Part shown: positions 1 to 64,000 of the stretch, one piece after another | How the letters are laid out: each line of letters begins with the position of its first letter | Position numbering within the stretch: position 1 is the stretch's first letter | Origin: Anaeromyxobacter soli | Lineage (GTDB): Bacteria; Myxococcota; Myxococcia; Myxococcales; Anaeromyxobacteraceae | NCBI RefSeq assembly: GCF_022808855.1 | Contig: NZ_JAKZLF010000001.1 | Span: 124,001-188,000, forward strand | Length of the DNA: 64,000 nucleotides | Direction: 5' to 3' | Program-made: the position numbers and the translations under genes | The notes under the pieces: model-generated | The model's database searches: none | What the model was told of the DNA's origin: nothing | Seen by the model: only the letters and a program-made list of their open reading frames with translations

Positions 1-1065
1 GGCGCCGCCGCGGCGCTCGACGCGCCCTCGGACGCCCAGCGGGTCGCGATGCTCGGCGCCGGACCCCGGCTCGTGCCCGAGCTCGCGGAGCAGGCGCTCC
101 CTGCGGCGCCCCAGCAGATCTCGCTGAAGACCCGCACCTTCGGGACGGTCACGGTGGACCACCCCGCGCACCTCGCGCGCAGGGCGCATTGCGTGAGCTG
201 CCACGGCGAGGGACCGATCCAGAAGATCGAGTTCACCCCCAAGCTCGCCCACGAGCGCTGCCGCGGGTGCCACAAGGAGCAGCAGGCGGGCCCGCTCACG
301 TGCCGGGGGTGCCACGCCCTCCCCGCCGCCGCGGAGAAGCCGCTCGTGGCGGAGCACGCCGCGGCCCCGCCGGCGGTGGGGGGCGCGCGCGCAGATCGCG
401 GGACGGCGGCTGGCGCCGCCGCAGGGGTGGCCTCGGGCGCTGCACCGGACCGCTCGACGATCCCGTCCTCGCCCGCGCCGGCGACCTCGCCGGCGACACG
501 CGTCGCCTCGACGTCGCCGGGGACGATCTCGCCGGCGACGGTGCGCGTCGCCTCGACCTCGTCAGGGCCGGCGCGTGCGACGCCGGTCGCGAGGATCACG
601 GGCGAGGCAAGCGCCGACCCCACGAACCCCCTCAACGTGCCCCTCCGGCGCGTGCTCGAGGTCGGCCTCGCCGGCGGGTCGGGGTTCGGCCCCGCGGTGC
701 GCCTCCTCTCGCGCCAGGAGAACGCGGTCCTGTCGCACAGCTTCGACCGGGTCGGCGGCGGCCGGGCGAGGAGCCTCGGGCTCCTCGGGATAGGGAAGTG
801 CTTCTCCGTTCAGGAGGGCGTCGACGTGTTCGCGCTCGGGCTCGGCGGGATCGACGTGGTGGAGAGCCCGGCGGCGACGCTGCTGCCTGCCGCGGGTGCA
901 CGCATCGGCGTGCTCTGGTCCGTCCGGCACCGCTTCGTGGAGACGATCGACGTCTCGTTCACGGGAGTCGCAGACCTGGCCCGCAGCCACCCGCTCGGCC
1001 AGGAGGTCGGGGGCGCGACCTTCTTCGCGACGATCGCGGCGGGCGTGCCCCTCGGGCCGCGATAG
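1..1065 (+). CDS. Triheme c-type cytochrome with long linker and C-terminal domain (5' end cut by window)
   Basis: The reading frame is open from base 1, so the N-terminus lies outside the window; the first ATG in frame is at 49 and need not be the start. Three CxxCH motifs (CVSCH at 190-204, CRGCH at 259-273, CRGCH at 301-315) fall within about 45 residues, the spacing of a compact c7/c3-type triheme domain that should act in the periplasm. An Ala/Pro/Ser/Thr-rich linker of about 90 codons follows and contains an imperfect duplication at 486-517 and 528-563. The last 130 residues are Gly/Val-rich and could be beta structure. I do not recognise that domain, so an outer-membrane or surface location is only a guess. 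Electron transfer by the N-terminal part is well supported; its partner is unknown. Confidence 0.8.
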   Translation, partial: GAAAALDAPSDAQRVAMLGAGPRLVPELAEQALPAAPQQISLKTRTFGTVTVDHPAHLARRAHCVSCHGEGPIQKIEFTPKLAHERCRGCHKEQQAGPLTCRGCHALPAAAEKPLVAEHAAAPPAVGGARADRGTAAGAAAGVASGAAPDRSTIPSSPAPATSPATRVASTSPGTISPATVRVASTSSGPARATPVARITGEASADPTNPLNVPLRRVLEVGLAGGSGFGPAVRLLSRQENAVLSHSFDRVGGGRARSLGLLGIGKCFSVQEGVDVFALGLGGIDVVESPAATLLPAAGARIGVLWSVRHRFVETIDVSFTGVADLARSHPLGQEVGGATFFATIAAGVPLGPR

Positions 1066-1258
1066 GCTCGCTAGTCCGGAGGCGCGCGGCGCCGCGTTCA
1101 CGCAGGACGTGTTCGTCGGTCCACGGCGCACTCGAACAGCGCCACCTCACCAGACGTGACGGTGAAGGTGCCGCTTCCCGTCCCATTCCGTCCCAGCGTC
1201 AGGTCGAGGTCCCTTCGCCACGAAGCTCGCGCCGACTGGCTCCAGCACGAGGGCGGAA
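1066..1258. other. Intergenic stretch between convergent genes, possible decayed coding sequence
   Basis: No intact gene is visible. On the minus strand two different frames give protein-like text in succession ([17 protein letters not shown], then DLDLTLGRNGTGSGTFTVTS and onward), as if a beta-rich protein had been frameshifted and lost its start. This is weak evidence and the stretch may simply be non-coding. Confidence 0.3.
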
Positions 1259-2707
1259 TCAGGGCATTCGCGTCGAGCCGGAGTCACTCCCCGCGCGCAG
1301 CGCGACGGCGGCGCAGAGGAGACCGGCGACCAGCCAGTAGTAGTTGCAGAACGCCTGCTTGCTGAAGAGCAAGAACGCCAGCCACGCCGCGGCGCCGGTG
1401 AGCACCGCCCGCTCCAGCGACGCGCGTCTCGCCACGCCGAGCGCCAGCACCGCGACCGCGGCCGGGAGCGCGATCCATGGCGAGAGGACCGGCCCTCCCA
1501 TCCTCACCACGGCCGCGGGCCAGGAGAGCGAGTCCGCGCGGAACGGCTGCTGGAGCTGGAAGGCGACGACCCCCCGGTAGAGCGCCGGCGCATCCCACAG
1601 CACGAACGGCAGCATGACGAGCGCCGCGCCGGCGACCGCGGTGGCCGCGCTCTTCCACCGATGCGCCGGAGGCAACGCGAGGAGGATCGGTGCGAGCAGG
1701 ACGGGCGCGTACTGCTTGCTGCTCAGCGCCAACGCCCCCGCGATCCCCGTGACGATGGGGCCGAGCGGGCCCTCTCCCGAGGCGCCGTCGCGTCGGTACG
1801 TGGCGTCGACGACGACGAGCGCCAGCAGCGCCGAGGCCAGCACGATGGGCTCGGTCCACGACTGCTCGAGGACGAAGAAGGTCCTCGGCTGCAAGAGGAC
1901 GAACACCGCCGCCAGCTCGGCGACACGCGAGCCCCTGCCGAGCCGGCGAATGGCCCAGGCCGAGAACAGCACGAGCGCGAGGTGCGTCCACCGCACGTCG
2001 GCGTGGAGCAGCGTCGTGGGAACCGCCACGAGCAGCGTCAGCGGGGGATAGGGATTCCCGAGCACGTACGCCTGGTCCGGGCTCAACACCTCCGGCGAAT
2101 AGAAGGGGGTGAACGGTCCGTAGATGTTCGGATACGCGACGGCGTACGGGTCCACTCCCTGCATCATCGCGAACGAGCCCATCTGCTGGAAGAACCAGAC
2201 GTCGATCGGCGGACCGGGCGTGGTGCGGATCACGAAGCCGGCGAGCACGGCCGCGGCGGCGACGAGCAGCGGGAACCGCAACCGCGCCACGAGCGCCGGT
2301 GCCCCCGTCCACAGATAGGTGAGCGCCGCCACCCCCGCGACCGCGAGCACCGGCCGGAAGAAGCCGAGCGTGTCGGGAGGGACGAAGATCCCGGGCTGGC
2401 GCAGCGCGTCGAACGCGACGCTCGCCAGGACGCCGCCGCAGAGGACGCGAGCGCGCCAGTCCCGCCCCGGAGCTCCGGCTCCGATCGCTCGGTCGCGCCG
2501 GCGCTCCATGACCAGGGCTGCGACGCTCGCGAACGCGCTCCCCGTCACGAGGAGCAGCGCGAAGGGATCGAAGTTCCCGTCCGACACGCCGAGCGCGAAG
2601 CCGAGGGAGAGCGCCGCGACCGCGACGAGGACGGAGCCGGGGGCCGTCCTGGCGGGTTCGTGCTCGGCCTCGGGCGCTCCGTCCGAAATGGCGACGGAAG
2701 ACCTCAC
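1259..2707 (-). CDS. Polytopic GT-C-type glycosyltransferase-like membrane protein (GT87/DUF2029-like)
   Basis: About 482 residues with ten or more hydrophobic segments. A soluble loop holds [12 protein letters not shown] (near residue 170) followed by [10 protein letters not shown] and NPYPPLTLL, the acidic first-loop plus 'G-x-DPY...PPL' pattern seen in GT87/DUF2029 lipid-linked sugar transferases of the inner membrane. The start chosen is GTG at 2707, which overlaps the stop of the upstream GT2 gene in a GTGA arrangement and so suggests translational coupling. The open frame continues further upstream but becomes Arg/Pro-rich shadow sequence. Inference: the GT2 partner makes a polyprenyl-phosphate sugar and this protein transfers it on the periplasmic side. 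The acceptor is unknown. Confidence 0.75.
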
Positions 2708-3501
2708 GCGGCGCCGCCGCGGGACGCCGCAGGGGCCGGCACCACGGCGAGCTTGCGACCCGTGTCCGACAGCCGCGCGGACCTGCGCAGCCCCATCTTC
2801 GCGAGGCGGAACTCGATGGCCGTGCCGAGCACGCCGAAGCCGTACTTCACGCTCCTCCGGAAGTTGATGGAGGAGGCTTCCTCGAAGTAGCGCGCCGGAC
2901 ACGAGATCTCGCCGATGTCGAACCCGAACCAGAGCGCCTGCGCCAGGAACTGGTTGTCGAACACGAAGTCGTCGGAGTTCTCCTCCAGCGGCAGCGCCTC
3001 GAGGAGCTCGCGCGAGAACGCGCGATAGCCGGTGTGGTACTCGGCGAGCTTGTAGCCGAGCAGCACGTTCTCGAAGAACGTCAGGAAGCGGTTCGCCACG
3101 TACTTCCACAGGGGCATGCCGCCGCGCAGCGCTCCGACCCCCAGGATGCGGGAGCCGAGGACGCAGTCGAAGTGCCCGCTCGCCACCATCGCCGCCATCG
3201 CCGGGACCAGCGCGGGCGAATACTGGTAGTCGGGGTGGAGCATCACCACGATCTCGGCGCCGCGCGCGAGCGCCTCCGCGTAGCACGTCTTCTGGTTGCC
3301 GCCGTACCCGCGGTTCTTCGCGTGCACGACGTGGTGGAGCCCGAGCTCGCGAGCGACGGCCACGGTCTCGTCCGGGCTCGCGTCGTCCACGAGGATGACG
3401 TCGTCCACCACCGTGCGATCGAGCTCGTCGACCGTGCGCCGCAACGTCTTCGCGGCGTTGTAGGCCGGCATCACGACGCACACGCGCTTCCCGGAGATCA
3501 T
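2704..3501 (-). CDS. Family 2 glycosyltransferase, DPM1/polyprenyl-phosphate sugar transferase-like
   Basis: 265 residues from the ATG at 3501, which has GGGAG four bases upstream; the longer in-frame ATGs at 3531 and 3555 lack a good ribosome site. The GT-A fold opens with [14 protein letters not shown], followed by the nucleotide-binding [20 protein letters not shown] provides the DxD-like metal site, and GSRILG and [10 protein letters not shown] are typical of the dolichol-phosphate-mannose synthase-like branch. No membrane helices are obvious, so it should sit on the cytoplasmic face. It overlaps the following GT-C gene by four bases. The sugar donor cannot be told from sequence. Confidence 0.85.
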
Positions 3502-3636
3502 GCCGCTCCCGTTGGCTCGAAGGGAGCGCATGATACCGCGCACCGCGCCGGGCACGCACGCTCGCCCGCTTCCGAGGGTCGCCCCCGCACGCGCACCTCC
3601 AGTGCCGAGCGCGGAACGGCGCGCGCTTCCCGACGG

Positions 3637-3666
3637 TTGACAAAGACGGGCGCGGAGGCGTTCCTA
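3637..3666 (+). promoter_or_regulatory. Candidate promoter for the spermidine-synthase-like gene
   Basis: A perfect TTGACA lies at 3637-3642, with an 18-base spacer to TTCCTA (3661-3666), a poor -10 match. It lies in the 194-base gap between divergent genes and 30 bases before the ATG at 3696. The ATG is preceded by GGGACAGGA as ribosome site. Confidence 0.35.
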
Positions 3667-3695
3667 GGCGTTTCGTTTCGGACAGAGGGACAGGA

Positions 3696-6600
3696 ATGAA
3701 GACACGACTCTCCACGGGCGTCGCGGCGGCGTGCTTCTTCGCCTCCGGCGCCGCCGCGCTGCTGTACGAGGTTGTCTGGTTCCGGCTCCTCTCCCTCACG
3801 TTCGGCCACACGGTCTTCGCGGTGACGACCGTGCTCGCCGCCTACATGGGCGGCCTCGCCCTCGGCAGCCTGCTCCTCGGGAAGCGCGCGGACGGCTCGC
3901 GGAGGCCGCTGCTCGTCTACGGGCTCGCCGAGATCGTCATCGGCCTCTACTGCCTCACCACGCCGCTCCTGTTCGCTGGGGCGGACGCCGCCTACATCGC
4001 CGCGCACCGGGTCCTGGAGCCCGGCCCGGTCGGCGCGACGCTGCTCCAGTTCTCGCTCTCCGCCCTGCTGCTCGTGCCCGCCACCGCCGTCATGGGCGCC
4101 ACGCTGCCGTTCCTGAGCCGGGCAGTGGTCGAGCGGTCCGGCACGACGGGATCCCGGGTCGGCCTCCTCTACGCCGTGAACACGATGGGCGCCGTGCTCG
4201 GGGTGGTCGCCACCGGGTTCGGCCTCCTCCCCACCTTCGGCCTGCGCGCGACGGTCTGGATCGGCGTGGCGCTCAACCTGGGCGTCGGGATCGCCGCCTT
4301 GCTGCTCGAGCGCACCGGCCGCGGTCGCCCTCCTGTGCCGGCGCCATCCGAGGCGCCATCGAGGTCCGAGGCGCCCCCGGTCGCCGGAGACGAGCCCGCC
4401 CCCTCCCGCGTGGCCGCGCGGGTCGCGCTCGCGGCCATCGGGATCTCCGGGGCGGCCTCCATGGCCTACGAGGTCGCCTGGACGCGGGCCCTCTGCCTCG
4501 CGGTCGGAAGCTCGACCTATGCGTTCACCGCGATGCTCGCCACCTTCCTCGTCGGGCTCGCCGGCGGCGCGTTCGCCGCCTCGCAGGCGCTCCGGCGGTG
4601 GCGTCTCCGGCTCACCGCGTTCGGCGTCCTCGAGTGCGCGGTCGCGGCGCTGGCCGTCGCGACGCTCCCGGTGCTCGGGATGCTGCCGCAGATCGTCCTC
4701 CAGATCCTCGGGCGGCTGGGGCTCTCGCACGAGAGCGCCCTCCTCGCGCAGTTCGGCGCGAGCTTCCTCGTCATGATCGTGCCCTCCGCCGCGATCGGCG
4801 CGACGTTCCCGCTCGTGCTCGCGGGGCTGACGCGCGGGATCTCGAGCGTGGGAGACGACGTCGGGCGCGTCTACGGCGCGAACACCATCGGGACCATCGT
4901 CGGCTCGGTCGGCGCCGGGTTCGTGCTCGTGCCGCAGATCGGGATCCACGGCACGGTGGTGGCCGCCGCGGCCGCGAACCTGGCCGCGGGCCTCGGCCTC
5001 CTGCTCGCCCTGGACGCGCGGCCGAGGAGATGGCTGGCCGCGCTCGCGGCCGCCTCGGCGTTCGCGATCGCCGTGTTCGCCGTGCCGCGCTGGGACCGGC
5101 TCCTCATGACGAGCGGCGTGTCGATCTACGCCGCCCGCCACCTGGGCAAGGACGCAGGGGCGCAGTCGCCTCGCGAGAAGTCCGCCTCCAAGGAGCTCCT
5201 GTTCTATGCCGAGGGGTTGACCACGACCGTCTCGGTCACGCGCACCGGCGAGCACCTGTTCCTCTCGGTGGACGGCAAGACCGACGCGAGCACGAACGGT
5301 CTCGACATGAGGACCCAGCTCCTGCTGGGTCACCTCCCCGCGCTGCTCGCGCCCGACGCGAGCCGCGCGCTCGTGATCGGGCTCGGCAGCGGCATCACGG
5401 CCGGCGCGCTCGCGCAGTACCCGCTCCGCGCCATCGACGTCGCGGAGCTCGAGCCGGCGGTCGTCGACGCCGCGAGGCTGTTCGCGCGCGAGAATCACGA
5501 CGTGCTCGGCGATGCGCGGCTCCGGGTGATCGCCGGAGACGGGCGACACATCCTCGCCGCCGCGGCGCAGCCCTACGACCTCATCGTCTCGGAGCCCTCG
5601 AACCCGTGGATCGCCGGGGTGGCGAACCTCTTCACCCGCGAGTTCTACCGCGTCGCACGGGAGCACCTCTCGGACGACGGCGTCATGGTGCAGTGGCTCC
5701 AGTCGTACGCGATCTTCCCGAGCGAGATCCGCATGGTGGTCCGGACGTTCCGGGAGGTGTTCCCGGACGTCACCGTGTGGCGCGGCGGCGCAGGCGACTA
5801 CCTGCTCGTGGGCGGGAAGAAGCCGCTCCGGGTCGACCTGGACGCGGCGGCGCGCCGGATCGCCCAATCGCCGGGCGCGCGCGCCGATCTGGCGCGGTAC
5901 TGGGGCGACCCCGAGGACGTGCTGCAGCAGTTCGTGCTCTCCGAGGACGACACGCGCCGCTTCGCGGAGGGCGCGTCCCTGAACACGGACGACCTCCCGC
6001 TGCTCGAGTTCGCCGCGCCGCGCGCGATGTACGCCTCGACCGACGAGGACAACGATCGCTCGCTCCGCTCGTTCCAGCGCGCGACCCTTCCGCCCGTGGT
6101 CGGAGCGTCGGCGGCGGCGCGGCTCGACGGCCCGGAGGGACGGCTGCGCGCTGCACGCGCCGCCTGGCTGCGCGGCGATCCCGAGGCCGCCCGGGACCAC
6201 CTCCAGCAGCTGCAGGCCGCTTCGGAGCCCGGCATCCTCGTCGAGCGCGCGCGCCTGCTCATCGCGCTCGGCAACCCGGATGAAGCGGCCCGGCTCCTCG
6301 ACGGGGTGCGGACGCGAGACGAGCGGCTCGAGGGCTATCGCTCCACCGCGCGCTACCTCGCCGATCACGCGCTCGGCCGGCGCATCGTGCACGAGGTCGG
6401 CCCGTGGCGCCTCGAGACCACCGGTCCTGCCTGGGCGTTTCACCGACTGGGTAATCTTCTGATGACGGTCGCGGTCTCGGAGCGCGCGCCGGAGCTGCTG
6501 CCCGTCGCCCTCGAGCAGTTCGAGGCCGCGAGCGCGCTCGAGCCAGGGACCGCGTCCTTCTACGTGGGCGCAGGGAAGGTGCTGCTCGCGATGGGGAGGC

Positions 6601-6827
6601 GCGGCGTCGCGGAGCCCGTCCTGCGGAGGGCAGCCGAGCTGGAGCCGAAGAGCGCCGACGCCCACTACTTCCTCGGCCTCCTGTACGAGGACGACTCGCC
6701 GCCGGACGCCGCCCGGGAGTACGAGGCGGCGGCGCGGCTCGCACCATCCTGGCAAGCGCCCCGCGAACGGCTGATGGCCCTGCGCGCCGACGGCGGCGCG
6801 CGTGACTCCGGACGCGCCTCTCCTTGA
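3696..6827 (+). CDS. Membrane-fused spermidine-synthase-like protein with C-terminal TPRs
   Basis: 1043 residues. Two blocks of about six transmembrane helices (roughly 5-210 and 238-450) are separated by a Pro/Ala/Glu linker. A Rossmann S-adenosyl-type domain follows (LVIGLGSGITAG near 557, VAELEPAVV near 586, AGDGRHIL near 612), then a C-terminal repeat region from about 790 with TPR-like units such as YEAAARLAP. This is the 'fused MFS/spermidine synthase' architecture. The aminopropyltransferase catalytic Asp region reads VSEPSNPWIAG, as in many membrane-fused members that are unlikely to make spermidine. The cytoplasmic substrate is therefore unknown. It stands alone on the plus strand between minus-strand operons. 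Confidence 0.85.
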   Translation: MKTRLSTGVAAACFFASGAAALLYEVVWFRLLSLTFGHTVFAVTTVLAAYMGGLALGSLLLGKRADGSRRPLLVYGLAEIVIGLYCLTTPLLFAGADAAYIAAHRVLEPGPVGATLLQFSLSALLLVPATAVMGATLPFLSRAVVERSGTTGSRVGLLYAVNTMGAVLGVVATGFGLLPTFGLRATVWIGVALNLGVGIAALLLERTGRGRPPVPAPSEAPSRSEAPPVAGDEPAPSRVAARVALAAIGISGAASMAYEVAWTRALCLAVGSSTYAFTAMLATFLVGLAGGAFAASQALRRWRLRLTAFGVLECAVAALAVATLPVLGMLPQIVLQILGRLGLSHESALLAQFGASFLVMIVPSAAIGATFPLVLAGLTRGISSVGDDVGRVYGANTIGTIVGSVGAGFVLVPQIGIHGTVVAAAAANLAAGLGLLLALDARPRRWLAALAAASAFAIAVFAVPRWDRLLMTSGVSIYAARHLGKDAGAQSPREKSASKELLFYAEGLTTTVSVTRTGEHLFLSVDGKTDASTNGLDMRTQLLLGHLPALLAPDASRALVIGLGSGITAGALAQYPLRAIDVAELEPAVVDAARLFARENHDVLGDARLRVIAGDGRHILAAAAQPYDLIVSEPSNPWIAGVANLFTREFYRVAREHLSDDGVMVQWLQSYAIFPSEIRMVVRTFREVFPDVTVWRGGAGDYLLVGGKKPLRVDLDAAARRIAQSPGARADLARYWGDPEDVLQQFVLSEDDTRRFAEGASLNTDDLPLLEFAAPRAMYASTDEDNDRSLRSFQRATLPPVVGASAAARLDGPEGRLRAARAAWLRGDPEAARDHLQQLQAASEPGILVERARLLIALGNPDEAARLLDGVRTRDERLEGYRSTARYLADHALGRRIVHEVGPWRLETTGPAWAFHRLGNLLMTVAVSERAPELLPVALEQFEAASALEPGTASFYVGAGKVLLAMGRRGVAEPVLRRAAELEPKSADAHYFLGLLYEDDSPPDAAREYEAAARLAPSWQAPRERLMALRADGGARDSGRASP

Positions 6828-6858
6828 GGTGACGCGAGGCGCGGAGCGCTGCGGGCGA

Positions 6859-6882
6859 CGGAGCCGGGCGATCGCGGCTCCG
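6859..6882. terminator. Hairpin between convergent genes
   Basis: CGGAGCCG at 6859-6866 and CGGCTCCG at 6875-6882 form a perfect 8-base stem with an 8-base loop. It lies between the stop at 6827 (plus) and the stop at 6947 (minus), a position suited to a shared terminator. There is no T tract, so the function is a guess. Confidence 0.35.
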
Positions 6883-6946
6883 GATGCCCTGGACCGTCAG
6901 GCTCCGGGGCGAAGCGCCAGGCGCCCGGAGGCCACGCGGCCGCCGG

Positions 6947-7603
6947 TCACTCGTCCACCCGGATGACGCCCCGCTTCAGCGCGAAGCGCACGAGCTCGGT
7001 CCGATTGTGCACGGCGAGCTTCTCCATGACGTGCTCGCGGTGGCTCATGGCGGTCTTCACGCTGATGCCGAGCACGTCGGCGACCTCCTTGTTGCTGCGT
7101 CCCTCGGCGACGAGCTTCAGGACCTGCTTCTCGCGGTCGGTGAGCGCCTCGTAGGGATCGGCGGCGCCGCCGGTCGTCGCCTGCCCGGCGTCCGCCATGG
7201 CGGTGCGCGCCACCTCGGGATCGAGCACGAGGCCGCCGCGGTTCACGGCGCGGATCGCGTTCGCGAGCTCGGAGCCGGCCGACTTCTTGAGGACGTAGCC
7301 CGCGACGCCGGCCTTGAGGAGCCTGCGGACGTACTCGCGATCCTCGTACTGCGACAGGATGAGGATCCGCGTGCGCCGGCCGAGCTTGTGGATCTCGAGC
7401 GCGGCCTCGATGCCTCCCAGCCCGGGCATGGCGATGTCCATGAGGAGGACGTCGGGATCGAGCCGCTCCACCGCGGCGATGGCCTCCGTCCCGTTCGCGC
7501 CCTCGCCCACCACCTCGATGTCCGGGTGGAGCTGCAGGAGCGCGCGGATGCCCTCGCGCAGGATGGCGTGATCGTCCACGATGACGACGCGGATCTTGCT
7601 CAT
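6947..7603 (-). CDS. NarL/FixJ-type response regulator
   Basis: 218 residues. An N-terminal receiver domain (about 3-120) has the acidic pocket VDDH, the phospho-acceptor Asp56 in LLMDIAMPG and the conserved Lys in GYVLKKS. A LuxR-type helix-turn-helix follows (about 150-215) with LTDREKQVLKLVAEGRSNKEVADVLGIS. It is the last gene of a six-gene overlapping chain; its ATG overlaps the stop of the histidine-kinase gene (7600-7603), so kinase and regulator form a cognate pair. By family it binds DNA as a phosphorylated dimer. Its targets are not visible; the cytochrome genes at the head of its own operon are the natural candidates. Confidence 0.93.
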   Translation of the reverse strand: MSKIRVVIVDDHAILREGIRALLQLHPDIEVVGEGANGTEAIAAVERLDPDVLLMDIAMPGLGGIEAALEIHKLGRRTRILILSQYEDREYVRRLLKAGVAGYVLKKSAGSELANAIRAVNRGGLVLDPEVARTAMADAGQATTGGAADPYEALTDREKQVLKLVAEGRSNKEVADVLGISVKTAMSHREHVMEKLAVHNRTELVRFALKRGVIRVDE

Positions 7604-9501
7604 GCGACGACTCCTCCCCGCCCTTCCCTCGCTCCCTCGGGCCGCGGCGGCTCGGCCGGTGGCAGCGGGACGCGCACCTGCACCCGCGTCCCCTTCCCCG
7701 GCGCGGAGTCTATCCGGGCCGAGCCCCCGAGGATCTCCGCTCGCTCACGAATTCCGAGGAGCCCCCACGGGCGGCGCCCCTCGCGCCGCGCCGCCGCCTC
7801 GACGTCGAAGCCGCGCCCGTCGTCCTCGATCTCGATCTGGAGCTGGTCGCCCTCGACGCCCACCTGGACGAGCACCGCGGTCGCCTGGGCGTGGCGCGCG
7901 ACGTTGCTCATCGTCTCCTGGCACATGCGGAAGAGCGCCGTCTCCAGCTCGGGCGGCAGGCGGCGGTCGAGCTCGCCGAACTCGCAGCGGACCGAGATCC
8001 CGCGCGTCTCGAGGCTCCGCTCCGCGTACCAGCGGATGGCGGAGAAGAGGCCCAGGTCGTCGAGCACCGAGGGCCGCAGGTCGAGGATGAGCCGGTGCAC
8101 GTCCTCGAGCGTGCGCACCGCGACCGCCTTCACCTCGTCGAGCCGCGGCGTCTTTCCCGCGCGCATGGCGTCCTGCGCGGCCTCGAGCCCCATGGCCAGC
8201 ACCGCGAGGCTCTGGGTCGTCTCGTCGTGCAGCTCCCGGGCGATCCGCTTCCGCTCGTCCTCCTGCGCGGTGATCACCTTGCTCAGGAGCTGGCCACGAT
8301 CCGCGTCGCGCTCGCGGACCTGCCCGAGCGCGTCGTTCAGCTCGCGGGTGCGCTCCTCCACGCGCTGCTCGAGCTGCGCGTTCACCTCGGCCACCTGCGC
8401 GAGCGTCGCGCGCAGCGCCCCGCGCATCCGCTCCAGCGCCTGGCCGAGCCGGCCGACCTCGTCCGAGCCGAGATCCGGGATGGGCCAGCCGAGCTCGCCC
8501 CGGGCGATCCGCTCCGCCTCGAAGGTGAGCACGCCCACCGGGCGCGTGACGCTCTGCGCGGCCCCCCACGCGAACGTGCCCACGAGCGCGAGCTGGAGGA
8601 AGAGCCCGAAGCCCACGATGTACCACGGCACCGCGCCCTGGGTCGGCAGCGCCTCGGCCATGGGCTGCCGCACGACGACGGCCCACGGCGCGCTCCCGAG
8701 CGGCGCGAAGGTCATGAGCTCGTCGTTGGTGGCGGGCGTGCTCCCGTCCTCGTGGCACTCCCGGCAGCTCACGGACGTGGTCCGGCGCGCCTCGAGCAGC
8801 TTTCGGACGCCGCCCGTGCATCCGGCCGCCCGCCCCGCCCGGCCGCGCTCGCTCGAGGCGATCACGTGGCCATCCGCGTCGAGGAGATCCGCGAAGCCGG
8901 TCCGGCCCCGGCGGAGATGCTGGAGCATGCGGCCGAAGTCGCGCCGGTCGGGCCGGAAGGTCCCGCCCATGACGCCGACGACCTCGCCCTTCCAGCTGCG
9001 CACCGGGACGAGCTCGTGGATCACCTGCCCGCGCGGCTCGAGGACGAGCCCCGACAGCCGCGGGCGGCCGCTCGCGAGCACCTCCTCCACCAGGGCCTGG
9101 GCGGCCAGCGGGACCTCGGTGACCGCACCGATCGGCTCCTCGGCGATCACGTTCTGCTCGCGGTCGAGCAGGAAGATCGTGTCGCGGTGCCGGAAGGACT
9201 CGTGGCCGGTGCGGACGAGGCGCCGCTCGTCGGAGAGATCCGCGTCGCCGAACCCCGCCGAGAGCGCCGAGGCGAGCCGCTGCAGCGACTCGAGGTCGGC
9301 CGTGAGCCCCTCGTCGAAGTGGGCGGCCACCGCGGTCGCCGCGGCGTTGCGGCCCGCCAGGATGCGCTCGTCGAAGCCGCGCATCCAGTAGAGGCCGGCG
9401 GCCGCCAGGAGCACGATCGGGAAGAAGATCCCGATCGCCATGAGCAGGTACACCCGCGTCCGCAGCGAGATCCCGCCGACCGCGTGGCTCGTCGTGCTCA
9501 T
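7600..9501 (-). CDS. NarX-type sensor histidine kinase with a c-type heme motif in its sensor domain
   Basis: 633 residues from the ATG at 9501, which overlaps the preceding stop by four bases. The chain is a membrane helix (about 15-38), a periplasmic region of about 240 residues resembling a Cache sensor, a second helix (about 285-310), HAMP, a coiled coil, HisKA_3 (ERKRIARELHDET, His near 422) and HATPase (NVARHA, DDGRGF, GLLGIRERAEILGG). Within the periplasmic part lies SCRECHEDG, a CxxCH heme-c attachment motif at about residue 245. A covalently bound heme sensing redox state or a gas is a reasonable inference. It should phosphorylate the downstream NarL-type regulator. Confidence 0.9.
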   Translation of the reverse strand: MSTTSHAVGGISLRTRVYLLMAIGIFFPIVLLAAAGLYWMRGFDERILAGRNAAATAVAAHFDEGLTADLESLQRLASALSAGFGDADLSDERRLVRTGHESFRHRDTIFLLDREQNVIAEEPIGAVTEVPLAAQALVEEVLASGRPRLSGLVLEPRGQVIHELVPVRSWKGEVVGVMGGTFRPDRRDFGRMLQHLRRGRTGFADLLDADGHVIASSERGRAGRAAGCTGGVRKLLEARRTTSVSCRECHEDGSTPATNDELMTFAPLGSAPWAVVVRQPMAEALPTQGAVPWYIVGFGLFLQLALVGTFAWGAAQSVTRPVGVLTFEAERIARGELGWPIPDLGSDEVGRLGQALERMRGALRATLAQVAEVNAQLEQRVEERTRELNDALGQVRERDADRGQLLSKVITAQEDERKRIARELHDETTQSLAVLAMGLEAAQDAMRAGKTPRLDEVKAVAVRTLEDVHRLILDLRPSVLDDLGLFSAIRWYAERSLETRGISVRCEFGELDRRLPPELETALFRMCQETMSNVARHAQATAVLVQVGVEGDQLQIEIEDDGRGFDVEAAARREGRRPWGLLGIRERAEILGGSARIDSAPGKGTRVQVRVPLPPAEPPRPEGAREGRGGVVA

Positions 9502-10079
9502 CGCCCGCTCACCCCGTGCAGGCTCCGCGCGATCCGCACGAGCTCGTCGAGATCTCCCTGCGACCGGAGCACCACCGCGCGGCCGTTCACCGACCACGAC
9601 AGCTCCTGCCACGCCACGCCCTCGACGAGCACCGACGCGAGCGTCGCGGGGTGCCCGCCCACGACGGTGGGACGGGCGCCGAGCACGGTGCGATCCGAGA
9701 GGAGCGCGGGCGCGATGTCCACGCCGGCGTCCGTGGCGGCGACGAGCTCGAGGCCGGTCCCGCCGTCGCGTGCGGCGAAGGCGAGGCGCACCGAGCCGTG
9801 GCGCCCGCCCGCCACGTGGATCGCCGCGGGCGGCCAGGCCAGGCGCTCGGGGTAGTAGCCGGGGAGGAGGATGCGCGCGCCGAGGCGGCGCTCCGCCTCC
9901 TGGATCGACGCGGCCCGGTGCGGCCCGGTGTCGCCGGCGAGCAGGCGCGGCAGCGCGCCGAGGCCGACGATCGCCGCCGCGGTCCCCGCCAGCACGTACG
10001 CGAGCGTCACCAGCATCCGGGCGATCTCCACGCCCGCGCCGCTCGCCCGCACCGCGCCCATGGCCGTACGCTCGGTCAT
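9498..10079 (-). CDS. Single-pass membrane protein with DUF4367-like C-terminal domain
   Basis: 193 residues. One membrane helix lies near 18-43, then an extracytoplasmic domain beginning EAERRLGARILLPGYYPERL and ending VNGRAVVLRSQGDLDELVRI. The pattern (an early 'P-x-Y-x-P-E' and a final 'eeL.riA.SL' helix) resembles DUF4367, a domain attached to anti-sigma or regulatory membrane proteins; this is my reading and needs a profile search. It overlaps the upstream M56-like protease gene and the downstream kinase gene by four bases each, so it is made in step with both. It could be a substrate or sensor partner of the protease. Confidence 0.65.
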   Translation of the reverse strand: MTERTAMGAVRASGAGVEIARMLVTLAYVLAGTAAAIVGLGALPRLLAGDTGPHRAASIQEAERRLGARILLPGYYPERLAWPPAAIHVAGGRHGSVRLAFAARDGGTGLELVAATDAGVDIAPALLSDRTVLGARPTVVGGHPATLASVLVEGVAWQELSWSVNGRAVVLRSQGDLDELVRIARSLHGVSGR

Positions 10080-11083
10080 ATCACGAAGAACAGCAGGGCC
10101 GCGAGGGCGCCGCCCGCGAGCGCCACGCGGACGCCAGCATACGGGAGCCGGGCGGGCGCACCGTCGAGCAGCCGCCGGCACCGGACCTCGATGTCGTGCG
10201 AGCGGACCCGCGCGAGCGGCTCGGCGAGCGCCGCGGCGAAGGGCAGCGAGCGCGGCACCCCGCTCGCGCCGGCCGTCGCGCGGTGCAGCTTGAGCAGCCC
10301 GCTCGCGAGCGCCAGCCGGTCGCCACACGCGGCGGCGCCGCGCTCGTCCGCGAGCCACTCCGCGTCGCGCGCCAGCGCACGAGAGACCACCTGGAACGCC
10401 GGGTTCCAGAACATCACCGCCCGGAGCCCCATGAGGACCCAGCTCTTGAGCGGGTCGCGACCCGCCACGTGAGCGAGCTCGTGGGCGAGCGCGGCTGCGA
10501 GCTCGTCGCGATCGAGCCGGGACAGCGTCCCCCCGGAGACGACGAGGGCCGGACGCCGGACGCCGGTGCAGAAGAGCACCGGCAGGTCGCGGCCGAGGAA
10601 GACGAGCGGCGGCTCCCTGACGCCGAGCGCCGCCGCGGCGCGCGGGAGCTCGGCGGCGAGGACGGCCGCGCTGGCGGGATCGGGCAGCTCGCCCGCCGGC
10701 GCGCGGCGGCCGCGGCCGCGCAGCACCGGCCAGAGGTCCATGAGGAACAGCCCCGCCCCCGCGGCCGCGAAGGCGGCGAGCCACCACCAGAACAGGCCGA
10801 CGCCGAGGAGCCGAACCGTCTCCCAGCTCCGCGCGTCGAAGAGCGCGAGGTCCTCCCGGAACCCCTCCTCCCCGCGGGAGGGGAAGAGCGCGACGAGCGC
10901 CGGAAACAGGACCAGCGGATAGCCCAGCGCCGTGAGGCGTAGGGCCATCCGCTGGCGAGGTTCGCGCACGCCCCAGCTCCGCACCAGCGCCTCGACGAAC
11001 AGCGAGGCGACGAGGGTGTGGAAGATGGCTTGCGCCAGGATGTCAGCCCACGACGCGCTTTCCACCGTGCCCCGGCGGCGCAT
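10076..11083 (-). CDS. M56 (BlaR1-like) integral-membrane zinc metalloprotease
   Basis: 335 residues with several membrane helices (for example near 12-32, 47-70, 90-115 and at the C-terminus). The zinc-binding LAHELAHVAGRD lies near residue 200 and the third-ligand motif DAEWLADE near 233, the signature of M56/M48 membrane proteases. The large receptor domain of BlaR1/MecR1 is absent. The start is uncertain: ATG at 11083 overlaps the cytochrome b gene by 41 bases, and a GTG at 11065 is an alternative. Its place between cytochrome genes and a two-component system suggests regulatory proteolysis rather than housekeeping, which is an inference. Confidence 0.8.
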   Translation of the reverse strand: MRRRGTVESASWADILAQAIFHTLVASLFVEALVRSWGVREPRQRMALRLTALGYPLVLFPALVALFPSRGEEGFREDLALFDARSWETVRLLGVGLFWWWLAAFAAAGAGLFLMDLWPVLRGRGRRAPAGELPDPASAAVLAAELPRAAAALGVREPPLVFLGRDLPVLFCTGVRRPALVVSGGTLSRLDRDELAAALAHELAHVAGRDPLKSWVLMGLRAVMFWNPAFQVVSRALARDAEWLADERGAAACGDRLALASGLLKLHRATAGASGVPRSLPFAAALAEPLARVRSHDIEVRCRRLLDGAPARLPYAGVRVALAGGALAALLFFVI

Positions 11084-11786
11084 CCCCGTGCCCGGCGTGC
11101 CCGTGCGCGTCCGGCGGCAGCCCGCCCTCGAGGCGCGCGAGCTCGAGCGGATGCTCGTGCACGTAGCGCTCCCTGCTCACCTTGCCGGTGAAGATCGACG
11201 CGTCGAACGGGAAGACGTCCGGGTTGAGGTGCGCGTTGAAGATGTGCCAGACGGTGATGACGAAGAAGGCCATGAGGCCCTCGTTCGAGTGGGCCACCTT
11301 CGCGGCCGGGATGATCTGGCCAGGGATGAGCGTCGCGGCCTTCACCGGGAAGAAGAGCATGAACCCGGTGACGACCATGATCACGTTCCCGGCGACGAGG
11401 CCCCAGTACTCGAACTTCTCCTTGTACGTGAAGCGATCGTACTGAGGGTGCTGATCCGTCATCCCCAGGTAGTAGCGCAGCTGCTGGATCGCGTCCTCGA
11501 AGTCCCGCTTGGTCGGGACCATCGAGAAGCCGATCTTGCGCGACAGGATCGCCGCGATGCCGCTCGCGAAGTGCACGATCGTGGAGAGGGCCAGCACGAC
11601 CCCGAAGAAGCGGTGGATCCAGCGCGTGTTGTCGATGCCGCCGAACAGGTCGACGAACGTGTGCGCCCACCCCGTCGTGTAGAACTTCTGCGGCAGGCCG
11701 GTGAGGCACAGCGCCGCGAAGGTCGTCATCGTGACGAAGTGCTCGATCCGCTGCTTGAGGCTGAAACGGACGATGTAGTTGCTCAT
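11043..11786 (-). CDS. Membrane cytochrome b subunit (FdnI/thiosulfate-reductase-gamma type)
   Basis: 247 residues with four or five membrane helices carrying conserved His residues (RIEHFVTM, RWIHRFFG, HFASG, HSNEGLMAFF, WHIFNAHLNPDVF), as in di-heme b subunits that oxidise or reduce quinone for a periplasmic partner. A His/Gly-rich tail ends the protein. The ATG at 11786 overlaps the stop of the nonaheme cytochrome gene by four bases. Inference: quinol electrons pass from the b hemes to the membrane-anchored nonaheme cytochrome, a two-gene quinol:cytochrome c module. The direction of flow cannot be told. Confidence 0.88.
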   Translation of the reverse strand: MSNYIVRFSLKQRIEHFVTMTTFAALCLTGLPQKFYTTGWAHTFVDLFGGIDNTRWIHRFFGVVLALSTIVHFASGIAAILSRKIGFSMVPTKRDFEDAIQQLRYYLGMTDQHPQYDRFTYKEKFEYWGLVAGNVIMVVTGFMLFFPVKAATLIPGQIIPAAKVAHSNEGLMAFFVITVWHIFNAHLNPDVFPFDASIFTGKVSRERYVHEHPLELARLEGGLPPDAHGHAGHGDAPPGHGGKRVVG

Positions 11787-12823
11787 CGATTCACCACGAC
11801 GCGCCAGAGGTGCAGCGCGATCTGGAGCACGAGCCCGCCCACCATGAACGGGATCATCAGCTTGTAGAAGAGCTGCACCGCCCAGACGATCGGCGCCTTC
11901 TCGGGCGTCGGCTCGTAGTGCGAGAGCCACGCCTTCGGGAAGCTCTCGCTCGCCCCCTCGTGGCACTTCGCGCAGGTCTTCTGGAGGTTCGCCGCCATCA
12001 CGGAGGAGTTCGGGCTGTCGGACTTCTCGATGTCGTGCACGCCGTGGCAGTCGGTGCAGACGGCGGCGAGGCGCACGCCCGGGCCCTTCTTCTTGCCCTG
12101 CTGCAGGCTCGCGGCCATGCCGTGGAAGTCGGCGAGGTAGGTGTCGACGACCTTCGTCGAGAGGCCGTACCGCTTCATGAGCTTCTCGTCGGTGTGGCAG
12201 CGGCCGCAGATCTCCGGGGTCCGCGCCGCGAGCGCGCCGTCGCGCGGATCCGTCGTGTCGTGCGCGCGGTGACAGTCGGTGCAGACCGGCACGTCGGAGC
12301 TCGAGCCGGCCAGGCGGCCGTGCACGCTCCGCGCGTAGATGGCGGCCTCCTTGCCGTGGCAGCCCGAGCACATCTGCGAGATGCGCGCCCGAGGCTGCCC
12401 GGGCCGGGAGATGTCGTGAGCGCCGTGGCAGTCGACGCACAGGGCGGCCTTGTCGTTGCCCTTCGCCATCACGGCGAAGTGCACGCCGTCGAGCGTCTTC
12501 GTGTAGTTGGCGAAGTGGCAGCCCTTGCACTGCTCGTAATACGCGCGGGTGACCTCGCGACGCGTCTTGAACTTGAGCTCGCCGGTCGCGTGGTCGCTCG
12601 TCTTGTCGGTGTGACATTCGGTGCACCGGAGCATCTCGCCGTGCACCGACTTGGCGAACGCTTCCTGGTTCACGTAGAGCGACAGCTTCTCGCCACTCGG
12701 CAGGTCGTACGTCTGGTCCGGGTCGCTGTGGCAGCCCAGACAGTCCTCGGACTCCGCCGGGATTCCGGCCCAGGCCGGGGATGCGGCGAAAGCGACGAGG
12801 AGCGGCAGCAGAAATCTCTTCAT
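11783..12823 (-). CDS. Membrane-anchored nonaheme cytochrome c
   Basis: 346 residues from the ATG at 12823, chosen because it begins the signal peptide MKRFLLPLLVAFAASPAWA; a GGGTGGGG element lies just upstream. Nine CxxCH motifs follow in order: CLGCH, CTECH, CKGCH, CVDCH, CSGCH, CTDCH, CGRCH, CTDCH and CAKCH. Additional His residues are well placed as distal ligands. A C-terminal helix (FYKLMIPFMVGGLVLQIALHL) anchors the protein in the inner membrane with its hemes in the periplasm, as in NapC/Cbc-like quinol-oxidising cytochromes. It heads a six-gene overlapping chain and is coupled to the cytochrome b gene. Confidence 0.92.
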   Translation of the reverse strand: MKRFLLPLLVAFAASPAWAGIPAESEDCLGCHSDPDQTYDLPSGEKLSLYVNQEAFAKSVHGEMLRCTECHTDKTSDHATGELKFKTRREVTRAYYEQCKGCHFANYTKTLDGVHFAVMAKGNDKAALCVDCHGAHDISRPGQPRARISQMCSGCHGKEAAIYARSVHGRLAGSSSDVPVCTDCHRAHDTTDPRDGALAARTPEICGRCHTDEKLMKRYGLSTKVVDTYLADFHGMAASLQQGKKKGPGVRLAAVCTDCHGVHDIEKSDSPNSSVMAANLQKTCAKCHEGASESFPKAWLSHYEPTPEKAPIVWAVQLFYKLMIPFMVGGLVLQIALHLWRVVVNR

Positions 12824-12852
12824 TGGCCCCACCCTGGAGGGAGTCGTCACAA

Positions 12853-12893
12853 TCCGTTGCACGAAACGGACGAGCGATTCCTACCAGGGAATC
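12853..12893 (-). promoter_or_regulatory. Two adjacent dyads upstream of the nonaheme cytochrome operon
   Basis: TCCGTT-N6-AACGGA (12853-12870) and GATTCC-N6-GGAATC (12876-12893) have the same 6-6-6 geometry with centres 23 bases apart, 30 to 70 bases before the start codon. The arms differ in sequence. They could be operator half-sites or leader hairpins; no convincing -10/-35 pair was found. Confidence 0.35.
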
Positions 12894-13000
12894 CGGGGGG
12901 ATGTCCAACGGGTTTCAGCGCTTAAGCACGCGTAAACCCAGCAACATTCGACAAACGTCCACCCGGACGCGCCTCACGCAAAACTCGCCGGGATCGCACG

Positions 13001-13054
13001 CCTCCCCCGCCTTTTGCGCAATTCTCGCAAAATGCGACGAGACGGCGGGGGAGG
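13001..13054. terminator. Nested inverted repeats downstream of the HybAB-like operon
   Basis: The outer arms CCTCCCCCGCC (13001-13011) and GGCGGGGGAGG (13044-13054) enclose an inner perfect repeat TTTTGCG-CAATTCT-CGCAAAA (13012-13032). The structure begins 12 bases past the stop of the minus-strand gene ending at 13066 and lies 178 bases upstream of the nonaheme cytochrome start. It could end the upstream operon or serve as a regulatory hairpin. There is no clean T tract. Confidence 0.4.
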
Positions 13055-13065
13055 TTTGACTGCAA

Positions 13066-13353
13066 TCAACGCTGCATCACCCGAGAGCGCGGCCTGAACG
13101 GGGGCGTCGCACGGAGGTGGCGCCAGCCGGCGGTGGCGAGCGCCTGCGCGGTAGACGCAATCCCGCATACCGGCAGGAGAATCACGTAAAGTGCGCCCGC
13201 GGCGAGCACCCCGAGCGCGACGAGTGGCGTGACAAGAAGCCGCACGCCCTGACCGAAGAGACGTGCGGCACCGTGTCGCGCCATTTCCGGACCGTGAACC
13301 CTACCCGGGGAGTCCGCGAAAGAGATGCGGCCCGCGGTTGATTGCCGCACCAT
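13066..13353 (-). CDS. Small single-helix membrane protein, unknown
   Basis: 95 residues from the ATG at 13353, or 72 residues from the ATG at 13284 (with GGAA just upstream); the choice is open. The only clear feature is a hydrophobic stretch VTPLVALGVLAAGALYVILL followed by an Arg-rich tail. It lies 8 bases after the stop of the GcvH-like gene on the same strand and is probably the last gene of the HybAB-like operon. I recognise no family. It could be a minor subunit. Confidence 0.5.
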   Translation of the reverse strand: MVRQSTAGRISFADSPGRVHGPEMARHGAARLFGQGVRLLVTPLVALGVLAAGALYVILLPVCGIASTAQALATAGWRHLRATPPFRPRSRVMQR

Positions 13354-13361
13354 CGCGGAGC

Positions 13362-14063
13362 TCACACCGAGAGGAAGGCCGTCGCGAGCGCGCGCCAGCC
13401 GGACTCGCCGATGAGCCACGGCGCAGGAGCGACGAGCTCGCCTCCGTCCGCCGCGGCGAACCCGAGCTGGTCCTCGAGGAAGCGGTTCCAGCGCACGGCC
13501 TCGCGTCGCATCCAGCCCTCCGCAGCCTCGCCGCGCGGCAGCGAGGCCCACGATCCATCCGCGGGGGAGATCCGGACGAGCCACCCGCGCCCGTAGCCGT
13601 CTCGCTTGACGAGCGCGGGGTCGCGCACCACCGCCGCGTTCACGCCCGCGACGACGCCCGGCATCGGCGCGCGGACGCGCACCTCGCGGCCTCCGCCCGA
13701 GAGCGTCGCGATGGTCTCGCCGCGCGCGACCTGCGTCCCTGCCCGCGGCACCTCCACCGAGGACACCGCGGGGAGCAGGCGCTGCGCGAGGCCGTCGATG
13801 CCGAGCTCGAGGGCCCCGCCGATGCGCGGCTGGAGCCAGGTGTGGCCCGGCGCGTAGACGAGGCCCGGCCGGAAGAGCACGCCGGACACGCTGCGCAGCC
13901 CGAGCCGCCGCTCGCGCCGCCTCTCGATGGCGCGCATCGCGAGCGCCAGCACGACGGCAGGGACCGCGAAGAGCGCGATCATGGCGAGGAAGACCCCGAA
14001 CCGCGCCACGATCCCGCCGAGGAACACGCCGACCGCCTGCAAGACCTCGAGCACCGCGGACAT
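13362..14063 (-). CDS. Membrane-anchored GcvH-like protein lacking the lipoyl lysine (second copy)
   Basis: 233 residues; the ATG at 14063 has GAGGAGGGGG upstream. An N-terminal helix (about 10-42) is followed by a lipoyl/GcvH-like barrel (about 65-165) with LVYAPGHTWLQP, LELGIDGLAQRLL and the loop GETIATLSGGGREVRVRAPMPG. Aligned with E. coli GcvH (GDTFGVVESVKAASDVYSP), the lipoylated Lys position is Gly, so the protein cannot carry lipoate there. The C-terminal 60 residues are helical, as in the other copy. It is separated from the triheme cytochrome gene by a 206-base C/G-rich gap. A structural role in the NrfD-type complex is an inference. Confidence 0.75.
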   Translation of the reverse strand: MSAVLEVLQAVGVFLGGIVARFGVFLAMIALFAVPAVVLALAMRAIERRRERRLGLRSVSGVLFRPGLVYAPGHTWLQPRIGGALELGIDGLAQRLLPAVSSVEVPRAGTQVARGETIATLSGGGREVRVRAPMPGVVAGVNAAVVRDPALVKRDGYGRGWLVRISPADGSWASLPRGEAAEGWMRREAVRWNRFLEDQLGFAAADGGELVAPAPWLIGESGWRALATAFLSV

Positions 14064-14107
14064 GACCCCCTCCTCGCTTCCTCGCGGCGCACCGCGCCGC
14101 GACCACC

Positions 14108-14200
14108 CCCGCCCCCCCCCAACCCCCCCCCCCCCCGGGGGGGGGGGGCCCCCCAACAACAACGCCCGGGGCACTTCCCCCCCCCGGGGCTGCCGCGCGC
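14108..14200. repeat. Homopolymeric C/G tract with C14-G12 perfect hairpin
   Basis: C14 (14123-14136) is directly followed by G12 (14137-14148) and C6 (14149-14154), with more C runs at 14111-14120 and 14177-14185. It sits in the 206-base gap inside the HybAB-like operon (14064-14269) and encodes nothing recognisable. It may be a real G-quadruplex or hairpin block, or an assembly artefact at a hard-to-sequence site. Confidence 0.75.
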
Positions 14201-14269
14201 CCCCCCGGGCCGCCACCACCCCCGCCCGCCCCTTCCGCTCGCGCGACCGGGGCGGGCGGGCCCCTCGAC

Positions 14270-14611
14270 TCACTGCGCGTGACAGGTGGTGCAGTCGTCG
14301 AACCCGAACGCCTGCTTCCCGTGGCACGCGCCGCAGGCTTCTCCCTTCTCCATCGCCGCGTGCGTCACCTTCGCGCCCGGGCGCTCCCCCGACCGGCCGA
14401 GGATGCTGAACCTCCCGGCGTGGCACTCCACGCAAGCCGGCCTCTTCGCGTCGAGGTGGCTGTCGTGGCGGAAGGTCACCACCCCCGGGCTGTCCGCGCC
14501 CTGCGGGAGCTGCAGCGGCTGCGGCAGCCGCGGCAGGCCTTCGGCGAGCGCGCCGCCCGCGATGAGCGCCCCGAGCACCGCGCCGATCCTCATGAGCTTC
14601 GTCGTCGTCAT
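14270..14611 (-). CDS. Triheme c7-type periplasmic cytochrome
   Basis: 113 residues from the ATG at 14611, which has GGAG seven bases upstream and opens a signal peptide ending near LIAGGALA. The mature protein carries CVECH, CGACH and CTTCH, together with the HDSHLDAKRPACVECH arrangement and the final FDDCTTCHAQ of the c7-type triheme family; distal His ligands are visible. It should shuttle electrons in the periplasm. It lies between two GcvH-like genes in an operon encoding HybA-like and HybB-like proteins, so it is probably the electron acceptor or donor of that membrane complex. Confidence 0.9.
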   Translation of the reverse strand: MTTTKLMRIGAVLGALIAGGALAEGLPRLPQPLQLPQGADSPGVVTFRHDSHLDAKRPACVECHAGRFSILGRSGERPGAKVTHAAMEKGEACGACHGKQAFGFDDCTTCHAQ

Positions 14612-14625
14612 GGCCGTCTCCGTCG

Positions 14626-15342
14626 CTAGGTGAGGAAGTGCTCGCGGGCGAGCCGCTCCCACTCGTCGCCGGCGAGCGCGTGGGCGATGCCGTGGATGGG
14701 CGTGCCGCCGTCCTGCAGCACGTGGGCGATCTCGGGGCTCATCCGCAGGGCGAGCCGCTCGCCCGCGTCCTCGAGGAAGTGGCGCGCGGGGCCGTCCGTG
14801 AGGAGCTGGCGGAGGTTCGCGGCGAGGCGCGACGCCTTCACCTTGAACAGCCAGCCCGCGCCGTACGGGTCCTCGAGGCCGTCCTTGCCGTCCCGGATCG
14901 CCGTGTTCACCGCGACGACCGTGCCGTCGATCGGGGAGAGGAGCGGGACCGTCCGGTCCGAGTCGCCCATCGCGAAGGCGGCCTCACCCTGCGCGACCCG
15001 CTCGCCGATGGCGGGGAGGTCGAGGCGCGCCGGGCCGACGAGCTTGTGGGCGAAGTCGTCCACGCCCACCGCGATGAGCCCGTCGTTCTCGAGCCGCGCC
15101 CAGGTGTGGCCGGGGTGCAGGTGCAGGCCCGCGGGGAGCTGGAACCACCCGGCGGTGGGCCGTGCCGCGCGCACGGCGGCGGGGCGGGCGACGGGACGCG
15201 GCGCGGTGACGGGGACCACCGCCTCCTTGGCGCGGCCGCCCTGCACGTACCGCCAGAACGGGATGAACATGAGCAGGTAGGCGACGGCGAGGCCGTACTC
15301 GAGGAGCTTGGCCGGGTAGATGCTCAGGAAGTCATGAGCCAT
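14626..15342 (-). CDS. Membrane-anchored GcvH-like protein lacking the lipoyl lysine (first copy)
   Basis: 238 residues. A membrane helix (about 13-32) and an Ala/Pro linker lead into a GcvH-like barrel (about 68-165) with HLHPGHTWARLENDG, IAVGVDDFAHKLVG and GEAAFAMGDSDRTVPLLSPIDG. In alignment with GcvH the lipoyl-Lys position is Asp, so lipoylation at the usual site is excluded. No glycine-cleavage T or P protein is near. The gene sits 11 bases after the HybB-like gene. Its partner copy at 13362 shares the same helix-barrel-helical-tail plan with little sequence identity, which suggests an old duplication or a heterodimer. Function unknown; probably an accessory subunit. Confidence 0.8.
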   Translation of the reverse strand: MAHDFLSIYPAKLLEYGLAVAYLLMFIPFWRYVQGGRAKEAVVPVTAPRPVARPAAVRAARPTAGWFQLPAGLHLHPGHTWARLENDGLIAVGVDDFAHKLVGPARLDLPAIGERVAQGEAAFAMGDSDRTVPLLSPIDGTVVAVNTAIRDGKDGLEDPYGAGWLFKVKASRLAANLRQLLTDGPARHFLEDAGERLALRMSPEIAHVLQDGGTPIHGIAHALAGDEWERLAREHFLT

Positions 15343-15353
15343 GGCGTCCTCCC

Positions 15354-16583
15354 TCAGTGATGCCCTTCCGCGAAGCGCGGGTCTTCGCGGAGGATGGGCA
15401 TGCGGTTCACGATCCACCGGAACGCCAGCACGCCGATGGTCACGAGGGTGATCGAGACGATCACCTCGCTCACCGACGGCACGTAGCGGACCGGCTGGTT
15501 CCAGTTGAATGCGACGATCGAGACGTTGAGGCGGTTCAGGATGATGGAGAGGACGCCCATCACGGCGGCGACCCGGACGAGCGTCACGTTGCCGTTCCGC
15601 GAGCCGTAGGCGAAGAGGAGCGCCGGGACGAGGACGAACCCGACGATCTCCACGAGGAACCACGCCCCGTAGCCGGTGGCGAGGTAGCCCCAGGCGTGCC
15701 CGTCGATGACCCCCTGCAGCTTGAGGAAGAAGTAGGCGAACATCACGAGCGCCCCCGCCTTCCCGAGCCCCAGCGTCAGCTTGTCGATGTCGACGTGCTG
15801 CCCGGCGACCTGGGAGTGGAACGCGCGGTGCGAGAGCATCGACTCGACGATGACCATCGAGATCCCCGCGATGATCGCGGAGATGAAGAAGAAGACGAAG
15901 ATGTACGGCGTGTACCAGAGCGGGTGGAGCTTCGTCGGCGCGAGCAGGAAGAGCGAGCCGAGCGCGCTCTGGTGCATCGTCGAGAACATCACGGACAGGA
16001 CCGTGAGCCCGATGAGCGCGTTGCGCATGACCGAGTGGAGCTTCTTCCAGCCGAGCCACTCGAACACGGGGACCGTGAACTCGAGGAGGAGCACGGTCGT
16101 GTAGCACATGACGCACCAGGCGACCTCGAACAGCGCCGACGCGGTGCCGTAGTTGAAGATCGCCATGACGATGTTCCACGGCCGGCCGAGGTCGGCGAGC
16201 AGCCCGATGACGGCCATCACGTAGCCGAGGAAGGCCGTGAGGATCGCCGGCCGCTCGATCGGGTGGTACGCCTTCAGCCCGAAGAGCTGGACGGTCGCGC
16301 CGATGGTGAACCCACCCGCGGCGAGCGCGATCCCGGTCATCATGTCGAACCCGATCCAGAGGCCCCACGGGGCGGTCTGGGACAGGGCCGTCGTGGCGCC
16401 GAGACCGGCGATGAACCGGTAGACGAGGATCGGGACGCCGACGACCAGGATGGCCGCGGCCACCGCGTTCGCGGGCGTGCAGCAGGAGCGGACGTACTCG
16501 CGCACGCTCATGCCGAGCAGGATCTTCTCGCGGACGAACGACGGGTGCGCCGCGACGGCGGCACCGGCCTGCGCGCTAGCCAT
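15354..16583 (-). CDS. HybB/NrfD-family quinone-binding membrane subunit
   Basis: 409 residues with about ten membrane helices. FDMMTGIALAAGGFTIGATV, DLGRPWNIV, STMHQSALGSLFLL and TKLHPLWYTP are typical of HybB, the integral subunit of NrfD/PsrC type in hydrogenase-2-like complexes. Such subunits hold no cofactor and link quinone to a periplasmic iron-sulfur protein. The start at 16583 overlaps the HybA-like stop by eight bases (ATGGCTAG). No hydrogenase or molybdoenzyme catalytic subunit lies in the operon, so the periplasmic partner is more likely the triheme cytochrome. Confidence 0.92.
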   Translation of the reverse strand: MASAQAGAAVAAHPSFVREKILLGMSVREYVRSCCTPANAVAAAILVVGVPILVYRFIAGLGATTALSQTAPWGLWIGFDMMTGIALAAGGFTIGATVQLFGLKAYHPIERPAILTAFLGYVMAVIGLLADLGRPWNIVMAIFNYGTASALFEVAWCVMCYTTVLLLEFTVPVFEWLGWKKLHSVMRNALIGLTVLSVMFSTMHQSALGSLFLLAPTKLHPLWYTPYIFVFFFISAIIAGISMVIVESMLSHRAFHSQVAGQHVDIDKLTLGLGKAGALVMFAYFFLKLQGVIDGHAWGYLATGYGAWFLVEIVGFVLVPALLFAYGSRNGNVTLVRVAAVMGVLSIILNRLNVSIVAFNWNQPVRYVPSVSEVIVSITLVTIGVLAFRWIVNRMPILREDPRFAEGHH

Positions 16584-17469
16584 GGCGGTCCTCCTTTGCG
16601 TTCTCCTGCGCGTCGCCCTCGACCGTGTCGCGGCGGCGCGAGAAGGCGTAGAGCCCCATCAGCAGCGGGGGCCACAGGGTCATCACGAACGGCGGGGCGC
16701 CCAGCGCGCCGGACACGAGGCTCGGGATGTCCTTCTCCGGGACGTCGGTGCGGAGCGCGAGCTTCTCGAGGTCGACGTCGGTGATGTACAGCCAGCTCGT
16801 CCCGCCGGCCTCGTGCTCGCCGAAGACGTGCGGCACGTACTTGCCGGGGTTCGTGTAGATGCGGGTCTTCGCGAGCTCGATGAGCTCCGCCCGGTGACCG
16901 AAGGTGAGCGCGCCGGAGGGGCACACCTCGGTGCACGCGGGCTTCAGCCCCTTCGCCTGGCGGTCCGCGCAGAACCCGCACTTCCGGACGCGCGGCTTCC
17001 AGCTGTCGTACTCGTACTTCGGCACGTCGAACGGGCAGGCGATCATGCAGTAGCGGCAGCCCATGCACTTCGACGGGTCGTAGACCACCGGCCCGGCCGG
17101 CGTCTTGTCCATGGCCCGGACCGGGCACGCGGACGCGCACCCGGGCGCGAGGCAGTGCATGCACTGCTTCTTCGCGAAGCGGACGGTCCCGTCCTCCTTC
17201 TCGGCGCGGTTCACGACGGTGAAGACCTGGGGGGCGGTGTCGCGCCGCTGCTTCATCACGTCGTCGCTCGCCGGCGGCGCCGGGAGCGCGTTCTTCTCGG
17301 CACACGCGGCCTCGCAGGCGCGGCAGCCGACGCAGAGGGTCGTGTCGACGAGCACGCCTGGCGTGTCCGTCCCCTCCGCGTGCGGCAAGGCCGCCGACGC
17401 CGACGCGGCGCCCGCGGCCCCTGCCGTCACTGCGGCGATCTTGAAGAACCCTCTGCGTCCGATCCTCAT
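16576..17469 (-). CDS. HybA-like Tat-exported four-cluster ferredoxin subunit with C-terminal anchor
   Basis: 297 residues. The Tat motif GRRGFFKIAA starts the protein. Four iron-sulfur motifs follow: CVGCRACEAAC, CMHCLAPGCASAC, CMGCRYCMIAC, and CGFC with a later CTEVC, giving sixteen cysteines for four [4Fe-4S] clusters. A C-terminal helix near 255-275 (APPFVMTLWPPLLMGLYAF) anchors it on the periplasmic side, as in HybA. It is coupled by overlap to the HybB-like gene and preceded by a 24-residue membrane peptide. It should wire the quinone site to the periplasmic cytochrome. Confidence 0.93.
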   Translation of the reverse strand: MRIGRRGFFKIAAVTAGAAGAASASAALPHAEGTDTPGVLVDTTLCVGCRACEAACAEKNALPAPPASDDVMKQRRDTAPQVFTVVNRAEKEDGTVRFAKKQCMHCLAPGCASACPVRAMDKTPAGPVVYDPSKCMGCRYCMIACPFDVPKYEYDSWKPRVRKCGFCADRQAKGLKPACTEVCPSGALTFGHRAELIELAKTRIYTNPGKYVPHVFGEHEAGGTSWLYITDVDLEKLALRTDVPEKDIPSLVSGALGAPPFVMTLWPPLLMGLYAFSRRRDTVEGDAQENAKEDRHG

Positions 17470-17494
17470 GGTGTCTCCGGGCAGCTCGAGGCGC

Positions 17495-17569
17495 CTAGCG
17501 GGCGGCGACGAGGTTCAGGGTTCCGAGCACCGCGACTCCGAAAAGCGCGAACACGAAGGCGAACATCAT
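17495..17569 (-). CDS. 24-residue single-helix membrane microprotein at the head of the HybAB-like operon
   Basis: The sequence reads MMFAFVFALFGVAVLG followed by TLNLVAAR and a TAG stop: almost wholly one membrane helix with a short basic end. The ribosome site AAAGGAG sits seven bases before the ATG at 17569 and is among the best Shine-Dalgarno matches in the window. The stop is 25 bases before the HybA-like ATG. Size, topology and position recall CydX-type small subunits of respiratory complexes, but no homology is claimed. It is shorter than usual annotation limits, so it is probably unannotated. It could instead be a leader peptide controlling hybA-like translation. Confidence 0.65.
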   Translation of the reverse strand: MMFAFVFALFGVAVLGTLNLVAAR

Positions 17570-17998
17570 GGCGTGCTCCTTTCGATTCCTGCGGGGGTGG
17601 TGGCCTTCCCGCTTGGTCGCTAGAGCACGCGCCGGGCCATCGCCGCGGCGGGCGCGGCCGGAGCGTCGGTTCGGGATTGTTTACGCAGGGTTACTGCGGG
17701 GGCGCCGCGTCCACCCCTCGCCGCGGCTCCCCGCTCGAGCGGCGCCGGCCGTCGAGAATCTCGACGACCCGCAGCGGGGGCCGCTCGTATGGCGGGAACC
17801 TTCGCGCGCGATCACGCGCGGTTGCGAGCGATCGCGGGCGCGATGGCGAGTTACTCCACGGCCGTGGAGGGATTCAACGGCGCGCGTGGACGCCGAGACC
17901 TGCGCTCCCGCAGGAGACGGCCCATGCCCCGCGCGCATGCGATCCCGGGTGGAGGCGACCGGACGCGCGCGACCGTTCGTCGCGCGCGCGCTGCCACG
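17570..17998. promoter_or_regulatory. Upstream region of the HybAB-like operon with two dyads
   Basis: 429 bases with no credible gene. It holds the dyad CGCAG-GGTTA-CTGCG (17684-17698) and a perfect 16-base palindrome CTCCACGGCCGTGGAG (17854-17869). Both lie upstream of the minus-strand microprotein start and could be operators. No strong -35/-10 pair or sigma-54 element was recognised. Confidence 0.4.
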
Positions 17999-19834
17999 TC
18001 AGGGGAGCGGGTTCATTCGCACCGCTCGCGCGAACGGGTCGCCAGGCTCCCGTTCGCCGCTGACGCAGACAGGGGCCCCGTCGACTCGACCGCAGATCCC
18101 GTGCGCGCGACGGAACGCCTCGACCTCTTGCGGACGGACCACGTAGATCGTCGCAGGATCCAGCCGCGCCCCGGAGACGGCGCCGTAGAGCTCCCGGCAG
18201 TAGGCCCCGGCGCGATCCGGATCGAGGCGCGCAGCGTACGCCCCGTTGAACGTGAGCCCGAGCCTGTACGCGACGTGCGCGAGACCGAGCTGCGCGTCAG
18301 GCGGCCAGACGGGCGGTCCGCACGCGTCCTCCGCCACGGGCTCCCCGCCCGCGTTGAGATAGGGCGGGTACATCGCGAGGTGCTGGTACCCGCCGCGCGC
18401 GAGCTCCCATACCTCGGAACCCGGGGGACGCCACGGCTCGGTCCCGAGCTGCAGCGGAACGGGAGGATTCACGTCCGCAGCCTGCACCGCGAAGGCGACT
18501 GCCAGTGCGCCCACGAGCGCACGTGGTCGCGTCCGCAGCGCGGTCGCGACCGCCGCGATCGCAGCCAGGACGATGAGGTAATGGAGCGGCCAGACGAACC
18601 GGCCAGAGGACCTGAACGTGCTCCCCAGCTGGGGAACGAGCGCGTACAGCCGGACCGTCAGGATGCGCTCTCCCGCGAAGGTGATCGCGTCCGAGAGCGC
18701 GAAGACGAAGAGGAGCAGCGTGACCGCCCCGATCGGCGCCGACCGCGCGAGCGCGCCGGGCGAGGGCCGTGTCCCACGCAGCGCGAGGGTGAGGCCGATC
18801 CCGAGGAGCACGAGGAGGAGCGCGCCCGCGCCGAGGTAGCCGAAGCCTTCGTACTGTCCGCCCTGGACCGGGAGGCTCCCGAGCACGCGTGACCAGCCCA
18901 TCGGGTTCACGAGCGTGGCGAGATCGGCGGAGAAGAACCCGAACCCTGGCGCCTCGGAGCGCACGCCACTCCCGAAGAATCCGAAGAGGAGGAGCCCGGC
19001 GGCGGCCGCGACCGCGATGCCGGAGAGGCCGCCGAGGAGCAGCGCGGACCCGCCGAGGCGCTCCACGGCCACGAGCCGCACGACGAGCGCGGCCGCCAAT
19101 GCCGCGGTCATCACCACGAAGTACGGGTGCACGCCCGCGCAGAGGAAGACGAGCAGCAGGACGGCCACGATGCGTCCACGCACCCGCCGGGGCTCGACCG
19201 ACGCGAGCGCGAGCCAGAGCGCGACGAGGACGATCCAGTGGGCGGACAGGCTCGCGTGGCCGAGGCGATTGAGCAGCGGCGGCGACAGCGCGAACAGCGC
19301 GCCCCCGAGCGCCTGCGCAGCCGGGTGCGGCGTCGCGAGCTTCACGAGCTTCGCGCCGACGTAACCCTGCAGCGCGAAGGCCAGGAGGAGCCACGCGCCG
19401 ACGTACTGGAAGTCCCGCGGGAGGAATGACGCCCAGGGCCTCAGGAGGATCGCGACGAGCGGGATCGAGTCGGTGAAGCCCAGCGTCGAGCCGACCGGGA
19501 ACGGGTAGAAGGGGTTGGCCCCGAGCGGCAGGGAGATGGGCGCGGACCGGAAGAACAGCCAGCCCATGTAGTTCGCGCTCCAGTCGCCCGACATCAGCCA
19601 GCCGACGTGGGAGGGGTGGGCGACCGCGAGCCCCACCTTCGAAGCGAACCAGGCGATGCCGACGGCGGCAGCCGCGAGCGCGGGGCCGTGCGCGCGAGCG
19701 AGCGAAGCGAGCGGCGGCAGCGCGCGCTGCTCGGGTGCGCACGCGTCGATCGCGGGCCCGGCGATCTTCGCCTCCGATGGACCTCTCACGGCGGCGGGAG
19801 AATCGCCGCTGACCGCCCGGGGTGTCAAACCCAC
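17999..19834 (-). CDS. DUF6311-family polytopic membrane protein (GT-C-like)
   Basis: 611 residues with about eleven helices. The first extracytoplasmic loop has HPSHVGWLMSGDWSANYMGW, and PLGANPFYPFPVGSTLGFTDS follows, the pattern I associate with DUF6311 proteins of the GT-C glycosyltransferase type. The Asp in SGDW is in the expected catalytic-loop place. The C-terminal 130 residues form a soluble domain with four Cys (EDACGPP, YCRELYG, HGICGRV, PVCVSG). It starts 54 bases after the NtrC-type gene on the same strand, but a functional link is not evident. Substrate unknown. Confidence 0.7.
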   Translation of the reverse strand: MGLTPRAVSGDSPAAVRGPSEAKIAGPAIDACAPEQRALPPLASLARAHGPALAAAAVGIAWFASKVGLAVAHPSHVGWLMSGDWSANYMGWLFFRSAPISLPLGANPFYPFPVGSTLGFTDSIPLVAILLRPWASFLPRDFQYVGAWLLLAFALQGYVGAKLVKLATPHPAAQALGGALFALSPPLLNRLGHASLSAHWIVLVALWLALASVEPRRVRGRIVAVLLLVFLCAGVHPYFVVMTAALAAALVVRLVAVERLGGSALLLGGLSGIAVAAAAGLLLFGFFGSGVRSEAPGFGFFSADLATLVNPMGWSRVLGSLPVQGGQYEGFGYLGAGALLLVLLGIGLTLALRGTRPSPGALARSAPIGAVTLLLFVFALSDAITFAGERILTVRLYALVPQLGSTFRSSGRFVWPLHYLIVLAAIAAVATALRTRPRALVGALAVAFAVQAADVNPPVPLQLGTEPWRPPGSEVWELARGGYQHLAMYPPYLNAGGEPVAEDACGPPVWPPDAQLGLAHVAYRLGLTFNGAYAARLDPDRAGAYCRELYGAVSGARLDPATIYVVRPQEVEAFRRAHGICGRVDGAPVCVSGEREPGDPFARAVRMNPLP

Positions 19835-19888
19835 CTGCTGCCGAGCCGCGGGGGGGCGACCGAGCGCCGAAGGCTCGCGAGCGGGCGC

Positions 19889-21289
19889 CTACCCGCCCGC
19901 GCTCGGCTCGCTTCCTGGCGCGAGCTCCGCCTCCTCGCCGTCCCTGCGGAGCCCCCACTTCTTCATCTTGTTGTAGAGGGTCACGCGGTCGATCCCGAGG
20001 ATGCGGGCCGACTGGCTCACGTTCCCGTTGGTGTGCGCCAGCATCGCCGCGACGTGCCGCCGCTCGACCTCCTCGAGCGACGCGAGCGTCCCGTGCCGGG
20101 GCGGCGCGTCGAGCTTGGTGGGGAGCCCGAGATCGGAGAGCTGGATGACGGGCCCCGAGGCGACGACGGCGCCGCGCTCGAGCACGTTCCGGAGCTCGCG
20201 CACGTTGCCCGGCCAGTCGTGCGCCATGAGGGCGCTCATCGCCTCGGGCGTGAGCCCCTCGATCCGCCGCTTCATCTCCACCGAGAGCCGCTCGACGAAG
20301 TTCTCGACGAGGAGCGGGATGTCCTCCCGCCGCTCGCGCAGCGGCGGGATGAGGATCGGGATGACGTTCAGGCGGTAGAACAGGTCCTCGCGGAACTTGC
20401 CCTCGCGGGCCGCGCGGCGCAGGTCGCGGTTCGTCGCCGCCACGATCCGGACGTCCACCTCGATGGGCTCGTTGCCGCCCACGCGATGGAAGCGGCGCTC
20501 CTCGAGCACGCGCAGCAGATCGAGCTGCAGCTTCGGACCGATGTCGCCCACCTCGTCGAGGAACAGGGTGCCGCCGTGCGCCGCCTCGAACTTCCCCTTT
20601 CGCCGCGAGATGGCGCCGGTGAACGCCCCCTTCTCGTGACCGAACAGCTCCGACTCGAGCAGGCTCTCGGTCAGCGCCGCGCAGGAGACCGCCACGAACG
20701 GTCCCTCCGTCCGCGGGCTCTCGGCGTGGATGGCCCGGGCGAGCACCTCCTTGCCGCTGCCGGACTCGCCGAGGACGAGGATCGTCGAGTTCGAGCGCGC
20801 GGCGGTGCGGGCGAGCTCGAACACGGACTGCATGGCCGGGCTCTTCGAGAGCAGGTCGCGGAAGCGGTACTCCTGCCGGAGCGCCTGGCGCAGCACCGCG
20901 TTCTCCCGCACGAGCGACTGCTGGGAGACGATCTTCTGCATCATGAGCGACAGCTCCTCGGGATCGAACGGCTTCACGAGGTAGTCGTAGGCGCCCATCT
21001 TCATCGCGCTCACGGCGGTGTCGACCGTGGCGTAGGCCGTCATGATCACGACGGCGACGTCCGGCTGGAGCTTCTTCGCCTCCTCGAGCACCTGGAGGCC
21101 GTCCATCCCCGGCATCTTCAGATCGACGATCATGATGGACCAGCGCTCTCTCTTGAGCGCCTCGATCGCCGAGCGGCCCTCGGGCATCGTCCCGACGGTG
21201 TAGCCGTCCTTCTCGAGCCAGCCGCCGAGCGACTCCCGGACGATCTCCTCGTCGTCCACCACCAGGATGCGGGTCCTCTCGTTCGCCAT
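19889..21289 (-). CDS. NtrC-type sigma-54-dependent response regulator
   Basis: 466 residues. A receiver domain (1-125) has Asp56 in IMIVDLKMPG, followed by an AAA+ domain with Walker A GESGSGKE, the sigma-54 contact loop GAFTGA, Walker B TLFLDEVGD and arginine fingers. A Fis-type helix-turn-helix closes the protein (SQSARILGIDRVTLYNKMKK). GAAGGAG precedes the ATG at 21289. It lies four bases after the archaemetzincin gene, which follows a heme-type sensor kinase gene, so the kinase is the probable phosphodonor. It should activate sigma-54 promoters; none was firmly identified in the window. Confidence 0.95.
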   Translation of the reverse strand: MANERTRILVVDDEEIVRESLGGWLEKDGYTVGTMPEGRSAIEALKRERWSIMIVDLKMPGMDGLQVLEEAKKLQPDVAVVIMTAYATVDTAVSAMKMGAYDYLVKPFDPEELSLMMQKIVSQQSLVRENAVLRQALRQEYRFRDLLSKSPAMQSVFELARTAARSNSTILVLGESGSGKEVLARAIHAESPRTEGPFVAVSCAALTESLLESELFGHEKGAFTGAISRRKGKFEAAHGGTLFLDEVGDIGPKLQLDLLRVLEERRFHRVGGNEPIEVDVRIVAATNRDLRRAAREGKFREDLFYRLNVIPILIPPLRERREDIPLLVENFVERLSVEMKRRIEGLTPEAMSALMAHDWPGNVRELRNVLERGAVVASGPVIQLSDLGLPTKLDAPPRHGTLASLEEVERRHVAAMLAHTNGNVSQSARILGIDRVTLYNKMKKWGLRRDGEEAELAPGSEPSAGG

Positions 21290-21293
21290 GGCT

Positions 21294-21827
21294 TCACGCT
21301 CCTTCGGAGACGTCGTCCAGGTGGCTGCGGCACTCGGGGCAGAGATCGACGCCCTTCGCGTCCACCTCGCGGACCGCGGGCGAGCGCGACATGACGCAGC
21401 GCTCGTGTCCGCAGTGGACGAGGCCGAAGGCGTGCCCGACCTCGTGCACCGCCTCCTTGGCGAGCCGCAGGGCGAGCAGCGCCCGCCCGCCGGGGCCGGG
21501 CTCGACGAGCCGCTTCAGCGACACCACCGCCGCGCCGCCGCCGAGCTGGGCCTCGCCGAAGACGTAGGTGAGGATGGGGATGAACAGGTCGCCGTCGGTG
21601 ATGCCGAGCACCTTCCCGGAGCCCGGCCCGGACTCGCCGAGCCAGCTCAGGATCGGCGTCGTCCGGTGCTGCTTGCGCTTCTCGTCGTAGGCGTGGCGCG
21701 GCCGCTCCGGGGACTCCCAGAGGAAGACGGGGCGGCCGAAGGCGGCGGCGAGGTGGACGCGGACGTGCTCCATCAGCTCGCGATCGACCTCTCCCTCACC
21801 GATCCACCAGACGAAGATCGAGAGCAT
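21294..21827 (-). CDS. amzA: Archaemetzincin zinc metalloprotease
   Basis: 177 residues. The C-terminal half shows the archaemetzincin signature: HEVGHAFGLVHC, the downstream CVM, and the CPEC pair, giving the HExxHxxGxxHC catalytic zinc site plus the four-Cys structural zinc site. Length matches the family. No signal peptide is evident, so it is probably cytoplasmic. It sits between a sensor kinase (51-base gap) and an NtrC-type regulator (4-base gap), an unusual operon for this protease. A regulatory proteolysis role is possible but inferred from position only. Confidence 0.9.
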   Translation of the reverse strand: MLSIFVWWIGEGEVDRELMEHVRVHLAAAFGRPVFLWESPERPRHAYDEKRKQHRTTPILSWLGESGPGSGKVLGITDGDLFIPILTYVFGEAQLGGGAAVVSLKRLVEPGPGGRALLALRLAKEAVHEVGHAFGLVHCGHERCVMSRSPAVREVDAKGVDLCPECRSHLDDVSEGA

Positions 21828-21878
21828 TCAGGTTCCCGGAGCCCGCGGAGGACGCCGCCCCTCGCCGTCCACGCGCGC

Positions 21879-23651
21879 TCACCCCGCCCCTCCCGCCGGC
21901 ACGACCGGCGCGGCCGCGTCCTCCGCGGGGCGCGGCGGGATCCGCAGCGCGATGCGAGTCCCCTTCCCCACCTCGCTCGTGAGCTCGACCTTGCCGCCGT
22001 GCCGCTCGACGATGCCGTAGACGACGGAGAGCCCGAGCCCCGTGCCGCGCTCCTTCGTCGTGAAGAACGGGTCGAAGATCTTGGAGAGGTGCTCGGGCGC
22101 GATGCCGGGGCCGGTGTCGGCGAACGAGAGCTCCACCCACCGGCCGCCCTCCACGAGCGCGCTCTCGATCTCGAGCCGGCCGCTGCGCCCCATCGCCTCG
22201 CACGCGTTCATGATGACGTTCACGCACGCCTGGCGGAGCTGGCCGAAGTCGGCGGCGACCACGGGCACCTCGGCGAGGCGCTTCTCGAGCGTGATGCCCT
22301 GGATGTGGATCTGGTTCGCGAGCAGCTGCAGGGCCTCCTCCACGACGTCGTTCACGTTCACGTCCTTCACGGCCAGCGGCCGCTCGCGCGCGAAGTCGAG
22401 CAGGTTGCGGACGATGGCGCTGCAGCGCTCGGTCTCGCGCTCGACGAGGAGGAGGTGCTTGATGAGCGCGCGGCGCGTCGACTCGTCCGGGACGCCCGCC
22501 TCGAGCGTCCGCACGATGAGCTTCGCGAAGGTGAGGATGCCGGCGAGCGGGTTGTTGATCTCGTGCGCGATCGAGGCGGAGAGCTTGCCGAGGGAGGAGA
22601 GCTTCTCGTTCCGGACGAGCTGATCCTGCGCCGAGCGGAGCGCCGCCGTCCGCTCCTGCACCTGCCGCTCCAGGCTGTGCATGAGCGCGTCGAGGTCGCC
22701 CTTCGCCTTGCGCAGGGACCGCGTCATCTCGTTGAACGACGCGCCGAGGAGGCCGAGCTCCCCGCTCCAGGTGACGGGGATCTCGAGCTCGAGCTGGTCG
22801 CGGGCGACCCGGCGGGTCGCCTGGACGAGCGCCGCGACGGGGCGCATCAGGTGCTGGCCCGTGAAGAACCAGACGAACAGGCCGAGGAGCGCGGCGGCGG
22901 CGGCCGCGGCCGCGAGCGTGCGCCAGCGGAACCCGGCGGTCTCCTCGTCGAGGCGCGACAGCGACACCCCGACGTCGAGGACGCCGAGCACCTTCCGCTC
23001 GGCCGGGTGCGCGTGGCAGGCGGCGGTGGAGCAGGACGCCTCGTTGTAGATGGGGGTGATGATCCCGAGGACGCGGTGGCCGTTCGGGGTGAAGACGCGG
23101 CTCCGCTCCTTGAGGTCCACCCGGTGGAGCGGCTCGTCGGCGGCGTGGCACCCGGAGCACGCCTCCGCGTTGCGATCGACGCTGCGGCCGATCTCCACCC
23201 GCTCCGTCGAGTAGGTGATCCGCCCCTCTGCGTCCATCATGCGCACCATCTCGATGCCGGGCTGGCGCCCGATGTCCTGCATGATGAGGTAGGCGTCGCC
23301 CCGGCGGTCCTGGAGCATGGCGCGGTGGAGCGCGTTGCGGATGGTGTGGCTGAGGAGATCGGACTCCGCGACGACCTGCGACAGCAGGTGACGCTGCACC
23401 GCCACCTCGGCGAAGAAGAACGCGGCGACGACGCCCAGGGCGACGACGGCGATCATCGTGAAGAACCGGGTCGAGAGCCGCTGCTGCCAGGGAATGTCGA
23501 AGCCGAGGTCGCCGACCGAGCGCGGCGCGATCGCGCGCGCGAGCCGCTCGAGGGCGCGGGCGTCGTCGGAGGGCGGCGCAGGGCGCTCCGCGGGCCCCCG
23601 CTCGCCTGTCGGCGGCGTGCTCTCGGCCGGGTGCCCTGCGGCCCTGGACAT
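21879..23651 (-). CDS. Sensor histidine kinase with two c-type heme motifs
   Basis: 590 residues from the ATG at 23651, preceded by GGGAGGGGGAGG. Order: cytoplasmic N-terminal tail, helix (about 62-85), periplasmic domain, helix (about 245-265), HAMP, HisKA with [12 protein letters not shown] (His near 360) and HATPase ([35 protein letters not shown]). The periplasmic domain has CSGCH (near 164) and a CX4CH-type CSTAACH (near 207), both plausible covalent heme sites; ENEx-like ITYSTE precedes the first. It heads the operon with archaemetzincin and the NtrC-type regulator and is its probable kinase. Confidence 0.9.
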
Positions 23652-23751
23652 CCTCCCCCTCCCGGAAGACCTCCGTCGCGACGCTCGCCCACCGATACGC
23701 CCGCGCCTGGGACGATAGCCTTGTCCCACATCAACACCGTTGCTTTCCGGC

Positions 23752-23777
23752 GCGCAATCTTTGGGGGTGGATTGCGC
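23752..23777. promoter_or_regulatory. 8-base perfect dyad upstream of the heme sensor kinase
   Basis: GCGCAATC and GATTGCGC flank a 10-base spacer, about 100 bases before the kinase ATG. The geometry suits an upstream activator site for an NtrC-type dimer, possibly the regulator encoded in this operon. No matching -24/-12 element was found, so the role is open. Confidence 0.4.
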
Positions 23778-23879
23778 TGTATTGTCGCACCTTTCGAACG
23801 TGCGGGCAGAGTCGTCGAGCCGCCATCCTCCGGCGCGCGGCGAACCCTCGCGCGGGCGGCACGAGACTCGGGCGCGGCG

Positions 23880-24130
23880 AACGATGCGGCTGTCCATGCG
23901 GCCTCCGGTCGCACCCTGGGCCGCCCTCCCCAGCGCTGCGTCAATTGCCCCAGCGCAACGCAGCCGACGCCCCAGCCCGCGGCGGAACCCATGGAGATTG
24001 CAGGGTTCTCCCTCGCGCCCGGATGGCACGGGGGTCGCAATGGCCTGCGGCACCCAGGGGTTTCCACGGGAGGGGGCCGGGCTGGACGCGCGTGCGAGCG
24101 CTGGTCGCGCGCGTCCAGCCCCGCTTTTTT
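23880..24130 (+). ncRNA. Candidate structured RNA ending in an intrinsic terminator before purU
   Basis: The 497-base gap between the divergent kinase and purU genes contains no credible gene on the plus strand but several local pairings: GCTGCG...TTGC-CCCAGC-GCAA-CGCAGC around 23934-23962, CCCTGGG pairing with CCCAGGG, and GGAGA with TCTCC. A strong terminator ends the stretch. It could be a small RNA, or a purU leader with attenuation. The 5' end is arbitrary and no known RNA family was matched with confidence. Confidence 0.3.
24081..24130 (+). terminator. Intrinsic terminator or attenuator 18 bases before purU
   Basis: GCTGGACGCGCG (24081-24092) pairs perfectly with CGCGCGTCCAGC (24108-24119) across a 15-base loop and is followed by CCCGC and six T residues ending at 24130. 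The next gene's GTG is at 24149 on the same strand, so this hairpin either ends a separate RNA or attenuates purU. Confidence 0.8.
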
Positions 24131-24148
24131 GCTAGTTTGCCCGGTCCC

Positions 24149-25009
24149 GTGACCCACCCTCGCGCCATCCTCCTCGTCCAGTGCCCCGACCGCCCCGGGA
24201 TCGTCGCCGCGATCTCGAGCTTCCTCTTCCGCCACGGGGCGAACATCACCGACTTCGATCAGCACACCGCCGAGGAGGACGGCGGCGTCTACTTCACGCG
24301 GCTCGAGTTCCAGACGGACCGGCTGGACCTCCCGCCGGAGGATCTCGAGCGGGCGTTCGCCCTCGACGTCGCGCGCCCGTTCGCGATGGACTGGCGCCTC
24401 ACCCTCTCCTCCCGGCGAAAGCGCATCGCGGTCCTCGTCTCGAAGCACGACCACGCGCTGCTCGAGCTCCTCTGGACCTGGAAGCGCGGCGAGCTCGGCG
24501 GCGAGGTCTCGCTCGTCGTCTCGAACCACCCGGATCTGCGCCCCGCCGTCGAGGCGTTCGGCGTCCCGTTCGAGCACGTGCCGAACTCGCGCGACATCCG
24601 CGCCGAGGCGGAGGCTCGGCTGGGCGCGCTCGTCGACGGGCGCGCCGACCTCGTCGTCCTCGCGCGCTACATGCAGATCGTCTCACCCGAGCTCGTCTCG
24701 CGCTGGCCGAACCGCATGATCAACATCCACCACTCGTTCCTCCCGGCGTTCGTGGGCGCGGACCCCTACCGGCAGGCGCACGAGCGCGGAGTGAAGATCG
24801 TCGGCGCCACCGCGCACTACGTCACGGCCGAGCTCGACGCCGGCCCGATCATCGAGCAGGACGTCGGGCGCGTGACGCACCGGCACTCGGTCGACGATCT
24901 GAAGCGGCTCGGCCGCGACCTCGAGCGCCGCGTCCTCGCGCGCGCCGTGCGGTGGCACTGCGAGGACCGGATCATCGTCCACGGCAACAAGACGGTCGTC
25001 TTCGACTGA
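24149..25009 (+). CDS. purU: Formyltetrahydrofolate deformylase
   Basis: 286 residues from a GTG start; family length is about 280. An ACT domain (about 1-85, [20 protein letters not shown]) precedes a formyltransferase-fold hydrolase domain with [10 protein letters not shown], the catalytic [10 protein letters not shown] (His) and [12 protein letters not shown] (Asp). It hydrolyses 10-formyl-THF to THF and formate in the cytoplasm, balancing one-carbon pools and supplying formate for purine synthesis. No strong ribosome site precedes the GTG, and a terminator-like hairpin ends 18 bases upstream, so expression may depend on read-through or a weak start. Confidence 0.95.
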
Positions 25010-25133
25010 GCGACGCCGCGCGCGGGCCGCCGGGTGCGCGAGCGGGCAGGCGGCAGGGACCGCGCGCGCGCACCGGGCGGGAGGGCGGGCCGGCGAGGAA
25101 GAGCCGGAGCATCTTCAGCGCGAGGAGGTCCGA

Positions 25134-25451
25134 ATGCCCGCCCGGACGCTCAACCTGATGCTCGCGCTCTGGCTGTTCTTCTCGGCCTTCGCGTTCCCCC
25201 GCACCACGCCCTCGTTCACGAACGCGTGGGCGGTCGGGCTCCTCGCCGCCATCTTCGCGGTCCTGGGGATGACGCGGGCGAAGGCGCGCTTCGCGAACAC
25301 GGCGCTGTCCGCCTGGCTCGTCGTCGCCGCGCTGGTCCTGCCGCAGCGCTCGCCGGCCGCGCGCTGGAACGACCTCGCCGTTGCGGCCGCGATGCTGCTC
25401 CTGTCGCTCGTGCCGGGCACGCTGTACCGCCGCGTCAGCGCGGGGACTTGA
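25134..25451 (+). CDS. SPW-repeat-like small membrane protein
   Basis: 105 residues with about four short helices. LALWLFFSAFAFPRT, FTNAWAVGLLAAIFAVLGM and the later AARWNDLAVAAAMLLLSLVPG resemble the W-x-N/A and 'WLFxSxF' pattern of SPW-repeat membrane proteins. AGGAGG lies nine bases before the ATG. It is convergent with the terC-like gene, whose stop is 28 bases away. Function is unknown for the family. Confidence 0.65.
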   Translation: MPARTLNLMLALWLFFSAFAFPRTTPSFTNAWAVGLLAAIFAVLGMTRAKARFANTALSAWLVVAALVLPQRSPAARWNDLAVAAAMLLLSLVPGTLYRRVSAGT

Positions 25452-25479
25452 GCGCCGCGCGCTCGACGCCGACGCCCCG

Positions 25480-26442
25480 TCACGTCCCGGACGACGCGCG
25501 CGCCGCGGCGGGCGCGCCGGCCCGGCGCGTCTTCACGAGCGAGAAGATCACGGCCCCGCCGAGGAGCGCCACCACCACCGCGAGCGAGACGAGCGCGTGC
25601 ACGTGGACCCAGCGCGACGCGAGCATCTTCGCCCCGATGAAGACGAGCACCGCCGCGAGCCCGGCGGACAGGTACTCGAAGCGGTTCAGGAGCTGCGCGA
25701 CCGCGAAGTAGAGCGAGCGGAGCCCCATGATCGCGAAGATGTTGGACGTGAAGACGATGAAGGGGTCGAGCGTCACGCCGAAGATCGCGGGGATGGAGTC
25801 GAGCGCGAACACCACGTCGGAGATCTCGATGAGCGCGAGCGCGAGGAACAGCGGCGTCGCCACGAGCCGGCCGGCCTCGCGGAGGAAGAAGGCGTGCCCC
25901 TCGATGCGGTGCGTCGACGGGATGACCTTGCGGAGGACCTGGAAGGCCCAGCTCCGCTCCGGGTGGTGGTGCTCCTCGCCCTTGTGGAAGAACAGCCGCA
26001 CGCCGGTGGCGAGCAGGAACGCGCCGAACACGTAGATGAGCCAGTGGAAGCGCGCGAGGAGCGCGCTCCCGCCCACGATCATGAGCGCGCGCAGGACGAG
26101 CGCGGTGAGGATGCCCCAGAACAGCACGCGGTGCTGGTAGGCCGCGGGGATCGCGAACGTCCCGAAGATGATGACGAAGACGAAGAGGTTGTCGACGGAG
26201 AGCGACTTCTCGATGAGGTAGCCGGTCAGGAACTCGATCGCCGGCCCGGACCCGAACCGCCACCAGACGAGGCCGTCGAAGGCGAGGGCGAGGCCGATCC
26301 ACACCGCGGTCCAGCGGAGCGCCTCGCGCGTCGAGACGACGTGGTCCTTGCGGTTGAAGACGCCGAGATCGAGCGCGAGCATCACCAGCACGAACACGAC
26401 GAACCCCGCCCACAGGCCGGGGGTGCCTACGCTCTCGATCAT
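25480..26442 (-). CDS. TerC/Alx-family integral membrane protein
   Basis: 320 residues with about nine helices. ALDLGVFNRKDHVVSTREAL, EKSLSVDNLFVFVIIF and ALIEISDVVFALDSIPAIFGVTLDPF are hallmark TerC segments whose acidic residues are implicated in metal (Mn2+) handling. The His-rich loop GEEHHHPERS lies near residue 155. The gene is divergent from nhaR, whose product may read the short shared promoter region. I looked for a yybP-ykoY-type leader in the 107-base gap and did not see one. Transported ion not provable from sequence. Confidence 0.92.
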   Translation of the reverse strand: MIESVGTPGLWAGFVVFVLVMLALDLGVFNRKDHVVSTREALRWTAVWIGLALAFDGLVWWRFGSGPAIEFLTGYLIEKSLSVDNLFVFVIIFGTFAIPAAYQHRVLFWGILTALVLRALMIVGGSALLARFHWLIYVFGAFLLATGVRLFFHKGEEHHHPERSWAFQVLRKVIPSTHRIEGHAFFLREAGRLVATPLFLALALIEISDVVFALDSIPAIFGVTLDPFIVFTSNIFAIMGLRSLYFAVAQLLNRFEYLSAGLAAVLVFIGAKMLASRWVHVHALVSLAVVVALLGGAVIFSLVKTRRAGAPAAARASSGT

Positions 26443-26549
26443 CCGCTGGTCTCCCGTGCCGCCGTCGCGCGGCCCCGCCTCTTCAATAGACGGCTCAGCC
26501 CCGCTCAGGATGAGAAAGTTTCACGGTGTCCGTTAGACTTTCCCTCACC

Positions 26550-27455
26550 ATGGAGTGGCTCAACTACCATCACCTCTTCTACTTCTGGACCGTGGCCCGC
26601 GCGGGCAGCATCGCCAAGGCGAGCCAGGAGCTGCGGCTCGCGCAGCCCACCATCTCGAACCAGCTGAAGACGCTCGAGGGGAGCCTGGGCGTGAAGCTGC
26701 TCGAGCGGCAGGGGCGGCGGCTCGTCCTCACGGACGTCGGCCGCACGGTCCTCCGCTACGCGGACGACATCTTCCGGACCGGGAGCGAGCTGCAGCGCGC
26801 GGTGAAGGGCCTTCCGACCGGCCAGCGGCTCCGGCTCGTCGCGGGCGTGGTGGACGTCATCCCGAAGCGCATGGCGGCCCTCCTGCTCCAGCCGGCGGTG
26901 GACGCGCACCCGGACCTGACGCTCGTCTGCCGGGAGGGGCCGCTGCCGCAGCTCCTCGCCGCGCTCGCCCTGCACGAGCTCGACGTCGTGATCGCCGACG
27001 TGCCCGCCTCCGAGGAGGTGAAGGTGAAGGCCTTCAACCACCGCCTGGGCGACTGCGGCACGTCGTTCTTCGCGGCGGCGCGCCACGCGGGCCTTCGCAA
27101 GGGCTTCCCGCGCTCGCTGCAGGGCGCGCCCTCGCTCCTGCCGTCGCCGGGGACGGCGCTCCGCCGTGCGCTGGACGGCTGGCTCGACGGGCTCGGCGTT
27201 CGTCCCGAGCTCGCGGGCGAGTTCGATGACAGCGCGCTCATGATGGCTTTCGGCGAGCGCGGGCTCGGCGTGTTCGCGGCGCCGCGAGTGCTCGAGGAGG
27301 AGATCCGCTCCGAGCACGGCGTGCAGGTCGTCGGCCGCGCGGACGAGGTGCGCGAGACCTTCTACGCCATCACCGTCGAGCGCCGCCTGCGCCACCCCGC
27401 CGTGGTCGCGATCGCCGAGGCCGCGCGCGACGCGCTGTTCGGGGCCGCGGCGTGA
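26550..27455 (+). CDS. nhaR: LysR-family regulator, NhaR-like
   Basis: 301 residues from the ATG at 26550, where NhaR proteins typically begin (MEWLNYHHLFYFWTVARAG); an upstream GTG at 26526 would add eight residues. The winged helix spans about 5-65 (SIAKASQELRLAQPTISNQLKTLE), followed by a periplasmic-binding-like effector domain. NhaR activates Na+/H+ antiporter genes in response to sodium; no antiporter gene is adjacent here. The neighbour across the short divergent region is terC-like. An imperfect dyad (GAGAAAGT near 26511 and ACTTTCCC near 26537) sits in that region. Confidence 0.85.
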   Translation: MEWLNYHHLFYFWTVARAGSIAKASQELRLAQPTISNQLKTLEGSLGVKLLERQGRRLVLTDVGRTVLRYADDIFRTGSELQRAVKGLPTGQRLRLVAGVVDVIPKRMAALLLQPAVDAHPDLTLVCREGPLPQLLAALALHELDVVIADVPASEEVKVKAFNHRLGDCGTSFFAAARHAGLRKGFPRSLQGAPSLLPSPGTALRRALDGWLDGLGVRPELAGEFDDSALMMAFGERGLGVFAAPRVLEEEIRSEHGVQVVGRADEVRETFYAITVERRLRHPAVVAIAEAARDALFGAAA

Positions 27456-27517
27456 GCCGGCGGCGCTACCCCAGGCTTTTCCGCAGTCTCGCGCCGACAT
27501 TTTGAAATGGACTGGGA

Positions 27518-27533
27518 ATGCCGCGGGCGGCAT
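27518..27533. promoter_or_regulatory. Palindrome upstream of htpX
   Basis: ATGCCGC-GG-GCGGCAT is a perfect 7-base-arm dyad 28 bases before the htpX start codon. It could be an operator or a leader hairpin near the ribosome site (GGAGG). A TTTTGAAA tract lies just upstream. Confidence 0.35.
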
Positions 27534-27561
27534 CAATGCCGCGCTGCCCGGAGGCATTGCC

Positions 27562-28467
27562 ATGATGAACCAGTTCAAGACCGTCCTCTTGCTCGGCGCC
27601 CTCTCCGCGATCCTCGTCGGCGTCGGCGCGAGCCTCGGCCCGAACGCGTTCTGGCTGTTCACCGCGCTCGCGGTCGCCATGAACCTCGTCAGCTACTTCT
27701 TCTCCGACCGGATCGTCCTCAGGATGCACCGCGCCCGCGAGCTGCCCGAGGCCGAGGCGCCCCGGCTGCACGGGATCGTCGCGGAGCTCGCCGGGCGCGC
27801 GGGGATCCCGAAGCCGCGGGTGTTCTTCATGGACGACCCGCACGCGAACGCGTTCGCCACGGGCCGCGACCCGAAGCACGCCGTCGTGGCGGTGACGCGC
27901 GGGATCGTGGAGATCCTCGACGAGCGCGAGCTGCGCGGCGTGCTCGCGCACGAGCTCGCGCACGTGGCGAACCGCGACATCCTCGTGGCGAGCGTGGCCG
28001 CGGGGCTCGCGACCGCCGTCTCGCACCTCGCGAACGCGCTCGCGTTCACCGGCATGTTCGGGGGCGGGAGCCAGGACGAGGAGGGCGGCTCCCCCGCAGG
28101 CGGGCTCGCGCTCGCGCTCCTCGCGCCCATCGGCGCGACGCTCGTCCAGCTCGGCATCTCGCGCTCGCGCGAGTACCTCGCCGACGAGACCGGGGCGCGC
28201 CTCGCCGGGGATCCGCTCGCCCTCGCCGGCGCGCTGGAGAAGCTCCACCGGGCGGCGGAGCAGCTCCCGAGCGCCGCCACCCCCGCCACGGCGAGCCTTT
28301 TCATCGTGAACCCGTTCGGCGCGCTGACGGGCGGGCTCTCGCGCCTGTTCTCGACCCACCCGCCCGCCGAGGAGCGGATCCGGCGCCTGCGCGCGCTCGC
28401 GCAGACCGTCCGCGGGCCCGCCTTCGAGCCGGCCGGCGCCGCGCCCCGCTCGCGCCTCGTTCGCTGA
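27562..28467 (+). CDS. htpX: HtpX-type membrane zinc protease
   Basis: 301 residues from the ATG at 27562, which has GGAGG nine bases upstream; an in-frame ATG 60 bases earlier lacks one. Two N-terminal helices are followed by the cytoplasmic zinc site HELAH (130-134) and third ligand in SREYLADE, with two further helices between. M48B HtpX proteins degrade misfolded inner-membrane proteins under stress. FMDDPHANAFATGRDPKHAVVAVT and NPFG/STHPP are family-typical. Monocistronic or followed by glutaredoxin at a 136-base gap. Confidence 0.95.
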   Translation: MMNQFKTVLLLGALSAILVGVGASLGPNAFWLFTALAVAMNLVSYFFSDRIVLRMHRARELPEAEAPRLHGIVAELAGRAGIPKPRVFFMDDPHANAFATGRDPKHAVVAVTRGIVEILDERELRGVLAHELAHVANRDILVASVAAGLATAVSHLANALAFTGMFGGGSQDEEGGSPAGGLALALLAPIGATLVQLGISRSREYLADETGARLAGDPLALAGALEKLHRAAEQLPSAATPATASLFIVNPFGALTGGLSRLFSTHPPAEERIRRLRALAQTVRGPAFEPAGAAPRSRLVR

Positions 28468-28603
28468 AGCGACGGCTCGAGGTCTTCGCCGTGTCCCCTG
28501 CGCCCCCGCGGGCGGCCTCGCCGCCACCGCGGTGGCGCCCGGCGGCGCCCGAGGCTCGGTCGTTCGCGAGCCGGAGAGGGACCGATCGGATTATGAAGAT
28601 GAC

Positions 28604-28870
28604 ATGACCGCACCCCAGGTGACCGTCTACACGAAGCGGAACTGCCCCTACTGCGTTCGCGCCAAGGCGCTCCTCTCGAGCAAGGGCGTCGCGTACGAGG
28701 AGGTGAGCGTGGAGGGCGATGACGCGCTGCGCACCTGGCTCGTCGAGAAGAGCGGCCAGATGACGGTGCCGCAGGTCTTCGTGGGCGAACGCTCGCTGGG
28801 CGGGTTCTCGGACCTCGACGCGCTCGACCGCGAGGGCCGTCTCGAACCGATCCTGCGCGGAGAGTCCTGA
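28604..28870 (+). CDS. grxC: Glutaredoxin, dithiol CPYC type
   Basis: 88 residues from the ATG at 28604. The thioredoxin-fold opening VTVYTKRNCPYCVRA gives the CPYC active site at Cys14/Cys17. TVPQVFVGERSLGGFSDL supplies the cis-Pro and the glutathione-binding GGF/S-D segment. It reduces disulfides and mixed glutathione disulfides in the cytoplasm. Standard length for the GrxC group. Stands alone between htpX and the RND efflux operon. Confidence 0.93.
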   Translation: MTAPQVTVYTKRNCPYCVRAKALLSSKGVAYEEVSVEGDDALRTWLVEKSGQMTVPQVFVGERSLGGFSDLDALDREGRLEPILRGES

Positions 28871-28896
28871 GGGCGGCGCGCGGGTCGTCGAGCCCG

Positions 28897-28930
28897 TTGA
28901 CGGGCGGGTTCATCTCCTCCACAACAGGGG
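28897..28930 (+). promoter_or_regulatory. Possible promoter and ribosome site of the RND efflux operon
   Basis: TTGACG (28897-28902) is followed after 17 bases by CACAAC (28920-28925), a weak -10. AGGGG at 28926-28930 precedes the ATG at 28937. The -10 and the ribosome site would lie too close for a normal leader, so the -35 match may be chance. Confidence 0.25.
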
Positions 28931-28936
28931 CTGCCG

Positions 28937-30439
28937 ATGCCCCCTCCTACGCCCTCCAGCAGCGCGGTCCGTGGGGCCGCCGTCGCCGCGTCCGCCCTCG
29001 CCCTGCTCGGCGCGTGCGGCACGGTCTCGCCCTCACTCTACGTCTCGAGCCGGACGGCGCCGCCGCGCGACGTCGCTCGCGAGGTGGGCGCGCCCGCGCC
29101 GGCCGCGCCTCCCCAGCCACAGCCGCAGGCGCCGGAGCCCGTCCCCGCGCCGCGCTCGCTCGCCGACCTCGTCGACCTCGCGCTCGCGCGCGAGCCGGCG
29201 ACCCGGGCCACGTGGCACGACGCGCGCGCCGCGGCCGCCCAGGCCGGCTCGCAGCGCAGCCTGTACTGGCCCTCGCTCGAGGCGACGGCCTCGCTCCTGC
29301 GCCAGCGCTCGGGCGGCGGCCCCAACCGCGCGTCCTCGACGAGCACGACCGCGGGCGCGAGCGCGAGCCTCACCTGGCTGCTCCTCGATCTCGGCGCGCG
29401 GGGCGCGCTCGTCGACGCGGCCGACCGGCTCCTCGTGGCGGCGCGGCTCGCCGAGCACGCGGCGGTGGCCGATCTCGTGCTGCAGGTGCAGCAGACGTAC
29501 TTCCAGTACCTCGGCGCGCGCGCCCTCGCCGAGGCGGAGAAGACCTCCGTCCGTCAGGCGGAGACGAGCCTCGCCGCCGCGGAGGCCCGGCGCCAGGCGG
29601 GGCTCGCCACCATCGCCGACGTGCTGCAGGCGCGGACGGCGCTCTCGCAGGTGCAGCTCGTGCTGCAGCAGGCGGAGGGCCAGGCGCTCGCCCTCCGCGG
29701 CGCGCTCGCCACGCTGGCGGGTCTCTCCCCCACCGCCGAGCTCGAGGTCGGCGCGCTGCCCGCGGAGGTGGATACGGCGCGGGCGCGGCCCACGGTGGAC
29801 GAGCTCCTCGCGCTGGCTGCGGCCCGCAACCCGGACGTCGCCCGGGCGCGCGCCCTGGCCGACGCGGCCGATGCCCGCGCCCGGGCGGCCTCCCGCGCCG
29901 CCTGGCCGACGCTCTCGTTCCAGGCGAGCGCCGGGCGCACCCACTACCTCGCGCCCGAGGGGCTCGACCCGACCACCTCGTGGTCCGCGGGCCTCGTCCT
30001 CCGCGTCCCGATGTTCGAGGGGCTCGGCCCCGCCTACGACGCGCTCGCCGCGCGCGCCACGGCCGACGCCGCGCGGGCGCGCGCCGACGCCGCCGGGCAG
30101 CGGGTCGCGCTCGACGTCTGGACGAGCTACCAGGGCCTCAGCAGCGCGGGGCGCCGGCTCGAGACCTCCCGCGACCTCCTCGCCTCCGCCCGCGCGTCCT
30201 CCGACGTGGCGCGTGGCCGGTACCAGGAGGGCGTCGGCTCGATCCTGGACCTCCTGAACGCCCAGTCCGCCCTCGAGACCGCCCAGGCCGAGAACGTGCG
30301 CGCGCGCTCCGACTATCTCGTCGCGCTCGCCCAGCTCACGCGCGCGAGCGGCCGCCTCGATCTCCCCGCCGCGGCGCCCGCGGCCCCCGCGCCGTCCGAC
30401 CCGCAGGTCGCGCCGCCCGCGCTCGAAGGAACACCATGA
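28937..30439 (+). CDS. TolC-type outer-membrane efflux lipoprotein
   Basis: 500 residues. A lipoprotein signal ends at LLGAC (Cys27), followed by a Pro/Ala linker and two outer-membrane efflux repeats rich in long Ala/Arg/Glu coiled-coil helices (for example RQAETSLAAAEARRQAGLAT and SARASSDVARGRYQEGVGS with the following LDLLNAQSALETAQ). NodT/CusC-like family. It forms the outer-membrane exit duct of a tripartite pump. Its stop overlaps the adaptor gene start (ATGA), fixing the operon order duct, adaptor, pump. Confidence 0.92.
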   Translation: MPPPTPSSSAVRGAAVAASALALLGACGTVSPSLYVSSRTAPPRDVAREVGAPAPAAPPQPQPQAPEPVPAPRSLADLVDLALAREPATRATWHDARAAAAQAGSQRSLYWPSLEATASLLRQRSGGGPNRASSTSTTAGASASLTWLLLDLGARGALVDAADRLLVAARLAEHAAVADLVLQVQQTYFQYLGARALAEAEKTSVRQAETSLAAAEARRQAGLATIADVLQARTALSQVQLVLQQAEGQALALRGALATLAGLSPTAELEVGALPAEVDTARARPTVDELLALAAARNPDVARARALADAADARARAASRAAWPTLSFQASAGRTHYLAPEGLDPTTSWSAGLVLRVPMFEGLGPAYDALAARATADAARARADAAGQRVALDVWTSYQGLSSAGRRLETSRDLLASARASSDVARGRYQEGVGSILDLLNAQSALETAQAENVRARSDYLVALAQLTRASGRLDLPAAAPAAPAPSDPQVAPPALEGTP

Positions 30440-31578
30440 CCCCTCGCACCGCCTCCACCGCCGCGGCCCTCGTCCTCGCCGGCGCCCTCGCCGGCTGCTC
30501 GCGCGGCGACGCCCGCAGCGTGGCCGGGCCACGCCCCGTCCCCGTCCGCGCGGAGCGCGCGGTGGAGAAGGACGTGCCCGTCGAGGTGCGCGCCGTCGGC
30601 CGCATCGTCGCGAACCAGTCCGTCGCGGTGCGCGCGCAGGTGTCCGGGCCGATCGTGGCGGTGCACTTCACCGAGGGCCAGCAGGTGAAGAAGGGCGACC
30701 TGCTCCTCGAGCTCGACCGCCGCCCCTACGCCGCCGCGCTCGCCGGCGCGCGGGCGAGGCTCGAGCAGGATCGGGCCCGGGCGGAGAACGCGCGCGCCGA
30801 CGCGAAGCGCTACGCCGAGCTCGTGGAGAAGGAGTACGTGACGCGCCAGCAGCACGACGCGGCCCGTGCGAACGCCGCCGCGCTCGACGCGACGGTGGTC
30901 GCAGACCAGGCCGCGGTGGACCGCGCCGCGCTCGACCTCTCCTACTGCACGCTCCGCGCGCCCGCCGCGGGGCGGACCGGGCGGCTGCTCGTGCACCCCG
31001 GGAACCTCGTCTCCTCCGGCGCGCAGGAGCCGCTCGTGACCATCGAGCAGGTGAAGCCGGTCTTCGCGGCGTTCTCCATCCCGGAGCGCCACCTCGCGGC
31101 GCTGCGTGGCCGCGTGACCGGCCTGCCGGTGCGCGTGCGCCCGGCCGGCGGCGACGCCGACGTCGAGGCGACGCTCGCCTTCATGGACAACGCGGTGGAC
31201 GCCGCCACCGGCACGATCCTGCTCAAGGCGCGCGTCGAGAACGAGGACGAGGCGCTCTTGCCCGGCCAGGTGGTGGACGTGTTCCTCCGCATCGCAGAGC
31301 GGAGCCGCGCCATCGTGGTGCCGGCGTCCGCGGTCGCGTCCGGCCAGCAGGGCGACTACGCCTACGTCGTGAGCGCCGAGCGCAAGGCGGTGCTGCGCCC
31401 GGTCGTCGTCCAGCAGGCGGGCGACGCGGAGACGGTGATCGGCGAGGGGATCGCGGCGGGCGAGCTCGTCGTCACCGAGGGGCAGCTCAAGCTGCGGCCG
31501 GACGCGCCGGTCGAGCTCCTCGGCGAGCGGCCCGCGCCCGGGACCGGCGACGGCGGCGCGAAGGGCGCGGCGCGATGA
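30436..31578 (+). CDS. RND efflux periplasmic adaptor (membrane fusion) lipoprotein
   Basis: 380 residues. Lipobox LAGC at about 18-21. A lipoyl-like hairpin (RAVGRIVANQSVAVRAQVSG and GQQVKKGDLLLELD) flanks a coiled-coil arm (ARARLEQDRARAENARADAK), followed by a beta-barrel with TLRAPAAGRTGRLLVHPGNL and a membrane-proximal domain. This is the AcrA/MdtA layout. It bridges the inner-membrane pump and the outer-membrane duct. Four-base ATGA overlaps at both ends couple it to its neighbours. Confidence 0.94.
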   Translation: MTPRTASTAAALVLAGALAGCSRGDARSVAGPRPVPVRAERAVEKDVPVEVRAVGRIVANQSVAVRAQVSGPIVAVHFTEGQQVKKGDLLLELDRRPYAAALAGARARLEQDRARAENARADAKRYAELVEKEYVTRQQHDAARANAAALDATVVADQAAVDRAALDLSYCTLRAPAAGRTGRLLVHPGNLVSSGAQEPLVTIEQVKPVFAAFSIPERHLAALRGRVTGLPVRVRPAGGDADVEATLAFMDNAVDAATGTILLKARVENEDEALLPGQVVDVFLRIAERSRAIVVPASAVASGQQGDYAYVVSAERKAVLRPVVVQQAGDAETVIGEGIAAGELVVTEGQLKLRPDAPVELLGERPAPGTGDGGAKGAAR

Positions 31579-34500
31579 ACCTCTCCGCCCCGTTCATCCG
31601 GCGGCCCGTCATGACGACGCTCGTCATGGCGAGCTTCACGCTGTTCGGCGTGTTCGCCTACCGGAGCCTGCCCGTCTCCGACCTCCCCGTGGTGGACTTC
31701 CCCACCATCTCGGTGAACGCCTCGCTCCCCGGGGCGAGCCCCGAGACGATGGCCGCGTCCGTCGCGACGCCGCTCGAGCGCCAGTTCTCGAACATCGCCG
31801 GCATCAAGACGATGAACTCGTCGTCGAGCCAGAGCTCGACCTCGATCACGCTCGAGTTCGACCTCGACCGGGACATCGACTCGGCGGCGCTCGACGTGCA
31901 GGCGGCGATCTCGGCGAGCCTCGGCCAGCTCCCGTCGAACATGCCGAACCCGCCCACGTTCCGGAAGGTGAACCCGGCGGACCAGCCCATCCTCTACCTC
32001 TCGCTCACCTCCCCCACCCTGCCGCTCTCGGCGGTGAACCGCTACGCGCAGGACCTCGTCGCGCAGCGGGTCGCGACCGTCCCCGGGGTGGCCGAGGTGG
32101 CGATCTTCGGCGCGCAGAAGTACGCGGTGCGGATCCAGCTCGATCCCCGCGCGCTCCAGGCTCGCGGGCTCGGCCTCGAGGAGGTCACCGCGGCCGTCCG
32201 CAACGCGAACGCGAACCTGCCCACCGGCGTGGTCGAGGGCCGGGACCGCGCCTACACCGTCGAGGCGACCGGCGGGCTCCTCACCGCCGCCGACTTCCGC
32301 CAGGTGGTGGTCGCCTTCCGGGACGGGGCGCCGGTGCGCCTCGCCGACCTCGGCGAGGTGAAGGACGGCGTCGAGAACGACCGCGTCGCGGCGTGGTTCG
32401 TCCAGGGCGGCAAGGACCAGCGGAGCGTCACCGTCGCGGTGCGCAGGCAGCCGGGCACGAACACCGTGCGGATCGCGCGGGAGGTGCAGGAGCTGCTCCC
32501 GACGATCAACCAGCAGCTCCCGGCGGCCGTCGAGCTCAAGGTCATCTACGATCGCTCCGAGTCGATCCGCCACTCGGTCGGGGACGTGCAGTTCACGCTC
32601 CTCCTCACGCTCGTCCTCGTCGTCCTCGTCATCTTCCTGTTCCTCAGGAACCTGCCCGCGACGGTCATCCCGAGCCTCGCCCTCCCCGTCTCGCTCGTCG
32701 GCACCTTCGGGATCATGGCGGCGATGGGCTACTCGCTCGACAACCTCTCGCTCATGGCGCTCACGCTCGCGGTGGGGTTCGTCGTGGACGACGCCATCGT
32801 CATGCTCGAGAACATCGTGCGCCACATGGAGCGCGGCGAGGCCGCGCGGGAGGCGGCGTTCCGCGGGTCGAAGGAGATCGCGTTCACGATCCTCTCGATG
32901 ACGATCTCGCTCGCGGCGGTGTTCCTCCCGATCCTCTTCATGGGCGGGCTCGTCGGACGGCTCTTCAAGGAGTTCGCGGTCACGATCGGCGCGGCGATCC
33001 TGGTGTCCGGCTTCGTGTCGCTCACGCTGACGCCGCTCCTGTGCGCGCGCTTCCTGAAGCCGCACGCCGCCGAGCGGCACGGCCGCCTCTACCGGAGCAC
33101 CGAGCGCGCGTTCGACGCGATGCTGCGCTTCTACGACCGCGGGCTCACCTGGTCGCTCGCGCACCCGCGGTCGGTCCTCGCCTTCTCCGCGGCCGTGCTC
33201 GTCCTGATGATCCCGCTCTGGCAGGCGGTCCCGAAGGGCTTCCTCCCGAGCGAGGACACGGGGCGGCTCCTCATCAACACCGAGCCCGCGGAGGGGACGA
33301 GCTGGGACGCGATGGTGCGCGCGCACCGGCAGGTGGCGGAGATCGCGACCCGCCACCCGGCCGTCGAGCACGCGAACTCGACGGTCCGCAGCGTCTCGAG
33401 CGGCTTCGTGTTCCTCAAGCTCAAGGACGGCACGCGCGCGCACGTCGACCAGGTGATCCGCGACCTCCGCGGGGAGCTCGGCGCGGTGCCGTCGCTCCGG
33501 GCGTTCCCGATGAACCCGCCCCCCATCTCGCTCGCCGGCGGCGGCGGCCGCGCCCTCTACTCGGTGACCCTCCAGGACGCCGACACCGACGCGCTCTACA
33601 GGGCGGCGCCGGCCCTCGAGGCCCGCATGCGCGCGCTCCCGGCGCTCGCCGACGTGAACTCCGACCTGCGGCTCGCGTCGCCGCGCGTGACGGTCGCGAT
33701 AGACCGAGACCGCGCCGCGGCGCTCCAGATCGCGCCGCTCGCGATCGAGGACGCGCTCTACACCGCCTTCGGCTCGCGCCGGGTCTCCGTCATCAACGCG
33801 CCCGAGGACCAGTACGACGTGCTGATGGAGCTCGACCCGGGCTTCCGCCTCGATCCCGGGGCCCTCTCCCTCGTCTACGTCCGCTCCGCGTCCGGGAAGC
33901 TCGTCCCGCTCGACGCCGTCGCGCGGCTGGGCCGCGCGGTGGGCCCGCTGTCGGTGAACCACGCCGGGCAGCTCCCGGCGGTGAACCTCAGCTTCAACCT
34001 CGCCCCCGGCCGCTCCCTCGGCGAGGCGATGCAGGGGATCGAGGGCGCCGCCGCGGAGGTGCTCCCCGCGACGGTCGCCACGCGGTTCCAGGGCACGGCG
34101 CAGGCCTTCCAGGAGTCGATGCGGGGCCTCGGGCTCCTGCTCGTGATGGCGGTGCTCGTCATCTACGTGGTGCTCGGGATCCTCTACGAGAGCTTCGTGC
34201 ACCCCATCACGATCCTCACCGCCCTCCCCTTCGCCGGCTTCGGCGCGCTCGTCACCCTGCTCCTGTTCCGCACCGATCTCTCCATCTACGCCTTCGTCGG
34301 CATCATCATGCTCGTCGGCCTGGTGAAGAAGAACGGCATCATGATGGTCGACTTCGCGATCGAGGCGCAGCGCACGGGGAAGTCGCCGCGCGACGCCATC
34401 CACGAGGCGTCGCTCGTGCGGTTCCGGCCGATCATGATGACCTCGATGGCCGCGCTCATGGGCACCCTGCCCATCGCGTTCGGGCTGGGCGCAGGCGCGG

Positions 34501-34685
34501 AGTCGCGCCAGCCGCTCGGCCTCGCCGTCGTCGGCGGGCTCGTCTTCTCGCAGTTCCTCACGCTCTACGTGACGCCGGTGTTCTACGTCTGGATGGAGCG
34601 GCTCCGGGCCGGCCTCGGACGGCGCCGCGCCTCGACCCCGGGCGGCGTCGCGCCCGACCGCTCCGCCGCCGCCCCGCAGCCCTGA
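31575..34685 (+). CDS. RND multidrug efflux pump, MdtB/MdtC-like
   Basis: 1036 residues with the classic twelve-helix plan and two large periplasmic loops. It starts SAPFIRRPVMTTLVMASFTL; VVDDAIVMLENIVRHMERG carries the proton-relay Asp pair of helix 4, and GFVSLTLTPLLCARFLKPH and KKNGIMMVDFAIEAQR are family-typical. An HAE1-group drug/H+ antiporter in the inner membrane. Substrates cannot be told. No regulator gene is adjacent. Overlaps the adaptor gene by four bases. Confidence 0.95.
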   Translation: MNLSAPFIRRPVMTTLVMASFTLFGVFAYRSLPVSDLPVVDFPTISVNASLPGASPETMAASVATPLERQFSNIAGIKTMNSSSSQSSTSITLEFDLDRDIDSAALDVQAAISASLGQLPSNMPNPPTFRKVNPADQPILYLSLTSPTLPLSAVNRYAQDLVAQRVATVPGVAEVAIFGAQKYAVRIQLDPRALQARGLGLEEVTAAVRNANANLPTGVVEGRDRAYTVEATGGLLTAADFRQVVVAFRDGAPVRLADLGEVKDGVENDRVAAWFVQGGKDQRSVTVAVRRQPGTNTVRIAREVQELLPTINQQLPAAVELKVIYDRSESIRHSVGDVQFTLLLTLVLVVLVIFLFLRNLPATVIPSLALPVSLVGTFGIMAAMGYSLDNLSLMALTLAVGFVVDDAIVMLENIVRHMERGEAAREAAFRGSKEIAFTILSMTISLAAVFLPILFMGGLVGRLFKEFAVTIGAAILVSGFVSLTLTPLLCARFLKPHAAERHGRLYRSTERAFDAMLRFYDRGLTWSLAHPRSVLAFSAAVLVLMIPLWQAVPKGFLPSEDTGRLLINTEPAEGTSWDAMVRAHRQVAEIATRHPAVEHANSTVRSVSSGFVFLKLKDGTRAHVDQVIRDLRGELGAVPSLRAFPMNPPPISLAGGGGRALYSVTLQDADTDALYRAAPALEARMRALPALADVNSDLRLASPRVTVAIDRDRAAALQIAPLAIEDALYTAFGSRRVSVINAPEDQYDVLMELDPGFRLDPGALSLVYVRSASGKLVPLDAVARLGRAVGPLSVNHAGQLPAVNLSFNLAPGRSLGEAMQGIEGAAAEVLPATVATRFQGTAQAFQESMRGLGLLLVMAVLVIYVVLGILYESFVHPITILTALPFAGFGALVTLLLFRTDLSIYAFVGIIMLVGLVKKNGIMMVDFAIEAQRTGKSPRDAIHEASLVRFRPIMMTSMAALMGTLPIAFGLGAGAESRQPLGLAVVGGLVFSQFLTLYVTPVFYVWMERLRAGLGRRRASTPGGVAPDRSAAAPQP

Positions 34686-34843
34686 CGCGCGCCCGCCCGG
34701 AGGACGCGCTCCGCGAGCCCGGATCCAGGGCGCCGCCGGGTCTGGCTCCGCGCCGCGCGCCCGCTCCCTCGCCCCCGCCGCGGGCCCTCGCGCGGGCCGC
34801 CATCGGACCCGCGCCCTACGTTGAAGTCCAAAGGGAGGGAACG

Positions 34844-35056
34844 ATGAACAAGGACCAGATCAAGGGCAAGATCGAGGAGATCAAGGGCGACGTGAAGCAG
34901 CGGATCGGCGGCGCCACGAAGGACCGCTCGACGCAGGGCGAGGGCTGGCTGGAGGAGAAGAAGGGCCAGATCCGCCAGGGCGTCGGCGACCTCAAGGAGA
35001 AGGTCAAGCGCGAGGACGAGCGCGACCCGACCCGTGACCTCGACCGCGACGTCTGA
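34844..35056 (+). CDS. CsbD-family stress protein
   Basis: 70 residues, highly charged: MNKDQIKGKIEEIKGDVKQR, then WLEEKKGQIRQGVGDLKEK, the CsbD repeat pattern. AAAGGGAGGGAACG precedes the ATG. CsbD-like proteins are small, soluble and abundant general-stress products of unknown activity. The gene stands alone: 158 bases without a gene precede it and a clear terminator follows 29 bases after its stop. Confidence 0.93.
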   Translation: MNKDQIKGKIEEIKGDVKQRIGGATKDRSTQGEGWLEEKKGQIRQGVGDLKEKVKREDERDPTRDLDRDV

Positions 35057-35085
35057 CGCGGACGAGCGAGCCCGTAGAGAAGACG

Positions 35086-35119
35086 GCGCCCCGGCGGCCA
35101 TGAGCCGCCGGGGCGCTTT
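35086..35119 (+). terminator. Intrinsic terminator of the csbD-like gene
   Basis: GCGCCCCGGCGGC (35086-35098) pairs perfectly with GCCGCCGGGGCGC (35104-35116) across CATGA, followed by TTTCC. The 13-base GC stem gives strong termination on the plus strand. It also separates csbD from the convergent M2 peptidase gene. Confidence 0.85.
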
Positions 35120-35149
35120 CCTGCGCGAGAGCCTTCGAGCGGCGCGCGC

Positions 35150-37021
35150 TCACCAGCCGCACTTCTGGCCCGCGTTCTGCGCGCGCAGCCACGCGCGCAG
35201 CGGCGCGAAGTACTCGAGCAGTGCGGACGCGTCGGCCTTCCTCGAGCCGGTCAGGGCGGCCATCGCCTCCGGCCACGGCTTCGACGCGCCGAGCTCCATC
35301 ATCGCCTGGAGCCGCTTCCCCGCGTCCTTCGAGCCGTAGATCGAGCACTGGTGCAGGGGGCCCTTCCACCCGGCGGCCTCGCAGAGCGCCTTGTGGAACT
35401 GGAACTGGTACACGTGGGCGAGGAAGTAGCGCGTGTACGGCACGTTCGCCGGGACGTGGTACTTCGCGCCCGGGTCGAAGTCGTCCTCGGTCCGCGCCAC
35501 GGGGGCGTCGACGCCCTGGAACTTGCGGCGCAGCTCCCACCACGCGGCGTTGTAGCGGTCCGGCGCGACCTTCCCGCTGAACACGTCCCAGCGCCACTGG
35601 TCGATGAGGCGGCCGAACGGCAGGAACGAGACCTTCTCCAGGGCCTTCTTCATCTGGAAGTTGATGACGCCGTGGTCGTCCTTCGCGACCGCCGGGACGA
35701 GGCCCACCTGCTTCAGGTAGCCGGGCGTCACCGAGAGCGCGATCGCGTCGCCGAGCGCCTCGTGGAACCCGTCGTTGGCGCTGTCCTGGTAGAGCACCGG
35801 CAGGTGCACGTACGCGCGCTGGTAGTAGTTGTGTCCGAGCTCGTGATGGATCGTGACGAGATCCTCCTCCGTCGGCCGGATGCACATCTTGACGCGCAGG
35901 TCGGCGTCGTAGGTCACGTCCCACGCGCTCGCGTGGCACACCACCTCGCGGTCCTTCGGCTTCACGAGCTGCGAGCGCTGCCAGAACGTGGCCGGGAGCG
36001 GATCGAGGCCGAGCGAGCTGAAGAACGCCTCGCCGAGCTTCACCATCCGGGTCGGATCGTACCTCTGGCGCTTCAGCGCCGCGTCCACGTCGAGGCTCCC
36101 CGCGCCCTTGTACGGCTCGACGAGCGGGTAGAGGTTCGACCAGTCCTGCGCCCACATGTTGCCGAGCAGGTGCGCCGGGATGGGCTTGCCGTCGGGGACC
36201 CTCTCCTTCCCGTAGAGCTTCTGGAGCCGGGCGCGGACGAAGCAGTGCAGGTCGTCGTAGAGGGGCTTCACCTCCGCCCAGAGCCGGTCGACGTCCGCCT
36301 CGAACTCCGCGGGCGGCATGTCGTAGTCGGCGCGCCACAGGTCGCCGAGATCGCGGAAGCCGATCTCCTTCGAGCCCTCGTTGCCGAGCGCGACGAGGCG
36401 CGTGTAGAGCGGCCGCATCTCGCGGGAGATCGTGTGCCAGCCGGTCCAGGCGTCGAGCAGCTCGGGGTAGCTGTGGCTCTTCGCGAGGACCTCCTCGAGC
36501 TCCTGCAGGTCGTGGCAGCGCGGCGCCGGCTTGCCGGGCGCGGGCGTGCCGCACCACTTGCCCTTGCCGTAGATGCCCTCGAGCTTGGCGGCGATCTCGG
36601 CGAGCTCCCGGCGGCGCGCCGGATCGCTGGGCGCGGGCAGCGGGGTGGCGACCTTGAGCAGGTGCAGCATCCGCGCGGTGTCCGCGTCCACGTCGAGGCC
36701 GTCGAATCGGACCGACGCCGCGATCGCGCCGGACAGGTAGGCCATCACGTCCTCGTTGAGGGCCGCGGCGTTCCGCTCGGTGTCGTCGGTGATGTAGGTG
36801 GCCTTGATCCAGTCGGCCGTCGAGGAGCGGATCCAGAGCCGCTTCAGCTCGGAGTTGACGCCGTCGACGAAGGCCCTCGCCTCGGCGGCGGTGGGCTTCC
36901 CGGGCGTCGCGGGCGCGACGACCACGGCGCGCGTGTCGGTCGCGGCAGGGGCAGCCGCCTGCGCGGGGGCGCCGGCGAGGAGACACGCTGAGAAGAGTGG
37001 GACGAACGGGAGGAGTCTCAT
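35150..37021 (-). CDS. Peptidase M2 (angiotensin-converting-enzyme-like) dipeptidyl carboxypeptidase
   Basis: 623 residues with a signal peptide ending near GAPAQA, so exported to the periplasm. The zinc motif [10 protein letters not shown] lies near 392 with the third ligand in [32 protein letters not shown] and MWAQDW are typical of M2 enzymes. Cys residues in the same places as eukaryotic ACE disulfides (WCGTP, RCHDL) are present. It should trim dipeptides from peptide C-termini for nutrition or wall-peptide turnover. Monocistronic. Confidence 0.93.
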
Positions 37022-37091
37022 GGGGCGCGGATCCTACGGGCGAGCCGCCCCCCGCGCCAGCGCGCGCACGTCACCCCGGGTCAGCCGAGCC

Positions 37092-37113
37092 GGGGCGCGC
37101 TGCCGCGCGCCCC
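37092..37113. other. GC-rich hairpin upstream of the M2 peptidase gene
   Basis: GGGGCGCG (37092-37099) and CGCGCCCC (37106-37113) form a perfect 8-base stem with a 6-base loop, between the stop of the 89-residue Cys protein gene (37143) and the M2 start (37021). It may end transcription of the former; there is no T tract. Confidence 0.35.
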
Positions 37114-37142
37114 TCACGGACCCAGGCGGGGTGCGCGCCGCT

Positions 37143-37412
37143 TCAGTGTGGCTGGCCGCCGCCGCGCCGGTCGTTCGCGAACATCCCTGCGAACGAGCGA
37201 GGCTCCTCGTGCAGCTTGAACAGAGGGCACTTCTCGCAGGACCAGCTGTCCCAGTCGAGCCTCACCGCGACGTCGAGGCAAGCGTCGTAGTGCAGGCAGT
37301 AGAGATTCCGGTGACCGGCCACGGTCGTCTCGGAGCGGATGAGCTGGGTGAGCGGGGTCGGGTTCGGATTGGTTTCCACCTGGGTGCTCCTGGTCTCGTT
37401 CGGAACAGGCAT
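37143..37412 (-). CDS. Small Cys-motif protein, unknown
   Basis: 89 residues from the ATG at 37412. The conserved-looking core is HRNLYCLHYDACLDVAV followed by SWSCEKCPLF: four cysteines in C-x5-C and C-x2-C pairs plus His, suggesting a small zinc or redox site. The N-terminal third is polar and Thr/Asn-rich and the tail is basic. No signal peptide or membrane helix. I recognise no family. The biased amino-acid use and the divergent position against the HIT gene make it a credible gene. Confidence 0.55.
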   Translation of the reverse strand: MPVPNETRSTQVETNPNPTPLTQLIRSETTVAGHRNLYCLHYDACLDVAVRLDWDSWSCEKCPLFKLHEEPRSFAGMFANDRRGGGQPH

Positions 37413-37656
37413 GCGGCCGGTCGATTCCCGGGCCGGGGCCCGTGCGGAAAAAGTCGTTCGAAAGCGCGCAACTTGGGGGCTACCCCACGAGGACGGAAGC
37501 CCCGATCGGGACGAACCGATGCGCGAATCGATGGTGCCTCCGGTATAACGGCGCTTTCCACGCTGTGCCGCTGACGGGCTCACTCCAACCGGTATTCGCT
37601 GTAAGTGTACGCATCGGGGGTCCGCGGGCCCTGCGACGAAGCGCCACGGAGGCCCG
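37413..37656. promoter_or_regulatory. Divergent promoter region of the Cys-motif and HIT genes
   Basis: 244 bases, less GC-rich than the surroundings in parts, with a GGGGCT/AGCCCC hairpin (37476-37503) and a TATAAC element near 37543-37549. GGAGG precedes the HIT ATG at 37657. No gene is visible here. Promoter assignments to either strand are uncertain. Confidence 0.4.
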
Positions 37657-38109
37657 ATGGTTGACGCACAGTGCATCGGTTGCGCGATCTCGCGCGGCCT
37701 TCATCGGGTTCCCGGCGGCCTCCTGCGGCGCGAGGGAGGCTTCGTCCTGCACGCCCTCGCGGACCCGTCGCCGCTCCGAGGCTGGCTCGTCCTGACGAGC
37801 GAGCGTCACGCCCGCGCCTGGTACGACCTGCCCGAGGACGAGCTCGCCGCGCTGGGGCCGCTCGTCGCGCGCGTCATGGCCGCACAGCGCGAGGCCCTCG
37901 GCGCGGAGCACGTCTACGCCTTCGCCATCGGTGACGTGCTCCGGCACTTCCACCTGCACCTCGTTCCGCGCTTCTCGGACACGCCGGAGCGGCTGCTGGG
38001 GCGCCGCTGCTTCGAGGGGCGGCCGGAGGACATGCGTCCCGAGCCAGACCTCGCGGCGGCGGCCGTCGCCGTGGCCGCCGCGCTCCCCCGCCGGCCCGCG
38101 GCGCGCTGA
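37657..38109 (+). CDS. HIT-family nucleotide hydrolase/transferase
   Basis: 150 residues. The histidine triad HFHLHLVPR (His97, His99, His101) is intact, with an N-terminal CIGC pair (Cys6, Cys9) that resembles the zinc-binding CxxC of many HIT proteins. LTSERHARAWYDLPEDELAAL matches the usual helix. HIT proteins hydrolyse purine-nucleotide phosphoramidates or dinucleotide polyphosphates in the cytoplasm. The exact substrate is not predictable. Start fixed by GGAGG. Confidence 0.9.
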   Translation: MVDAQCIGCAISRGLHRVPGGLLRREGGFVLHALADPSPLRGWLVLTSERHARAWYDLPEDELAALGPLVARVMAAQREALGAEHVYAFAIGDVLRHFHLHLVPRFSDTPERLLGRRCFEGRPEDMRPEPDLAAAAVAVAAALPRRPAAR

Positions 38110-38132
38110 GCCGCTCGGCCGCCTGGCGGGCG

Positions 38133-38978
38133 CTAGCCCCCGCCGAGGAGGGGCGCGAGGCCGTCACGAAACGAGGGATAGGCGAGCGAGACGCCGAGCG
38201 CGGCGCGCGTGCGCTGCGAGTGGATGCGGCGGCTCGGGCCGCCGGCCGGGGCCGCCGAGACGGACGGCGCGATCCCGAGCCGGCCGCAGATCCACGCCAC
38301 GACCTCGCGGCGCCGGGTGGGCTCGGCGTCGCTGCCGTGGTAGACGGTCCCGGGAGCGGTGCGCTCCAGCGCCGCGAGGACGAACGAGATCGCGTCCTCG
38401 CGGTGGCAGAAGTTCATCCACGCGTCGTCACCCGGCCCGAGCGCGAGCCGCCCCGTGCGCACCCGGTCGACGATTCCAGCCCGGCCCGGGCCGTAGAGTC
38501 CGGAGAGGCGGACCACCGCCGTCCGCAGCGCACCGGTGGACGCGCCGCGCACGAGCGCCTCCGCCTCCACGAGCACCTCCGCGCTCGCGCTCGCGGGCGC
38601 GGGCGGCGACCCCTCGTCGACGTCCGACCCGTCGCGCTGGCCGAACACGCCCGTGGAGCCGGTGTAGACGAAGGCGCGCGCGCCTCCCCGCGCGGCGGCG
38701 GCGAGGAGGGCGCGGTTCGCCTCGACGTACGCCGCCCGGTACGCCTCCACGCCGTCCGCGCCGGCGGCCTGGCAGGCGACGATCGCGTCCACCTCCGGGA
38801 GCCGCGCCGCGGCACCGCCGGCGGCGAGGTCGACCGCGAGCGGCTCCACCCCGAGCGCGCGCAGCGCCTCTGCGCGGGCAGGGTCGCGGCGGATCCCGGT
38901 CACGCGATCGCCTCGCTCGACGAGGCGGCGCGCGAGCGCCGTCCCGAGCCAGCCGCAGCCTGCGACGAGGACGTGCAT
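38133..38978 (-). CDS. NAD(P)-dependent epimerase/dehydratase-like (atypical extended SDR)
   Basis: 281 residues. The Rossmann start VLVAGCGWLGTALARRLVERG and the later FVYTGSTGVFGQRDG and VRLSGLYGPGRAGI are extended-SDR landmarks, closest to the YeeZ-like atypical branch. The YxxxK catalytic pair is not obvious, so it may bind the dinucleotide without typical epimerase chemistry. Cytoplasmic. It is divergent from the P-loop kinase gene and convergent with the HIT gene; no pathway context. Confidence 0.82.
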   Translation of the reverse strand: MHVLVAGCGWLGTALARRLVERGDRVTGIRRDPARAEALRALGVEPLAVDLAAGGAAARLPEVDAIVACQAAGADGVEAYRAAYVEANRALLAAAARGGARAFVYTGSTGVFGQRDGSDVDEGSPPAPASASAEVLVEAEALVRGASTGALRTAVVRLSGLYGPGRAGIVDRVRTGRLALGPGDDAWMNFCHREDAISFVLAALERTAPGTVYHGSDAEPTRRREVVAWICGRLGIAPSVSAAPAGGPSRRIHSQRTRAALGVSLAYPSFRDGLAPLLGGG

Positions 38979-39066
38979 GCGTCACCTCGCGGAGAGGGTT
39001 CGCGCCGATTATGACCGGAGGGCGGCGCGCGTGCAGCCGCTCCTCTCGTGGCGCGCGGGGAGGCGC

Positions 39067-39543
39067 ATGGATCGACCGGCCCTCGTCGTCCTCGCCGGCC
39101 TGCAGGGGGCGGGCAAGTCGAGCTTCTTCCGCGCCCGCTTCTCGGCGACCCACGCTCACGTGTCGAAGGACCTCTTCCCGAGCGCCCGCGACAAGCGCCG
39201 CAGGCAGCGCGAGCTCGTGCACGCCGCGGCGGCGGCGGGGCTGCCCGTCGTCGTGGACGACACGAACCCGCGCCGCGAGGATCGCGCCGTCCTGGTGGAG
39301 CTCGCGCGCGCGCTCGGCCTGCGGCCGGTGCTGTACTGGTTCCCGCCGGACGTGCGCGCCTCGCTCGCGCGGAACGCGGGGCGCAGCGGGAAGGCGCAGG
39401 TGCCGAAGGTCGCGATCTTCGCCACCGCCAGGCGGCTCGAGGCGCCGGAGCCGGCGGAGGGGTTCGCGGCGGCGTACGAGGTGCGCGCCGCGCCGGAGGG
39501 CGCCTTCCTCGTCGTGGCCAGGCCCGAGCTCGCCGCCGGGTGA
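39067..39543 (+). CDS. Small P-loop kinase-like ATPase
   Basis: 158 residues from the ATG at 39067, preceded by GGGGAGGCGC; an ATG 90 bases earlier overlaps the divergent gene and lacks a site. Walker A is GLQGAGKSS (11-19). VVVDDTNPRREDRAVLVELA provides the 'DDTN' segment found in polynucleotide-kinase/zeta-toxin-like AAA_33 proteins, and FPPDVRASLARNAGRSGKAQVP holds the lid arginines. Likely phosphorylates a small molecule or nucleic-acid end; substrate unknown. No antitoxin-like partner is adjacent. Confidence 0.82.
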   Translation: MDRPALVVLAGLQGAGKSSFFRARFSATHAHVSKDLFPSARDKRRRQRELVHAAAAAGLPVVVDDTNPRREDRAVLVELARALGLRPVLYWFPPDVRASLARNAGRSGKAQVPKVAIFATARRLEAPEPAEGFAAAYEVRAAPEGAFLVVARPELAAG

Positions 39544-39619
39544 ACGGCGATCACCCAGTCGCGAACCGCGAGCGGGTCGAACCTCCCAGGGGGCCACCGC
39601 GACGGCGGAGCCCTGAGTT

Positions 39620-41263
<1,644 letters not shown>

Positions 41264-41325
41264 GGCGGAAATCTCGCACTCCCGCCGGTCTTGTCACCGT
41301 CACGGACGGGCCCGACAATGGACCG

Positions 41326-42183
41326 ATGCGCCTCCCGGCGGCGGTCGCCGCCCTGCTCCTCTCGCTCTCGTCGCCGCCCGCGCGCGCGCCGGGGCCGCCG
41401 CCTGCGCCGCCCGCTCCCCGCGCCGGCCACGCGGCGCCGGGGGGCTTCGGGGTGCTCCAGCCCGGGCTCGAGCTCGGCCAGTTCGCCGGCCCGGCCGCCG
41501 AGGGCCGCGCGCAGCCCATCGCGATCGTGCGCATCGACCCCGCGCGCTTCGAGCTCAGGCTGCTCAACGCCTCCGCGCCCGGCGAGGGCAGCCTGCGCAG
41601 CGCTCGCGCCTGGGCGGCGCGCGCCGGGGCGGCCGCCGCCATCAACGCGAGCATGTACCAGCAGGACTACCGCACGAGCGTCTCGCTCATGCGCACGCGG
41701 CAGCACGTGAACCAGCGGCGCGTCTCGAGGGACCGCTCGGTGCTGGCCTTCGACCCCCTCGAGCGCGGCGCCGCGCCGGTCCGGCTCATCGATCGCGACT
41801 GCGACGACCTCGAGACGGTCGCGAAGGCGTATGGGACCCTCGTGCAATCGATCCGGCTCGTCTCCTGCGACCGGCGGAACGTGTGGGCCCCGTCGCAGCG
41901 GCGCTTCTCGGCGGCGGCGATCGGCATGGACGGGAAGGGGCGCGTCCTCTTCATCCACGCGCGGACACCCTGGCCCGTCTACGACCTCGTGAACGCGCTC
42001 CTCGCGCTCCCGATCGACCTGCGCCAGGCGATGTACGTCGAGGGCGGCCCCGAGGCTCAGCTCTACGTGCGCGGCGGCGGGGGCGAGCACGAGTGGGTGG
42101 GCGGATTCGAGCACCTGCCGCAGGCCGATAACCACGAGCCCTGGCCGGTCCCCAACGTGGTGGCCGCCGTCCGTCGCCGCTGA
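41326..42183 (+). CDS. Phosphodiester-glycosidase-like (NAGPA/DUF2233) exported protein
   Basis: 285 residues with a signal peptide and an Ala/Pro linker. The body has IVRIDPARFELRLLNASAPG, AAAAINASMYQQDYRTSVSL and a late FIHARTPWPVYDLVNALLAL followed by MYVEGGPEAQLYVRG, a pattern typical of NAGPA-domain proteins that cleave sugar-phosphodiester caps or exopolysaccharide linkages. Periplasmic or surface. It lies 160 bases upstream of the GH8-GT2-PilZ gene on the same strand and may belong to the same polysaccharide unit. Substrate inferred only from family. Confidence 0.82.
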   Translation: MRLPAAVAALLLSLSSPPARAPGPPPAPPAPRAGHAAPGGFGVLQPGLELGQFAGPAAEGRAQPIAIVRIDPARFELRLLNASAPGEGSLRSARAWAARAGAAAAINASMYQQDYRTSVSLMRTRQHVNQRRVSRDRSVLAFDPLERGAAPVRLIDRDCDDLETVAKAYGTLVQSIRLVSCDRRNVWAPSQRRFSAAAIGMDGKGRVLFIHARTPWPVYDLVNALLALPIDLRQAMYVEGGPEAQLYVRGGGGEHEWVGGFEHLPQADNHEPWPVPNVVAAVRRR

Positions 42184-42343
42184 GCCCTTCGGTCCCGTCG
42201 GGGCGGCGCTCCCTAGGGGGCCAGCTCGGGCGAAGACGGGCCGATCCCGGCCCGCCACGCGTCCCCCGTTCGGCGCCTCGCTCGCCCGTGATCCGGGCGG
42301 GTGCTTCCTCGGACGATCGCCCGCCCCCACCCTCCGTGGGCGC

Positions 42344-45300
42344 ATGCGGGACCTCGCCTGGATCCTCCTCCTCCCCCTCTCCGCCCTCCTCGCCTGCGGC
42401 CACGGCGACGCGGGCCGCGCGCGCGACGCCCGGGCGCGCGAGCGCGACGAGCTCTCCGCCCTGTGGAGCTTCTATCGCTACGCGCACGTGGAGCGCGGCC
42501 GCGTCGTGGAGCGCGACGAGGGCGGCATCACGACCTCCGAGGGCCAGTCGTACGCGCTCCTCCGCGCCGTGTGGGCCGGCGATCGCGCCACCTTCGACGA
42601 GGTGTGGCGCTGGACGCGCGAGAACCTCCAGGTCCGCGACGACCGGCTCCTCGCCTGGAAGTGGAAGGACGGCGTCCAGGATCGGAACGCCGCGACCGAC
42701 GCGGATCAGGACAGCGCCCTCGCGCTCGTGCTGGCGTCGCGCCGGTTCGGCGAGGCGCGCTACCTCGAGGAGGCGAGGCGCCTCCTCGCGGACGTCTGGG
42801 CGCGCGAGGTGATCCAGGCAGGCGGGAGGTTCCTGCCCACCGGCGGGAACTGGGCGCCGCGCGAGCGCTACCCCACCATCCACGTCGCCTACCTCGCCCC
42901 CTACGCCTACGAGGTCTTCGCCGAGGTCGATCCGGCCCACCCGTGGAAGGAGCTCGTGCGCGGGAGCTACGAGGTCCTCCGCTTCCTCTACTTCGACAAG
43001 GGGCTCGTGCTGCCGCCCGAGCGGATCTGGGTGGATCCGCGGTCCGGCGCCCTGCTCCTCGAGAAGCCCGGGGGCGGCGCGCCCCAGGTCTTCGGCTACG
43101 ACGCAGTCCCGATCTTCTGGCGCGTCGCGCTCGACGCGCGCTGGTTCGGGAGGCGCGGCGAGGCGGACCTGCGCGCCCGCATGCTCGCCTTCCCGCGCGA
43201 GGCCCTCCGCGCCGAGGGGCGGCTCCGCGATCGCTACACCCCCGGCGGCCGCGCGCTGTCGGAGCTCGACGGCCAGCCGCACATGGCCTCCGTCGCGGCC
43301 CTCGCGGCGGTGGAGGACCCGGCGCTCGCCGCCGGGCTGCGCGAGGGGAAGCTCGACTCGATCTTCGAGCGGGCGCTCGCGGGCGAGGAGACCCCTTACT
43401 ACCTGCACAACTGGCTCTGGCTCGGGCGCGCGCTCGAGCTCGGCGTCACGCGCCGCTTCGACGAGCCGCTCGCGTTCCTGCTCGGGATCGACTGGAGCCC
43501 GTTCGAGGAGCGCTTCCCGCTCCTGCCGGTGCTCGCGGCCCTCGCGCTCGCGCCGCTCGCGAGGCGGTTCACCTGGGCTCGCGCGGGGCTCGTCGCGCTC
43601 GCGGTCGCCCTCTCCGCGCGCTACCTGGGCTGGCGCGCCCGCGAGACGCTCAACTTCGTCGAGCCGCTCGGGCCGGTCATCAGCCTGTCGCTCCTCGCCG
43701 CGGAGGCGTACGCGTTCTCGACCGTCCTCCTCCTCGTCGTGCAGGTCGGCGTCTCGCGGCGCCGGCGCGAGGCGCCCGCGGCGCTCGCGCCGGGCGAGAA
43801 CGCACCGTCCGTGGACGTGTTCGTCCCCATCTACTCCGAGTCGCTCGAGATCCTCGACAAGACGCTCGCCGCCTGCATGGCCATGCGCTACTCGAGGATG
43901 ACCGTCCACGTCTGCGACGACTCGCACCGCGAGTCGGTCGCGCGGCTCGCCGCCGAGCACGGCGCGCGGTACATCGCCGGGCCGAAGCGGCACGCCAAGG
44001 CGGGGAACCTCAACAACGCGCTCTCGCTCACGGCGGGAGAGCTCGTCGTGGTGTTCGACACCGACCACGTGCCGAGCGCCGCGTTCCTCGAGCGCACGGT
44101 CCCGCACTTCCGCGACGCGCGCATGGGCGTCGTCCAGACGCCCCACCACTTCTACAACCCCGACGTCTTCCAGCGCGCGTTCGGGACGGGCCCCGCCGTG
44201 CCGAACGAGGCGGACCTCTTCAACCACGCCATCCAGGCGGGCCGCGATCGCTGGGGGGGCGCGTTCTTCGTGGGCTCGGGCGCCGTGTTCCGCCGCGCCG
44301 CCATCGCCTCGGTGGGCGGCTTCAACCTGCTCTCCATCACCGAGGACATCCACACGAGCCAGAAGCTGCACGCGCGTGGCTGGCGCTCGGCGTTCGTGGA
44401 CGAGGACCTCGCCGTCGGGCTCTCCGCCGAGAACGTGCAGAGCTACCTCGTGCAGCGGCGCCGCTGGATGCTGGGGTGCCTGCAGATCTTCTTCAAGGAC
44501 AACCCGCTCCTCGAGCGCGGCCTCCCGCTCCGCCACCGCGTCGGCTACTTCGCCTCGCTCTGGTACTTCTTCTTCCCGCTGGCGCGGGTCGCCTTCTTCC
44601 TGACGCCGCTCTGGTACCTGCTCTTCCACCTCCACCCGCTCTTCGCGGACCTCCCCGTCCTCCTCGCGTACCTCGTCCCCCACCTCCTGCTCTCCACGCT
44701 CGCCGCGAACGCGCTCCTCCCCGGCTGGCCCCGGCTGCTGTGGGGGACCGTCTACGAGGCCGCGGTGGCCTTCCCGCTCGCCCGGGCGACCCTCGACCTG
44801 CTCCTGCCGAAGAGCCTCGGGTTCAAGGTGACGCCCAAGGGGATCGTGTCGGACCGCCGCCGGTTCGACGCGTCCTCCTCGCGGCTCACGATCGCTGCCG
44901 CGGCGCTCGCCGCGGTCGCGCTCGGGAAGGGTGCGTTCGAGCTCCTGGCGTTCGGGATCGAGGTCGAGGCGTACGCGTTCAACCTGTTCTGGGCCGGCGC
45001 GAACCTCGCCGCCGTGCTCGCGGCGCTCCTCGTCGCGTGGGAGCGGCCGCAGCGCCGCGAGGACGAGCGCGTGCGGCGGCGCGTGCCCGTGCGCGTCGAG
45101 GCGCCGGGGCTCGCGCTCTCCGCGGAGACGGTGGACCTCTCCCTCACCGGCGCGGCGCTCCGGCTGCCCGCGGGCGCGACCCTGCCCGCCGAGGTCGAGC
45201 TCTCGTTCGTGACGCCCGAGCCGCTGCGAGTGCGCGCCCGCGTCGCCTGGCGCGAGGAGGTGCAGGGGACGGCCCGGGCCGGCCTCGCGTTCGAGGGGCT

Positions 45301-45736
45301 CCCCGCGGAGTCGCGCCGCGCGCTCGTGCGGATCGCCTTCTCCGCCGAGGAGGCGTTCGCGGGCGCCCACGACGGGCGCACCCGCAGCCAGGTCGCGATG
45401 GCGCTCCAGCTCCTCGCCGGGATCGTCCGCGCGTTCCTGCCGCTCCGCGCGCGCCGTCGCCTGGCGCCCCGCCGCGGGACGCTGCGCGGGCTCGCGTGGG
45501 TGGGGGCCTCCCGGCGCGTCCGGGGCGTCGTGCTCGACACCTCGCCGGGGGGGCTCGGCGCGCTCTTCCTCGGGAGACCGCCGGCGGAAGCCCTGCCCGT
45601 CGTGCTGCGCGATGGCGTGCGCTGGGTGCGCGTCGCGCACGCACGCCGGGTGCTCCCGGGGCTGTGGCGCGCGGGGCTCGCCTTCCTGCCCGCCCCGCTC
45701 CCGGGCGGCGAGGCGCATGAATACCTTGCCGCCTAG
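42344..45736 (+). CDS. GH8-GT2-PilZ-PilZ fusion: cellulose-synthase-like enzyme with built-in hydrolase
   Basis: 1130 residues. A signal/lipobox-like start (LLACGH) leads to an extracytoplasmic GH8 domain (about 40-370) with TSEGQSYAL (Glu66, BcsZ-type acid) and TDADQD. Membrane helices (about 388-470) precede a processive GT2 core with VCDDSH (about 523), DTDHVP (572), FFVGSG, TEDIHTS (665) and QRRRW (704): the full D, DxD, TED, Q-x-x-RW set. More helices follow, then PilZ one (RRRVPVRVE near 911, DLSLTG) and PilZ two (RRRLAPRR near 1036, DTSPGG near 1065). Cyclic-di-GMP control of glucan synthesis is a strong inference; the product need not be cellulose. GH8 and synthase are usually separate proteins (BcsZ, BcsA). 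Confidence 0.9.
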   Translation: MRDLAWILLLPLSALLACGHGDAGRARDARARERDELSALWSFYRYAHVERGRVVERDEGGITTSEGQSYALLRAVWAGDRATFDEVWRWTRENLQVRDDRLLAWKWKDGVQDRNAATDADQDSALALVLASRRFGEARYLEEARRLLADVWAREVIQAGGRFLPTGGNWAPRERYPTIHVAYLAPYAYEVFAEVDPAHPWKELVRGSYEVLRFLYFDKGLVLPPERIWVDPRSGALLLEKPGGGAPQVFGYDAVPIFWRVALDARWFGRRGEADLRARMLAFPREALRAEGRLRDRYTPGGRALSELDGQPHMASVAALAAVEDPALAAGLREGKLDSIFERALAGEETPYYLHNWLWLGRALELGVTRRFDEPLAFLLGIDWSPFEERFPLLPVLAALALAPLARRFTWARAGLVALAVALSARYLGWRARETLNFVEPLGPVISLSLLAAEAYAFSTVLLLVVQVGVSRRRREAPAALAPGENAPSVDVFVPIYSESLEILDKTLAACMAMRYSRMTVHVCDDSHRESVARLAAEHGARYIAGPKRHAKAGNLNNALSLTAGELVVVFDTDHVPSAAFLERTVPHFRDARMGVVQTPHHFYNPDVFQRAFGTGPAVPNEADLFNHAIQAGRDRWGGAFFVGSGAVFRRAAIASVGGFNLLSITEDIHTSQKLHARGWRSAFVDEDLAVGLSAENVQSYLVQRRRWMLGCLQIFFKDNPLLERGLPLRHRVGYFASLWYFFFPLARVAFFLTPLWYLLFHLHPLFADLPVLLAYLVPHLLLSTLAANALLPGWPRLLWGTVYEAAVAFPLARATLDLLLPKSLGFKVTPKGIVSDRRRFDASSSRLTIAAAALAAVALGKGAFELLAFGIEVEAYAFNLFWAGANLAAVLAALLVAWERPQRREDERVRRRVPVRVEAPGLALSAETVDLSLTGAALRLPAGATLPAEVELSFVTPEPLRVRARVAWREEVQGTARAGLAFEGLPAESRRALVRIAFSAEEAFAGAHDGRTRSQVAMALQLLAGIVRAFLPLRARRRLAPRRGTLRGLAWVGASRRVRGVVLDTSPGGLGALFLGRPPAEALPVVLRDGVRWVRVAHARRVLPGLWRAGLAFLPAPLPGGEAHEYLAA

Positions 45737-45769
45737 AGAGCCCTCGCAAAGACCCGAGAGAGATCCAGC

Positions 45770-47848
45770 ATGAGCCCCTCGATCCGCACCGCGATCATCG
45801 CGGCCGCGCTCGCCCTCGCGCCCGCGGCGCGCGCCGGCCTCGCCGAGTCCTGGTACCTGTCGCGCGGCCGCGCGAACATGCAGATCGCGAACTACGGCGC
45901 CGCCATCGAGGCGTGGCGCAAGGCGCTCGAGCTGAACCCGAACAGCCGCGAGGCCTCCCACGAGCTGTGCAGGGCGCTGCTCCAGAACGGCGAGACGGAC
46001 CGCGCCGTCGCCGAGCTCGATCGCCACCTCGCGCGCTTCCCCGACGACTGGCAGCTCGCGTTCGAGCAAGCCCGCCTGCTGCAGTGGTCCCGGTACGCGT
46101 ACCGCTCGAAGGACGCGGTGAGGTACCTGCGCATGGGCCTCGGCCGCCGGGACGATCCCGCGCGCCGCCACGAGCTCGCGCGGCTCCTGGGGCGCGACCG
46201 CGCCACCCTCGACGAGGCGCTCGCGGAGTACCGGACGCTCCTCTCGGGCGCGCCGGAGGACGCGGCGCTGCGCGACGAGTGGCTGAAGCTCCTGCTCTGG
46301 GATCGCCGCCACCGCGACGAGGCCGTGCGCGAGCTCGAGCGACGCCTCGCCGCGAGCCCCGGGGACGAGCGCGCCGCGCGCGAGCTCGCCCGGATCACGG
46401 CCGAGGATCCGCGCCGGGCGGGAGAGGCGGCCGGGCGCTACGCGGCGCTCCTCGAGCGCCACCCCGACGATCCCGATCTGCGGCTCGGCCGCGCCCGCGC
46501 GCTCGCCCGCGCGGGGCGGCGCGACGAGGCGCGCGGCGAGTACGCGCGCGCGCTCGCGCTCCGGCCCTCCCCCGAGACGAGGCTCGAGTACGCCGAGGTG
46601 CTCGCTGCCGATCCCGCCTCGGCCGACGCCGCCCGCCGCGAGTACGAGGCGGTCCTGCGCGAGCGGCCGCGCTCGCGGCGCGCCCGGGTCGGCCTCGCTC
46701 GGGTCCTCGGTGCGCGCCGGGAGACGAGCAAGGACGCCATCGCGGTCTACGAGACCGTGCTCGCCGAGGCGCCGAACGACGCGGAGGCGCACCGCGGCCT
46801 CGCGCACGCCTTCGCCTGGAACGGCGACGCCGACCGCGCCCTCGCGCACGGGGAGCTCGCCGAGCGGTACGGCCCGGCGCGCCCGGACGTCGCCGCGCTG
46901 GAGCGCTCGCTCCGCGTGGGGCGCGAGCCGGCCGCGGGCGGCGGCGCGCGGGTGCTCGCGCAGCCGGGCGGCGCGAGGCTCTCGCGGGTGGGCGCCTTCG
47001 TGTCCGGCGCCGCGGAGCCGACGCCATTCACCTCGAGCGCCGTCGAGGCGGGGTTCGCCGTCGCGCGCGGGGAGGCGGGCGCCGAGGCCTCGGGGGCCGA
47101 CGTGAGGGTGCAGGGCGAGTGGCGCCCGTCGCCGGGGACGCGGCTCGAGCTGCGGGGCGCGCTCGACGGCGTGCGCCGCGGGGCCGCCGGACTGTCGGGC
47201 GGCGTGGCCCTCCAGCGCGCCACCGAGGACCGGCGGGCCTCGCTGGAGCTCCGGCGCGCCTCGCGCCTCGACTCCTTCCGCGCCTACGCCGGCGAGGGCG
47301 CCGGCGACGCGCGCGTGGGGGCGGCGAGCGACAACCTCGTGGAGCTTCGCCTGGCAGGCGGCAGCGCCACGCGGGTCGAGCTCACCGCGCGCGCGGGATC
47401 CATCTCCGCCGAGCGGATCTCGCCGGTCTTCGCGGCGGGCCTGGGCGCCCGCGTCGATCGGGCGCTCACGCGAGCCCGCGGGTTCGCGATCGCGGCGGGC
47501 GTCTCCGCGGACGCCCTCCACCACGCCCGCGATCTCTCCGCGACGAGCGACCCGCTGGACGCCGCTCCGGGCGTGTTCTCGCCGCCGCTCTTCGTCTCGG
47601 CCTCGCCACGCCTGTCCGTGACCCGCGAGGCGGGCGCGCGCGGCTGGCTCTCGCTCGACGCCGGGCCCGCGCTGCAGGTCGTGGGCGGCGCGGGAGGTGG
47701 AGTCCGCGCCGGCGGCGACGCCCGGCTCGCGTTCGCGCAGCGCGTCGGCCAGCGGCTCCGGGTCGGCGGCGAGGCGCGCGCGGAGCGGGTGGCGGACGTG
47801 TACACGCGGCTCGAGGCGGCGCTCACCGCGTCGCTGCTCTTCCCCTGA
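45770..47848 (+). CDS. BcsC-like TPR periplasmic/outer-membrane export protein
   Basis: 692 residues. A signal peptide (to about ARAG, 24) precedes roughly ten TPR-like repeats (about 28-385, starting with ANYGAAIEAWRKALELNPNS). The C-terminal 300 residues are Gly/Ala/Arg-rich with alternating hydrophobics and end in TASLLFP, a terminal aromatic signal for an outer-membrane beta-barrel. This is the BcsC/AlgK-AlgE-like plan for guiding a polymer to and across the outer membrane. It begins 33 bases after the synthase gene and 10 bases before the pseudokinase gene. Confidence 0.82.
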   Translation: MSPSIRTAIIAAALALAPAARAGLAESWYLSRGRANMQIANYGAAIEAWRKALELNPNSREASHELCRALLQNGETDRAVAELDRHLARFPDDWQLAFEQARLLQWSRYAYRSKDAVRYLRMGLGRRDDPARRHELARLLGRDRATLDEALAEYRTLLSGAPEDAALRDEWLKLLLWDRRHRDEAVRELERRLAASPGDERAARELARITAEDPRRAGEAAGRYAALLERHPDDPDLRLGRARALARAGRRDEARGEYARALALRPSPETRLEYAEVLAADPASADAARREYEAVLRERPRSRRARVGLARVLGARRETSKDAIAVYETVLAEAPNDAEAHRGLAHAFAWNGDADRALAHGELAERYGPARPDVAALERSLRVGREPAAGGGARVLAQPGGARLSRVGAFVSGAAEPTPFTSSAVEAGFAVARGEAGAEASGADVRVQGEWRPSPGTRLELRGALDGVRRGAAGLSGGVALQRATEDRRASLELRRASRLDSFRAYAGEGAGDARVGAASDNLVELRLAGGSATRVELTARAGSISAERISPVFAAGLGARVDRALTRARGFAIAAGVSADALHHARDLSATSDPLDAAPGVFSPPLFVSASPRLSVTREAGARGWLSLDAGPALQVVGGAGGGVRAGGDARLAFAQRVGQRLRVGGEARAERVADVYTRLEAALTASLLFP

Positions 47849-47858
47849 GCGGCCGGCC

Positions 47859-49466
47859 ATGACTCCGGCGCGCGAGGCGATCACGGCGAGCGGGGGCGCG
47901 GCGGCGCGAACCCTGCCCATGCCCGGCCACGCCCTCGTCTCGGTGCTCCGCCCCGGCCGGACGCTGCTCGTGCGGGCGGAGGCGGCCGGGACGCTCGCCG
48001 TGCTCCGCCGGGCGGGCGTCGGACGAGGAGAGCTCGAGCGCCGGGCGCGCGCCTGCGCCGGCGCCTCGGCGGCCGTGCTGGAGCACGAGGGCGCCGCACA
48101 CCTCCTCCGCCCGTTCGTGCCGGGCCGGACGCTCACCGAGGTGCTCGCCGCCCCGCCGCCGGTCGCCGCGGCTCTCGACCTCGCCGGCGCGCTCGCCCGC
48201 GCCGTCCTCGTTCTGCACGGGCGCGGCCGCGTGCACGGTCGGTTGCACCCGGGCAACGTCGTCGTCGCGGCGGACGGGTCCGTGACGCTCGTCGACGCCG
48301 AGCTGCCGTTCCACCCCGATCCCGCCGATCCCGCCGCCGCCTCCGCCCTCGGCTTCGCAGCCCCCGAGCTCCTCCGCGGCGGCGCGCCGTCCCGCGGCGG
48401 AGACGCGTTCGCGCTCGCCGCGATGATCTACGCGCTGCTCACCCGTCGTCCGCCCTTCCCGGCCGAGACGCCGCTCGAGGCCATCCGCCGCGTGCTCCAC
48501 GAGGAGCCGGTCCCGCTCGCCGTGCTTCGCCCCGATCTTCCCGCCGGGCTCGCCGCGGCGGTCACCCGCGGGCTCTCCCGGCGCGCGTGGAGACGGACGA
48601 CCGCGGCGCAGCTCGCCGAGGAGCTCCGCGTCGTGCTGGGCAGCGCGAGGCTCGGGGAGCCGACCGCGAGCGCGGCCTCGCTCCCGGCGGCGGCTGCGGC
48701 CGCGCAGACGACGGGGCTGCACACCTCGACCTCGACCTCGACCGCGACCGCGACCGCGACCGCGACTGCGACCCGGACCCCGACCCCGACCCTGACCCCG
48801 ACCCCGACCCTGACCCCGACCCCGACCCTGACCCCGACCCCGACCCTGACCGCGACCGCGACCCCGACCCCATCTCCGACCCCCGCCCATCGCCCCTTCC
48901 CGCCCGCCATCCTCGTCGCGCTCACCCGGGCGCCGGGCCTCGCTCGCGCTTTCGTCGCCTCTCCACGGCGCCTCACGCTCCTCGCCCTCCCCGCCCTCGC
49001 GCTCGCGGCGCTGTACCTGCCCCGGAGCGAGGCGGCGCTCGCAGGCGACGTCGCATCGCTCCTGAGGAGCGGCCGGCTCGCGGACGCGCGCGCCCGGGTC
49101 GACCAGGCCGCGAGGAGCCGGCCGGGCGATCCGCTCGTCGAGAAGCTCCGCGGCGACGTCGCGTGCGCCCGCGGCGCGAGCGGTGAGTGCCTGCGGCGCT
49201 ACCGCGTCGCGCTCGCCGCCCGCCCGGCGCTGCGCGAGGACGCGGCGCTCCGCGAGAACGCCCGGAAGCTCCTCGCCGGCGCCCAGAGCTGCGGCTCGCG
49301 CCGCGCGGCGGCGGAGCTCCTCGGCGAGCTGCGCGACCCGGCGGCGCTCCCCGCGCTCGAGTCGGCGCGGCGCGCCGGCGGGCTCTTCTCCTGGTTCTGC
49401 ACGGGCGACGCGATCGATCGCGCCATCCTGGCGACGCGACAGACGGAGCGGACCGCCGCGGACTGA
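47859..49466 (+). CDS. Ser/Thr kinase-fold pseudokinase with Thr-Pro repeats, one helix and TPR-like tail
   Basis: 535 residues. A eukaryotic-type kinase fold spans about 20-265. The catalytic loop reads HGRLHPGN where HRDLKPEN is expected, so the proton-acceptor Asp is missing; the DFG position reads VDAEL; no clear VAIK Lys or glycine loop is visible. APELLRGG and DAFALAAMIYALLT keep the C-lobe. A Thr-rich linker (289-345) holds TPTPTL four times. A membrane helix follows (about 371-388), then about 145 residues of TPR-like helices that should be periplasmic. Third gene of the polysaccharide operon; probably a regulatory scaffold. Confidence 0.75.
   Translation: MTPAREAITASGGAAARTLPMPGHALVSVLRPGRTLLVRAEAAGTLAVLRRAGVGRGELERRARACAGASAAVLEHEGAAHLLRPFVPGRTLTEVLAAPPPVAAALDLAGALARAVLVLHGRGRVHGRLHPGNVVVAADGSVTLVDAELPFHPDPADPAAASALGFAAPELLRGGAPSRGGDAFALAAMIYALLTRRPPFPAETPLEAIRRVLHEEPVPLAVLRPDLPAGLAAAVTRGLSRRAWRRTTAAQLAEELRVVLGSARLGEPTASAASLPAAAAAAQTTGLHTSTSTSTATATATATATRTPTPTLTPTPTLTPTPTLTPTPTLTATATPTPSPTPAHRPFPPAILVALTRAPGLARAFVASPRRLTLLALPALALAALYLPRSEAALAGDVASLLRSGRLADARARVDQAARSRPGDPLVEKLRGDVACARGASGECLRRYRVALAARPALREDAALRENARKLLAGAQSCGSRRAAAELLGELRDPAALPALESARRAGGLFSWFCTGDAIDRAILATRQTERTAAD
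48777..48848. repeat. 18-base tandem repeat, four units, in the pseudokinase gene
   Basis: Four near-identical units with consensus ACCCCGACCCCGACCCTG encode TPTPTL, preceded by a six-base ACCTCG/ACCGCG series (48723-48770) coding for TSTSTS and TATATA. The tract may expand or contract by slippage in units that keep the reading frame. Confidence 0.9.
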
Positions 49467-49472
49467 GCACGG

Positions 49473-51218
49473 CTAGGCATATCCGTGCACGAGCCGCTGC
49501 TCCTCGCGGTACGGGTAGATGTCCACGATCTCCCCCTCCCGGATCCGCTCCTGGATGCCGCGCCAGTAGCGCCCGGTGAGCAGGTCCCCGTGCGCGTGGA
49601 GGAAGACCTCGCGCAGCCGCCCGGTCAGGCCGAGGAAGGGGAGCAGCTCCTCGGGGAAGATGTCGTTCTCCCCCACGTAGAACCAGGGCTCCCCGCTCGT
49701 CTCCTCGTCGTCGCCCGAGGCGGTGGGCAGGTCGCGGAACACGCAGTCCGTGACCCGCGTGAGCTCGTCGTAGTCGTAGAAGATCACGCGCCCGTGCCGC
49801 GTCACGCCGAAGTTCTTGAGGAGCAGGTCGCCCGGGAAGGTGTTCGTCGCGGAGAGATCCTTGAGCGCGCGGCCGAAGTCGAGCACCGCCTGCCGCGCGG
49901 TCCACTCGTCCGCCTCGCGGATGAACAGGTTGAGCGGCGTCACGCGCCGCTCCACGTAGAGGTGCCGCACGGCGACCTCGCGCGGCCCGATCTCCACGCT
50001 CCCGGCGCACTCCTCCCGGAGCTCGCGCAGCACCTCGGGCGAGAAGCGGTCCGCCGGGAACGCGAGGTGCTCGTACTCCTGCGCGTCCACCAGCCGGCCG
50101 GCGCGGTCGTGGCGGAAGACGTGCCGGTACTTGTCCATGACCTCGCGGCGCGTCGTCTGCTTGGGCGGCTTGAACTCGTCCTTGATGACCTTGAAGACGA
50201 CGTCGAGCCCCGGGATCGTGAACACGCTCATCACGAGCCCCTTGTCGCCGCGCGCCGGCACGAACGACTCGCCGGTGGCGGCGATGTGGCGCGCGATCTC
50301 CCGGTACAGCTCGGTCTTGCCGTGCTTGTTGAAGCCGAGCGCGATGTAGAGCTCCGACACCCGCTTCTGCGGGATGAGCGTGGAGAGGAACGCCACCAGC
50401 TCGCGCGGTCGCTCCACCTCCACGTGGAAGTACGAGCGCGTGAAGCTGAACACGATCGAGACGTCCTCGGCGGTGAGGAGGATGGCGTCGAGGACCACGC
50501 CGCCCGCGCCATGGACCAGGGCCAGGACGAGCGGGGTCGTGAACCGCCCGCGCCGGAGCCGCCCGACGAGGTAGGCGCCCTTCCCGCGGTAGAAGACCGA
50601 CGTCACCAGCTCGACCGTCTCGATCGGCTGGCCGTCGTCGAGCTCGCGCAGGTGCGCGTCGAGCTCGACCGCCGCGATGCGCACGTCGCGCTCGAGGTCC
50701 TCGTAGGGGACCGCGAAGGCGTAGGCGCGGAGGACGGTGCGGAGGAGCGCCTCGGTCGTGACCTCGCGCCGGAAGCTCCGATGAACGGGCACGCCGCCCT
50801 CGCGGACCGCCGGACCGTCGGCCGCCAGGAACTCGATGGCGGGATCCACGCCCACCGTGACGAACACACGCCGGGTGACGGAGTTGAAGAACGACTGCGC
50901 GATCTCCCGGTCCGGCCGCGCCGCCACCCGCGCCTCGTAGAGCTCCTTCATGCTCCGCCAGAGGGGGTGATCGTGCGCCGCCGCGCCGAGCTCGGCGCGC
51001 ACCGTGCCGACGCAGGCGTTCACGAGCCGATCGCGGAGATCCAGCCGCTCACGCGCGTCGGCCTGGCCGCCGGCCCAGTCCTTCGCCTCGAACCGGCCGC
51101 GCGCCCGGGCGGTGATGCGCACCCGCTCGTCCTGATATGCCTCGAAGCTCGCCGCGATGGCGGCGGCGCCGGCTGCGGCGAGGGCGCCCGTGGTGGCGAG
51201 TTCGTCCGGCTGCGCCAT
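49473..51218 (-). CDS. aceK: Isocitrate dehydrogenase kinase/phosphatase
   Basis: 581 residues from the ATG at 51218, matching AceK length. SFFNSVTRRVFVTVGVDP, the ATP-loop region ARGDKGLVMSVFTIPGLDVV followed by FKVIKDEFKPPKQTTR, DLLLKNFGVTRHGRVIFYDYDE and WFYVGENDIFPEE are family signatures. AceK phosphorylates and dephosphorylates isocitrate dehydrogenase to steer carbon into the glyoxylate bypass. No aceA/aceB gene is adjacent. It is convergent with the pseudokinase gene (six bases between stops). Confidence 0.97.
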   Translation of the reverse strand: MAQPDELATTGALAAAGAAAIAASFEAYQDERVRITARARGRFEAKDWAGGQADARERLDLRDRLVNACVGTVRAELGAAAHDHPLWRSMKELYEARVAARPDREIAQSFFNSVTRRVFVTVGVDPAIEFLAADGPAVREGGVPVHRSFRREVTTEALLRTVLRAYAFAVPYEDLERDVRIAAVELDAHLRELDDGQPIETVELVTSVFYRGKGAYLVGRLRRGRFTTPLVLALVHGAGGVVLDAILLTAEDVSIVFSFTRSYFHVEVERPRELVAFLSTLIPQKRVSELYIALGFNKHGKTELYREIARHIAATGESFVPARGDKGLVMSVFTIPGLDVVFKVIKDEFKPPKQTTRREVMDKYRHVFRHDRAGRLVDAQEYEHLAFPADRFSPEVLRELREECAGSVEIGPREVAVRHLYVERRVTPLNLFIREADEWTARQAVLDFGRALKDLSATNTFPGDLLLKNFGVTRHGRVIFYDYDELTRVTDCVFRDLPTASGDDEETSGEPWFYVGENDIFPEELLPFLGLTGRLREVFLHAHGDLLTGRYWRGIQERIREGEIVDIYPYREEQRLVHGYA

Positions 51219-51361
51219 ATCCCTGGACGGTAACCGGGGCGTCGCCCCCCGGCGCGGCGCCCTCTGGGGTTCCGCCCGGCTCCGCGACCCGCCGACGAGG
51301 CGAGCCGCCTGCGACGACGCGCCAGCCGTCGCCGGGGCGTGCGGCAACCCTCCGTGGACGT

Positions 51362-52471
51362 TCAGAGCGGCGGCCGCGTACCCTCGCCGTAGCCGGTGAG
51401 CTCGACGTACCCCTCGCCCGCCGCGCGCCCGTCCGCGCCCGTGAGCCGGACCGGCCCCTCCCAGTACGAGATGCCGCCGGCCAGCGCGGAGCGGTTCTCC
51501 GCCCCGGCGACCTCCGGCGCCGCGACGAGCCGGAGCCCCTCGCGCGGCACCTCGATCCGCCAGCCGGCCGGGTACGTCACTCCGCGCGGGCTCCGCCAGG
51601 TCGAGAGCGCGGTGACGCTCCACTCCTCCGGCGCGAGCACGCGCGACGCGCCGCCGGGCGCGACGAGCGTCCCGTTCCGCCAGTCCACGCTCCCGTCCGC
51701 GCGCCTGAGGACGTACAGCATGAGGTCGCGCCCGTCCGCGAGCCGGAGGCTGAACCAGTCCCAGCCGACCTGCGCGGGGGCGAGCTGCGACGAGCCGACC
51801 TCCTGATCCATCCAGCTCTCGCCGCGCACGCGCAGCGTCTCCGCGCCCACCGTCACCGTCCCCTCGGTCGCGAGCCGCGTGTACGAGGCGTAGAGGCTCG
51901 CGTAGCCCTCCTGCGCCGCCTTGCGGCTGTAGCCGTTCGGCCCCTGCAGGACGAGGGGCTTCGACGGGCGGGCGACGAGGTCCAAGGCGATGCCGCGCGC
52001 GTCGTCGCGCATGGCGAGGTGGAACGCGCCGTCCTCGAGCCGCAGCGTCCAGCGCCCCGGAGTGCCCGCGGGCGCGCGCGCCCAGGCCAGGACGGGATCG
52101 GACGGCGCGCCGAAGCCGCCGAGGAGCGGCGCGGCGCGCCAGAGCACCTCCGAGAAGACGTGCTTCCCGGAGCGCAGGTCGGTCACCGCCGCGTGGCCCA
52201 TCACCGCCTGGCTCGCCGCCCAGGCGGAGTCGAGCGCGGGCGGGTCCGGGGAGAGCCCGGCTCGGAAGAAGGTGAGCTGGTAGCCGAGCCGGCGCGCCGG
52301 AGCGTCCACGACGGCGAGCGTCCCCGTGAAGTACCACCACTCGTTCCGGTGGTCCGGGTGCGCGTGGTGATCGCGGGGCAGCTCCCAGCGATGCGCGGGA
52401 TCCGCCGGACGCCACCCCGGCGCGCCGGCCAGCGCGACGGCGAGGAGCGCGGCGAGGGGGCTAGAGCGCAT
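51362..52471 (-). CDS. AttH/CrtC-like lipocalin-fold exported protein
   Basis: 369 residues with a signal peptide. HPDHRNEWWYFTGTLAV, then GWDWFSLRLADGRDLMLYVL and GESWMDQEVGSSQL, mark the AttH / carotenoid-1,2-hydratase (CrtC)-like fold. It overlaps the FtsX-like permease gene by eleven bases in an ABC-ATPase, permease, AttH-like order. No carotenoid genes are near, so a lipid or lipoprotein-related role with the ABC transporter is more plausible than carotenoid hydration. Confidence 0.85.
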   Translation of the reverse strand: MRSSPLAALLAVALAGAPGWRPADPAHRWELPRDHHAHPDHRNEWWYFTGTLAVVDAPARRLGYQLTFFRAGLSPDPPALDSAWAASQAVMGHAAVTDLRSGKHVFSEVLWRAAPLLGGFGAPSDPVLAWARAPAGTPGRWTLRLEDGAFHLAMRDDARGIALDLVARPSKPLVLQGPNGYSRKAAQEGYASLYASYTRLATEGTVTVGAETLRVRGESWMDQEVGSSQLAPAQVGWDWFSLRLADGRDLMLYVLRRADGSVDWRNGTLVAPGGASRVLAPEEWSVTALSTWRSPRGVTYPAGWRIEVPREGLRLVAAPEVAGAENRSALAGGISYWEGPVRLTGADGRAAGEGYVELTGYGEGTRPPL

Positions 52472-54986
52472 CGCGAGAGAGCTCCGCCGCCGGGGTGCGG
52501 CTCGCCGTGAGCGCCGGGTAGAGGCTCGCCGCGGCGGCGGCGGCGAGGATCGCGAGGGCCTGCCCTGCGAGCGCGGCCCAGGGAGGGTGGAGGGCGATGC
52601 TCCACCCGAAGAACGCAGGGTTCACCACCTCGACGAGCACGAGCGCGAGCGCGGCGCCGCCGGCCGCGCCGAGCGCGAGGCCGACGACGCCGATGCCGAG
52701 GCCGCGTCCGAGGAACACCGTGAAGAGCTGCGGACGCGTGGCGCCGAGGGCGCGGTACAGGGCGAGCTCGCCGCGCCGCTCGCGGGCGAGAACCAGGAGC
52801 GAGAGCGTCACCCCGGCGGCCGCGATGACGAGCCCCATCACCTGGAGGAGCCGGGTCACGGCGAACGTCTGCTCGAAGAGCGCGAGCACCTCCGCGCGGA
52901 GCGTCCGGTTGGAGCGGATCTGGAGCGCGTGGTCCCGCAGCGCCGCGCGGAGCCGGAGGACGGTCGCCTCGGCATCCGCGCCGGGAGCGAGGTACAGCGC
53001 GGCGTTCGACGGGGCGCCGGGCCCGAACAGGCGCGCGAAGGTGGAGAGGTCCACGAGCGCGGCGCCCCCCTCGGTGCCGTAGTCGCGGTACACCCCCGCG
53101 ACGGGCAGCGCGATCTCGCCCTCGGGGCCGCGCACCGCGAGCCGCGACCCGGGCGCGAGGCCGGCCTTCCGCGCGAGCGGCTCGGAGACGAGCGCGGCGC
53201 CCCTCCGCAGCGCCGCCATCACCGCGGCGGGGTCTCCCGCGAGGAGCGCGAAGCGCCGCTCGCCGCCGGGCAGCGCGCCGTCGATCCCGGAGAGCGAGAT
53301 GCGCCTGCCGGCCGCCTGGACCTGCACCTGGCGGAGGAGATCGACCGCGACGAGCCCCGGCGCCTGCCGGAGCCGCGCGACCACCTCCGGCGCGAGCGTC
53401 GCGTCGCTGCGCGCGCGCCGCCACGACGGCGTCGTGACGAACACGTCCGCCCGGAGGGTCGCGTCGAGCCAGCGCTCCACGGAGCCGCGGAAGCTGCCGA
53501 CCATGACGGTGACCCCGGCGAGCATCGCCACCGCGACCGCGAGCGCCCCCGCCGCGACGGCCGAGGAGCCGAGCCTCGCCCCGAGCGTGCGCGCGCCGTA
53601 CGCGACCCCGAGCCGCTGGGGCCGCCCGGCGCGGCCGAGGAGCCGGATGGCGGCCGGCGCGGCGAGCGGGACGGCGACGAGGACCCCGAGCGCGAGCACG
53701 AACGCGGAGGGCGGCCAGCGGCCCCGGAGCGCGAGGTGCGCCGCCGCGCCCGCGGCGAGCGCGGCGAGCCCGGCGGCGAGCGTGCGGCCGGAGCGGGCGC
53801 GCACCCGCTCCTCGAGCGTGATCGAGGCGAGGAGCGCGCGCGGATCCTCCCGGCTCGCGTCGAGCGCCGGCCCGAGCGCACCCGCCACCGCGCCCGCGAC
53901 GCCGGTCGCGACCGCGAGCAGGACGAGGCCGGGGCCGACGGTCACGGCCTCGATCCCCTCGAGCAGGTACAGGCTGCGGATGGTGCCGCTCACGGCCGCC
54001 ACGTTCGCGCGCGCTGCGAGCCAGCCGAGCGGGATGCCCGCCGCGGTGCCCGCGACGCCGAGGAGCGCCGCCTCGGCGAGCACGAGCCGGAGGACCTGCG
54101 CGCGGGTCGCGCCCACGGCGCGCAGGACGCCGAGCTCCTCGCGCCGGCGCGCGAGCGAGGCCCGCACCGAGGCGTAGACGAGGAAGCCGCCCACGAGGAG
54201 CGAGACGAGCGAGAGGGCCGTGAGGTTCAGGCGGAACGCGGCGAGGAGCCCCTCGGCCTCCGCGGTGCGCTGCTCGGGCGTGAGCACCCGGGCGCGCCCG
54301 CCGAGGCGGGCCTCGAGCCTCGCGCGGAGCGCCTCCGGCGCGACCCCCTCCGCGGCGCGCACGTCGAGCTGGTGGATCCTCCCGCGCTCGCCGAGGAGCG
54401 CCTGGGCCTGGGCGAGGTCCATCACCGCGAGCCGCCGGCTGGCGAGCGGCGCGATGCGCTGCAGGTCCACCAGGGCGCCGACGACGAGCGTCGCGCGCCT
54501 CGAGCCGAGCGACACCGGGATCCGGTCGCCCACGCGCCAGCCCAGCTCCGCGGCGAGGGCGGGCGTGACGGCCACCCAACCCCTCCGCGTGAGCGCCTCG
54601 CCGAGCTCCCCCTCGGGGAGCCGCCACGGGGCCCGCACTGCGGCCTGGAGGAGATCCGCGCCGACGAGCTCGAGGCTCGCGTCCGCGCGGCCGTCCACCG
54701 CCGCCTCCGCGCGCCAGAGCGGGATGGCGGCTGCGACGCCCGGGACGGCGAGCACCTCGTCGAGGAGCCGCTCGTCGAGGAACCCCGCCCAGCCCAGCAC
54801 GGAGAGGTCCGCCTCCCCGGAGACCGCGCGCACGGACCCGGCGAACGCCCCGAGGGCGCTCCGGTTGAGGAGCTGGATGGAGAGCACCGAGCCGACGCCC
54901 AGGGCCACCCCGGCGACGGCGAGGAGGAACAGCGCGCGCGCGGCGCGCAGCTCCTTCCCGACGGCGCGCACGAGGTAGCGCCTCAT
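52461..54986 (-). CDS. FtsX/MacB-type ABC transporter permease (two FtsX domains)
   Basis: 841 residues with a helix near the N-terminus (LFLLAVAGVALGVGSVLSIQ), periplasmic MacB-like domain, three helices around 255-375, a second set around 420-500 and a last three-helix FtsX block (about 710-830). SLLVGGFLVYASVRASLARR followed by EELGVLRAVGATR and ERRGELALYRALGATRPQL are FtsX-family loops. Works with the adjacent ATPase in LolCDE/MacB-type mechanotransmission, not classic transport. Three bases separate it from the ATPase gene. Confidence 0.9.
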   Translation of the reverse strand: MRRYLVRAVGKELRAARALFLLAVAGVALGVGSVLSIQLLNRSALGAFAGSVRAVSGEADLSVLGWAGFLDERLLDEVLAVPGVAAAIPLWRAEAAVDGRADASLELVGADLLQAAVRAPWRLPEGELGEALTRRGWVAVTPALAAELGWRVGDRIPVSLGSRRATLVVGALVDLQRIAPLASRRLAVMDLAQAQALLGERGRIHQLDVRAAEGVAPEALRARLEARLGGRARVLTPEQRTAEAEGLLAAFRLNLTALSLVSLLVGGFLVYASVRASLARRREELGVLRAVGATRAQVLRLVLAEAALLGVAGTAAGIPLGWLAARANVAAVSGTIRSLYLLEGIEAVTVGPGLVLLAVATGVAGAVAGALGPALDASREDPRALLASITLEERVRARSGRTLAAGLAALAAGAAAHLALRGRWPPSAFVLALGVLVAVPLAAPAAIRLLGRAGRPQRLGVAYGARTLGARLGSSAVAAGALAVAVAMLAGVTVMVGSFRGSVERWLDATLRADVFVTTPSWRRARSDATLAPEVVARLRQAPGLVAVDLLRQVQVQAAGRRISLSGIDGALPGGERRFALLAGDPAAVMAALRRGAALVSEPLARKAGLAPGSRLAVRGPEGEIALPVAGVYRDYGTEGGAALVDLSTFARLFGPGAPSNAALYLAPGADAEATVLRLRAALRDHALQIRSNRTLRAEVLALFEQTFAVTRLLQVMGLVIAAAGVTLSLLVLARERRGELALYRALGATRPQLFTVFLGRGLGIGVVGLALGAAGGAALALVLVEVVNPAFFGWSIALHPPWAALAGQALAILAAAAAASLYPALTASRTPAAELSRDAL

Positions 54987-54989
54987 GGC

Positions 54990-55667
54990 TCAGGGCTCCC
55001 TGAGGCCGGAGTGGAGGGTCCAGGTCTCGTCGGCGCGGGCGGCGAGCTCGCGGCTGTGCGTCGCGAAGAGCACGGCGCTCCCCTCGCCGCGGGCGAGCCC
55101 GAGCAGGAGCTCCATGACGCGCTCGCCGCTCTCCTCGTCGAGGTTCCCCGTGGGCTCGTCCGCGAGGAGGAGGCGCGGCCGCCGGAGCAGCGCCCGGCAG
55201 AGCGCGACGCGCTGCATCTCCCCGCCGGAGAGCTTCTGGACCGCGTCCCCGGCGCGGGCCTCGAGGCCCACGCGCGCGAGCAGGCCGCGGGCACGGGCCG
55301 CGGCCTCGCGGAGCGGATCCCCCGCGACGAGCGCGGGCACGAGCACGTTCTCCTCCACCGAGAGGTGGGGCAAGAGGTGGAAGAACTGGAACACGAGCCC
55401 GACGTGGTCGCGCCGGAGCCGAGTCCGCTCGCGATCGGACAGCGCAGCGAGCGGCCGGCCGAGCAGGACGACCTCGCCCGAGGTGGGAGCGTCGATGCCG
55501 GCGGCGAGGTGGAGCAGCGTGGACTTCCCGGAGCCGCTCCGGCCGGTGACCGCCACGATCCGGCCGGCGGGCACCTCCCCGGACACGCCCCGCAGGGCGC
55601 GGAGCACCGCCCCGCCCGCGGTGCGGTACTCCCGGGCCACTTCACGAAACGTGACGATCGGCTCCAT
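54990..55667 (-). CDS. LolD/MacB-type ABC ATPase
   Basis: 225 residues from the ATG at 55667 (GGGTGAGGGTGGG upstream); an ATG 15 bases earlier is possible. Walker A is GRSGSGKST, the Q-loop is in VGLVFQFFHLLPHLS, the signature is LSGGEMQRVALCRALL, Walker B is LLLADEPTGNLD and the H-loop is ATHSREL. The FQ-x-x-x-L-P-x-L-S segment is characteristic of LolD/MacB ATPases. First gene of the ATPase, permease, AttH-like operon. Confidence 0.94.
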   Translation of the reverse strand: MEPIVTFREVAREYRTAGGAVLRALRGVSGEVPAGRIVAVTGRSGSGKSTLLHLAAGIDAPTSGEVVLLGRPLAALSDRERTRLRRDHVGLVFQFFHLLPHLSVEENVLVPALVAGDPLREAAARARGLLARVGLEARAGDAVQKLSGGEMQRVALCRALLRRPRLLLADEPTGNLDEESGERVMELLLGLARGEGSAVLFATHSRELAARADETWTLHSGLREP

Positions 55668-55733
55668 CCCACCCTCACCCATGCCGCCGCGCCCCGAGCC
55701 GCGCGAGCCTTTCCGCCGCGGGCCGGCGGCGGG

Positions 55734-58508
55734 TCACCCGGCGCGGCGGACCTGCTCGCGGGCGAGCAGCGCGCCCACCACCTCGCGGAGGACCGCGGGC
55801 GCGAACGGCTTCTCGACTCGCGGCAGCCCGCTCGCCTCGAGGAAGCGCCGGGCCCGGTCCGTGAACGCGCCCCCTGTGATGAACACCATCCGAGTGGCCG
55901 CGTCGGGCGCCGCGCGCGCCAGCGCCTCGTGGAGATCCATGCCGGTGAGGTCCGGCATCATCAGATCGCACAGGACCACGTCGAAGCGCTCGCCGCCCGC
56001 GAGGCGCGCGAGGGCGGCGCGTGCGTCGGTCATGCAGTCCACGTCGTGACCGGCGAGGACCCGCCGGACTGTGCTCCCGATGAGCGGCTCGTCGTCCACG
56101 ACGAGGATGCGCGCGCGCTCGGCGTGCCCGGCGGACGGGGAGGACGGCTCGGGGGGGCGGGCCTCCGATGCCCCCGGGAGGACGACCCGGAACAGGGCCC
56201 CCCTGCCCGGCTCGCTCTCGAGCTCGATCCTCCCGCCGAGCCCGGTCACGATCCCGTGGCAGACGGAGAGGCCGAGCCCGGTGCCCTGGCCCGGCGGCTT
56301 CGTCGTGAAGAACGGCTCGAACACCCGTCGCCCCAGCTCCGCCGGGATGCCGGCGCCGGTGTCCGAGACCTCCAGGACGGCCTCCCCGCCGGGACCGGCG
56401 CGGCAGGTCACGCGGATCTCGTTCGCGGCGGCGTCGCCCTCCGGGATCGCGTGCGCGGCGTTGACGAGCAGATTCAGCACCACCTGACCCACCTGGAACT
56501 CGGACGCGAGGACCGGCGGCACCGGATCGAGCCGCAGCACGAGGCGCGCGCGGTGGCGGATCTCGTGCTCGGCGAGCTTCGCGGCCCCCGCGATCTCGTC
56601 GCGCACGTCGATCGGCCGGCGGCCGTCCCGCCGCGAGCGGGAGACGATCCCGAGATCGCGGATGATGCGCGCGATGCGTCGCGTCCCCTCCGCGGCGTCG
56701 TCGAGCGCCTGGAGCGCCTCGGACACCTCCGGCTCGCCCGCGCGCGCCCCGAGGGCCTCGCGCGCGCAGCCGAGGTTCGCAGAGACGAAGGTGAGCGGGT
56801 TGTTGATCTCGTGCGCCATCCCCGCGGCGAGCGTCCCCACCGCCGCGAGCCGCTCGGCCGCCTCGGCGCGGCGCCGGTCCGTGAGGTCGCGGGCGGTGTA
56901 GATGGCGTACTCCGCGCCGTCGAAGGCGAGGTGCGAGAGGCCCACCTCCGCGTCGGCGCGGCCCTCCGGCCGGCGGACCGTCCCGTCGAGCACCGCCGCG
57001 CCGTGCGTCCGGATCTCCTCCCAGCGCGCCGGCCAGCCCGCCTCGGCGAAGCCGCCGTCCACGTCCCACACCGCACGGCCTACGAGCTCCGCGGCCCCGC
57101 GCCCGAAGAGCCGCTGCGCCGCGTCGTTCGCGTAGGTGATGCGGCCCCCCGGATCGAGGATGAGAACGGGGGCGTAGCCGCGCTCGAGCGCCGTCTGCGC
57201 GAGGCGCAAGGCACGCTCGGCGCGGCGGAGGTCCGTCACGTCGAGCGCCACCCCGCCGAGCAGCGGAGCCTCCTCGCCGCGAGGCATGCGGAACTTGAGC
57301 GCCACGAAGGAGCGACCGGACAGCTCCATCTCCTCGCGCCCGATCTCCCCGTTCTCGAGGACGGCCCGGTCCACGGCCGCCACCCGCTGCGCGACGGTCG
57401 GTGAAAACATCTCCGCGGCCGACCTGCCCTGGAGCTCGTCCAGTCCGAGGCCGTGCGCCCGGGCGAAGCTCGGGTTCCCGGTCACGACCCGGCCCTGGGC
57501 ATCCTTGATGAAGATGACGGCCGGGGTGTGGCGCAGGAACGCGTCGAAGCGGGCCTCGCTCTCCGCGAGCGCGGAGAGCGTGCGCTCTCGCTCCGCGAGC
57601 GCTGCGCCGAGCACGAGGGCGGTCGCCACCGCGATGAACACGAGCAGCTGCACCTGCACGTCCGCCGCCGTGATCGTGGTGCTCGGATCGAGGAAGCGCG
57701 TCCGGGAGGTGAGCCCGGCGCCGACGAGCGACACGATCGCCGCGCCGGCCGACGCGCCTCGCACGCCGAAGCGCGAGCCCGCCCAGACGAGCGGCGGCAG
57801 GAGGAGGTAGCTCCGCTCGAGCCGCGTGCCGCCCGCGAAGACGAGCACCGCCGACCCGCCCAGCGCTGCGGCCACGACGGCGGCCTCGACCGCGCGCGAG
57901 AGGGCGAGCGGGCGCAGCCGCCGCCGGCCGGGCATCCAGGACACGACGAGCGGCGCGAACACCAGGATCCCGAGCGCGTCGCCCGTCCACCAGGCCCGCC
58001 ACACGTGGAGGAACTGCACCGTCCCCGACCAGCCGTAGTGCGCCATGGCGCTCGCCGCGCCCAGCGCGGACGGCGCGAGCGGCGCAGCGAGCGCCCCGAG
58101 CAGCACGAGGGCGGCGACGCCGCGCACGCTGGCCGTCGGCCGCCGCGGTCCGGCGAGCCTCGACACGAGCGCCGCCGCGAGGGCGGCGTCGAGGAGGTCC
58201 ACCACGACGTTGACGGTGACGAGGGCGGCGCTGCGGCCGGTCGCGCCGCTCGCGACGATCTCGGCCGCGATCGCGGCGCCGGCGAGCGCGAGCCGCTCGC
58301 GACCGCGACCGCCCAGGAGGAGGGCACCCGCGAGCAGCCCGACCGGCGGCCAGTAGGTCGCGAACGCGCCCGGGTAGGCCGAGAAGGCGTCCCCCGCTCT
58401 GCAGAGGAGGAGGTACGCGACGAAGAAGGCGACGGCGCGGCCGAGGACGACGCCGTTCTGGGAAGGCGGCGGGTCCCCTCCGACGCCCGGGTGAACGGGG
58501 CGCGTCAT
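55734..58508 (-). CDS. MASE1-PAS-PAS hybrid sensor histidine kinase with C-terminal receiver
   Basis: 924 residues. Eight-helix MASE1-like membrane sensor (about 20-305, with YPGAFATYWPPVGLLAGALLL), PAS one (about 325-430, TPAVIFIKDAQGRVVTGNPS), PAS two (about 445-565, APVLILDPGGRITYANDA), HisKA ([12 protein letters not shown]), HATPase ([30 protein letters not shown]) and a receiver domain (VDDEP, VVLCDLMMPD, VEKPFAP). A phosphorelay through a separate Hpt protein is likely. Two unknown genes lie upstream on the same strand. The signal sensed is not predictable. Confidence 0.92.
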   Translation of the reverse strand: MTRPVHPGVGGDPPPSQNGVVLGRAVAFFVAYLLLCRAGDAFSAYPGAFATYWPPVGLLAGALLLGGRGRERLALAGAAIAAEIVASGATGRSAALVTVNVVVDLLDAALAAALVSRLAGPRRPTASVRGVAALVLLGALAAPLAPSALGAASAMAHYGWSGTVQFLHVWRAWWTGDALGILVFAPLVVSWMPGRRRLRPLALSRAVEAAVVAAALGGSAVLVFAGGTRLERSYLLLPPLVWAGSRFGVRGASAGAAIVSLVGAGLTSRTRFLDPSTTITAADVQVQLLVFIAVATALVLGAALAERERTLSALAESEARFDAFLRHTPAVIFIKDAQGRVVTGNPSFARAHGLGLDELQGRSAAEMFSPTVAQRVAAVDRAVLENGEIGREEMELSGRSFVALKFRMPRGEEAPLLGGVALDVTDLRRAERALRLAQTALERGYAPVLILDPGGRITYANDAAQRLFGRGAAELVGRAVWDVDGGFAEAGWPARWEEIRTHGAAVLDGTVRRPEGRADAEVGLSHLAFDGAEYAIYTARDLTDRRRAEAAERLAAVGTLAAGMAHEINNPLTFVSANLGCAREALGARAGEPEVSEALQALDDAAEGTRRIARIIRDLGIVSRSRRDGRRPIDVRDEIAGAAKLAEHEIRHRARLVLRLDPVPPVLASEFQVGQVVLNLLVNAAHAIPEGDAAANEIRVTCRAGPGGEAVLEVSDTGAGIPAELGRRVFEPFFTTKPPGQGTGLGLSVCHGIVTGLGGRIELESEPGRGALFRVVLPGASEARPPEPSSPSAGHAERARILVVDDEPLIGSTVRRVLAGHDVDCMTDARAALARLAGGERFDVVLCDLMMPDLTGMDLHEALARAAPDAATRMVFITGGAFTDRARRFLEASGLPRVEKPFAPAVLREVVGALLAREQVRRAG

Positions 58509-58572
58509 CGGGCGACTTACGCTATCAGGAAAGTGCGCTCCGTGACACGGGCGCCTCCCGCCCGCGTCCCGG

Positions 58573-59394
58573 TCACGGCTCGGAGCGCGAGGGCGCGGGA
58601 GCGCGGCGGGAGTCCGCGACGACCTGCCGGTGGGCGAGCGCCGCCGAGAGCGCGCTGAGGCTCGCGAGCGCGAGCACCACCTCGCTCACGGAGTGAAGCG
58701 CGTCCGAGCCCGCGACCCGCGCGCCGGTCGCCGCCGCGTCGTAGAAGAGCCAGCACAGGTTGGAGGCGGCGAGCAGCCCCCAGGGCCACTGCAGCGCGCC
58801 GCCGCGGAACTGCCGCGCGATCCGGAACAGCGGCGCGACCAGCACGAAGCAGATGACGTCGCCCGCGACCGAGACCGCGTCGAAGAACGCCTGCGAGGCG
58901 CCGCCCGCGACGAGCGCGTCGGCGGCGTCGCGCAGGAGGGTGGGGATCCCCAGCCCGAGCCCCACGACGAAGACCGCGGCGCCGTCGAGCGCGCCCTGCA
59001 CCCGCGAGCCGGTGAGCGCGAGCCCCGCGCGGAAGAAGGCGGCGACGAAGAGGAGCGCGCTGCCGACGGCGGCGACGTTCACCGCGAGGATGTAGCCGAC
59101 CTGAAGCCAGGCCGGCTCGGGGCCCACGAGCCAGTCGCCGTGCGGGCCCGTGGTGAGCTTGTTCACCACCGGCAGGAGGAACGACACGGCCGACAGGAGC
59201 CAGGCGCGGAACATGAAGTCACGCCGCTCGAACGCCGCGGCGGCGGCCAGGCACCCGACGGTCGCGAGCGACTGGGTGACGAGCTGGGTCGCGAACCAGA
59301 GCTCGGGTTCCCTTCCGGTCGTCAGCGCGAGCGCGGCGACCGCGAGGGCGCCCGCGACGGGGATCGCGGCGAGCCATCCGTAGCGCATGCTCAC
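58573..59394 (-). CDS. Eight-helix membrane protein, unknown
   Basis: 273 residues with about eight membrane helices (starting LAAIPVAGALAVAALALTTG), short loops and a polar tail. The GTG at 59394 overlaps the preceding stop in a GTGA arrangement, favouring it over the ATG at 59388. Size and plan recall membrane-only sensor modules, but I recognise no family. It lies 64 bases before the MASE1 hybrid kinase on the same strand, so it could act with that kinase. Confidence 0.7.
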   Translation of the reverse strand: MSMRYGWLAAIPVAGALAVAALALTTGREPELWFATQLVTQSLATVGCLAAAAAFERRDFMFRAWLLSAVSFLLPVVNKLTTGPHGDWLVGPEPAWLQVGYILAVNVAAVGSALLFVAAFFRAGLALTGSRVQGALDGAAVFVVGLGLGIPTLLRDAADALVAGGASQAFFDAVSVAGDVICFVLVAPLFRIARQFRGGALQWPWGLLAASNLCWLFYDAAATGARVAGSDALHSVSEVVLALASLSALSAALAHRQVVADSRRAPAPSRSEP

Positions 59395-59633
59395 CGGAGC
59401 GCCTCCTCGAGCTCGGCGAGGACGTGCTCCGCTGGCCCCTGCCCGAGCAGCGTTCGCAGCATGGGGCGGAGCGACTCGAGGAGCCGCGGCACGTCAGCGG
59501 GGCCGATCTCGTCCGGTCTCAGGCCGAGCACGCGATCGGAGAACGTACGCACCACGGCGCGGGCCGTGTCTGGCCCGATCCACCTCGCGAGCGCCGTCGC
59601 GATGACGTCTCCCCTAGACTTGCCCCCCGGCAC
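59391..59633 (-). CDS. Small helical protein, unknown
   Basis: 80 residues from a GTG at 59633. It is soluble, with two or three amphipathic helices and no Cys: DVIATALARWIGPDTARAVV and LLESLRPMLRTLLGQGPAEHV. It is coupled by a four-base overlap to the eight-helix membrane protein gene. No family recognised. The start is uncertain because upstream sequence becomes Arg-rich. Confidence 0.55.
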   Translation of the reverse strand: MPGGKSRGDVIATALARWIGPDTARAVVRTFSDRVLGLRPDEIGPADVPRLLESLRPMLRTLLGQGPAEHVLAELEEALR

Positions 59634-59725
59634 GGCGCGCAGCCTAGACCCGCGCGGCGCGCCAGGCAAAGGCCGTGAAGTGTGACGGTTTCGTGACGGC
59701 GCGTTCCTCGCCTGCGCGGACGCGC

Positions 59726-60778
59726 TCACCGGGCCACGCTCCAGGCCATGTTCTCGCGGTAGCGACGGTCGAACGCCTTCCGCTCCGCCGAGTAGTTGCA
59801 GCCGCCGCCCTCGCCGTCCGCGGACAGGGCGACGACCCCGAGGTCCACCTCGGGGGGAAACGCCTCGAGCGCGCGCTCCACCGCCTCCTGCGCGGGCGCC
59901 CCGCGCGCGAGATCGTCGTAGACGGTCTTCGCGACGAGCCGCTTCACGATGTCCTCGCCGTTGCCCGTGCACGCGACGGCGCCGTGTGGGCCGGCGTAGA
60001 TGCCGGCCGCGTAGATGGGGACGTCACCGACCCGCCCGTCGAAGGTGATCGTCGTGCCCCCGGTGCTGATCGCGGCGGCGAAGCGGCCCTCCGCGTCGCG
60101 CACCACCGCGCCGACGGTGTCGGGCGTCCCGAGCGCCTCCTTCAGCGCCGCCGGGATCGGCCCCGGGAAGTTCCACGCCTTGCGCCAGTCGTAACGGCGC
60201 CAGGCCGGGACCGTCCCCTGCTCCTTGCCCGACAGGATCCGGCGGACCCGCTCGTAGCGGGCGCGGCTCTCCGGGCAGACGGGGTCGTGATCCCGGAAAC
60301 CCATGGCGCGGGCGAACCGCGTCGCGCCGTCGCCCACGATGAGGAGGTGCGGCGTCTCGAGCACCTTGCGCGCGACGAGCACCGGGTTCTTCACCCGCTC
60401 GATGGCCGCCACCGCCCCGAACCCACCCGTCGCCCCGTCCATCACCGCCGCGTCCATCTGCACGGTCTTCCCGTCCATCCTGAGGTTCGCGCCGGTGCCC
60501 GCGTTGAACCGGCAGTCGTCCTCGAGCCGCACCACCGCCGCGATCGCCGCGTCGAGCGCGGAGCCGCCCTCGCGCAGCACCTCGAGGCCGCGCTGCGCGG
60601 ACGCTCCCGTCGCGTCCATCCGGACGCGCGCGCTCCCCGCGCCGCCGTGGACCACGACGGCGGGCGGTGCGCGCGTCGCCGGAGAAGCCGGTGGCGCGGG
60701 CGGGGGAGGCTCGATCGGCGCGGCCGGCACGGGGCCGGACGCGAGGAGCACGGCGGTCAGCGCGACGAGCGTCGTCAT
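59726..60778 (-). CDS. Isoaspartyl peptidase / plant-type L-asparaginase
   Basis: 350 residues with a signal peptide (VALTAVLLASGPVPAAP). The Ntn-hydrolase landmarks are VVVHGGAGS, CRFNAGTGANLRMDG, the autocleavage site GTPDTVGAVVRD (nucleophile Thr near 222) and AISTGGTT, plus TGNGEDIVKR. Precursors cleave themselves into alpha and beta subunits. The enzyme removes isoaspartyl residues from peptides or hydrolyses asparagine. The signal peptide indicates a periplasmic form. Confidence 0.93.
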   Translation of the reverse strand: MTTLVALTAVLLASGPVPAAPIEPPPPAPPASPATRAPPAVVVHGGAGSARVRMDATGASAQRGLEVLREGGSALDAAIAAVVRLEDDCRFNAGTGANLRMDGKTVQMDAAVMDGATGGFGAVAAIERVKNPVLVARKVLETPHLLIVGDGATRFARAMGFRDHDPVCPESRARYERVRRILSGKEQGTVPAWRRYDWRKAWNFPGPIPAALKEALGTPDTVGAVVRDAEGRFAAAISTGGTTITFDGRVGDVPIYAAGIYAGPHGAVACTGNGEDIVKRLVAKTVYDDLARGAPAQEAVERALEAFPPEVDLGVVALSADGEGGGCNYSAERKAFDRRYRENMAWSVAR

Positions 60779-60843
60779 GCCCGCGCATCGTCTCCCCGAA
60801 GACGCCGGGAATCAACGGTGGGTTGGTCCCGGGCGAGCGGGCC

Positions 60844-61416
60844 TCAGCGATCGAGCGCCACGCCGGCGCGGTCGACCGCCTCGCCCGTCGCGGCCACCCA
60901 GGCGATCGCCGGCGCGCAGAAGAGCACGCCCACCACGATCGCAGCGAAGAAGTTCCGGCCCTCGACGAGCGAGTCGCCCTGCGAGGCGAGCGCCGTCGCG
61001 GCGACCACGAGCCCGAGGACACCCGCCGCCGCCCACCGGCGCCAGGCCTCGAACGCGGACGCGAGCGTGGCCGCGAGGCCGAGCAGCACGTAGAGCGCGG
61101 CGAGACCGCGATCCGCGAACACCAGCTCCTTCCCGACCCACCCGAGCACGGCGGTGGCGAGGAGCCCGGCGCCGACGCGCCGCGCGAGGCTCTCGCCGCG
61201 CAGCACGAGCCAGAGGACGCCGAACACCGCGAAGAAGAGCCCGAGCTTGAAGAGGCCGAACCGCGCCACGCCGAGGCCGCGCCAGATCGAGTCCTCGGAC
61301 AGCTCCAGCGCCCGGGTGAGCACGCCCCCCGCGATCGCCTGGAGGAGCGCGAGGGCGAGCGCACCCGTGATGCTCGCCGCCACGTACAGCGCGACCGTCC
61401 GCTCCGTCTTCGTCAT
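60844..61416 (-). CDS. Six-helix membrane protein, unknown
   Basis: 190 residues with about six helices, including ALYVAASITGALALALLQAI and FGLFKLGLFFAVFGVLWLVL. Charged loops are short and no catalytic motif is visible. It precedes the isoaspartyl peptidase gene by 65 bases on the same strand. I recognise no family. The ATG at 61416 gives a clean N-terminus (MTKTERTVALYV). Confidence 0.65.
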   Translation of the reverse strand: MTKTERTVALYVAASITGALALALLQAIAGGVLTRALELSEDSIWRGLGVARFGLFKLGLFFAVFGVLWLVLRGESLARRVGAGLLATAVLGWVGKELVFADRGLAALYVLLGLAATLASAFEAWRRWAAAGVLGLVVAATALASQGDSLVEGRNFFAAIVVGVLFCAPAIAWVAATGEAVDRAGVALDR

Positions 61417-61434
61417 GCGCCTCGTGCCTCCTGC

Positions 61435-61461
61435 CGCCGGCGAGGAGTCGCCGGGCGGCGG
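61435..61461. other. GC-rich hairpin between the GH57-like and membrane-protein genes
   Basis: GCCGCCGGCGA and TCGCCGGGCGGC pair with one bulged base across GGAG. It lies 100 bases after the GH57-like stop on the minus strand, upstream of the six-helix protein start. It may act as terminator or leader structure. Confidence 0.3.
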
Positions 61462-61561
61462 ATTCTACACGGGGGCGGCGCGAGCGCGACGCTCGCCGTG
61501 GTGGGACGGACGGAGGCGATGTGGTCGCCCAGGCGCCGGCGCGAGCGGCCTCGCGGCGGGA

Positions 61562-64000
61562 TCAGCGGAGCGCGGGCGGCGCCTCGGTCCGGCGCGGGGC
61601 GTACCCGGCGCGGAGGAGGAGCGTCCGCTCGTCGAACCAGAGCCGCCGCGCGAGCCGGGCGGTCCGCTCCCGGTCGAGCGTGATCCCGCGCGTGCCCGCC
61701 CACTCCCAGAAGCGGTTCTGCGGCTCCCAGAGGTCGAGCCAGAGCCCGACGCGCCGCGCGAGCTCGAGGATCGCGATGAGCTCGTCTGCGCGCGCCGGAC
61801 CGCCGCGCCCCGCGACGAGCGCCTCGAGGCGCGTCCGCACGAGCTCCTCGACCTCGCGGCGAACCCTCACGACGTCGAAGTGCGCGCCCAGCGCGCTGGC
61901 GAGCTGGACGGTCGCGAGGAGCTCGGCGATCCCCTCCTCGATGCTCACCGCGCCCGCCCGCGCGCGGGTCGTGACGTCGAGGATGCGGCGGGTGAGCGTC
62001 ACGTCCGCGGCGACCCTGAGCGGCGTCGGCACCGGCGAGTCGATCTCCCGCAGGAACTCCATGAGCCGCCGGTTGTCCTCGAACACCCGCAGGTAGTCGT
62101 CCTCGTACCGGCGCATCGTCCCCTCGAGCAGCACGCCCGCCACGCGGCGGCGCTCGTCGAGGAACAGGTCGCGCAGGGCGTAGTCGCGCCCCGGGAACGC
62201 GCGATCCACCTCGCGCAGGAGCCGGGCGAAGGAGATGCGCTCGAGCTGCGCGAAGAGGATCCGCTCGACCTCCGCCTGCGCCTCGGCGCCCGGGTACGGC
62301 ACGAGCCCGCAGCGGAAGTCCGCCGCGCCGAAGTGGACGACGCAGTACAGCGCGTCGACGGCCTCTCGCGTGATGACGCTCTCGAGGTGCATCCGCCCGA
62401 CGGCGAGCGTCGCGGGCCCGGACTGCGCCCGGCGCGCAGAGTCGAGCCGGTAGCGGAAGCAGAACAGCTGACCGTCCGGAGGCAGCTCGCGCACCGTGCT
62501 CGCGATGGCGAGGTGCGCCCCGACGCCCTCGAGCGACGCCACGCTGGGGCGGACGAGGCTCTCGTAGACCCGCCGCCCGTCGCCGAGGGCGGGGACGTTG
62601 GACGGGGCGCGCGCGAGCGCCTCGACGAACGCGGGCTCGAGGTCCACGCCGGACGCGTCGCGGACCAGCTGGATCGCGCGCGCCGCGTACTTCATCACCT
62701 GGACCGTCTCGATCCCGGAGAGCTCCGCGAAGAACCAGCCGCAGCTCGTGAACATGAGGAGCGCCTGCCGCTGCATCTCCAGGAGGCGGAGCGCCTTCAC
62801 CGTCTCGTCGGCCCCGAGCGGCCGCCCCGCCTCGCGGCGCAGGAACTCGTCCGCCTCGCGCCGATCCGGATCGAGCACGACCTCGACGTACCGGTCGCGC
62901 GCGCCCCAGGGATCGGTGAGCAGGGCCGCGGCCTCGCGCTCGAACACGTCGCCGAGCGCTGCGCGCAGCGTCTCGAGCGCGGCGAGCAGCGGCGCGCGCC
63001 ACGCCTGCGTCCAGCCCGGCTCGGCCCCCGCGTTGCAGCCGCAGTCGGAGCGCCACCGCTCGATCCCGTGCGCGCAGCTCCAGGACGAGCCCTCCGCGAT
63101 CTCCGCCTCCCACTCCGGCTCCATCCGGTCGAGCGCCTGCCCCAGGTTCACGAGCTCGAGGTCGTCGCGCCGGCCGAGGAGGCGCAGCGCCGCCGCCAGG
63201 ACCTCGTCCCCGCCCTTCTTGTGGTGGCCGAGCGTCTCGCCGTCGAAGGCGATGGTGAGGATCTCGTCGTGCGCGCGGCCGGGATCGAAGCCGCCCTCGA
63301 GGCGGCGGATGAGGGCGTCGGGGGACGAGAGCGCGTCGCCGAAGGCGAGGTCGCGGGCGATGTGCCCGTCGTAGAAGAACACGGCGAGCTCGCGCTGCCC
63401 CGCGCGCACGCGATAGGGCCGGGTGGGATCGAAGCGCGCGTCCGTCGCGTCCAGCCACTCGCCGCCCGGCGGACGCACGCGCCGCGCCTGGTAGGGCGAG
63501 AGCACGGTGTAGCGGATCCCCTCCTCCGCGAGCGCCTCGAGCGTGGGCGTGTCCGCGGCGGTCTCGGGCAGCCAGAAGCCCTCGGGCGCCCGCCCGAAGC
63601 GGCGGCGGAAGTCGGCGATGCCCCAGCGGATCTGCGTGCGCCGGTCGCGCGGCGACGCGAGCGGGAGGATCGCGTGGTTGTAGCCCTGCGCGAGCGCGTT
63701 CCCGTGCGCGCGCCGATCGACGCTCTTCTGATCCGCCTCGACGACGCGCGCGTGAACGTCCGGCCGCTCGCGCTCGAGCCACGCGAGCAGGGTCGGGCCG
63801 AAGTTGAACGACAGGTGGACGTAGTTGTTGACGATGTCGACGATGCGGTCTTCCGCGCTCTTGAGGCGCGCCGCGCCGTTCGGCGCGTAGCACTCGACGG
63901 CGATCCGCTCGTTCCAGTCGTGGAACGGCTCGGCGGAGTCCTGGACCTCGATGGCCTCGATCCAGGGGTTCTCGCGCGGCGGCTGGTAGAAGTGGCCGTG
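61562..64000 (-). CDS. GH57-family glycoside hydrolase with DUF3536 (5' end cut by window)
   Basis: The frame is open to base 64000; 812 residues are visible and only a short N-terminus is missing. The first visible residues HGHFYQPPRENPWIEA are the GH57 start motif. GFWLPETAAD (catalytic Glu region) and AFDGETLGHHKKGGDE (Asp region) follow, then a long helical region matching DUF3536 (ERWRSDCGCNAGAEPGW, MFTSCGWFFAELSGIE). Such proteins are predicted to act on alpha-glucans, and many occur near glycogen genes; none is in view here. Probably cytoplasmic. Confidence 0.9.
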   Translation of the reverse strand, partial: HGHFYQPPRENPWIEAIEVQDSAEPFHDWNERIAVECYAPNGAARLKSAEDRIVDIVNNYVHLSFNFGPTLLAWLERERPDVHARVVEADQKSVDRRAHGNALAQGYNHAILPLASPRDRRTQIRWGIADFRRRFGRAPEGFWLPETAADTPTLEALAEEGIRYTVLSPYQARRVRPPGGEWLDATDARFDPTRPYRVRAGQRELAVFFYDGHIARDLAFGDALSSPDALIRRLEGGFDPGRAHDEILTIAFDGETLGHHKKGGDEVLAAALRLLGRRDDLELVNLGQALDRMEPEWEAEIAEGSSWSCAHGIERWRSDCGCNAGAEPGWTQAWRAPLLAALETLRAALGDVFEREAAALLTDPWGARDRYVEVVLDPDRREADEFLRREAGRPLGADETVKALRLLEMQRQALLMFTSCGWFFAELSGIETVQVMKYAARAIQLVRDASGVDLEPAFVEALARAPSNVPALGDGRRVYESLVRPSVASLEGVGAHLAIASTVRELPPDGQLFCFRYRLDSARRAQSGPATLAVGRMHLESVITREAVDALYCVVHFGAADFRCGLVPYPGAEAQAEVERILFAQLERISFARLLREVDRAFPGRDYALRDLFLDERRRVAGVLLEGTMRRYEDDYLRVFEDNRRLMEFLREIDSPVPTPLRVAADVTLTRRILDVTTRARAGAVSIEEGIAELLATVQLASALGAHFDVVRVRREVEELVRTRLEALVAGRGGPARADELIAILELARRVGLWLDLWEPQNRFWEWAGTRGITLDRERTARLARRLWFDERTLLLRAGYAPRRTEAPPALR

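Follow-up and report, generated by a model that had tools for sequence, protein, structure and literature searches.

Proteins of 24 residues are encoded by genes that are too small for routine gene finders. The 64,000-nucleotide stretch of Anaeromyxobacter soli DNA analyzed here (the window) contains such a short open reading frame (ORF), apparently encoding a single membrane helix, at the head of an operon for a respiratory-type redox complex. Two questions arise, namely, whether this ORF is a genuine gene and, if so, with which of the neighboring proteins its product works.

A 24-codon gene and its conservation

A first-pass annotation of this DNA had proposed a complete 24-residue gene with an AAAGGAG ribosome-binding site, an ATG start, and a TAG stop located 25 nt before the start codon of the HybA-like gene (ATG at 17469), and the coordinates read exactly so (Table 1). 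The ORF begins with two ATG codons, either of which is a possible start. We screened the window for ATG-initiated ORFs of 18–40 codons that are preceded by an AGGAG or GGAGG site and contain a 17-residue segment with a mean Kyte-Doolittle hydropathy above 2.0. The microprotein was the only ORF recovered, and the same screen of 40 first-order Markov sequences of the window length found none. The G+C content of the three codon positions, 0.67/0.38/0.88, follows a coding pattern. The protein matched none of the Pfam and NCBIfam models.

Table 1. Features of the operon and its flanks in the window
Feature	Position	Strand	Evidence
Microprotein ORF, 24 codons, single helix, MMFAFVFALFGVAVLGTLNLVAAR	17495..17569	-	Sequence read; profile matches in 17 of 24 family genomes
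Shine-Dalgarno site AAAGGAG of the microprotein	17576..17582	-	Read directly; 6 nt 5' of the ATG
Sigma-54-type -24/-12 promoter-like site, TGGCCCG-GCGC-GTGCT (GG-N10-GC)	17624..17639	-	Score 0.88 of consensus; 70 nt upstream of the microprotein ATG
HmcB/HybA-like Tat-type iron-sulfur protein	16576..17469	-	NCBIfam HmcB 4.9e-102, 341 bits (cutoff 420)
HmcC/HybB-like NrfD-family quinone-site membrane subunit	15354..16583	-	Pfam NrfD; NCBIfam HmcC 1.1e-141, 472 bits (cutoff 550)
GcvH1, third large operon gene: N-terminal HmcD-like helix and GcvH domain	14626..15342	-	Pfam GCV_H 1.5e-16
Triheme cytochrome c7-like protein	14270..14611	-	Pfam Cytochrome_C7 1.9e-12; NCBIfam nanowire_3heme
GcvH2, second, more divergent membrane GcvH-like protein	13362..14063	-	Homologs overlap the GcvH1 search, 30-40% identity; travels with GcvH1
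Multiheme cytochrome c and cytochrome b561-like (FdnI-like) genes	11043..12823	-	Downstream; models and synteny
NtrC-type sigma-54 activator	19889..21289	-	Found upstream in all family hyb operons that were mapped in full

To survey conservation, the hybA ortholog was located in the genomes of the family Anaeromyxobacteraceae, and the DNA upstream of it was read. A short hydrophobic frame with a Shine-Dalgarno site precedes hybA in all 8 genomes of the genus in which the hybA-like (first-type) operon was found. Such a frame is present also in four other genera, where sequence identity drops to as low as 25% and length and hydrophobicity are kept; the search of relatives that the first-pass annotation had suggested thus yields frames of 22–25 residues in five genera. 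The ribosome-binding site is AAAGGAG in 12 of the 14 hybA-upstream copies (AAGGGAG and AAGGGGG in the remaining two), and the 17-residue Kyte-Doolittle mean falls between 2.25 and 2.83 in 15 copies of 22–25 amino acids (aa). Altogether, a profile search identified 27 copies, 22–25 aa long, in 17 of the 24 Anaeromyxobacteraceae genomes. A probable copy from another family (genome G138, MILAISFIPFALILIATSVKAASKAS) lies at the very start of a contig (L061, position 1). Profile matches in G026 and G137 were partial and embedded in long reading frames and were left out of the copy count. In relatives outside the order (L034-L060, L091-L098), which carry HybA-like and, often, GcvH1-like genes, no microprotein-like ORF was found upstream of either.

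Within the genus, the variable columns are distributed among the three codon positions as 6/5/11, and the pooled pN/pS is approximately 0.39, single pairs being statistically weak with only 24 codons. Compared with neutral simulations, retention of an open frame of equal hydrophobicity was improbable in each of six more distant comparisons (P 0.0009-0.03; the pairs share branches and are not independent). Lack of conservation, a broken frame, or the absence of a synonymous-site excess, any of which was to count against the first-pass proposal, was looked for, and none was found. We are highly confident that this ORF is a real, conserved gene for a single-helix protein, the product of which is expected to be translated and inserted into the membrane. 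A chance ORF in a GC-rich intergenic region would, similarly, be very short and match no database model, but such an origin is extremely improbable, being already contradicted by the conservation and multiple copies of the microprotein, which are not expected by chance.

An Hmc-related operon

The microprotein gene is followed, in order, by the genes for the HmcB-like protein, the HmcC-like protein, GcvH1, the c7-like cytochrome, GcvH2, the multiheme cytochrome c, the cytochrome b561-like protein, and a metallopeptidase-like protein. For GcvH2, the translation tested had no Pfam match. Calling the two core proteins HybA/HybB-like, as originally done, is roughly correct, but they score highest with the HmcB and HmcC models, compared with 234 bits for HybA and 259 bits for HybB. 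Given that both Hmc scores are under the NCBIfam equivalog cutoffs, these proteins appear to be related to the Hmc complex rather than members of it; we retain hyb as the operon name.

Upstream of the operon are genes for a membrane histidine kinase, an archaemetzincin-like protein (21294-21827, HEVGHAFGLVHC), and the NtrC-type activator, and this order is kept in nearly all hyb operons of the family; in the G009 operon, the archaemetzincin-like gene had no match. The window encodes two membrane histidine kinases (21879-24053 and 7600-9612) with the CXXCH-type motifs CSGCH and CRECH in their sensor regions, which suggests that these are heme-binding redox sensors.

Most of the mapped microprotein genes appear to be preceded by a sigma-54-type promoter. 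In the two nearest relatives, the equivalent site lies at 68-72 nt, and among the 20 microprotein copies scanned, 17 have such a site (scores 0.88-0.95) either 43-90 nt upstream or, where another ORF intervenes, at about 259 nt; the window background for sites scoring 0.8 or more is 0.048 per 100 nt. No sigma-70-like promoter was found. The intervening ORF, which we denote CPYL, encodes about 72 residues including cysteines, and in most relatives its stop codon overlaps the microprotein ATG (ATGA), consistent with translational coupling. In the subclade of the window, CPYL does not precede the microprotein, and 70 nt, rather than about 259 nt, separate the promoter-like site from the ATG. CPYL is conserved (M[ST]CPYLxxVxMVFCxAxxxKKLxPxDRxTTASxCEG...), is ATGA-coupled to either the microprotein or hybA, occurs upstream of hybA in loci L011, L012, L013, L016, L018, L019, and L023-L026, and is covered by no model in Pfam or NCBIfam. 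A GcvH-like domain in L034 is preceded, within one fused protein, by a similar motif, CPHL...FCREAP.

The microprotein tracks GcvH1

The first-pass annotation assigned the microprotein to HybA and HybB. Across genomes, however, it is GcvH1 rather than HybA that the microprotein accompanies. Cassettes of the form microprotein-GcvH1(-GcvH2), devoid of HybA/HybB, stand alone in G001, G002, G003 (two), G004, G006, G011, G014, G015, G016, and G017. Conversely, the hyb operons of G013, G014, and G015 lack GcvH1, GcvH2, and the microprotein, all three, and retain CPYL, HybA, HybB, c7, the multiheme cytochrome, cytochrome b, and an M56-like peptidase; in G014 and G015, the missing genes are present as a cassette elsewhere in the genome. 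Most often, the microprotein and GcvH1 genes are separated by hybA and hybB; G003 has a second hyb operon in which the microprotein directly precedes GcvH1 and has its own sigma-54-like site.

The family genomes contain 28 GcvH1-type genes (27 from the family search plus a helix-only form in G009), and the microprotein belongs to the transcription unit of 26 of these (inferred across contig breaks for G012 and G018). Two operons of genus g6, in G020 and G023, encode GcvH1 without a detectable microprotein, so the latter is not essential to every GcvH1-type complex; given the probable copy in another family, g6 has probably lost the gene. Among the hyb operons, 15 contain both genes, 2 GcvH1 only, 3 neither, and none the microprotein only (Fisher p = 0.009); the GcvH1-less operons fall in one clade, and with this relatedness, the true number of events is smaller, with few independent co-losses (one to three). 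The GcvH1 of G009 has been shortened to 52 residues, which comprise only the N-terminal helix (L112, 7261-7440), and the microprotein is retained, pointing to this helix as the partner region.

Some genomes carry several paralogous microprotein-GcvH1 cassettes. Two very similar ones in G003 (locus L099, G003:C1:2184000-2203000, at 7927-8789 and 11558-12424), about 3.6 kb apart, are probably a recent duplication of the pair.

GcvH1 combines an HmcD-like helix with a GcvH domain

Like the glycine cleavage H protein, GcvH1 contains a GcvH domain, which also matches PDB 3a8i (1.2e-16). Unlike that protein, it has a membrane helix, is encoded outside a glycine-cleavage operon, and lacks the lipoyl-lysine: in all 28 GcvH1 homologs, the corresponding column holds D, E, G, A, T, Q, H, or V, and never Lys. 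The N-terminal helix is the most widely shared part of the protein and, in other phyla, has the motif TKGxEYLLxIxFLLLFIPFWR. Among 17 N-termini from GcvH1-type or helix-only proteins, 12 match the NCBIfam model of HmcD (NF045712; NF045716 is HmcE), the best at 7.2e-9, with the scores in the family genomes below the 34-bit cutoff and no match for the helix encoded in the window. Moreover, GcvH1 is encoded directly after the HmcC-like gene, which is the HmcD position, whereas the microprotein gene precedes hybA or GcvH1. Judging from these matches and gene order, HmcD seems to correspond to the N-terminal helix of GcvH1, which would make the microprotein an additional small protein. Identity of the microprotein itself with HmcD was rejected, given that no match to NF045712 was found at E values up to 10, nor any profile-profile similarity to the HmcD-like helix.

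Fusions of an HmcD-like helix with a lipoyl-lysine-less GcvH domain are encoded beside HmcBC-like genes in several phyla. The helix-only protein of G009 seems to have reverted to the state of a free HmcD-like peptide. In genus g6, short open frames at G022:C7:115557 and G023:C52:719 (L175, L176) match the HmcD model weakly, and no other operon proteins were matched there.

Relation to known small subunits

Respiratory operons can encode tiny accessory subunits with a single helix, among them CydX (YbgT) of cytochrome bd and CcoQ of the cbb3 oxidase. The microprotein resembles these and HmcD in being very short, with one predicted transmembrane helix, conserved at the peptide level, and encoded with redox-complex genes. 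It differs from CydX and CcoQ in the complex involved and in its place at the operon head, theirs being after the catalytic subunits. No profile match linked it to CcoQ or to CydX/YbgT in Pfam and NCBIfam, and a likeness to CydX noticed by eye (an aromatic N-terminus and GxxN) was dropped for lack of a profile match.

According to the first-pass annotation, no small subunit was known for NrfD/HybB complexes; HmcD, a described small hydrophobic member of the Hmc complex, the closest characterized one, is such a subunit (PMC10924467). Like HmcD of Desulfovibrio, the microprotein is a small hydrophobic protein with a single helix encoded together with HmcB/HmcC-type genes; unlike HmcD, it matches neither the HmcD model nor the HmcD-like helix profile and is not encoded directly after HmcC. 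Compared by description, Alternative complex III is likewise an NrfD-family complex with lineage-limited extra subunits, ActG and ActH, differing from the microprotein in that ActH is periplasmic, with ActG having one predicted helix; it took mass spectrometry and cryo-EM to assign ActH (PMC5928083). Our literature search found nothing on GcvH with NrfD or on Anaeromyxobacter microproteins. Thus, tiny single-helix respiratory subunits are a known kind, and as far as the compared libraries show, this microprotein family and its partner are undescribed.

Possible roles of the microprotein

What has been demonstrated computationally is that the gene exists and is conserved, that it is genetically linked to GcvH1, and that promoter-like sites are present. 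We consider it fairly likely that the microprotein is a second small membrane subunit of HmcBC-type complexes, or an assembly factor, dedicated to their HmcD-GcvH subunit. A single-pass inner-membrane protein of 22-25 residues, the gene for which usually comes first or second after a sigma-54 promoter, would serve as a subunit or an assembly or stability factor for GcvH1, itself the putative HmcD-GcvH fusion subunit of a quinone/cytochrome c redox complex of the HmcBC type. Most likely, its helix would pack against the HmcD-like helix of GcvH1 and, hence, against the HmcC-like subunit; both this physical contact and any effect on assembly are what we infer from sequence.

Alternatively, the HybA/HybB (HmcBC) pair itself could include the microprotein as a subunit, in which case the linkage to GcvH1 would be a by-product of shared operons. 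Its position immediately upstream of the hybA-like gene in most genomes fits this explanation, and the two readings overlap, given that a standalone GcvH1 could join a HybAB complex in trans. Nevertheless, we regard it as unlikely in view of the GcvH1 cassettes without hybAB, the three GcvH1-less hyb operons that also lack the microprotein, and the hyb operon in which the microprotein lies before GcvH1.

A role in regulation or stress, such as tuning of the neighboring membrane sensor kinase, with mere co-regulation by sigma-54, would agree with the appearance of most copies in one sigma-54-type regulon and with the kinase and NtrC-type genes being conserved neighbors of the hyb operon. The mapped standalone cassettes, however, lack orthologs of the conserved kinase and activator and always combine the microprotein with GcvH1, which makes such a role improbable. 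Still more improbable is a regulatory leader peptide, functionless in itself, the translation of which would control the downstream operon. This alternative, raised in the first-pass annotation, is compatible with the place of the microprotein in the window and in the standalone cassettes, where no other ORF separates it from the promoter, as is typical of leader ORFs. It is disfavored by conservation of amino acids rather than codons, with a constant hydrophobic length of 22-25 residues across five genera, and by the distance from the microprotein stop to hybA of merely 18-39 nt. Furthermore, there is no terminator-like site on the minus strand, no Rfam match, and no run of regulatory codons, the leader RNA is less stable than its shuffled versions (z +1.44), and in many relatives, the microprotein is the second gene, coupled to CPYL.

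If the microprotein is, as we favor, a partner of GcvH1, a broader but tentative possibility, to which we give less than even credence, is that the microprotein and the HmcD-GcvH fusion constitute a portable, lipoyl-free, sigma-54-controlled two-protein membrane module that docks on HmcBC-type quinone complexes. Gene finders miss tiny subunits of respiratory complexes. As the one described here is conserved, occurs in multiple copies, and is linked to a specific partner, straightforward genetic experiments in Anaeromyxobacter cultures can test its role. In addition, a GcvH-like protein that is lipoyl-free and joined to an HmcD-like helix emerges as a subunit that recurs in HmcBC-type electron-transfer operons. 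If the module exists, GcvH, originally a carrier of lipoyl groups, would have had its fold converted to a scaffold in respiration, one dependent on a helper helix of 24 residues.

Follow-up and report, generated by a model that had tools for sequence, protein, structure and literature searches.

Can a single protein make, sense and trim a polymer? This question was raised by the first-pass annotation of a 64,000-nucleotide stretch of the Anaeromyxobacter soli genome (the window), in which a GH8 hydrolase, a GT2 synthase and two PilZ domains were read in one polypeptide of 1130 residues. The open frame, the domain profiles and the conserved motifs confirm that architecture. The gene is a single open frame on the plus strand (42344-45736), with its ATG at 42344 and its stop at 45736. 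The encoded protein carries, in this order, a signal-like N-terminus, GH8 (residues 24-365), three transmembrane (TM) helices, GT2, four TM helices, a PilZ domain (901-1000) and a degenerate PilZ domain (1033-1130):

42344..45736, plus strand: GH8-GT2-PilZ-PilZ fusion protein, 1130 residues (open frame; Pfam and NCBIfam; kept in 30 loci)
42344..42409, plus strand: hydrophobic N-terminus resembling a signal sequence, residues 1-22 (hydropathy; N-termini of relatives; low-confidence model helix 2-16)
42413..43438, plus strand: GH8 endoglucanase domain, residues 24-365, predicted periplasmic, catalytic E66 and D253 (PF01270; structural match; CelA alignment; invariance)
43514..43753, plus strand: three TM helices, residues ~391-470, equivalent to TM2-TM4 of BcsA, with TM1 missing (hydropathy; AF2 helices; alignment with E. 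coli BcsA)
43793..44503, plus strand: GT2 cellulose-synthase catalytic domain, residues 484-720, with D526, D572xD574, TED 666-668 and Q704xxRW708 (profiles; motifs invariant)
44528..45043, plus strand: TM5-TM8 and gating loop F827KVTPK832, residues 729-900 (hydropathy; AF2 model; gating-loop residues invariant)
45044..45343, plus strand: PilZ1, residues 901-1000, R905xxxR909 and D931xSxxG936 (PF07238, 1.5e-17; motif conservation)
45440..45733, plus strand: PilZ2, degenerate, residues 1033-1130, R1039xxxR1043 and D1065xSxxG1070, following a helix at 1016-1030 (hhalign; AF2 strands; fold search; motif)

Recurrence of the fusion across phyla

The high GC content yields many long spurious open reading frames on both strands in this region of the window, and it could be argued that the fusion is a chance frame, a misassembly or a gene-fusion artefact. 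A scan of 84,980 species genomes retrieved 30 loci, with about 48-95% identity, and nearly all of them are full-length or cut by a contig end. The carriers are Anaeromyxobacter and other Myxococcota, Nitrospira, a Fibrobacter, gammaproteobacteria, a record named Desulfosudis and two MAGs, one labelled Bdellovibrio and the other KSB1. The domains are not separated by a stop or frameshift, and the 30 independent loci keep the domain order, contig-end truncations aside; broken frames occur in two MAG copies (L014 and L025). The shared order across several phyla, the conservation of the motifs in 27 of 27 sequences and the presence of the fusion in complete genomes such as those of N. moscoviensis and A. 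oryzae rule out an artefact, an explanation that retains virtually no probability.

Full-length searches recovered the fusion from 12 of 195 Myxococcota genomes, among them that of the window and eight further ones listed from the same genus, and from 9 of 245 genomes sampled in the phylum of N. moscoviensis. Non-fused relatives, with ~34-46% identity, align only from about residue 360-420 onward and are, therefore, clearly distinct from the fused proteins. In the tree of the GT2 domain the fusions form one clade with a support of 100/100 and a long stem, at which, as the tool warns, long branches meet. The simplest reading is that a single fusion event was followed by spread.

Synthase core, topology and PilZ domains

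The synthase part of the protein is of the BcsA type. Several GT2 models of Pfam match it, and the best NCBIfam match is TIGR03030 (CelA, the catalytic subunit of UDP-forming cellulose synthase), over residues 396-1021, with an E-value of 9.9e-156 and 519.7 bits, below the curated cut-off of 699.1. The solved structures nearest in sequence are those of BcsA from E. coli and R. sphaeroides (1.5e-95) and of GH8 endoglucanases. Residues 384-1033 of the model align structurally with BcsA chains (Z 27-36). The first-pass annotation had reported all key synthase motifs. The D, DxD, TED and QxxRW motifs and the FKVTPK loop proved invariant: D526, D572/D574, D668, QxxRW and the gating-loop residues F827, V829, T830 and K832 are the same in all 27 sequences.

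The membrane part differs from that of BcsA at its beginning. The TM1 region of E. coli BcsA falls, in the alignment, on a part of the fusion that is not hydrophobic, so TM1 is absent; in the structural comparison, R. sphaeroides BcsA was aligned from residue 36 onward only. The three TM helices before GT2 are at 393-405, 410-434 and 443-468 in the AF2 model, and Arg-rich helix ends (ARRF and SRRRR) suit the cytoplasmic side after the first and the third of them. The extreme N-terminus bears a lipobox-like LLAC in the window protein and AxA-type signal peptides in relatives. Lipoprotein anchoring of GH8 was considered; LLAC is not conserved among the relatives, and the signal sequence of the fusion may or may not be cleaved. 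The signal-like N-terminus, the three helices and their Arg-rich ends support the proposed topology, in which the GH8 domain would face the periplasm and the two PilZ domains the cytoplasm. The domain placement in the full model (pTM 0.65) is itself uncertain.

Concerning the two PilZ sites with DxSxxG and RxxxR motifs that had been claimed, the first one is recognised by Pfam (PF07238, residues 903-999, 1.5e-17) and its motif residues R905, R909, D931, S933 and G936 are nearly invariant in the 27-sequence alignment. The second one is missed by Pfam, which gave a match in 2 of 15 relatives, with a best E-value of 0.059. The possibility that PilZ2 was an over-reading, given that Pfam sees one PilZ, was overturned by three results. 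In an alignment of 22 sequences, R1039, R1043 and G1070 never vary, residue 1065 is always D or N, and S1067 is found in 21 of them; the profiles of PilZ1 and PilZ2 match each other in hhalign (E 8.6e-7 over 86 columns); and a fold search with the model of the isolated PilZ2 (pLDDT 75), in which the core is six-stranded, led to PilZ structures. Among the best 30 structural matches of that model nearly all are known PilZ-containing chains, with modest Z values (5.5-7.8, with unrelated chains at 5.1 or less). PilZ2 is less conserved than PilZ1 (0.37 vs 0.53 residue conservation) and than the rest of the protein, and it is absent from three relatives (L022, L026 and L030). The genome of the window encodes diguanylate cyclase domains, with 11 GGDEF matches.

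A BcsC-like partner gene and the absence of BcsB

Two features of the locus were overlooked in the first-pass annotation: a conserved BcsC-like partner gene and the absence of BcsB. The genes considered around the fusion in the window are the following:

39620..41263, minus strand: phosphoglucomutase, possible substrate supply (Pfam; tblastn)
41326..42183, plus strand: NAGPA-type phosphodiester glycosidase, upstream of the fusion (PF09992, 3.8e-18)
45770..47848, plus strand: BcsC-like protein with periplasmic TPRs and an outer-membrane beta-barrel (TPR Pfam matches; BcsC structure profiles; 26 of 26 loci)

The BcsC-like gene starts 33 bases downstream of the fusion gene, and it is the next gene in every one of the 26 loci that have downstream sequence. 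A profile built from 20 relatives of its product matched the solved BcsC barrel (6tzk, 5.7e-9) and full BcsC (9b8a, 1.5e-20), and BCSC_C was detected in 16 of these 20 relatives at E<=1, with a best value of 4.4e-11. The most conserved part of the protein is its N-terminal TPR segment (residues 24-130), with 0.75 vs 0.39 for the remaining TPR region.

Upstream, the phosphoglucomutase and NAGPA neighbours were found by tblastn in Anaeromyxobacter loci only (L001, L002 and L004), and the search for an upstream partner shared across phyla found none. Three open reading frames upstream of the N. moscoviensis fusion gave no Pfam match and may be spurious. As a side observation, long open reading frames in other frames and on the opposite strand around the fusion gene of the window are a by-product of its high GC content.

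A search for BcsB (PF03170) covered 27 distinct fusion genomes; in 26 of them no match exceeds the cut-off, and no match lies at a fusion locus. The only positive genome is that of the Fibrobacter, where PF03170 is beside a separate split bcsA on another contig. The search for PF03170 elsewhere in the genome of the window found no match. Within Myxococcota, BcsB is present in 0 of 12 fusion genomes versus 6 of 6 genomes with split BcsA, whose operons have the order bcsA-bcsB-bcsZ-bcsC-like. The loss of BcsB does not single out the fusion, as Nitrospirota BcsA-like proteins without GH8 mostly lack PF03170 too.

Taken with the domains described above, these features make it probable that the locus encodes a two-gene, BcsB-independent and c-di-GMP-gated secretion system for a beta-glucan, probably cellulose, with a built-in periplasmic endoglucanase. 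In such a system, the cytoplasmic GT2 domain would polymerise UDP-glucose, and c-di-GMP bound at PilZ1 would gate chain extrusion through the FKVTPK loop, with a second c-di-GMP or regulatory input probably supplied by PilZ2. The chain would cross the membrane through the BcsA-type TM channel and meet the GH8 endoglucanase, which would be tethered by the first remaining helix (the equivalent of TM2 of BcsA) at the site of BcsA TM1/BcsB and would trim or release it. The TPR/outer-membrane barrel of the BcsC-like protein encoded by the next gene would then receive the chain. The suggestion that synthesis, sensing and trimming of the polymer could be united in a single protein fits all the features tested. 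The architecture, its conservation, the pairing of the two genes and the lack of BcsB at the locus are observed; the product, the enzyme activities, the binding of c-di-GMP and the handover to the BcsC-like protein are what we infer from them.

Role of the GH8 domain and relation to known systems

The N-terminal region matches the GH8 profile strongly (PF01270, 1.1e-33, residues 41-330), contrary to the failed match that the first-pass annotation would have taken as a refutation. The model of the domain aligns with GH8 enzymes at Z 33-39, and in the full model the alignment with these enzymes covers residues 26-378. The general acid of GH8, E66, is invariant in the 25 sequences with coverage; D119, D121 and the base D253 are the same in all 27. 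The CelA counterparts of E66 and D253 in the alignment are catalytic positions, which we take to be Glu95 and Asp278. Because these four residues are invariant, the GH8 domain is, as judged from its catalytic residues, not a dead enzyme. The sequence after the GH8 base, PIFWRVALDARWFG, is closer to CelA than to the BcsZ of split operons and, therefore, bcsZ may not be the direct source of the domain. The fusion contains the only GH8 domain in the genome of the window.

The BcsZ profile NF008305 matches residues 40-213 with 103.8 bits, below its curated cut-off of 299. Since this score and that of TIGR03030 are both below their cut-offs, a product other than plain cellulose is possible. Another beta-glucan, such as a mixed-linkage (1,3;1,4)-beta-glucan with GH8 as a lichenase-type editor, would agree with the TIGR03030 score, with the best structural match of the GH8 domain, a beta-1,3-1,4-glucanase (5xd0, Z 38.6, level with CelA at 38.5), and with the mixed-linkage glucan produced by the BcsB-less GT2 of Romboutsia (PMC10374906). 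Nevertheless, we regard it as unlikely: the cellulose synthase profile is far above those of other GT2 polymerases (519.7 bits vs 64.4 for PgaC), QxxRW, TED and the gating loop are BcsA-like, and the partner protein is BcsC-like.

A different doubt concerns what the hydrolase does at the channel exit. The GH8 domain occupies the place of the missing BcsB-docking TM1, and both BcsB and TM1 are gone at the fusion locus. It could be mainly structural, replacing BcsB as periplasmic exit guide and TPR docking site, with hydrolysis being secondary. In E. coli, TPR#1 of BcsC docks on BcsB (PMC11379886), and the N-terminal TPR segment is the most conserved one in the BcsC-like protein; in Streptomyces, GlxA, an unrelated partner, fills the role of second subunit (PMC11022532). 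In this BcsB-free system, the TPR would probably dock on GH8 or on the synthase. On the other hand, every relative with coverage keeps the catalytic residues unchanged, which places hydrolysis under selection, and BcsB-less BcsA-like proteins without GH8 exist. A mainly structural role is possible but less likely, and the same standing applies to the idea that GH8 both took over the BcsB role (channel exit, chain guide and dock for the TPR exporter) and cuts the chain. If this were true, the locus would encode a two-protein trans-envelope cellulose machine with the hydrolase as an integral synthase subunit.

Under the preferred reading of a beta-glucan secretion system with a working endoglucanase, the fusion touches on the requirement of a cellulase in cellulose synthesis, which is an open question; the role of the separate BcsZ in Bcs operons is debated. 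Here, hydrolase and synthase are locked 1:1 at the same membrane site with the catalytic residues of both kept, which makes a coupling of trimming to extrusion probable. The locus illustrates a possible BcsB-free Gram-negative design, and from it a beta-glucan under c-di-GMP control is predicted for Anaeromyxobacter and for the Nitrospira, which are major nitrifiers. The two-gene unit should be easily transferable into a laboratory strain.

The fusion shares with the Bcs system (BcsA, BcsB, BcsZ and BcsC) the BcsA-type GT2, the TM core, the gating loop, PilZ, the GH8 hydrolase and the TPR/outer-membrane-barrel exporter. It departs from Bcs in that GH8 is fused at the N-terminal side of the synthase and the PilZ is followed by another one, in that it lacks BcsA TM1 and BcsB, and in that two genes are involved instead of four. 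Canonical operons do encode BcsA and BcsZ as separate proteins, as the first-pass annotation stated; however, the joining of a hydrolase to a GT2 enzyme has a precedent in GH17-GT2 proteins (PMC10237404). In the Orphan/NdvB protein of Pseudomonas described there, a signal peptide, a periplasmic glycosyl hydrolase, a BcsA-like TM region and a cytoplasmic GT2 domain are likewise found in one polypeptide. That hydrolase is GH17 and the proposed product a cyclic beta-1,3-glucan, whereas the fusion has no GH17 domain (its hydrolase is GH8 by Pfam and structural match) and has PilZ domains and a BcsC-like exporter gene.

This similar layout could suggest that the GH8 domain cyclises or transglycosylates the glucan into a periplasmic oligosaccharide. 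The conserved outer-membrane exporter and the PilZ domains, which suggest biofilm control, speak against such a product. GH17 transglycosylases differ from the GH8 enzymes, which are inverting (title of entry 1kwf) and for which transglycosylation is unlikely. We consider a cyclised or transglycosylated product very improbable.

Among the open-access papers searched, none names a GH8-GT2 fusion; subscription journals or databases may mention one. It is well supported that the fusion is a real and conserved feature, with a function that is predicted; its hydrolase-GT2 layout has a precedent, with another hydrolase family. The BcsZC and BcsAB fusions of Zymomonas also join Bcs components, but the pairs are others and BcsB is kept; the passages considered describe no GH8-BcsA fusion (PMC7112194).

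Other GT2 beta-glucan synthases work without BcsB, such as RiGT2 of Romboutsia (PMC10374906) and CslA-GlxA of Streptomyces (PMC11022532); unlike the fusion, these are Gram-positive systems with neither a fused GH8 nor a BcsC-like exporter. The helix that coils with BcsB at the N-terminus of Cereibacter BcsA is missing in plant CesA and in RiGT2, which resembles the fusion in lacking an N-terminal TM helix (PMC10374906).

Fusion reading frames in other genomes

At the homologous locus L022, from one Myxococcota MAG, a single stop-free frame of 1665 amino acids (L022:7989-12971) runs from GH8-GT2-PilZ1 into the BcsC-like TPR/barrel protein, and the PilZ2 domain is absent from this read-through frame. 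It could be translated as one giant polypeptide, it could contain an internal start, or it could be the product of an assembly error. The reading frame of the fusion is disrupted in two Nitrospira-type copies (L014 and L025), and these breaks are either MAG errors or real pseudogenes.

A second BcsA-like protein in N. moscoviensis

The N. moscoviensis genome encodes a second BcsA-like protein (L051, C1:4538011-4540074; approximately 39% identity) with a PilZ domain. Neither GH8 nor a TPR gene was recognised in its neighbourhood, and PF03170, the BcsB family, was not found in the N. moscoviensis genome.

Neighbouring genes in the window

41326-42183, NAGPA-type phosphodiester glycosidase gene, upstream of the fusion
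47850-49466, kinase-like protein with a Thr-Pro linker
48723-48883, ACCCCG hexanucleotide array (26.8 copies) encoding this linker

The arrangement with the glycosidase gene was seen only at Anaeromyxobacter loci. Regarding the array, its copy number could change without a frameshift.

Follow-up and report, generated by a model that had tools for sequence, protein, structure and literature searches.

Judged by its sequence, a gene lying directly 3' of bcsC in a cellulose-type operon of Anaeromyxobacter soli encodes a dead kinase, in which a degenerate kinase fold is followed by a linker, a single putative membrane helix and a helical, probably periplasmic tail. We give about even credence to the proposal that this single-pass pseudokinase is a non-enzymatic subunit of a secretion machine for cellulose (or a cellulose-like β-glucan) devoid of BcsB, in which it would tie the synthase to BcsC. 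The window, i.e., the whole stretch of DNA that was analyzed, comprises 64,000 nucleotides; its genome is designated G000 and the other genomes compared are numbered accordingly.

Table 1. Features of the operon and of the pseudokinase gene; positions are those of the window.
Feature	Position	Strand	Remarks
Phosphodiester glycosidase-like gene (NAGPA, PF09992)	41326..42183	+	Upstream; may be the gene with which the operon begins
GH8-BcsA-PilZ fusion	42344..45736	+	1130 aa; lipobox-like N-terminus; assigned by profile matches
BcsC-like TPR protein	45770..47848	+	692 aa; C-terminal barrel-like region; resembles BcsC/PgaA
Bitopic pseudokinase gene	47859..49466	+	ATG at 47859, stop ending at 49466; 535 aa
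N-lobe remnant, residues 20-85	47916..48113	+	Glycine loop and β3 Lys unrecognizable
Kinase C-lobe, residues 86-257	48114..48629	+	A168-P169-E170, D182 and R246 kept in 9/9 orthologues
HGRLHPGN, degenerate catalytic loop, residues 126-133	48234..48257	+	R128 in place of the catalytic Asp
D146-A147-E148 at the DFG position	48294..48302	+	Asp kept; Phe and Gly gone
Thr/Pro/Ser-rich linker, residues 258-370	48630..48968	+	Length varies; evolution near-neutral
Hexanucleotide array ACCCCG	48723..48883	+	26.8 copies; codes for the Thr/Pro linker
Putative transmembrane helix, residues 372-388	48972..49022	+	Based on hydropathy only
C-terminal TPR/HEAT-like domain	49023..49463	+	Cys 436, 444, 478 and 514; predicted periplasmic

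The Operon and the Architecture of the Pseudokinase

In the synthase, profile searches identify GH8 (E 1.1e-33) and PilZ (E 1.5e-17) domains, together with a match to the GT2/CelA model TIGR03030 (519.7 bits, E 9.9e-156) that falls under the equivalog cut-off of 699.1; the TPR protein matches the BcsC model (E 7.9e-11). As far as a Bcs operon is concerned, a BcsA-type synthase with PilZ and a BcsC-type channel are found and BcsB is not, the profile PF03170 giving no match in the window genome or in the pseudokinase protein. The GH8 part of the fusion amounts to a BcsZ-type cellulase placed at the N-terminus of BcsA, and would be periplasmic if the LLAC lipobox-like N-terminus is real; the available sections of an operon survey (PMC7112194) describe BcsZ-BcsC and BcsA-BcsB fusions in Zymomonas and contain no GH8-BcsA fusion.

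The fusion gene and bcsC are separated by 33 bases, bcsC and the pseudokinase gene by 10; in three related genomes (G001, G002, G003) the pseudokinase starts at the end of bcsC, and it lies directly 3' of bcsC in all seven loci of the same genus for which the downstream DNA is available (the window, G001-G005 and G008). A sigma-70-like site at 41291-41319, the only one within 41200-49700 (0.1 expected), is located just 5' of the phosphodiester glycosidase-like gene, and a gene for AceK (isocitrate dehydrogenase kinase/phosphatase; 49479-51218, minus strand) is convergent with the pseudokinase gene.

Within the pseudokinase, Pfam recognizes a Pkinase domain (PF00069) at residues 76-215 (E 1e-8; 35.4 bits, cut-off 31.7), a fold also matched by the eight orthologues aligned (8/8, E up to 0.01). 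The best match of known structure found by sequence is PknB (E 9.6e-15, residues 81-273); since this alignment begins at residue 81, the N-lobe goes unrecognized. Sequence similar to the linker-coding part of the gene occurs at many other places in the genome. An open reading frame with a kinase fold, one membrane helix and a helical domain, set in a polysaccharide operon, had been proposed in an earlier, sequence-only reading of this DNA, and this layout is borne out in outline, the operon being of the cellulose type and the periplasmic side of the helical domain being probable.

Loss of the Catalytic Residues

According to the PknB alignment, the HRD motif corresponds to H126-G127-R128, the Mg-binding Asn to N133, the DFG motif to D146-A147-E148 and the APE motif to A168-P169-E170. 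The sequence-only reading was right that the loop HGRLHPGN has no catalytic Asp, an Arg standing at position 128; its further claim that VDAEL replaces DFG holds for the Phe and the Gly, which are changed, and fails for the metal-binding Asp, retained as D146. Among the nine orthologues position 128 is Arg in five, Ala in three and Gly in one, and never Asp. An N-lobe is absent or unrecognizable in four of them (G001, G002, G003 and G009), and a Lys at the aligned β3 column is found in G110 alone; conventional ATP binding is not expected of the four copies lacking the N-lobe, so that a function common to all nine should not need ATP.

That the kinase fold nevertheless works as an atypical active enzyme, used for phosphorylation or for some other transfer, is very improbable: the window copy does keep D146 and N133, but these metal-binding positions are conserved in only 5/9 and 6/9 orthologues, respectively, four copies have no recognizable ATP-binding N-lobe, and in the window copy itself the glycine loop and the β3 Lys were sought and neither was recognizable. 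Phosphotransfer, which had been called unlikely from the sequence, can be rated very unlikely, the catalytic Asp being missing in 9/9 orthologues.

A different picture is given by A168, P169, E170, D182 and R246, identical in all nine orthologues, which we take to be the APE Glu, the helix-F Asp and the helix-I Arg with their structural roles in kinases; as read from the alignment, the C-lobe is kept for its fold and not for catalysis. Within the window genome the loss is also peculiar to this gene. When the 80 contigs (5.3 Mb) were searched for Pkinase, 24 matches corresponding to 23 loci were obtained, one locus being split, and when the DNA of the other 22 loci was read, the catalytic Asp was present in every one: 21 carry H(R/C/L)D and, after it, DFG or DLG; the remaining one, UbiB-type by sequence reading, has HGDPHPGN and DFG. 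Of the 23 kinase-family loci, the pseudokinase alone is without this residue.

Orthologues with intact HRD and DFG motifs, the finding by which this copy would have appeared to be merely decaying, do not occur among the nine (0/9), and the C-lobe and the tail are under purifying selection (see below). Simple gene decay as the whole story is excluded, the lost Asp being common to 9/9 orthologues under such constraint; a sequencing error at the catalytic motif is excluded on the same two grounds. As to classification, the available sections of a review on bacterial pseudokinases (PMC12599244) define the GLW pseudokinases by the replacement of HRD by GLW, and the nine proteins carry HGR, HGA or HGG, not GLW, at this position.

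Selection on the Different Parts of the Protein

Selection was measured as dN/dS between pairs of orthologues by the Nei-Gojobori method. For the four pairs of closest relatives (G000-G008, G000-G005, G008-G005 and G001-G002) the ratio is 0.16-0.24 for the tail, 0.28-0.42 for the C-lobe, 0.20-0.86 for the N-lobe region and 0.51-1.15 for the linker, to be compared with 0.12-0.19 for GH8-BcsA and 0.12-0.21 for the TPR region of BcsC. Three more distant pairs gave 0.55-0.58 for the tail, 0.49-0.69 for the C-lobe, 1.00-1.68 for the linker and 0.36-0.41 for BcsA, higher values that probably reflect saturation of synonymous sites in GC-rich DNA, with dS underestimated. Six of the seven pairs show the weakest constraint in the linker. 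The ratio of the tail is likewise below that of the C-lobe in six pairs, the exception being G000-G004 (tail 0.58, C-lobe 0.49). From these ratios the C-lobe seems to be still selected to fold.

Identity of the orthologues to the window copy is 51-90% in the tail, as against 41-81% over the whole protein; of the two halves it is the tail, rather than the kinase, that is better conserved. This difference is what would be expected if the membrane helix and the periplasmic tail alone did the work and the kinase half were the shrinking relic of a receptor kinase; the loss of the N-lobe in 4/9 copies and the tail borne by an intact kinase of a different lineage point in the same direction. A vestigial kinase on a useful tail is, however, quite unlikely in view of the C-lobe, whose close-pair ratios are those given above, whose APE Glu, helix-F Asp and helix-I Arg are invariant in 9/9 and which has been lost in none of the nine genomes.

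Distribution of the Pseudokinase and Absence of BcsB

The set of nine orthologues consists of the window copy and those of G001-G005, G008, G009 and G110. A search at the family level (24 genomes) found the gene in G001-G005 and G008, which belong to the same genus as the window; in G009, a member of another genus, comparison of neighborhoods showed it about 1.8 kb past bcsC on the opposite strand, and a search of 195 Myxococcota genomes with the tail profile added G110, from another family, in which the gene is convergent and adjoins bcsC. A CotH-type kinase gene is found near the latter copy (L075:8914-10773, minus strand). In all, the tail profile matched 15 genomes; inspection of the ORFs showed the matches in six of them (G024, G026, G027, G029, G031 and G189) to be non-orthologous, and these were set aside. 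A scan of contigs from other genomes gave three loci: an orthologue of Anaeromyxobacter terrae on NZ_JALCYY010000051.1 (L039), whose 552-aa protein is the same as that of G008, and two matches to the kinase part (L040 and L041). On plasmids, 13 records match the pseudokinase, the eight matches listed covering the kinase part only and none reaching 80%; the GH8 part matches 135 records, none over 80% coverage.

A BcsA-type match is present in 21 of the 195 Myxococcota genomes, twelve of them with the GH8 part covered (G000-G009, G110 and G189) and nine with the BcsA part only (G011, G045-G048 and G050-G053). The pseudokinase occurs in 9/12 of the fusion genomes and in none of the 183 others. 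BcsB was found in ten of the 195 genomes, namely the nine with ordinary BcsA plus a weak match in G181, which makes 0/12 for the fusion genomes versus 9/9 for the ordinary ones (Fisher p 3.4e-6, the genomes not being independent). A tree of the BcsA core, built on 21 rows (the 12 fusions and 9 others from 8 genomes, G052 being omitted as it is in two fragments), splits the fusions from the other group with support 100/100 and long branches. The 12-versus-9 contrast in BcsB and the co-occurrence of fusion and pseudokinase are not independent pieces of evidence, because both derive from one evolutionary split. No pseudokinase match was seen at the four BcsB-type loci examined (L102-L105).

Three fusion genomes are without the pseudokinase (G006, G007 and G189). 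In the first two the contigs end inside BcsA and BcsC is nowhere in the genome, so that the place of the pseudokinase is unassembled; G189 is the sole resolved case. Here no stop separates the GH8-BcsA-PilZ frame from the TPR-barrel of BcsC, the two forming one ORF of 1661 aa (L099:7918-12903, minus strand); no pseudokinase is found beside this fusion, and the tail-profile match belongs to a cyclase-like gene elsewhere in the genome. The inner-membrane synthase and the outer-membrane channel of this organism would be one translation product.

Since the GH8 fusion is common to all twelve BcsA proteins from genomes without BcsB, even to that of G189, which has no pseudokinase beside it, it may be asked whether the GH8 domain took over from BcsB, the pseudokinase being a peripheral accessory. 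This is possible but doubtful, given that a membrane helix like that of BcsB is not supplied by GH8 and that in E. coli no direct interaction between BcsZ and BcsC was detected, according to the available sections of PMC11379886. In the same organism a ring of BcsB tethers BcsC via its first TPR (PMC11379886, available sections), and BcsB is essential for catalysis in the systems studied, for which only its C-terminal membrane anchor and amphipathic helix are needed (PMC6740014, available sections). A system devoid of BcsB must solve the tethering of BcsC and the support of catalysis otherwise. The possible coupling of synthase state to the export channel suggested in the sequence-only reading would appear better founded given the lack of BcsB in the 12 fusion genomes and the BcsB-BcsC tether of E. 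coli.

The Membrane Helix and the Tail

A 17-residue hydrophobic stretch has a mean hydropathy of 2.01 at best in the window copy and of 2.01-2.60 at the corresponding alignment position across all nine proteins; in a 19-residue scan (cut-off 1.6) the window copy falls under the threshold and the seven orthologues scanned are all over it. This pattern supports a single membrane helix, which, given a cytosolic kinase, would place the tail in the periplasm. As for the cysteines of the tail, C478 and C514 are present in 9/9 orthologues, while C436 and C444 are both kept in 8/9 and both lost in G003; such joint retention or loss is expected of a disulfide formed outside the cytosol and supports the periplasmic placement.

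The tail had been described from the sequence as TPR-like, a view that stands insofar as its model resembles TPR solenoids and has to be amended in that Pfam makes it more HEAT-like than TPR-like: with E up to 0.1, HEAT_2 matches 8/8 of the orthologues scanned, HEAT_PBS 7/8 and TPR 2/8. In the window tail both HEAT matches are below the cut-off, with a weak HEAT_PBS at residues 481-503. Structure prediction of the tail from two sequences gave a best model with pLDDT 87.7 and four others with 52-56, all of them helical; the structural neighbors of this model are generic TPR and HEAT/alphaRep repeats, the best VIA-align Z being 11.2 (the repeat level of the tool is about 13), Foldseek gave no match at E up to 0.001, and a search of PDB sequences with the tail profile found weak alphaRep and TPR matches only. 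Prediction of the full-length protein from two sequences was unusable (pLDDT 39.5).

The tail is also carried by proteins of other Myxococcota: an intact Ser/Thr kinase with a membrane helix (L078; VHRDLKPAN and LDFG) and, at their C-terminus, five cyclase-like membrane proteins (L076, L077, L079, L080 and L081), whose adenylate/guanylate-cyclase-like start was judged by eye from the sequence. The tail is, on account of its presence on these six proteins, a portable receptor module, and its being an Anaeromyxobacter invention is excluded. In these receptors the module has two conserved Cys, and Pfam gave weak repeat matches only. A receptor kinase of the L078 type is the probable ancestor of the pseudokinase, the direction of this descent being our reading of the sequences.

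The receptor-like look of the homologous proteins would also fit a sensor-regulator, whose tail senses either the envelope or the polymer and whose pseudokinase relays this state, through conformation rather than phosphorylation, to the synthase or its PilZ region. We consider this unlikely, since the synthase has a PilZ domain of its own, and hence a probable direct c-di-GMP input, and since an N-lobe unrecognizable in 4/9 copies removes most of the conformational switch of a kinase.

Proposed Role in Glucan Secretion

Returning to the non-enzymatic connector between synthase and channel, the cytosolic C-lobe would provide a nucleotide-independent docking surface close to the synthase, the Thr/Pro linker a flexible tether, and the membrane helix would sit beside BcsA; the periplasmic TPR/HEAT-like tail would grip the N-terminal TPRs of BcsC, and the growing glucan would pass through this arrangement from BcsA to the outer-membrane channel. 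The pseudokinase would then act like YukC/EssB of type VII secretion without belonging to that family. This role is favored because the protein is a conserved, single-pass one of a BcsB-less operon and has a YukC/EssB-like layout. The dead kinase, the hydrophobic stretch, the conserved tail, the operon context, the absence of BcsB and the co-occurrence with the fusion are read in the DNA; what the proposal adds is the location of the tail in the periplasm, the partners that are bound and the tethering.

In favor of such a connector are the loss of the catalytic Asp and the retention of the fold residues in 9/9, the constraint on tail and C-lobe, the adjacency to bcsC in 7/7, the co-occurrence with the fusion, the absence of BcsB from all twelve fusion genomes and the paired cysteines of the tail. 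Against it stand the copies of G009 and G110, on the opposite strand and convergent to the operon, the organism that manages without the pseudokinase (G189), the fast divergence of the kinase half, the near-neutral linker, the higher ratios of the more distant pairs and the single evolutionary split behind the genome counts. The connector, sensor-regulator, relic and GH8 readings overlap in part, and the likelihoods attached to them need not sum to one. A broader and tentative scenario is that in one Myxococcota clade a captured dead receptor kinase replaced BcsB, its helix stabilizing BcsA and its tail holding BcsC, with a synthase that carries its own cellulase; the connector would be gone where synthase and channel became fused, as in G189.

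Relation to Known Systems

Bacterial pseudokinases are largely uncharacterized. The available sections of the review PMC12599244 name a structural part in protein secretion (EssB/YukC) and the control of peptidoglycan synthesis (MviN) and contain no cellulose, TPR or myxo- terms. An open-access literature search, covering titles and the starts of abstracts, found no pseudokinase in a cellulose operon and no GH8-BcsA fusion. Both secretion machines with a dead kinase (YukC/EssB) and synthases lacking BcsB (cyanobacteria) are already known, and their combination in a GH8-BcsA clade was not found in the literature searched. If true, the presence of a dead kinase as a permanent component of polysaccharide export would broaden the structural role of pseudokinases; the data also point to a natural cellulose synthase without BcsB, a system in which the actual contribution of BcsB can be addressed directly.

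The closest parallel in layout is YukC, composed of a pseudokinase, a transmembrane helix and an all-alpha extracellular domain, which organizes type VIIb secretion (PMC9600267, available sections). With YukC/EssB (PMC9600267 and PMC12599244, available sections) the protein shares a cytosolic pseudokinase, one membrane helix, an all-helical outer domain and, as proposed here, the position of an export-machine subunit, the membrane side being in our case a prediction. It differs in its long Thr/Pro linker, in its TPR/HEAT-like tail and in the machine concerned, a Gram-negative one for glucan; the outer domain of YukC is described in the same sources as unlike other domains of known function, and the EssB/YukC family is not among the Pfam matches of the window protein at E up to 1. 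BcsB, too, has a single membrane helix and a periplasmic domain and is encoded with bcsA and bcsC, the tethering of BcsC being the proposed common task, but there is no sequence similarity, the periplasmic part is helical here and jellyroll/flavodoxin-like in BcsB, and the pseudokinase has a large cytosolic domain.

Cyanobacterial XcsA, a BcsA-type synthase with PilZ and no BcsB, is likewise accompanied by another membrane protein thought to stand in, the HlyD-like XcsB (PMC12430437, available sections); there, however, the HlyD-like adaptor works with TolC, here a pseudokinase with BcsC. MviN (ActPs3) of mycobacteria is a further case of a dead kinase domain in a membrane protein tied to the synthesis of an envelope polymer (PMC12599244, available sections), in which the kinase domain occupies residues 710-942 of a larger transmembrane protein and belongs to an actinobacterial family with a motif pattern of its own. 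Finally, L078 resembles the pseudokinase in having a kinase, a membrane helix and a homologous tail with the equivalents of C478 and C514, and differs from it in its intact VHRDLKPAN and DFG motifs, encoded on a contig of 6.8 kb.
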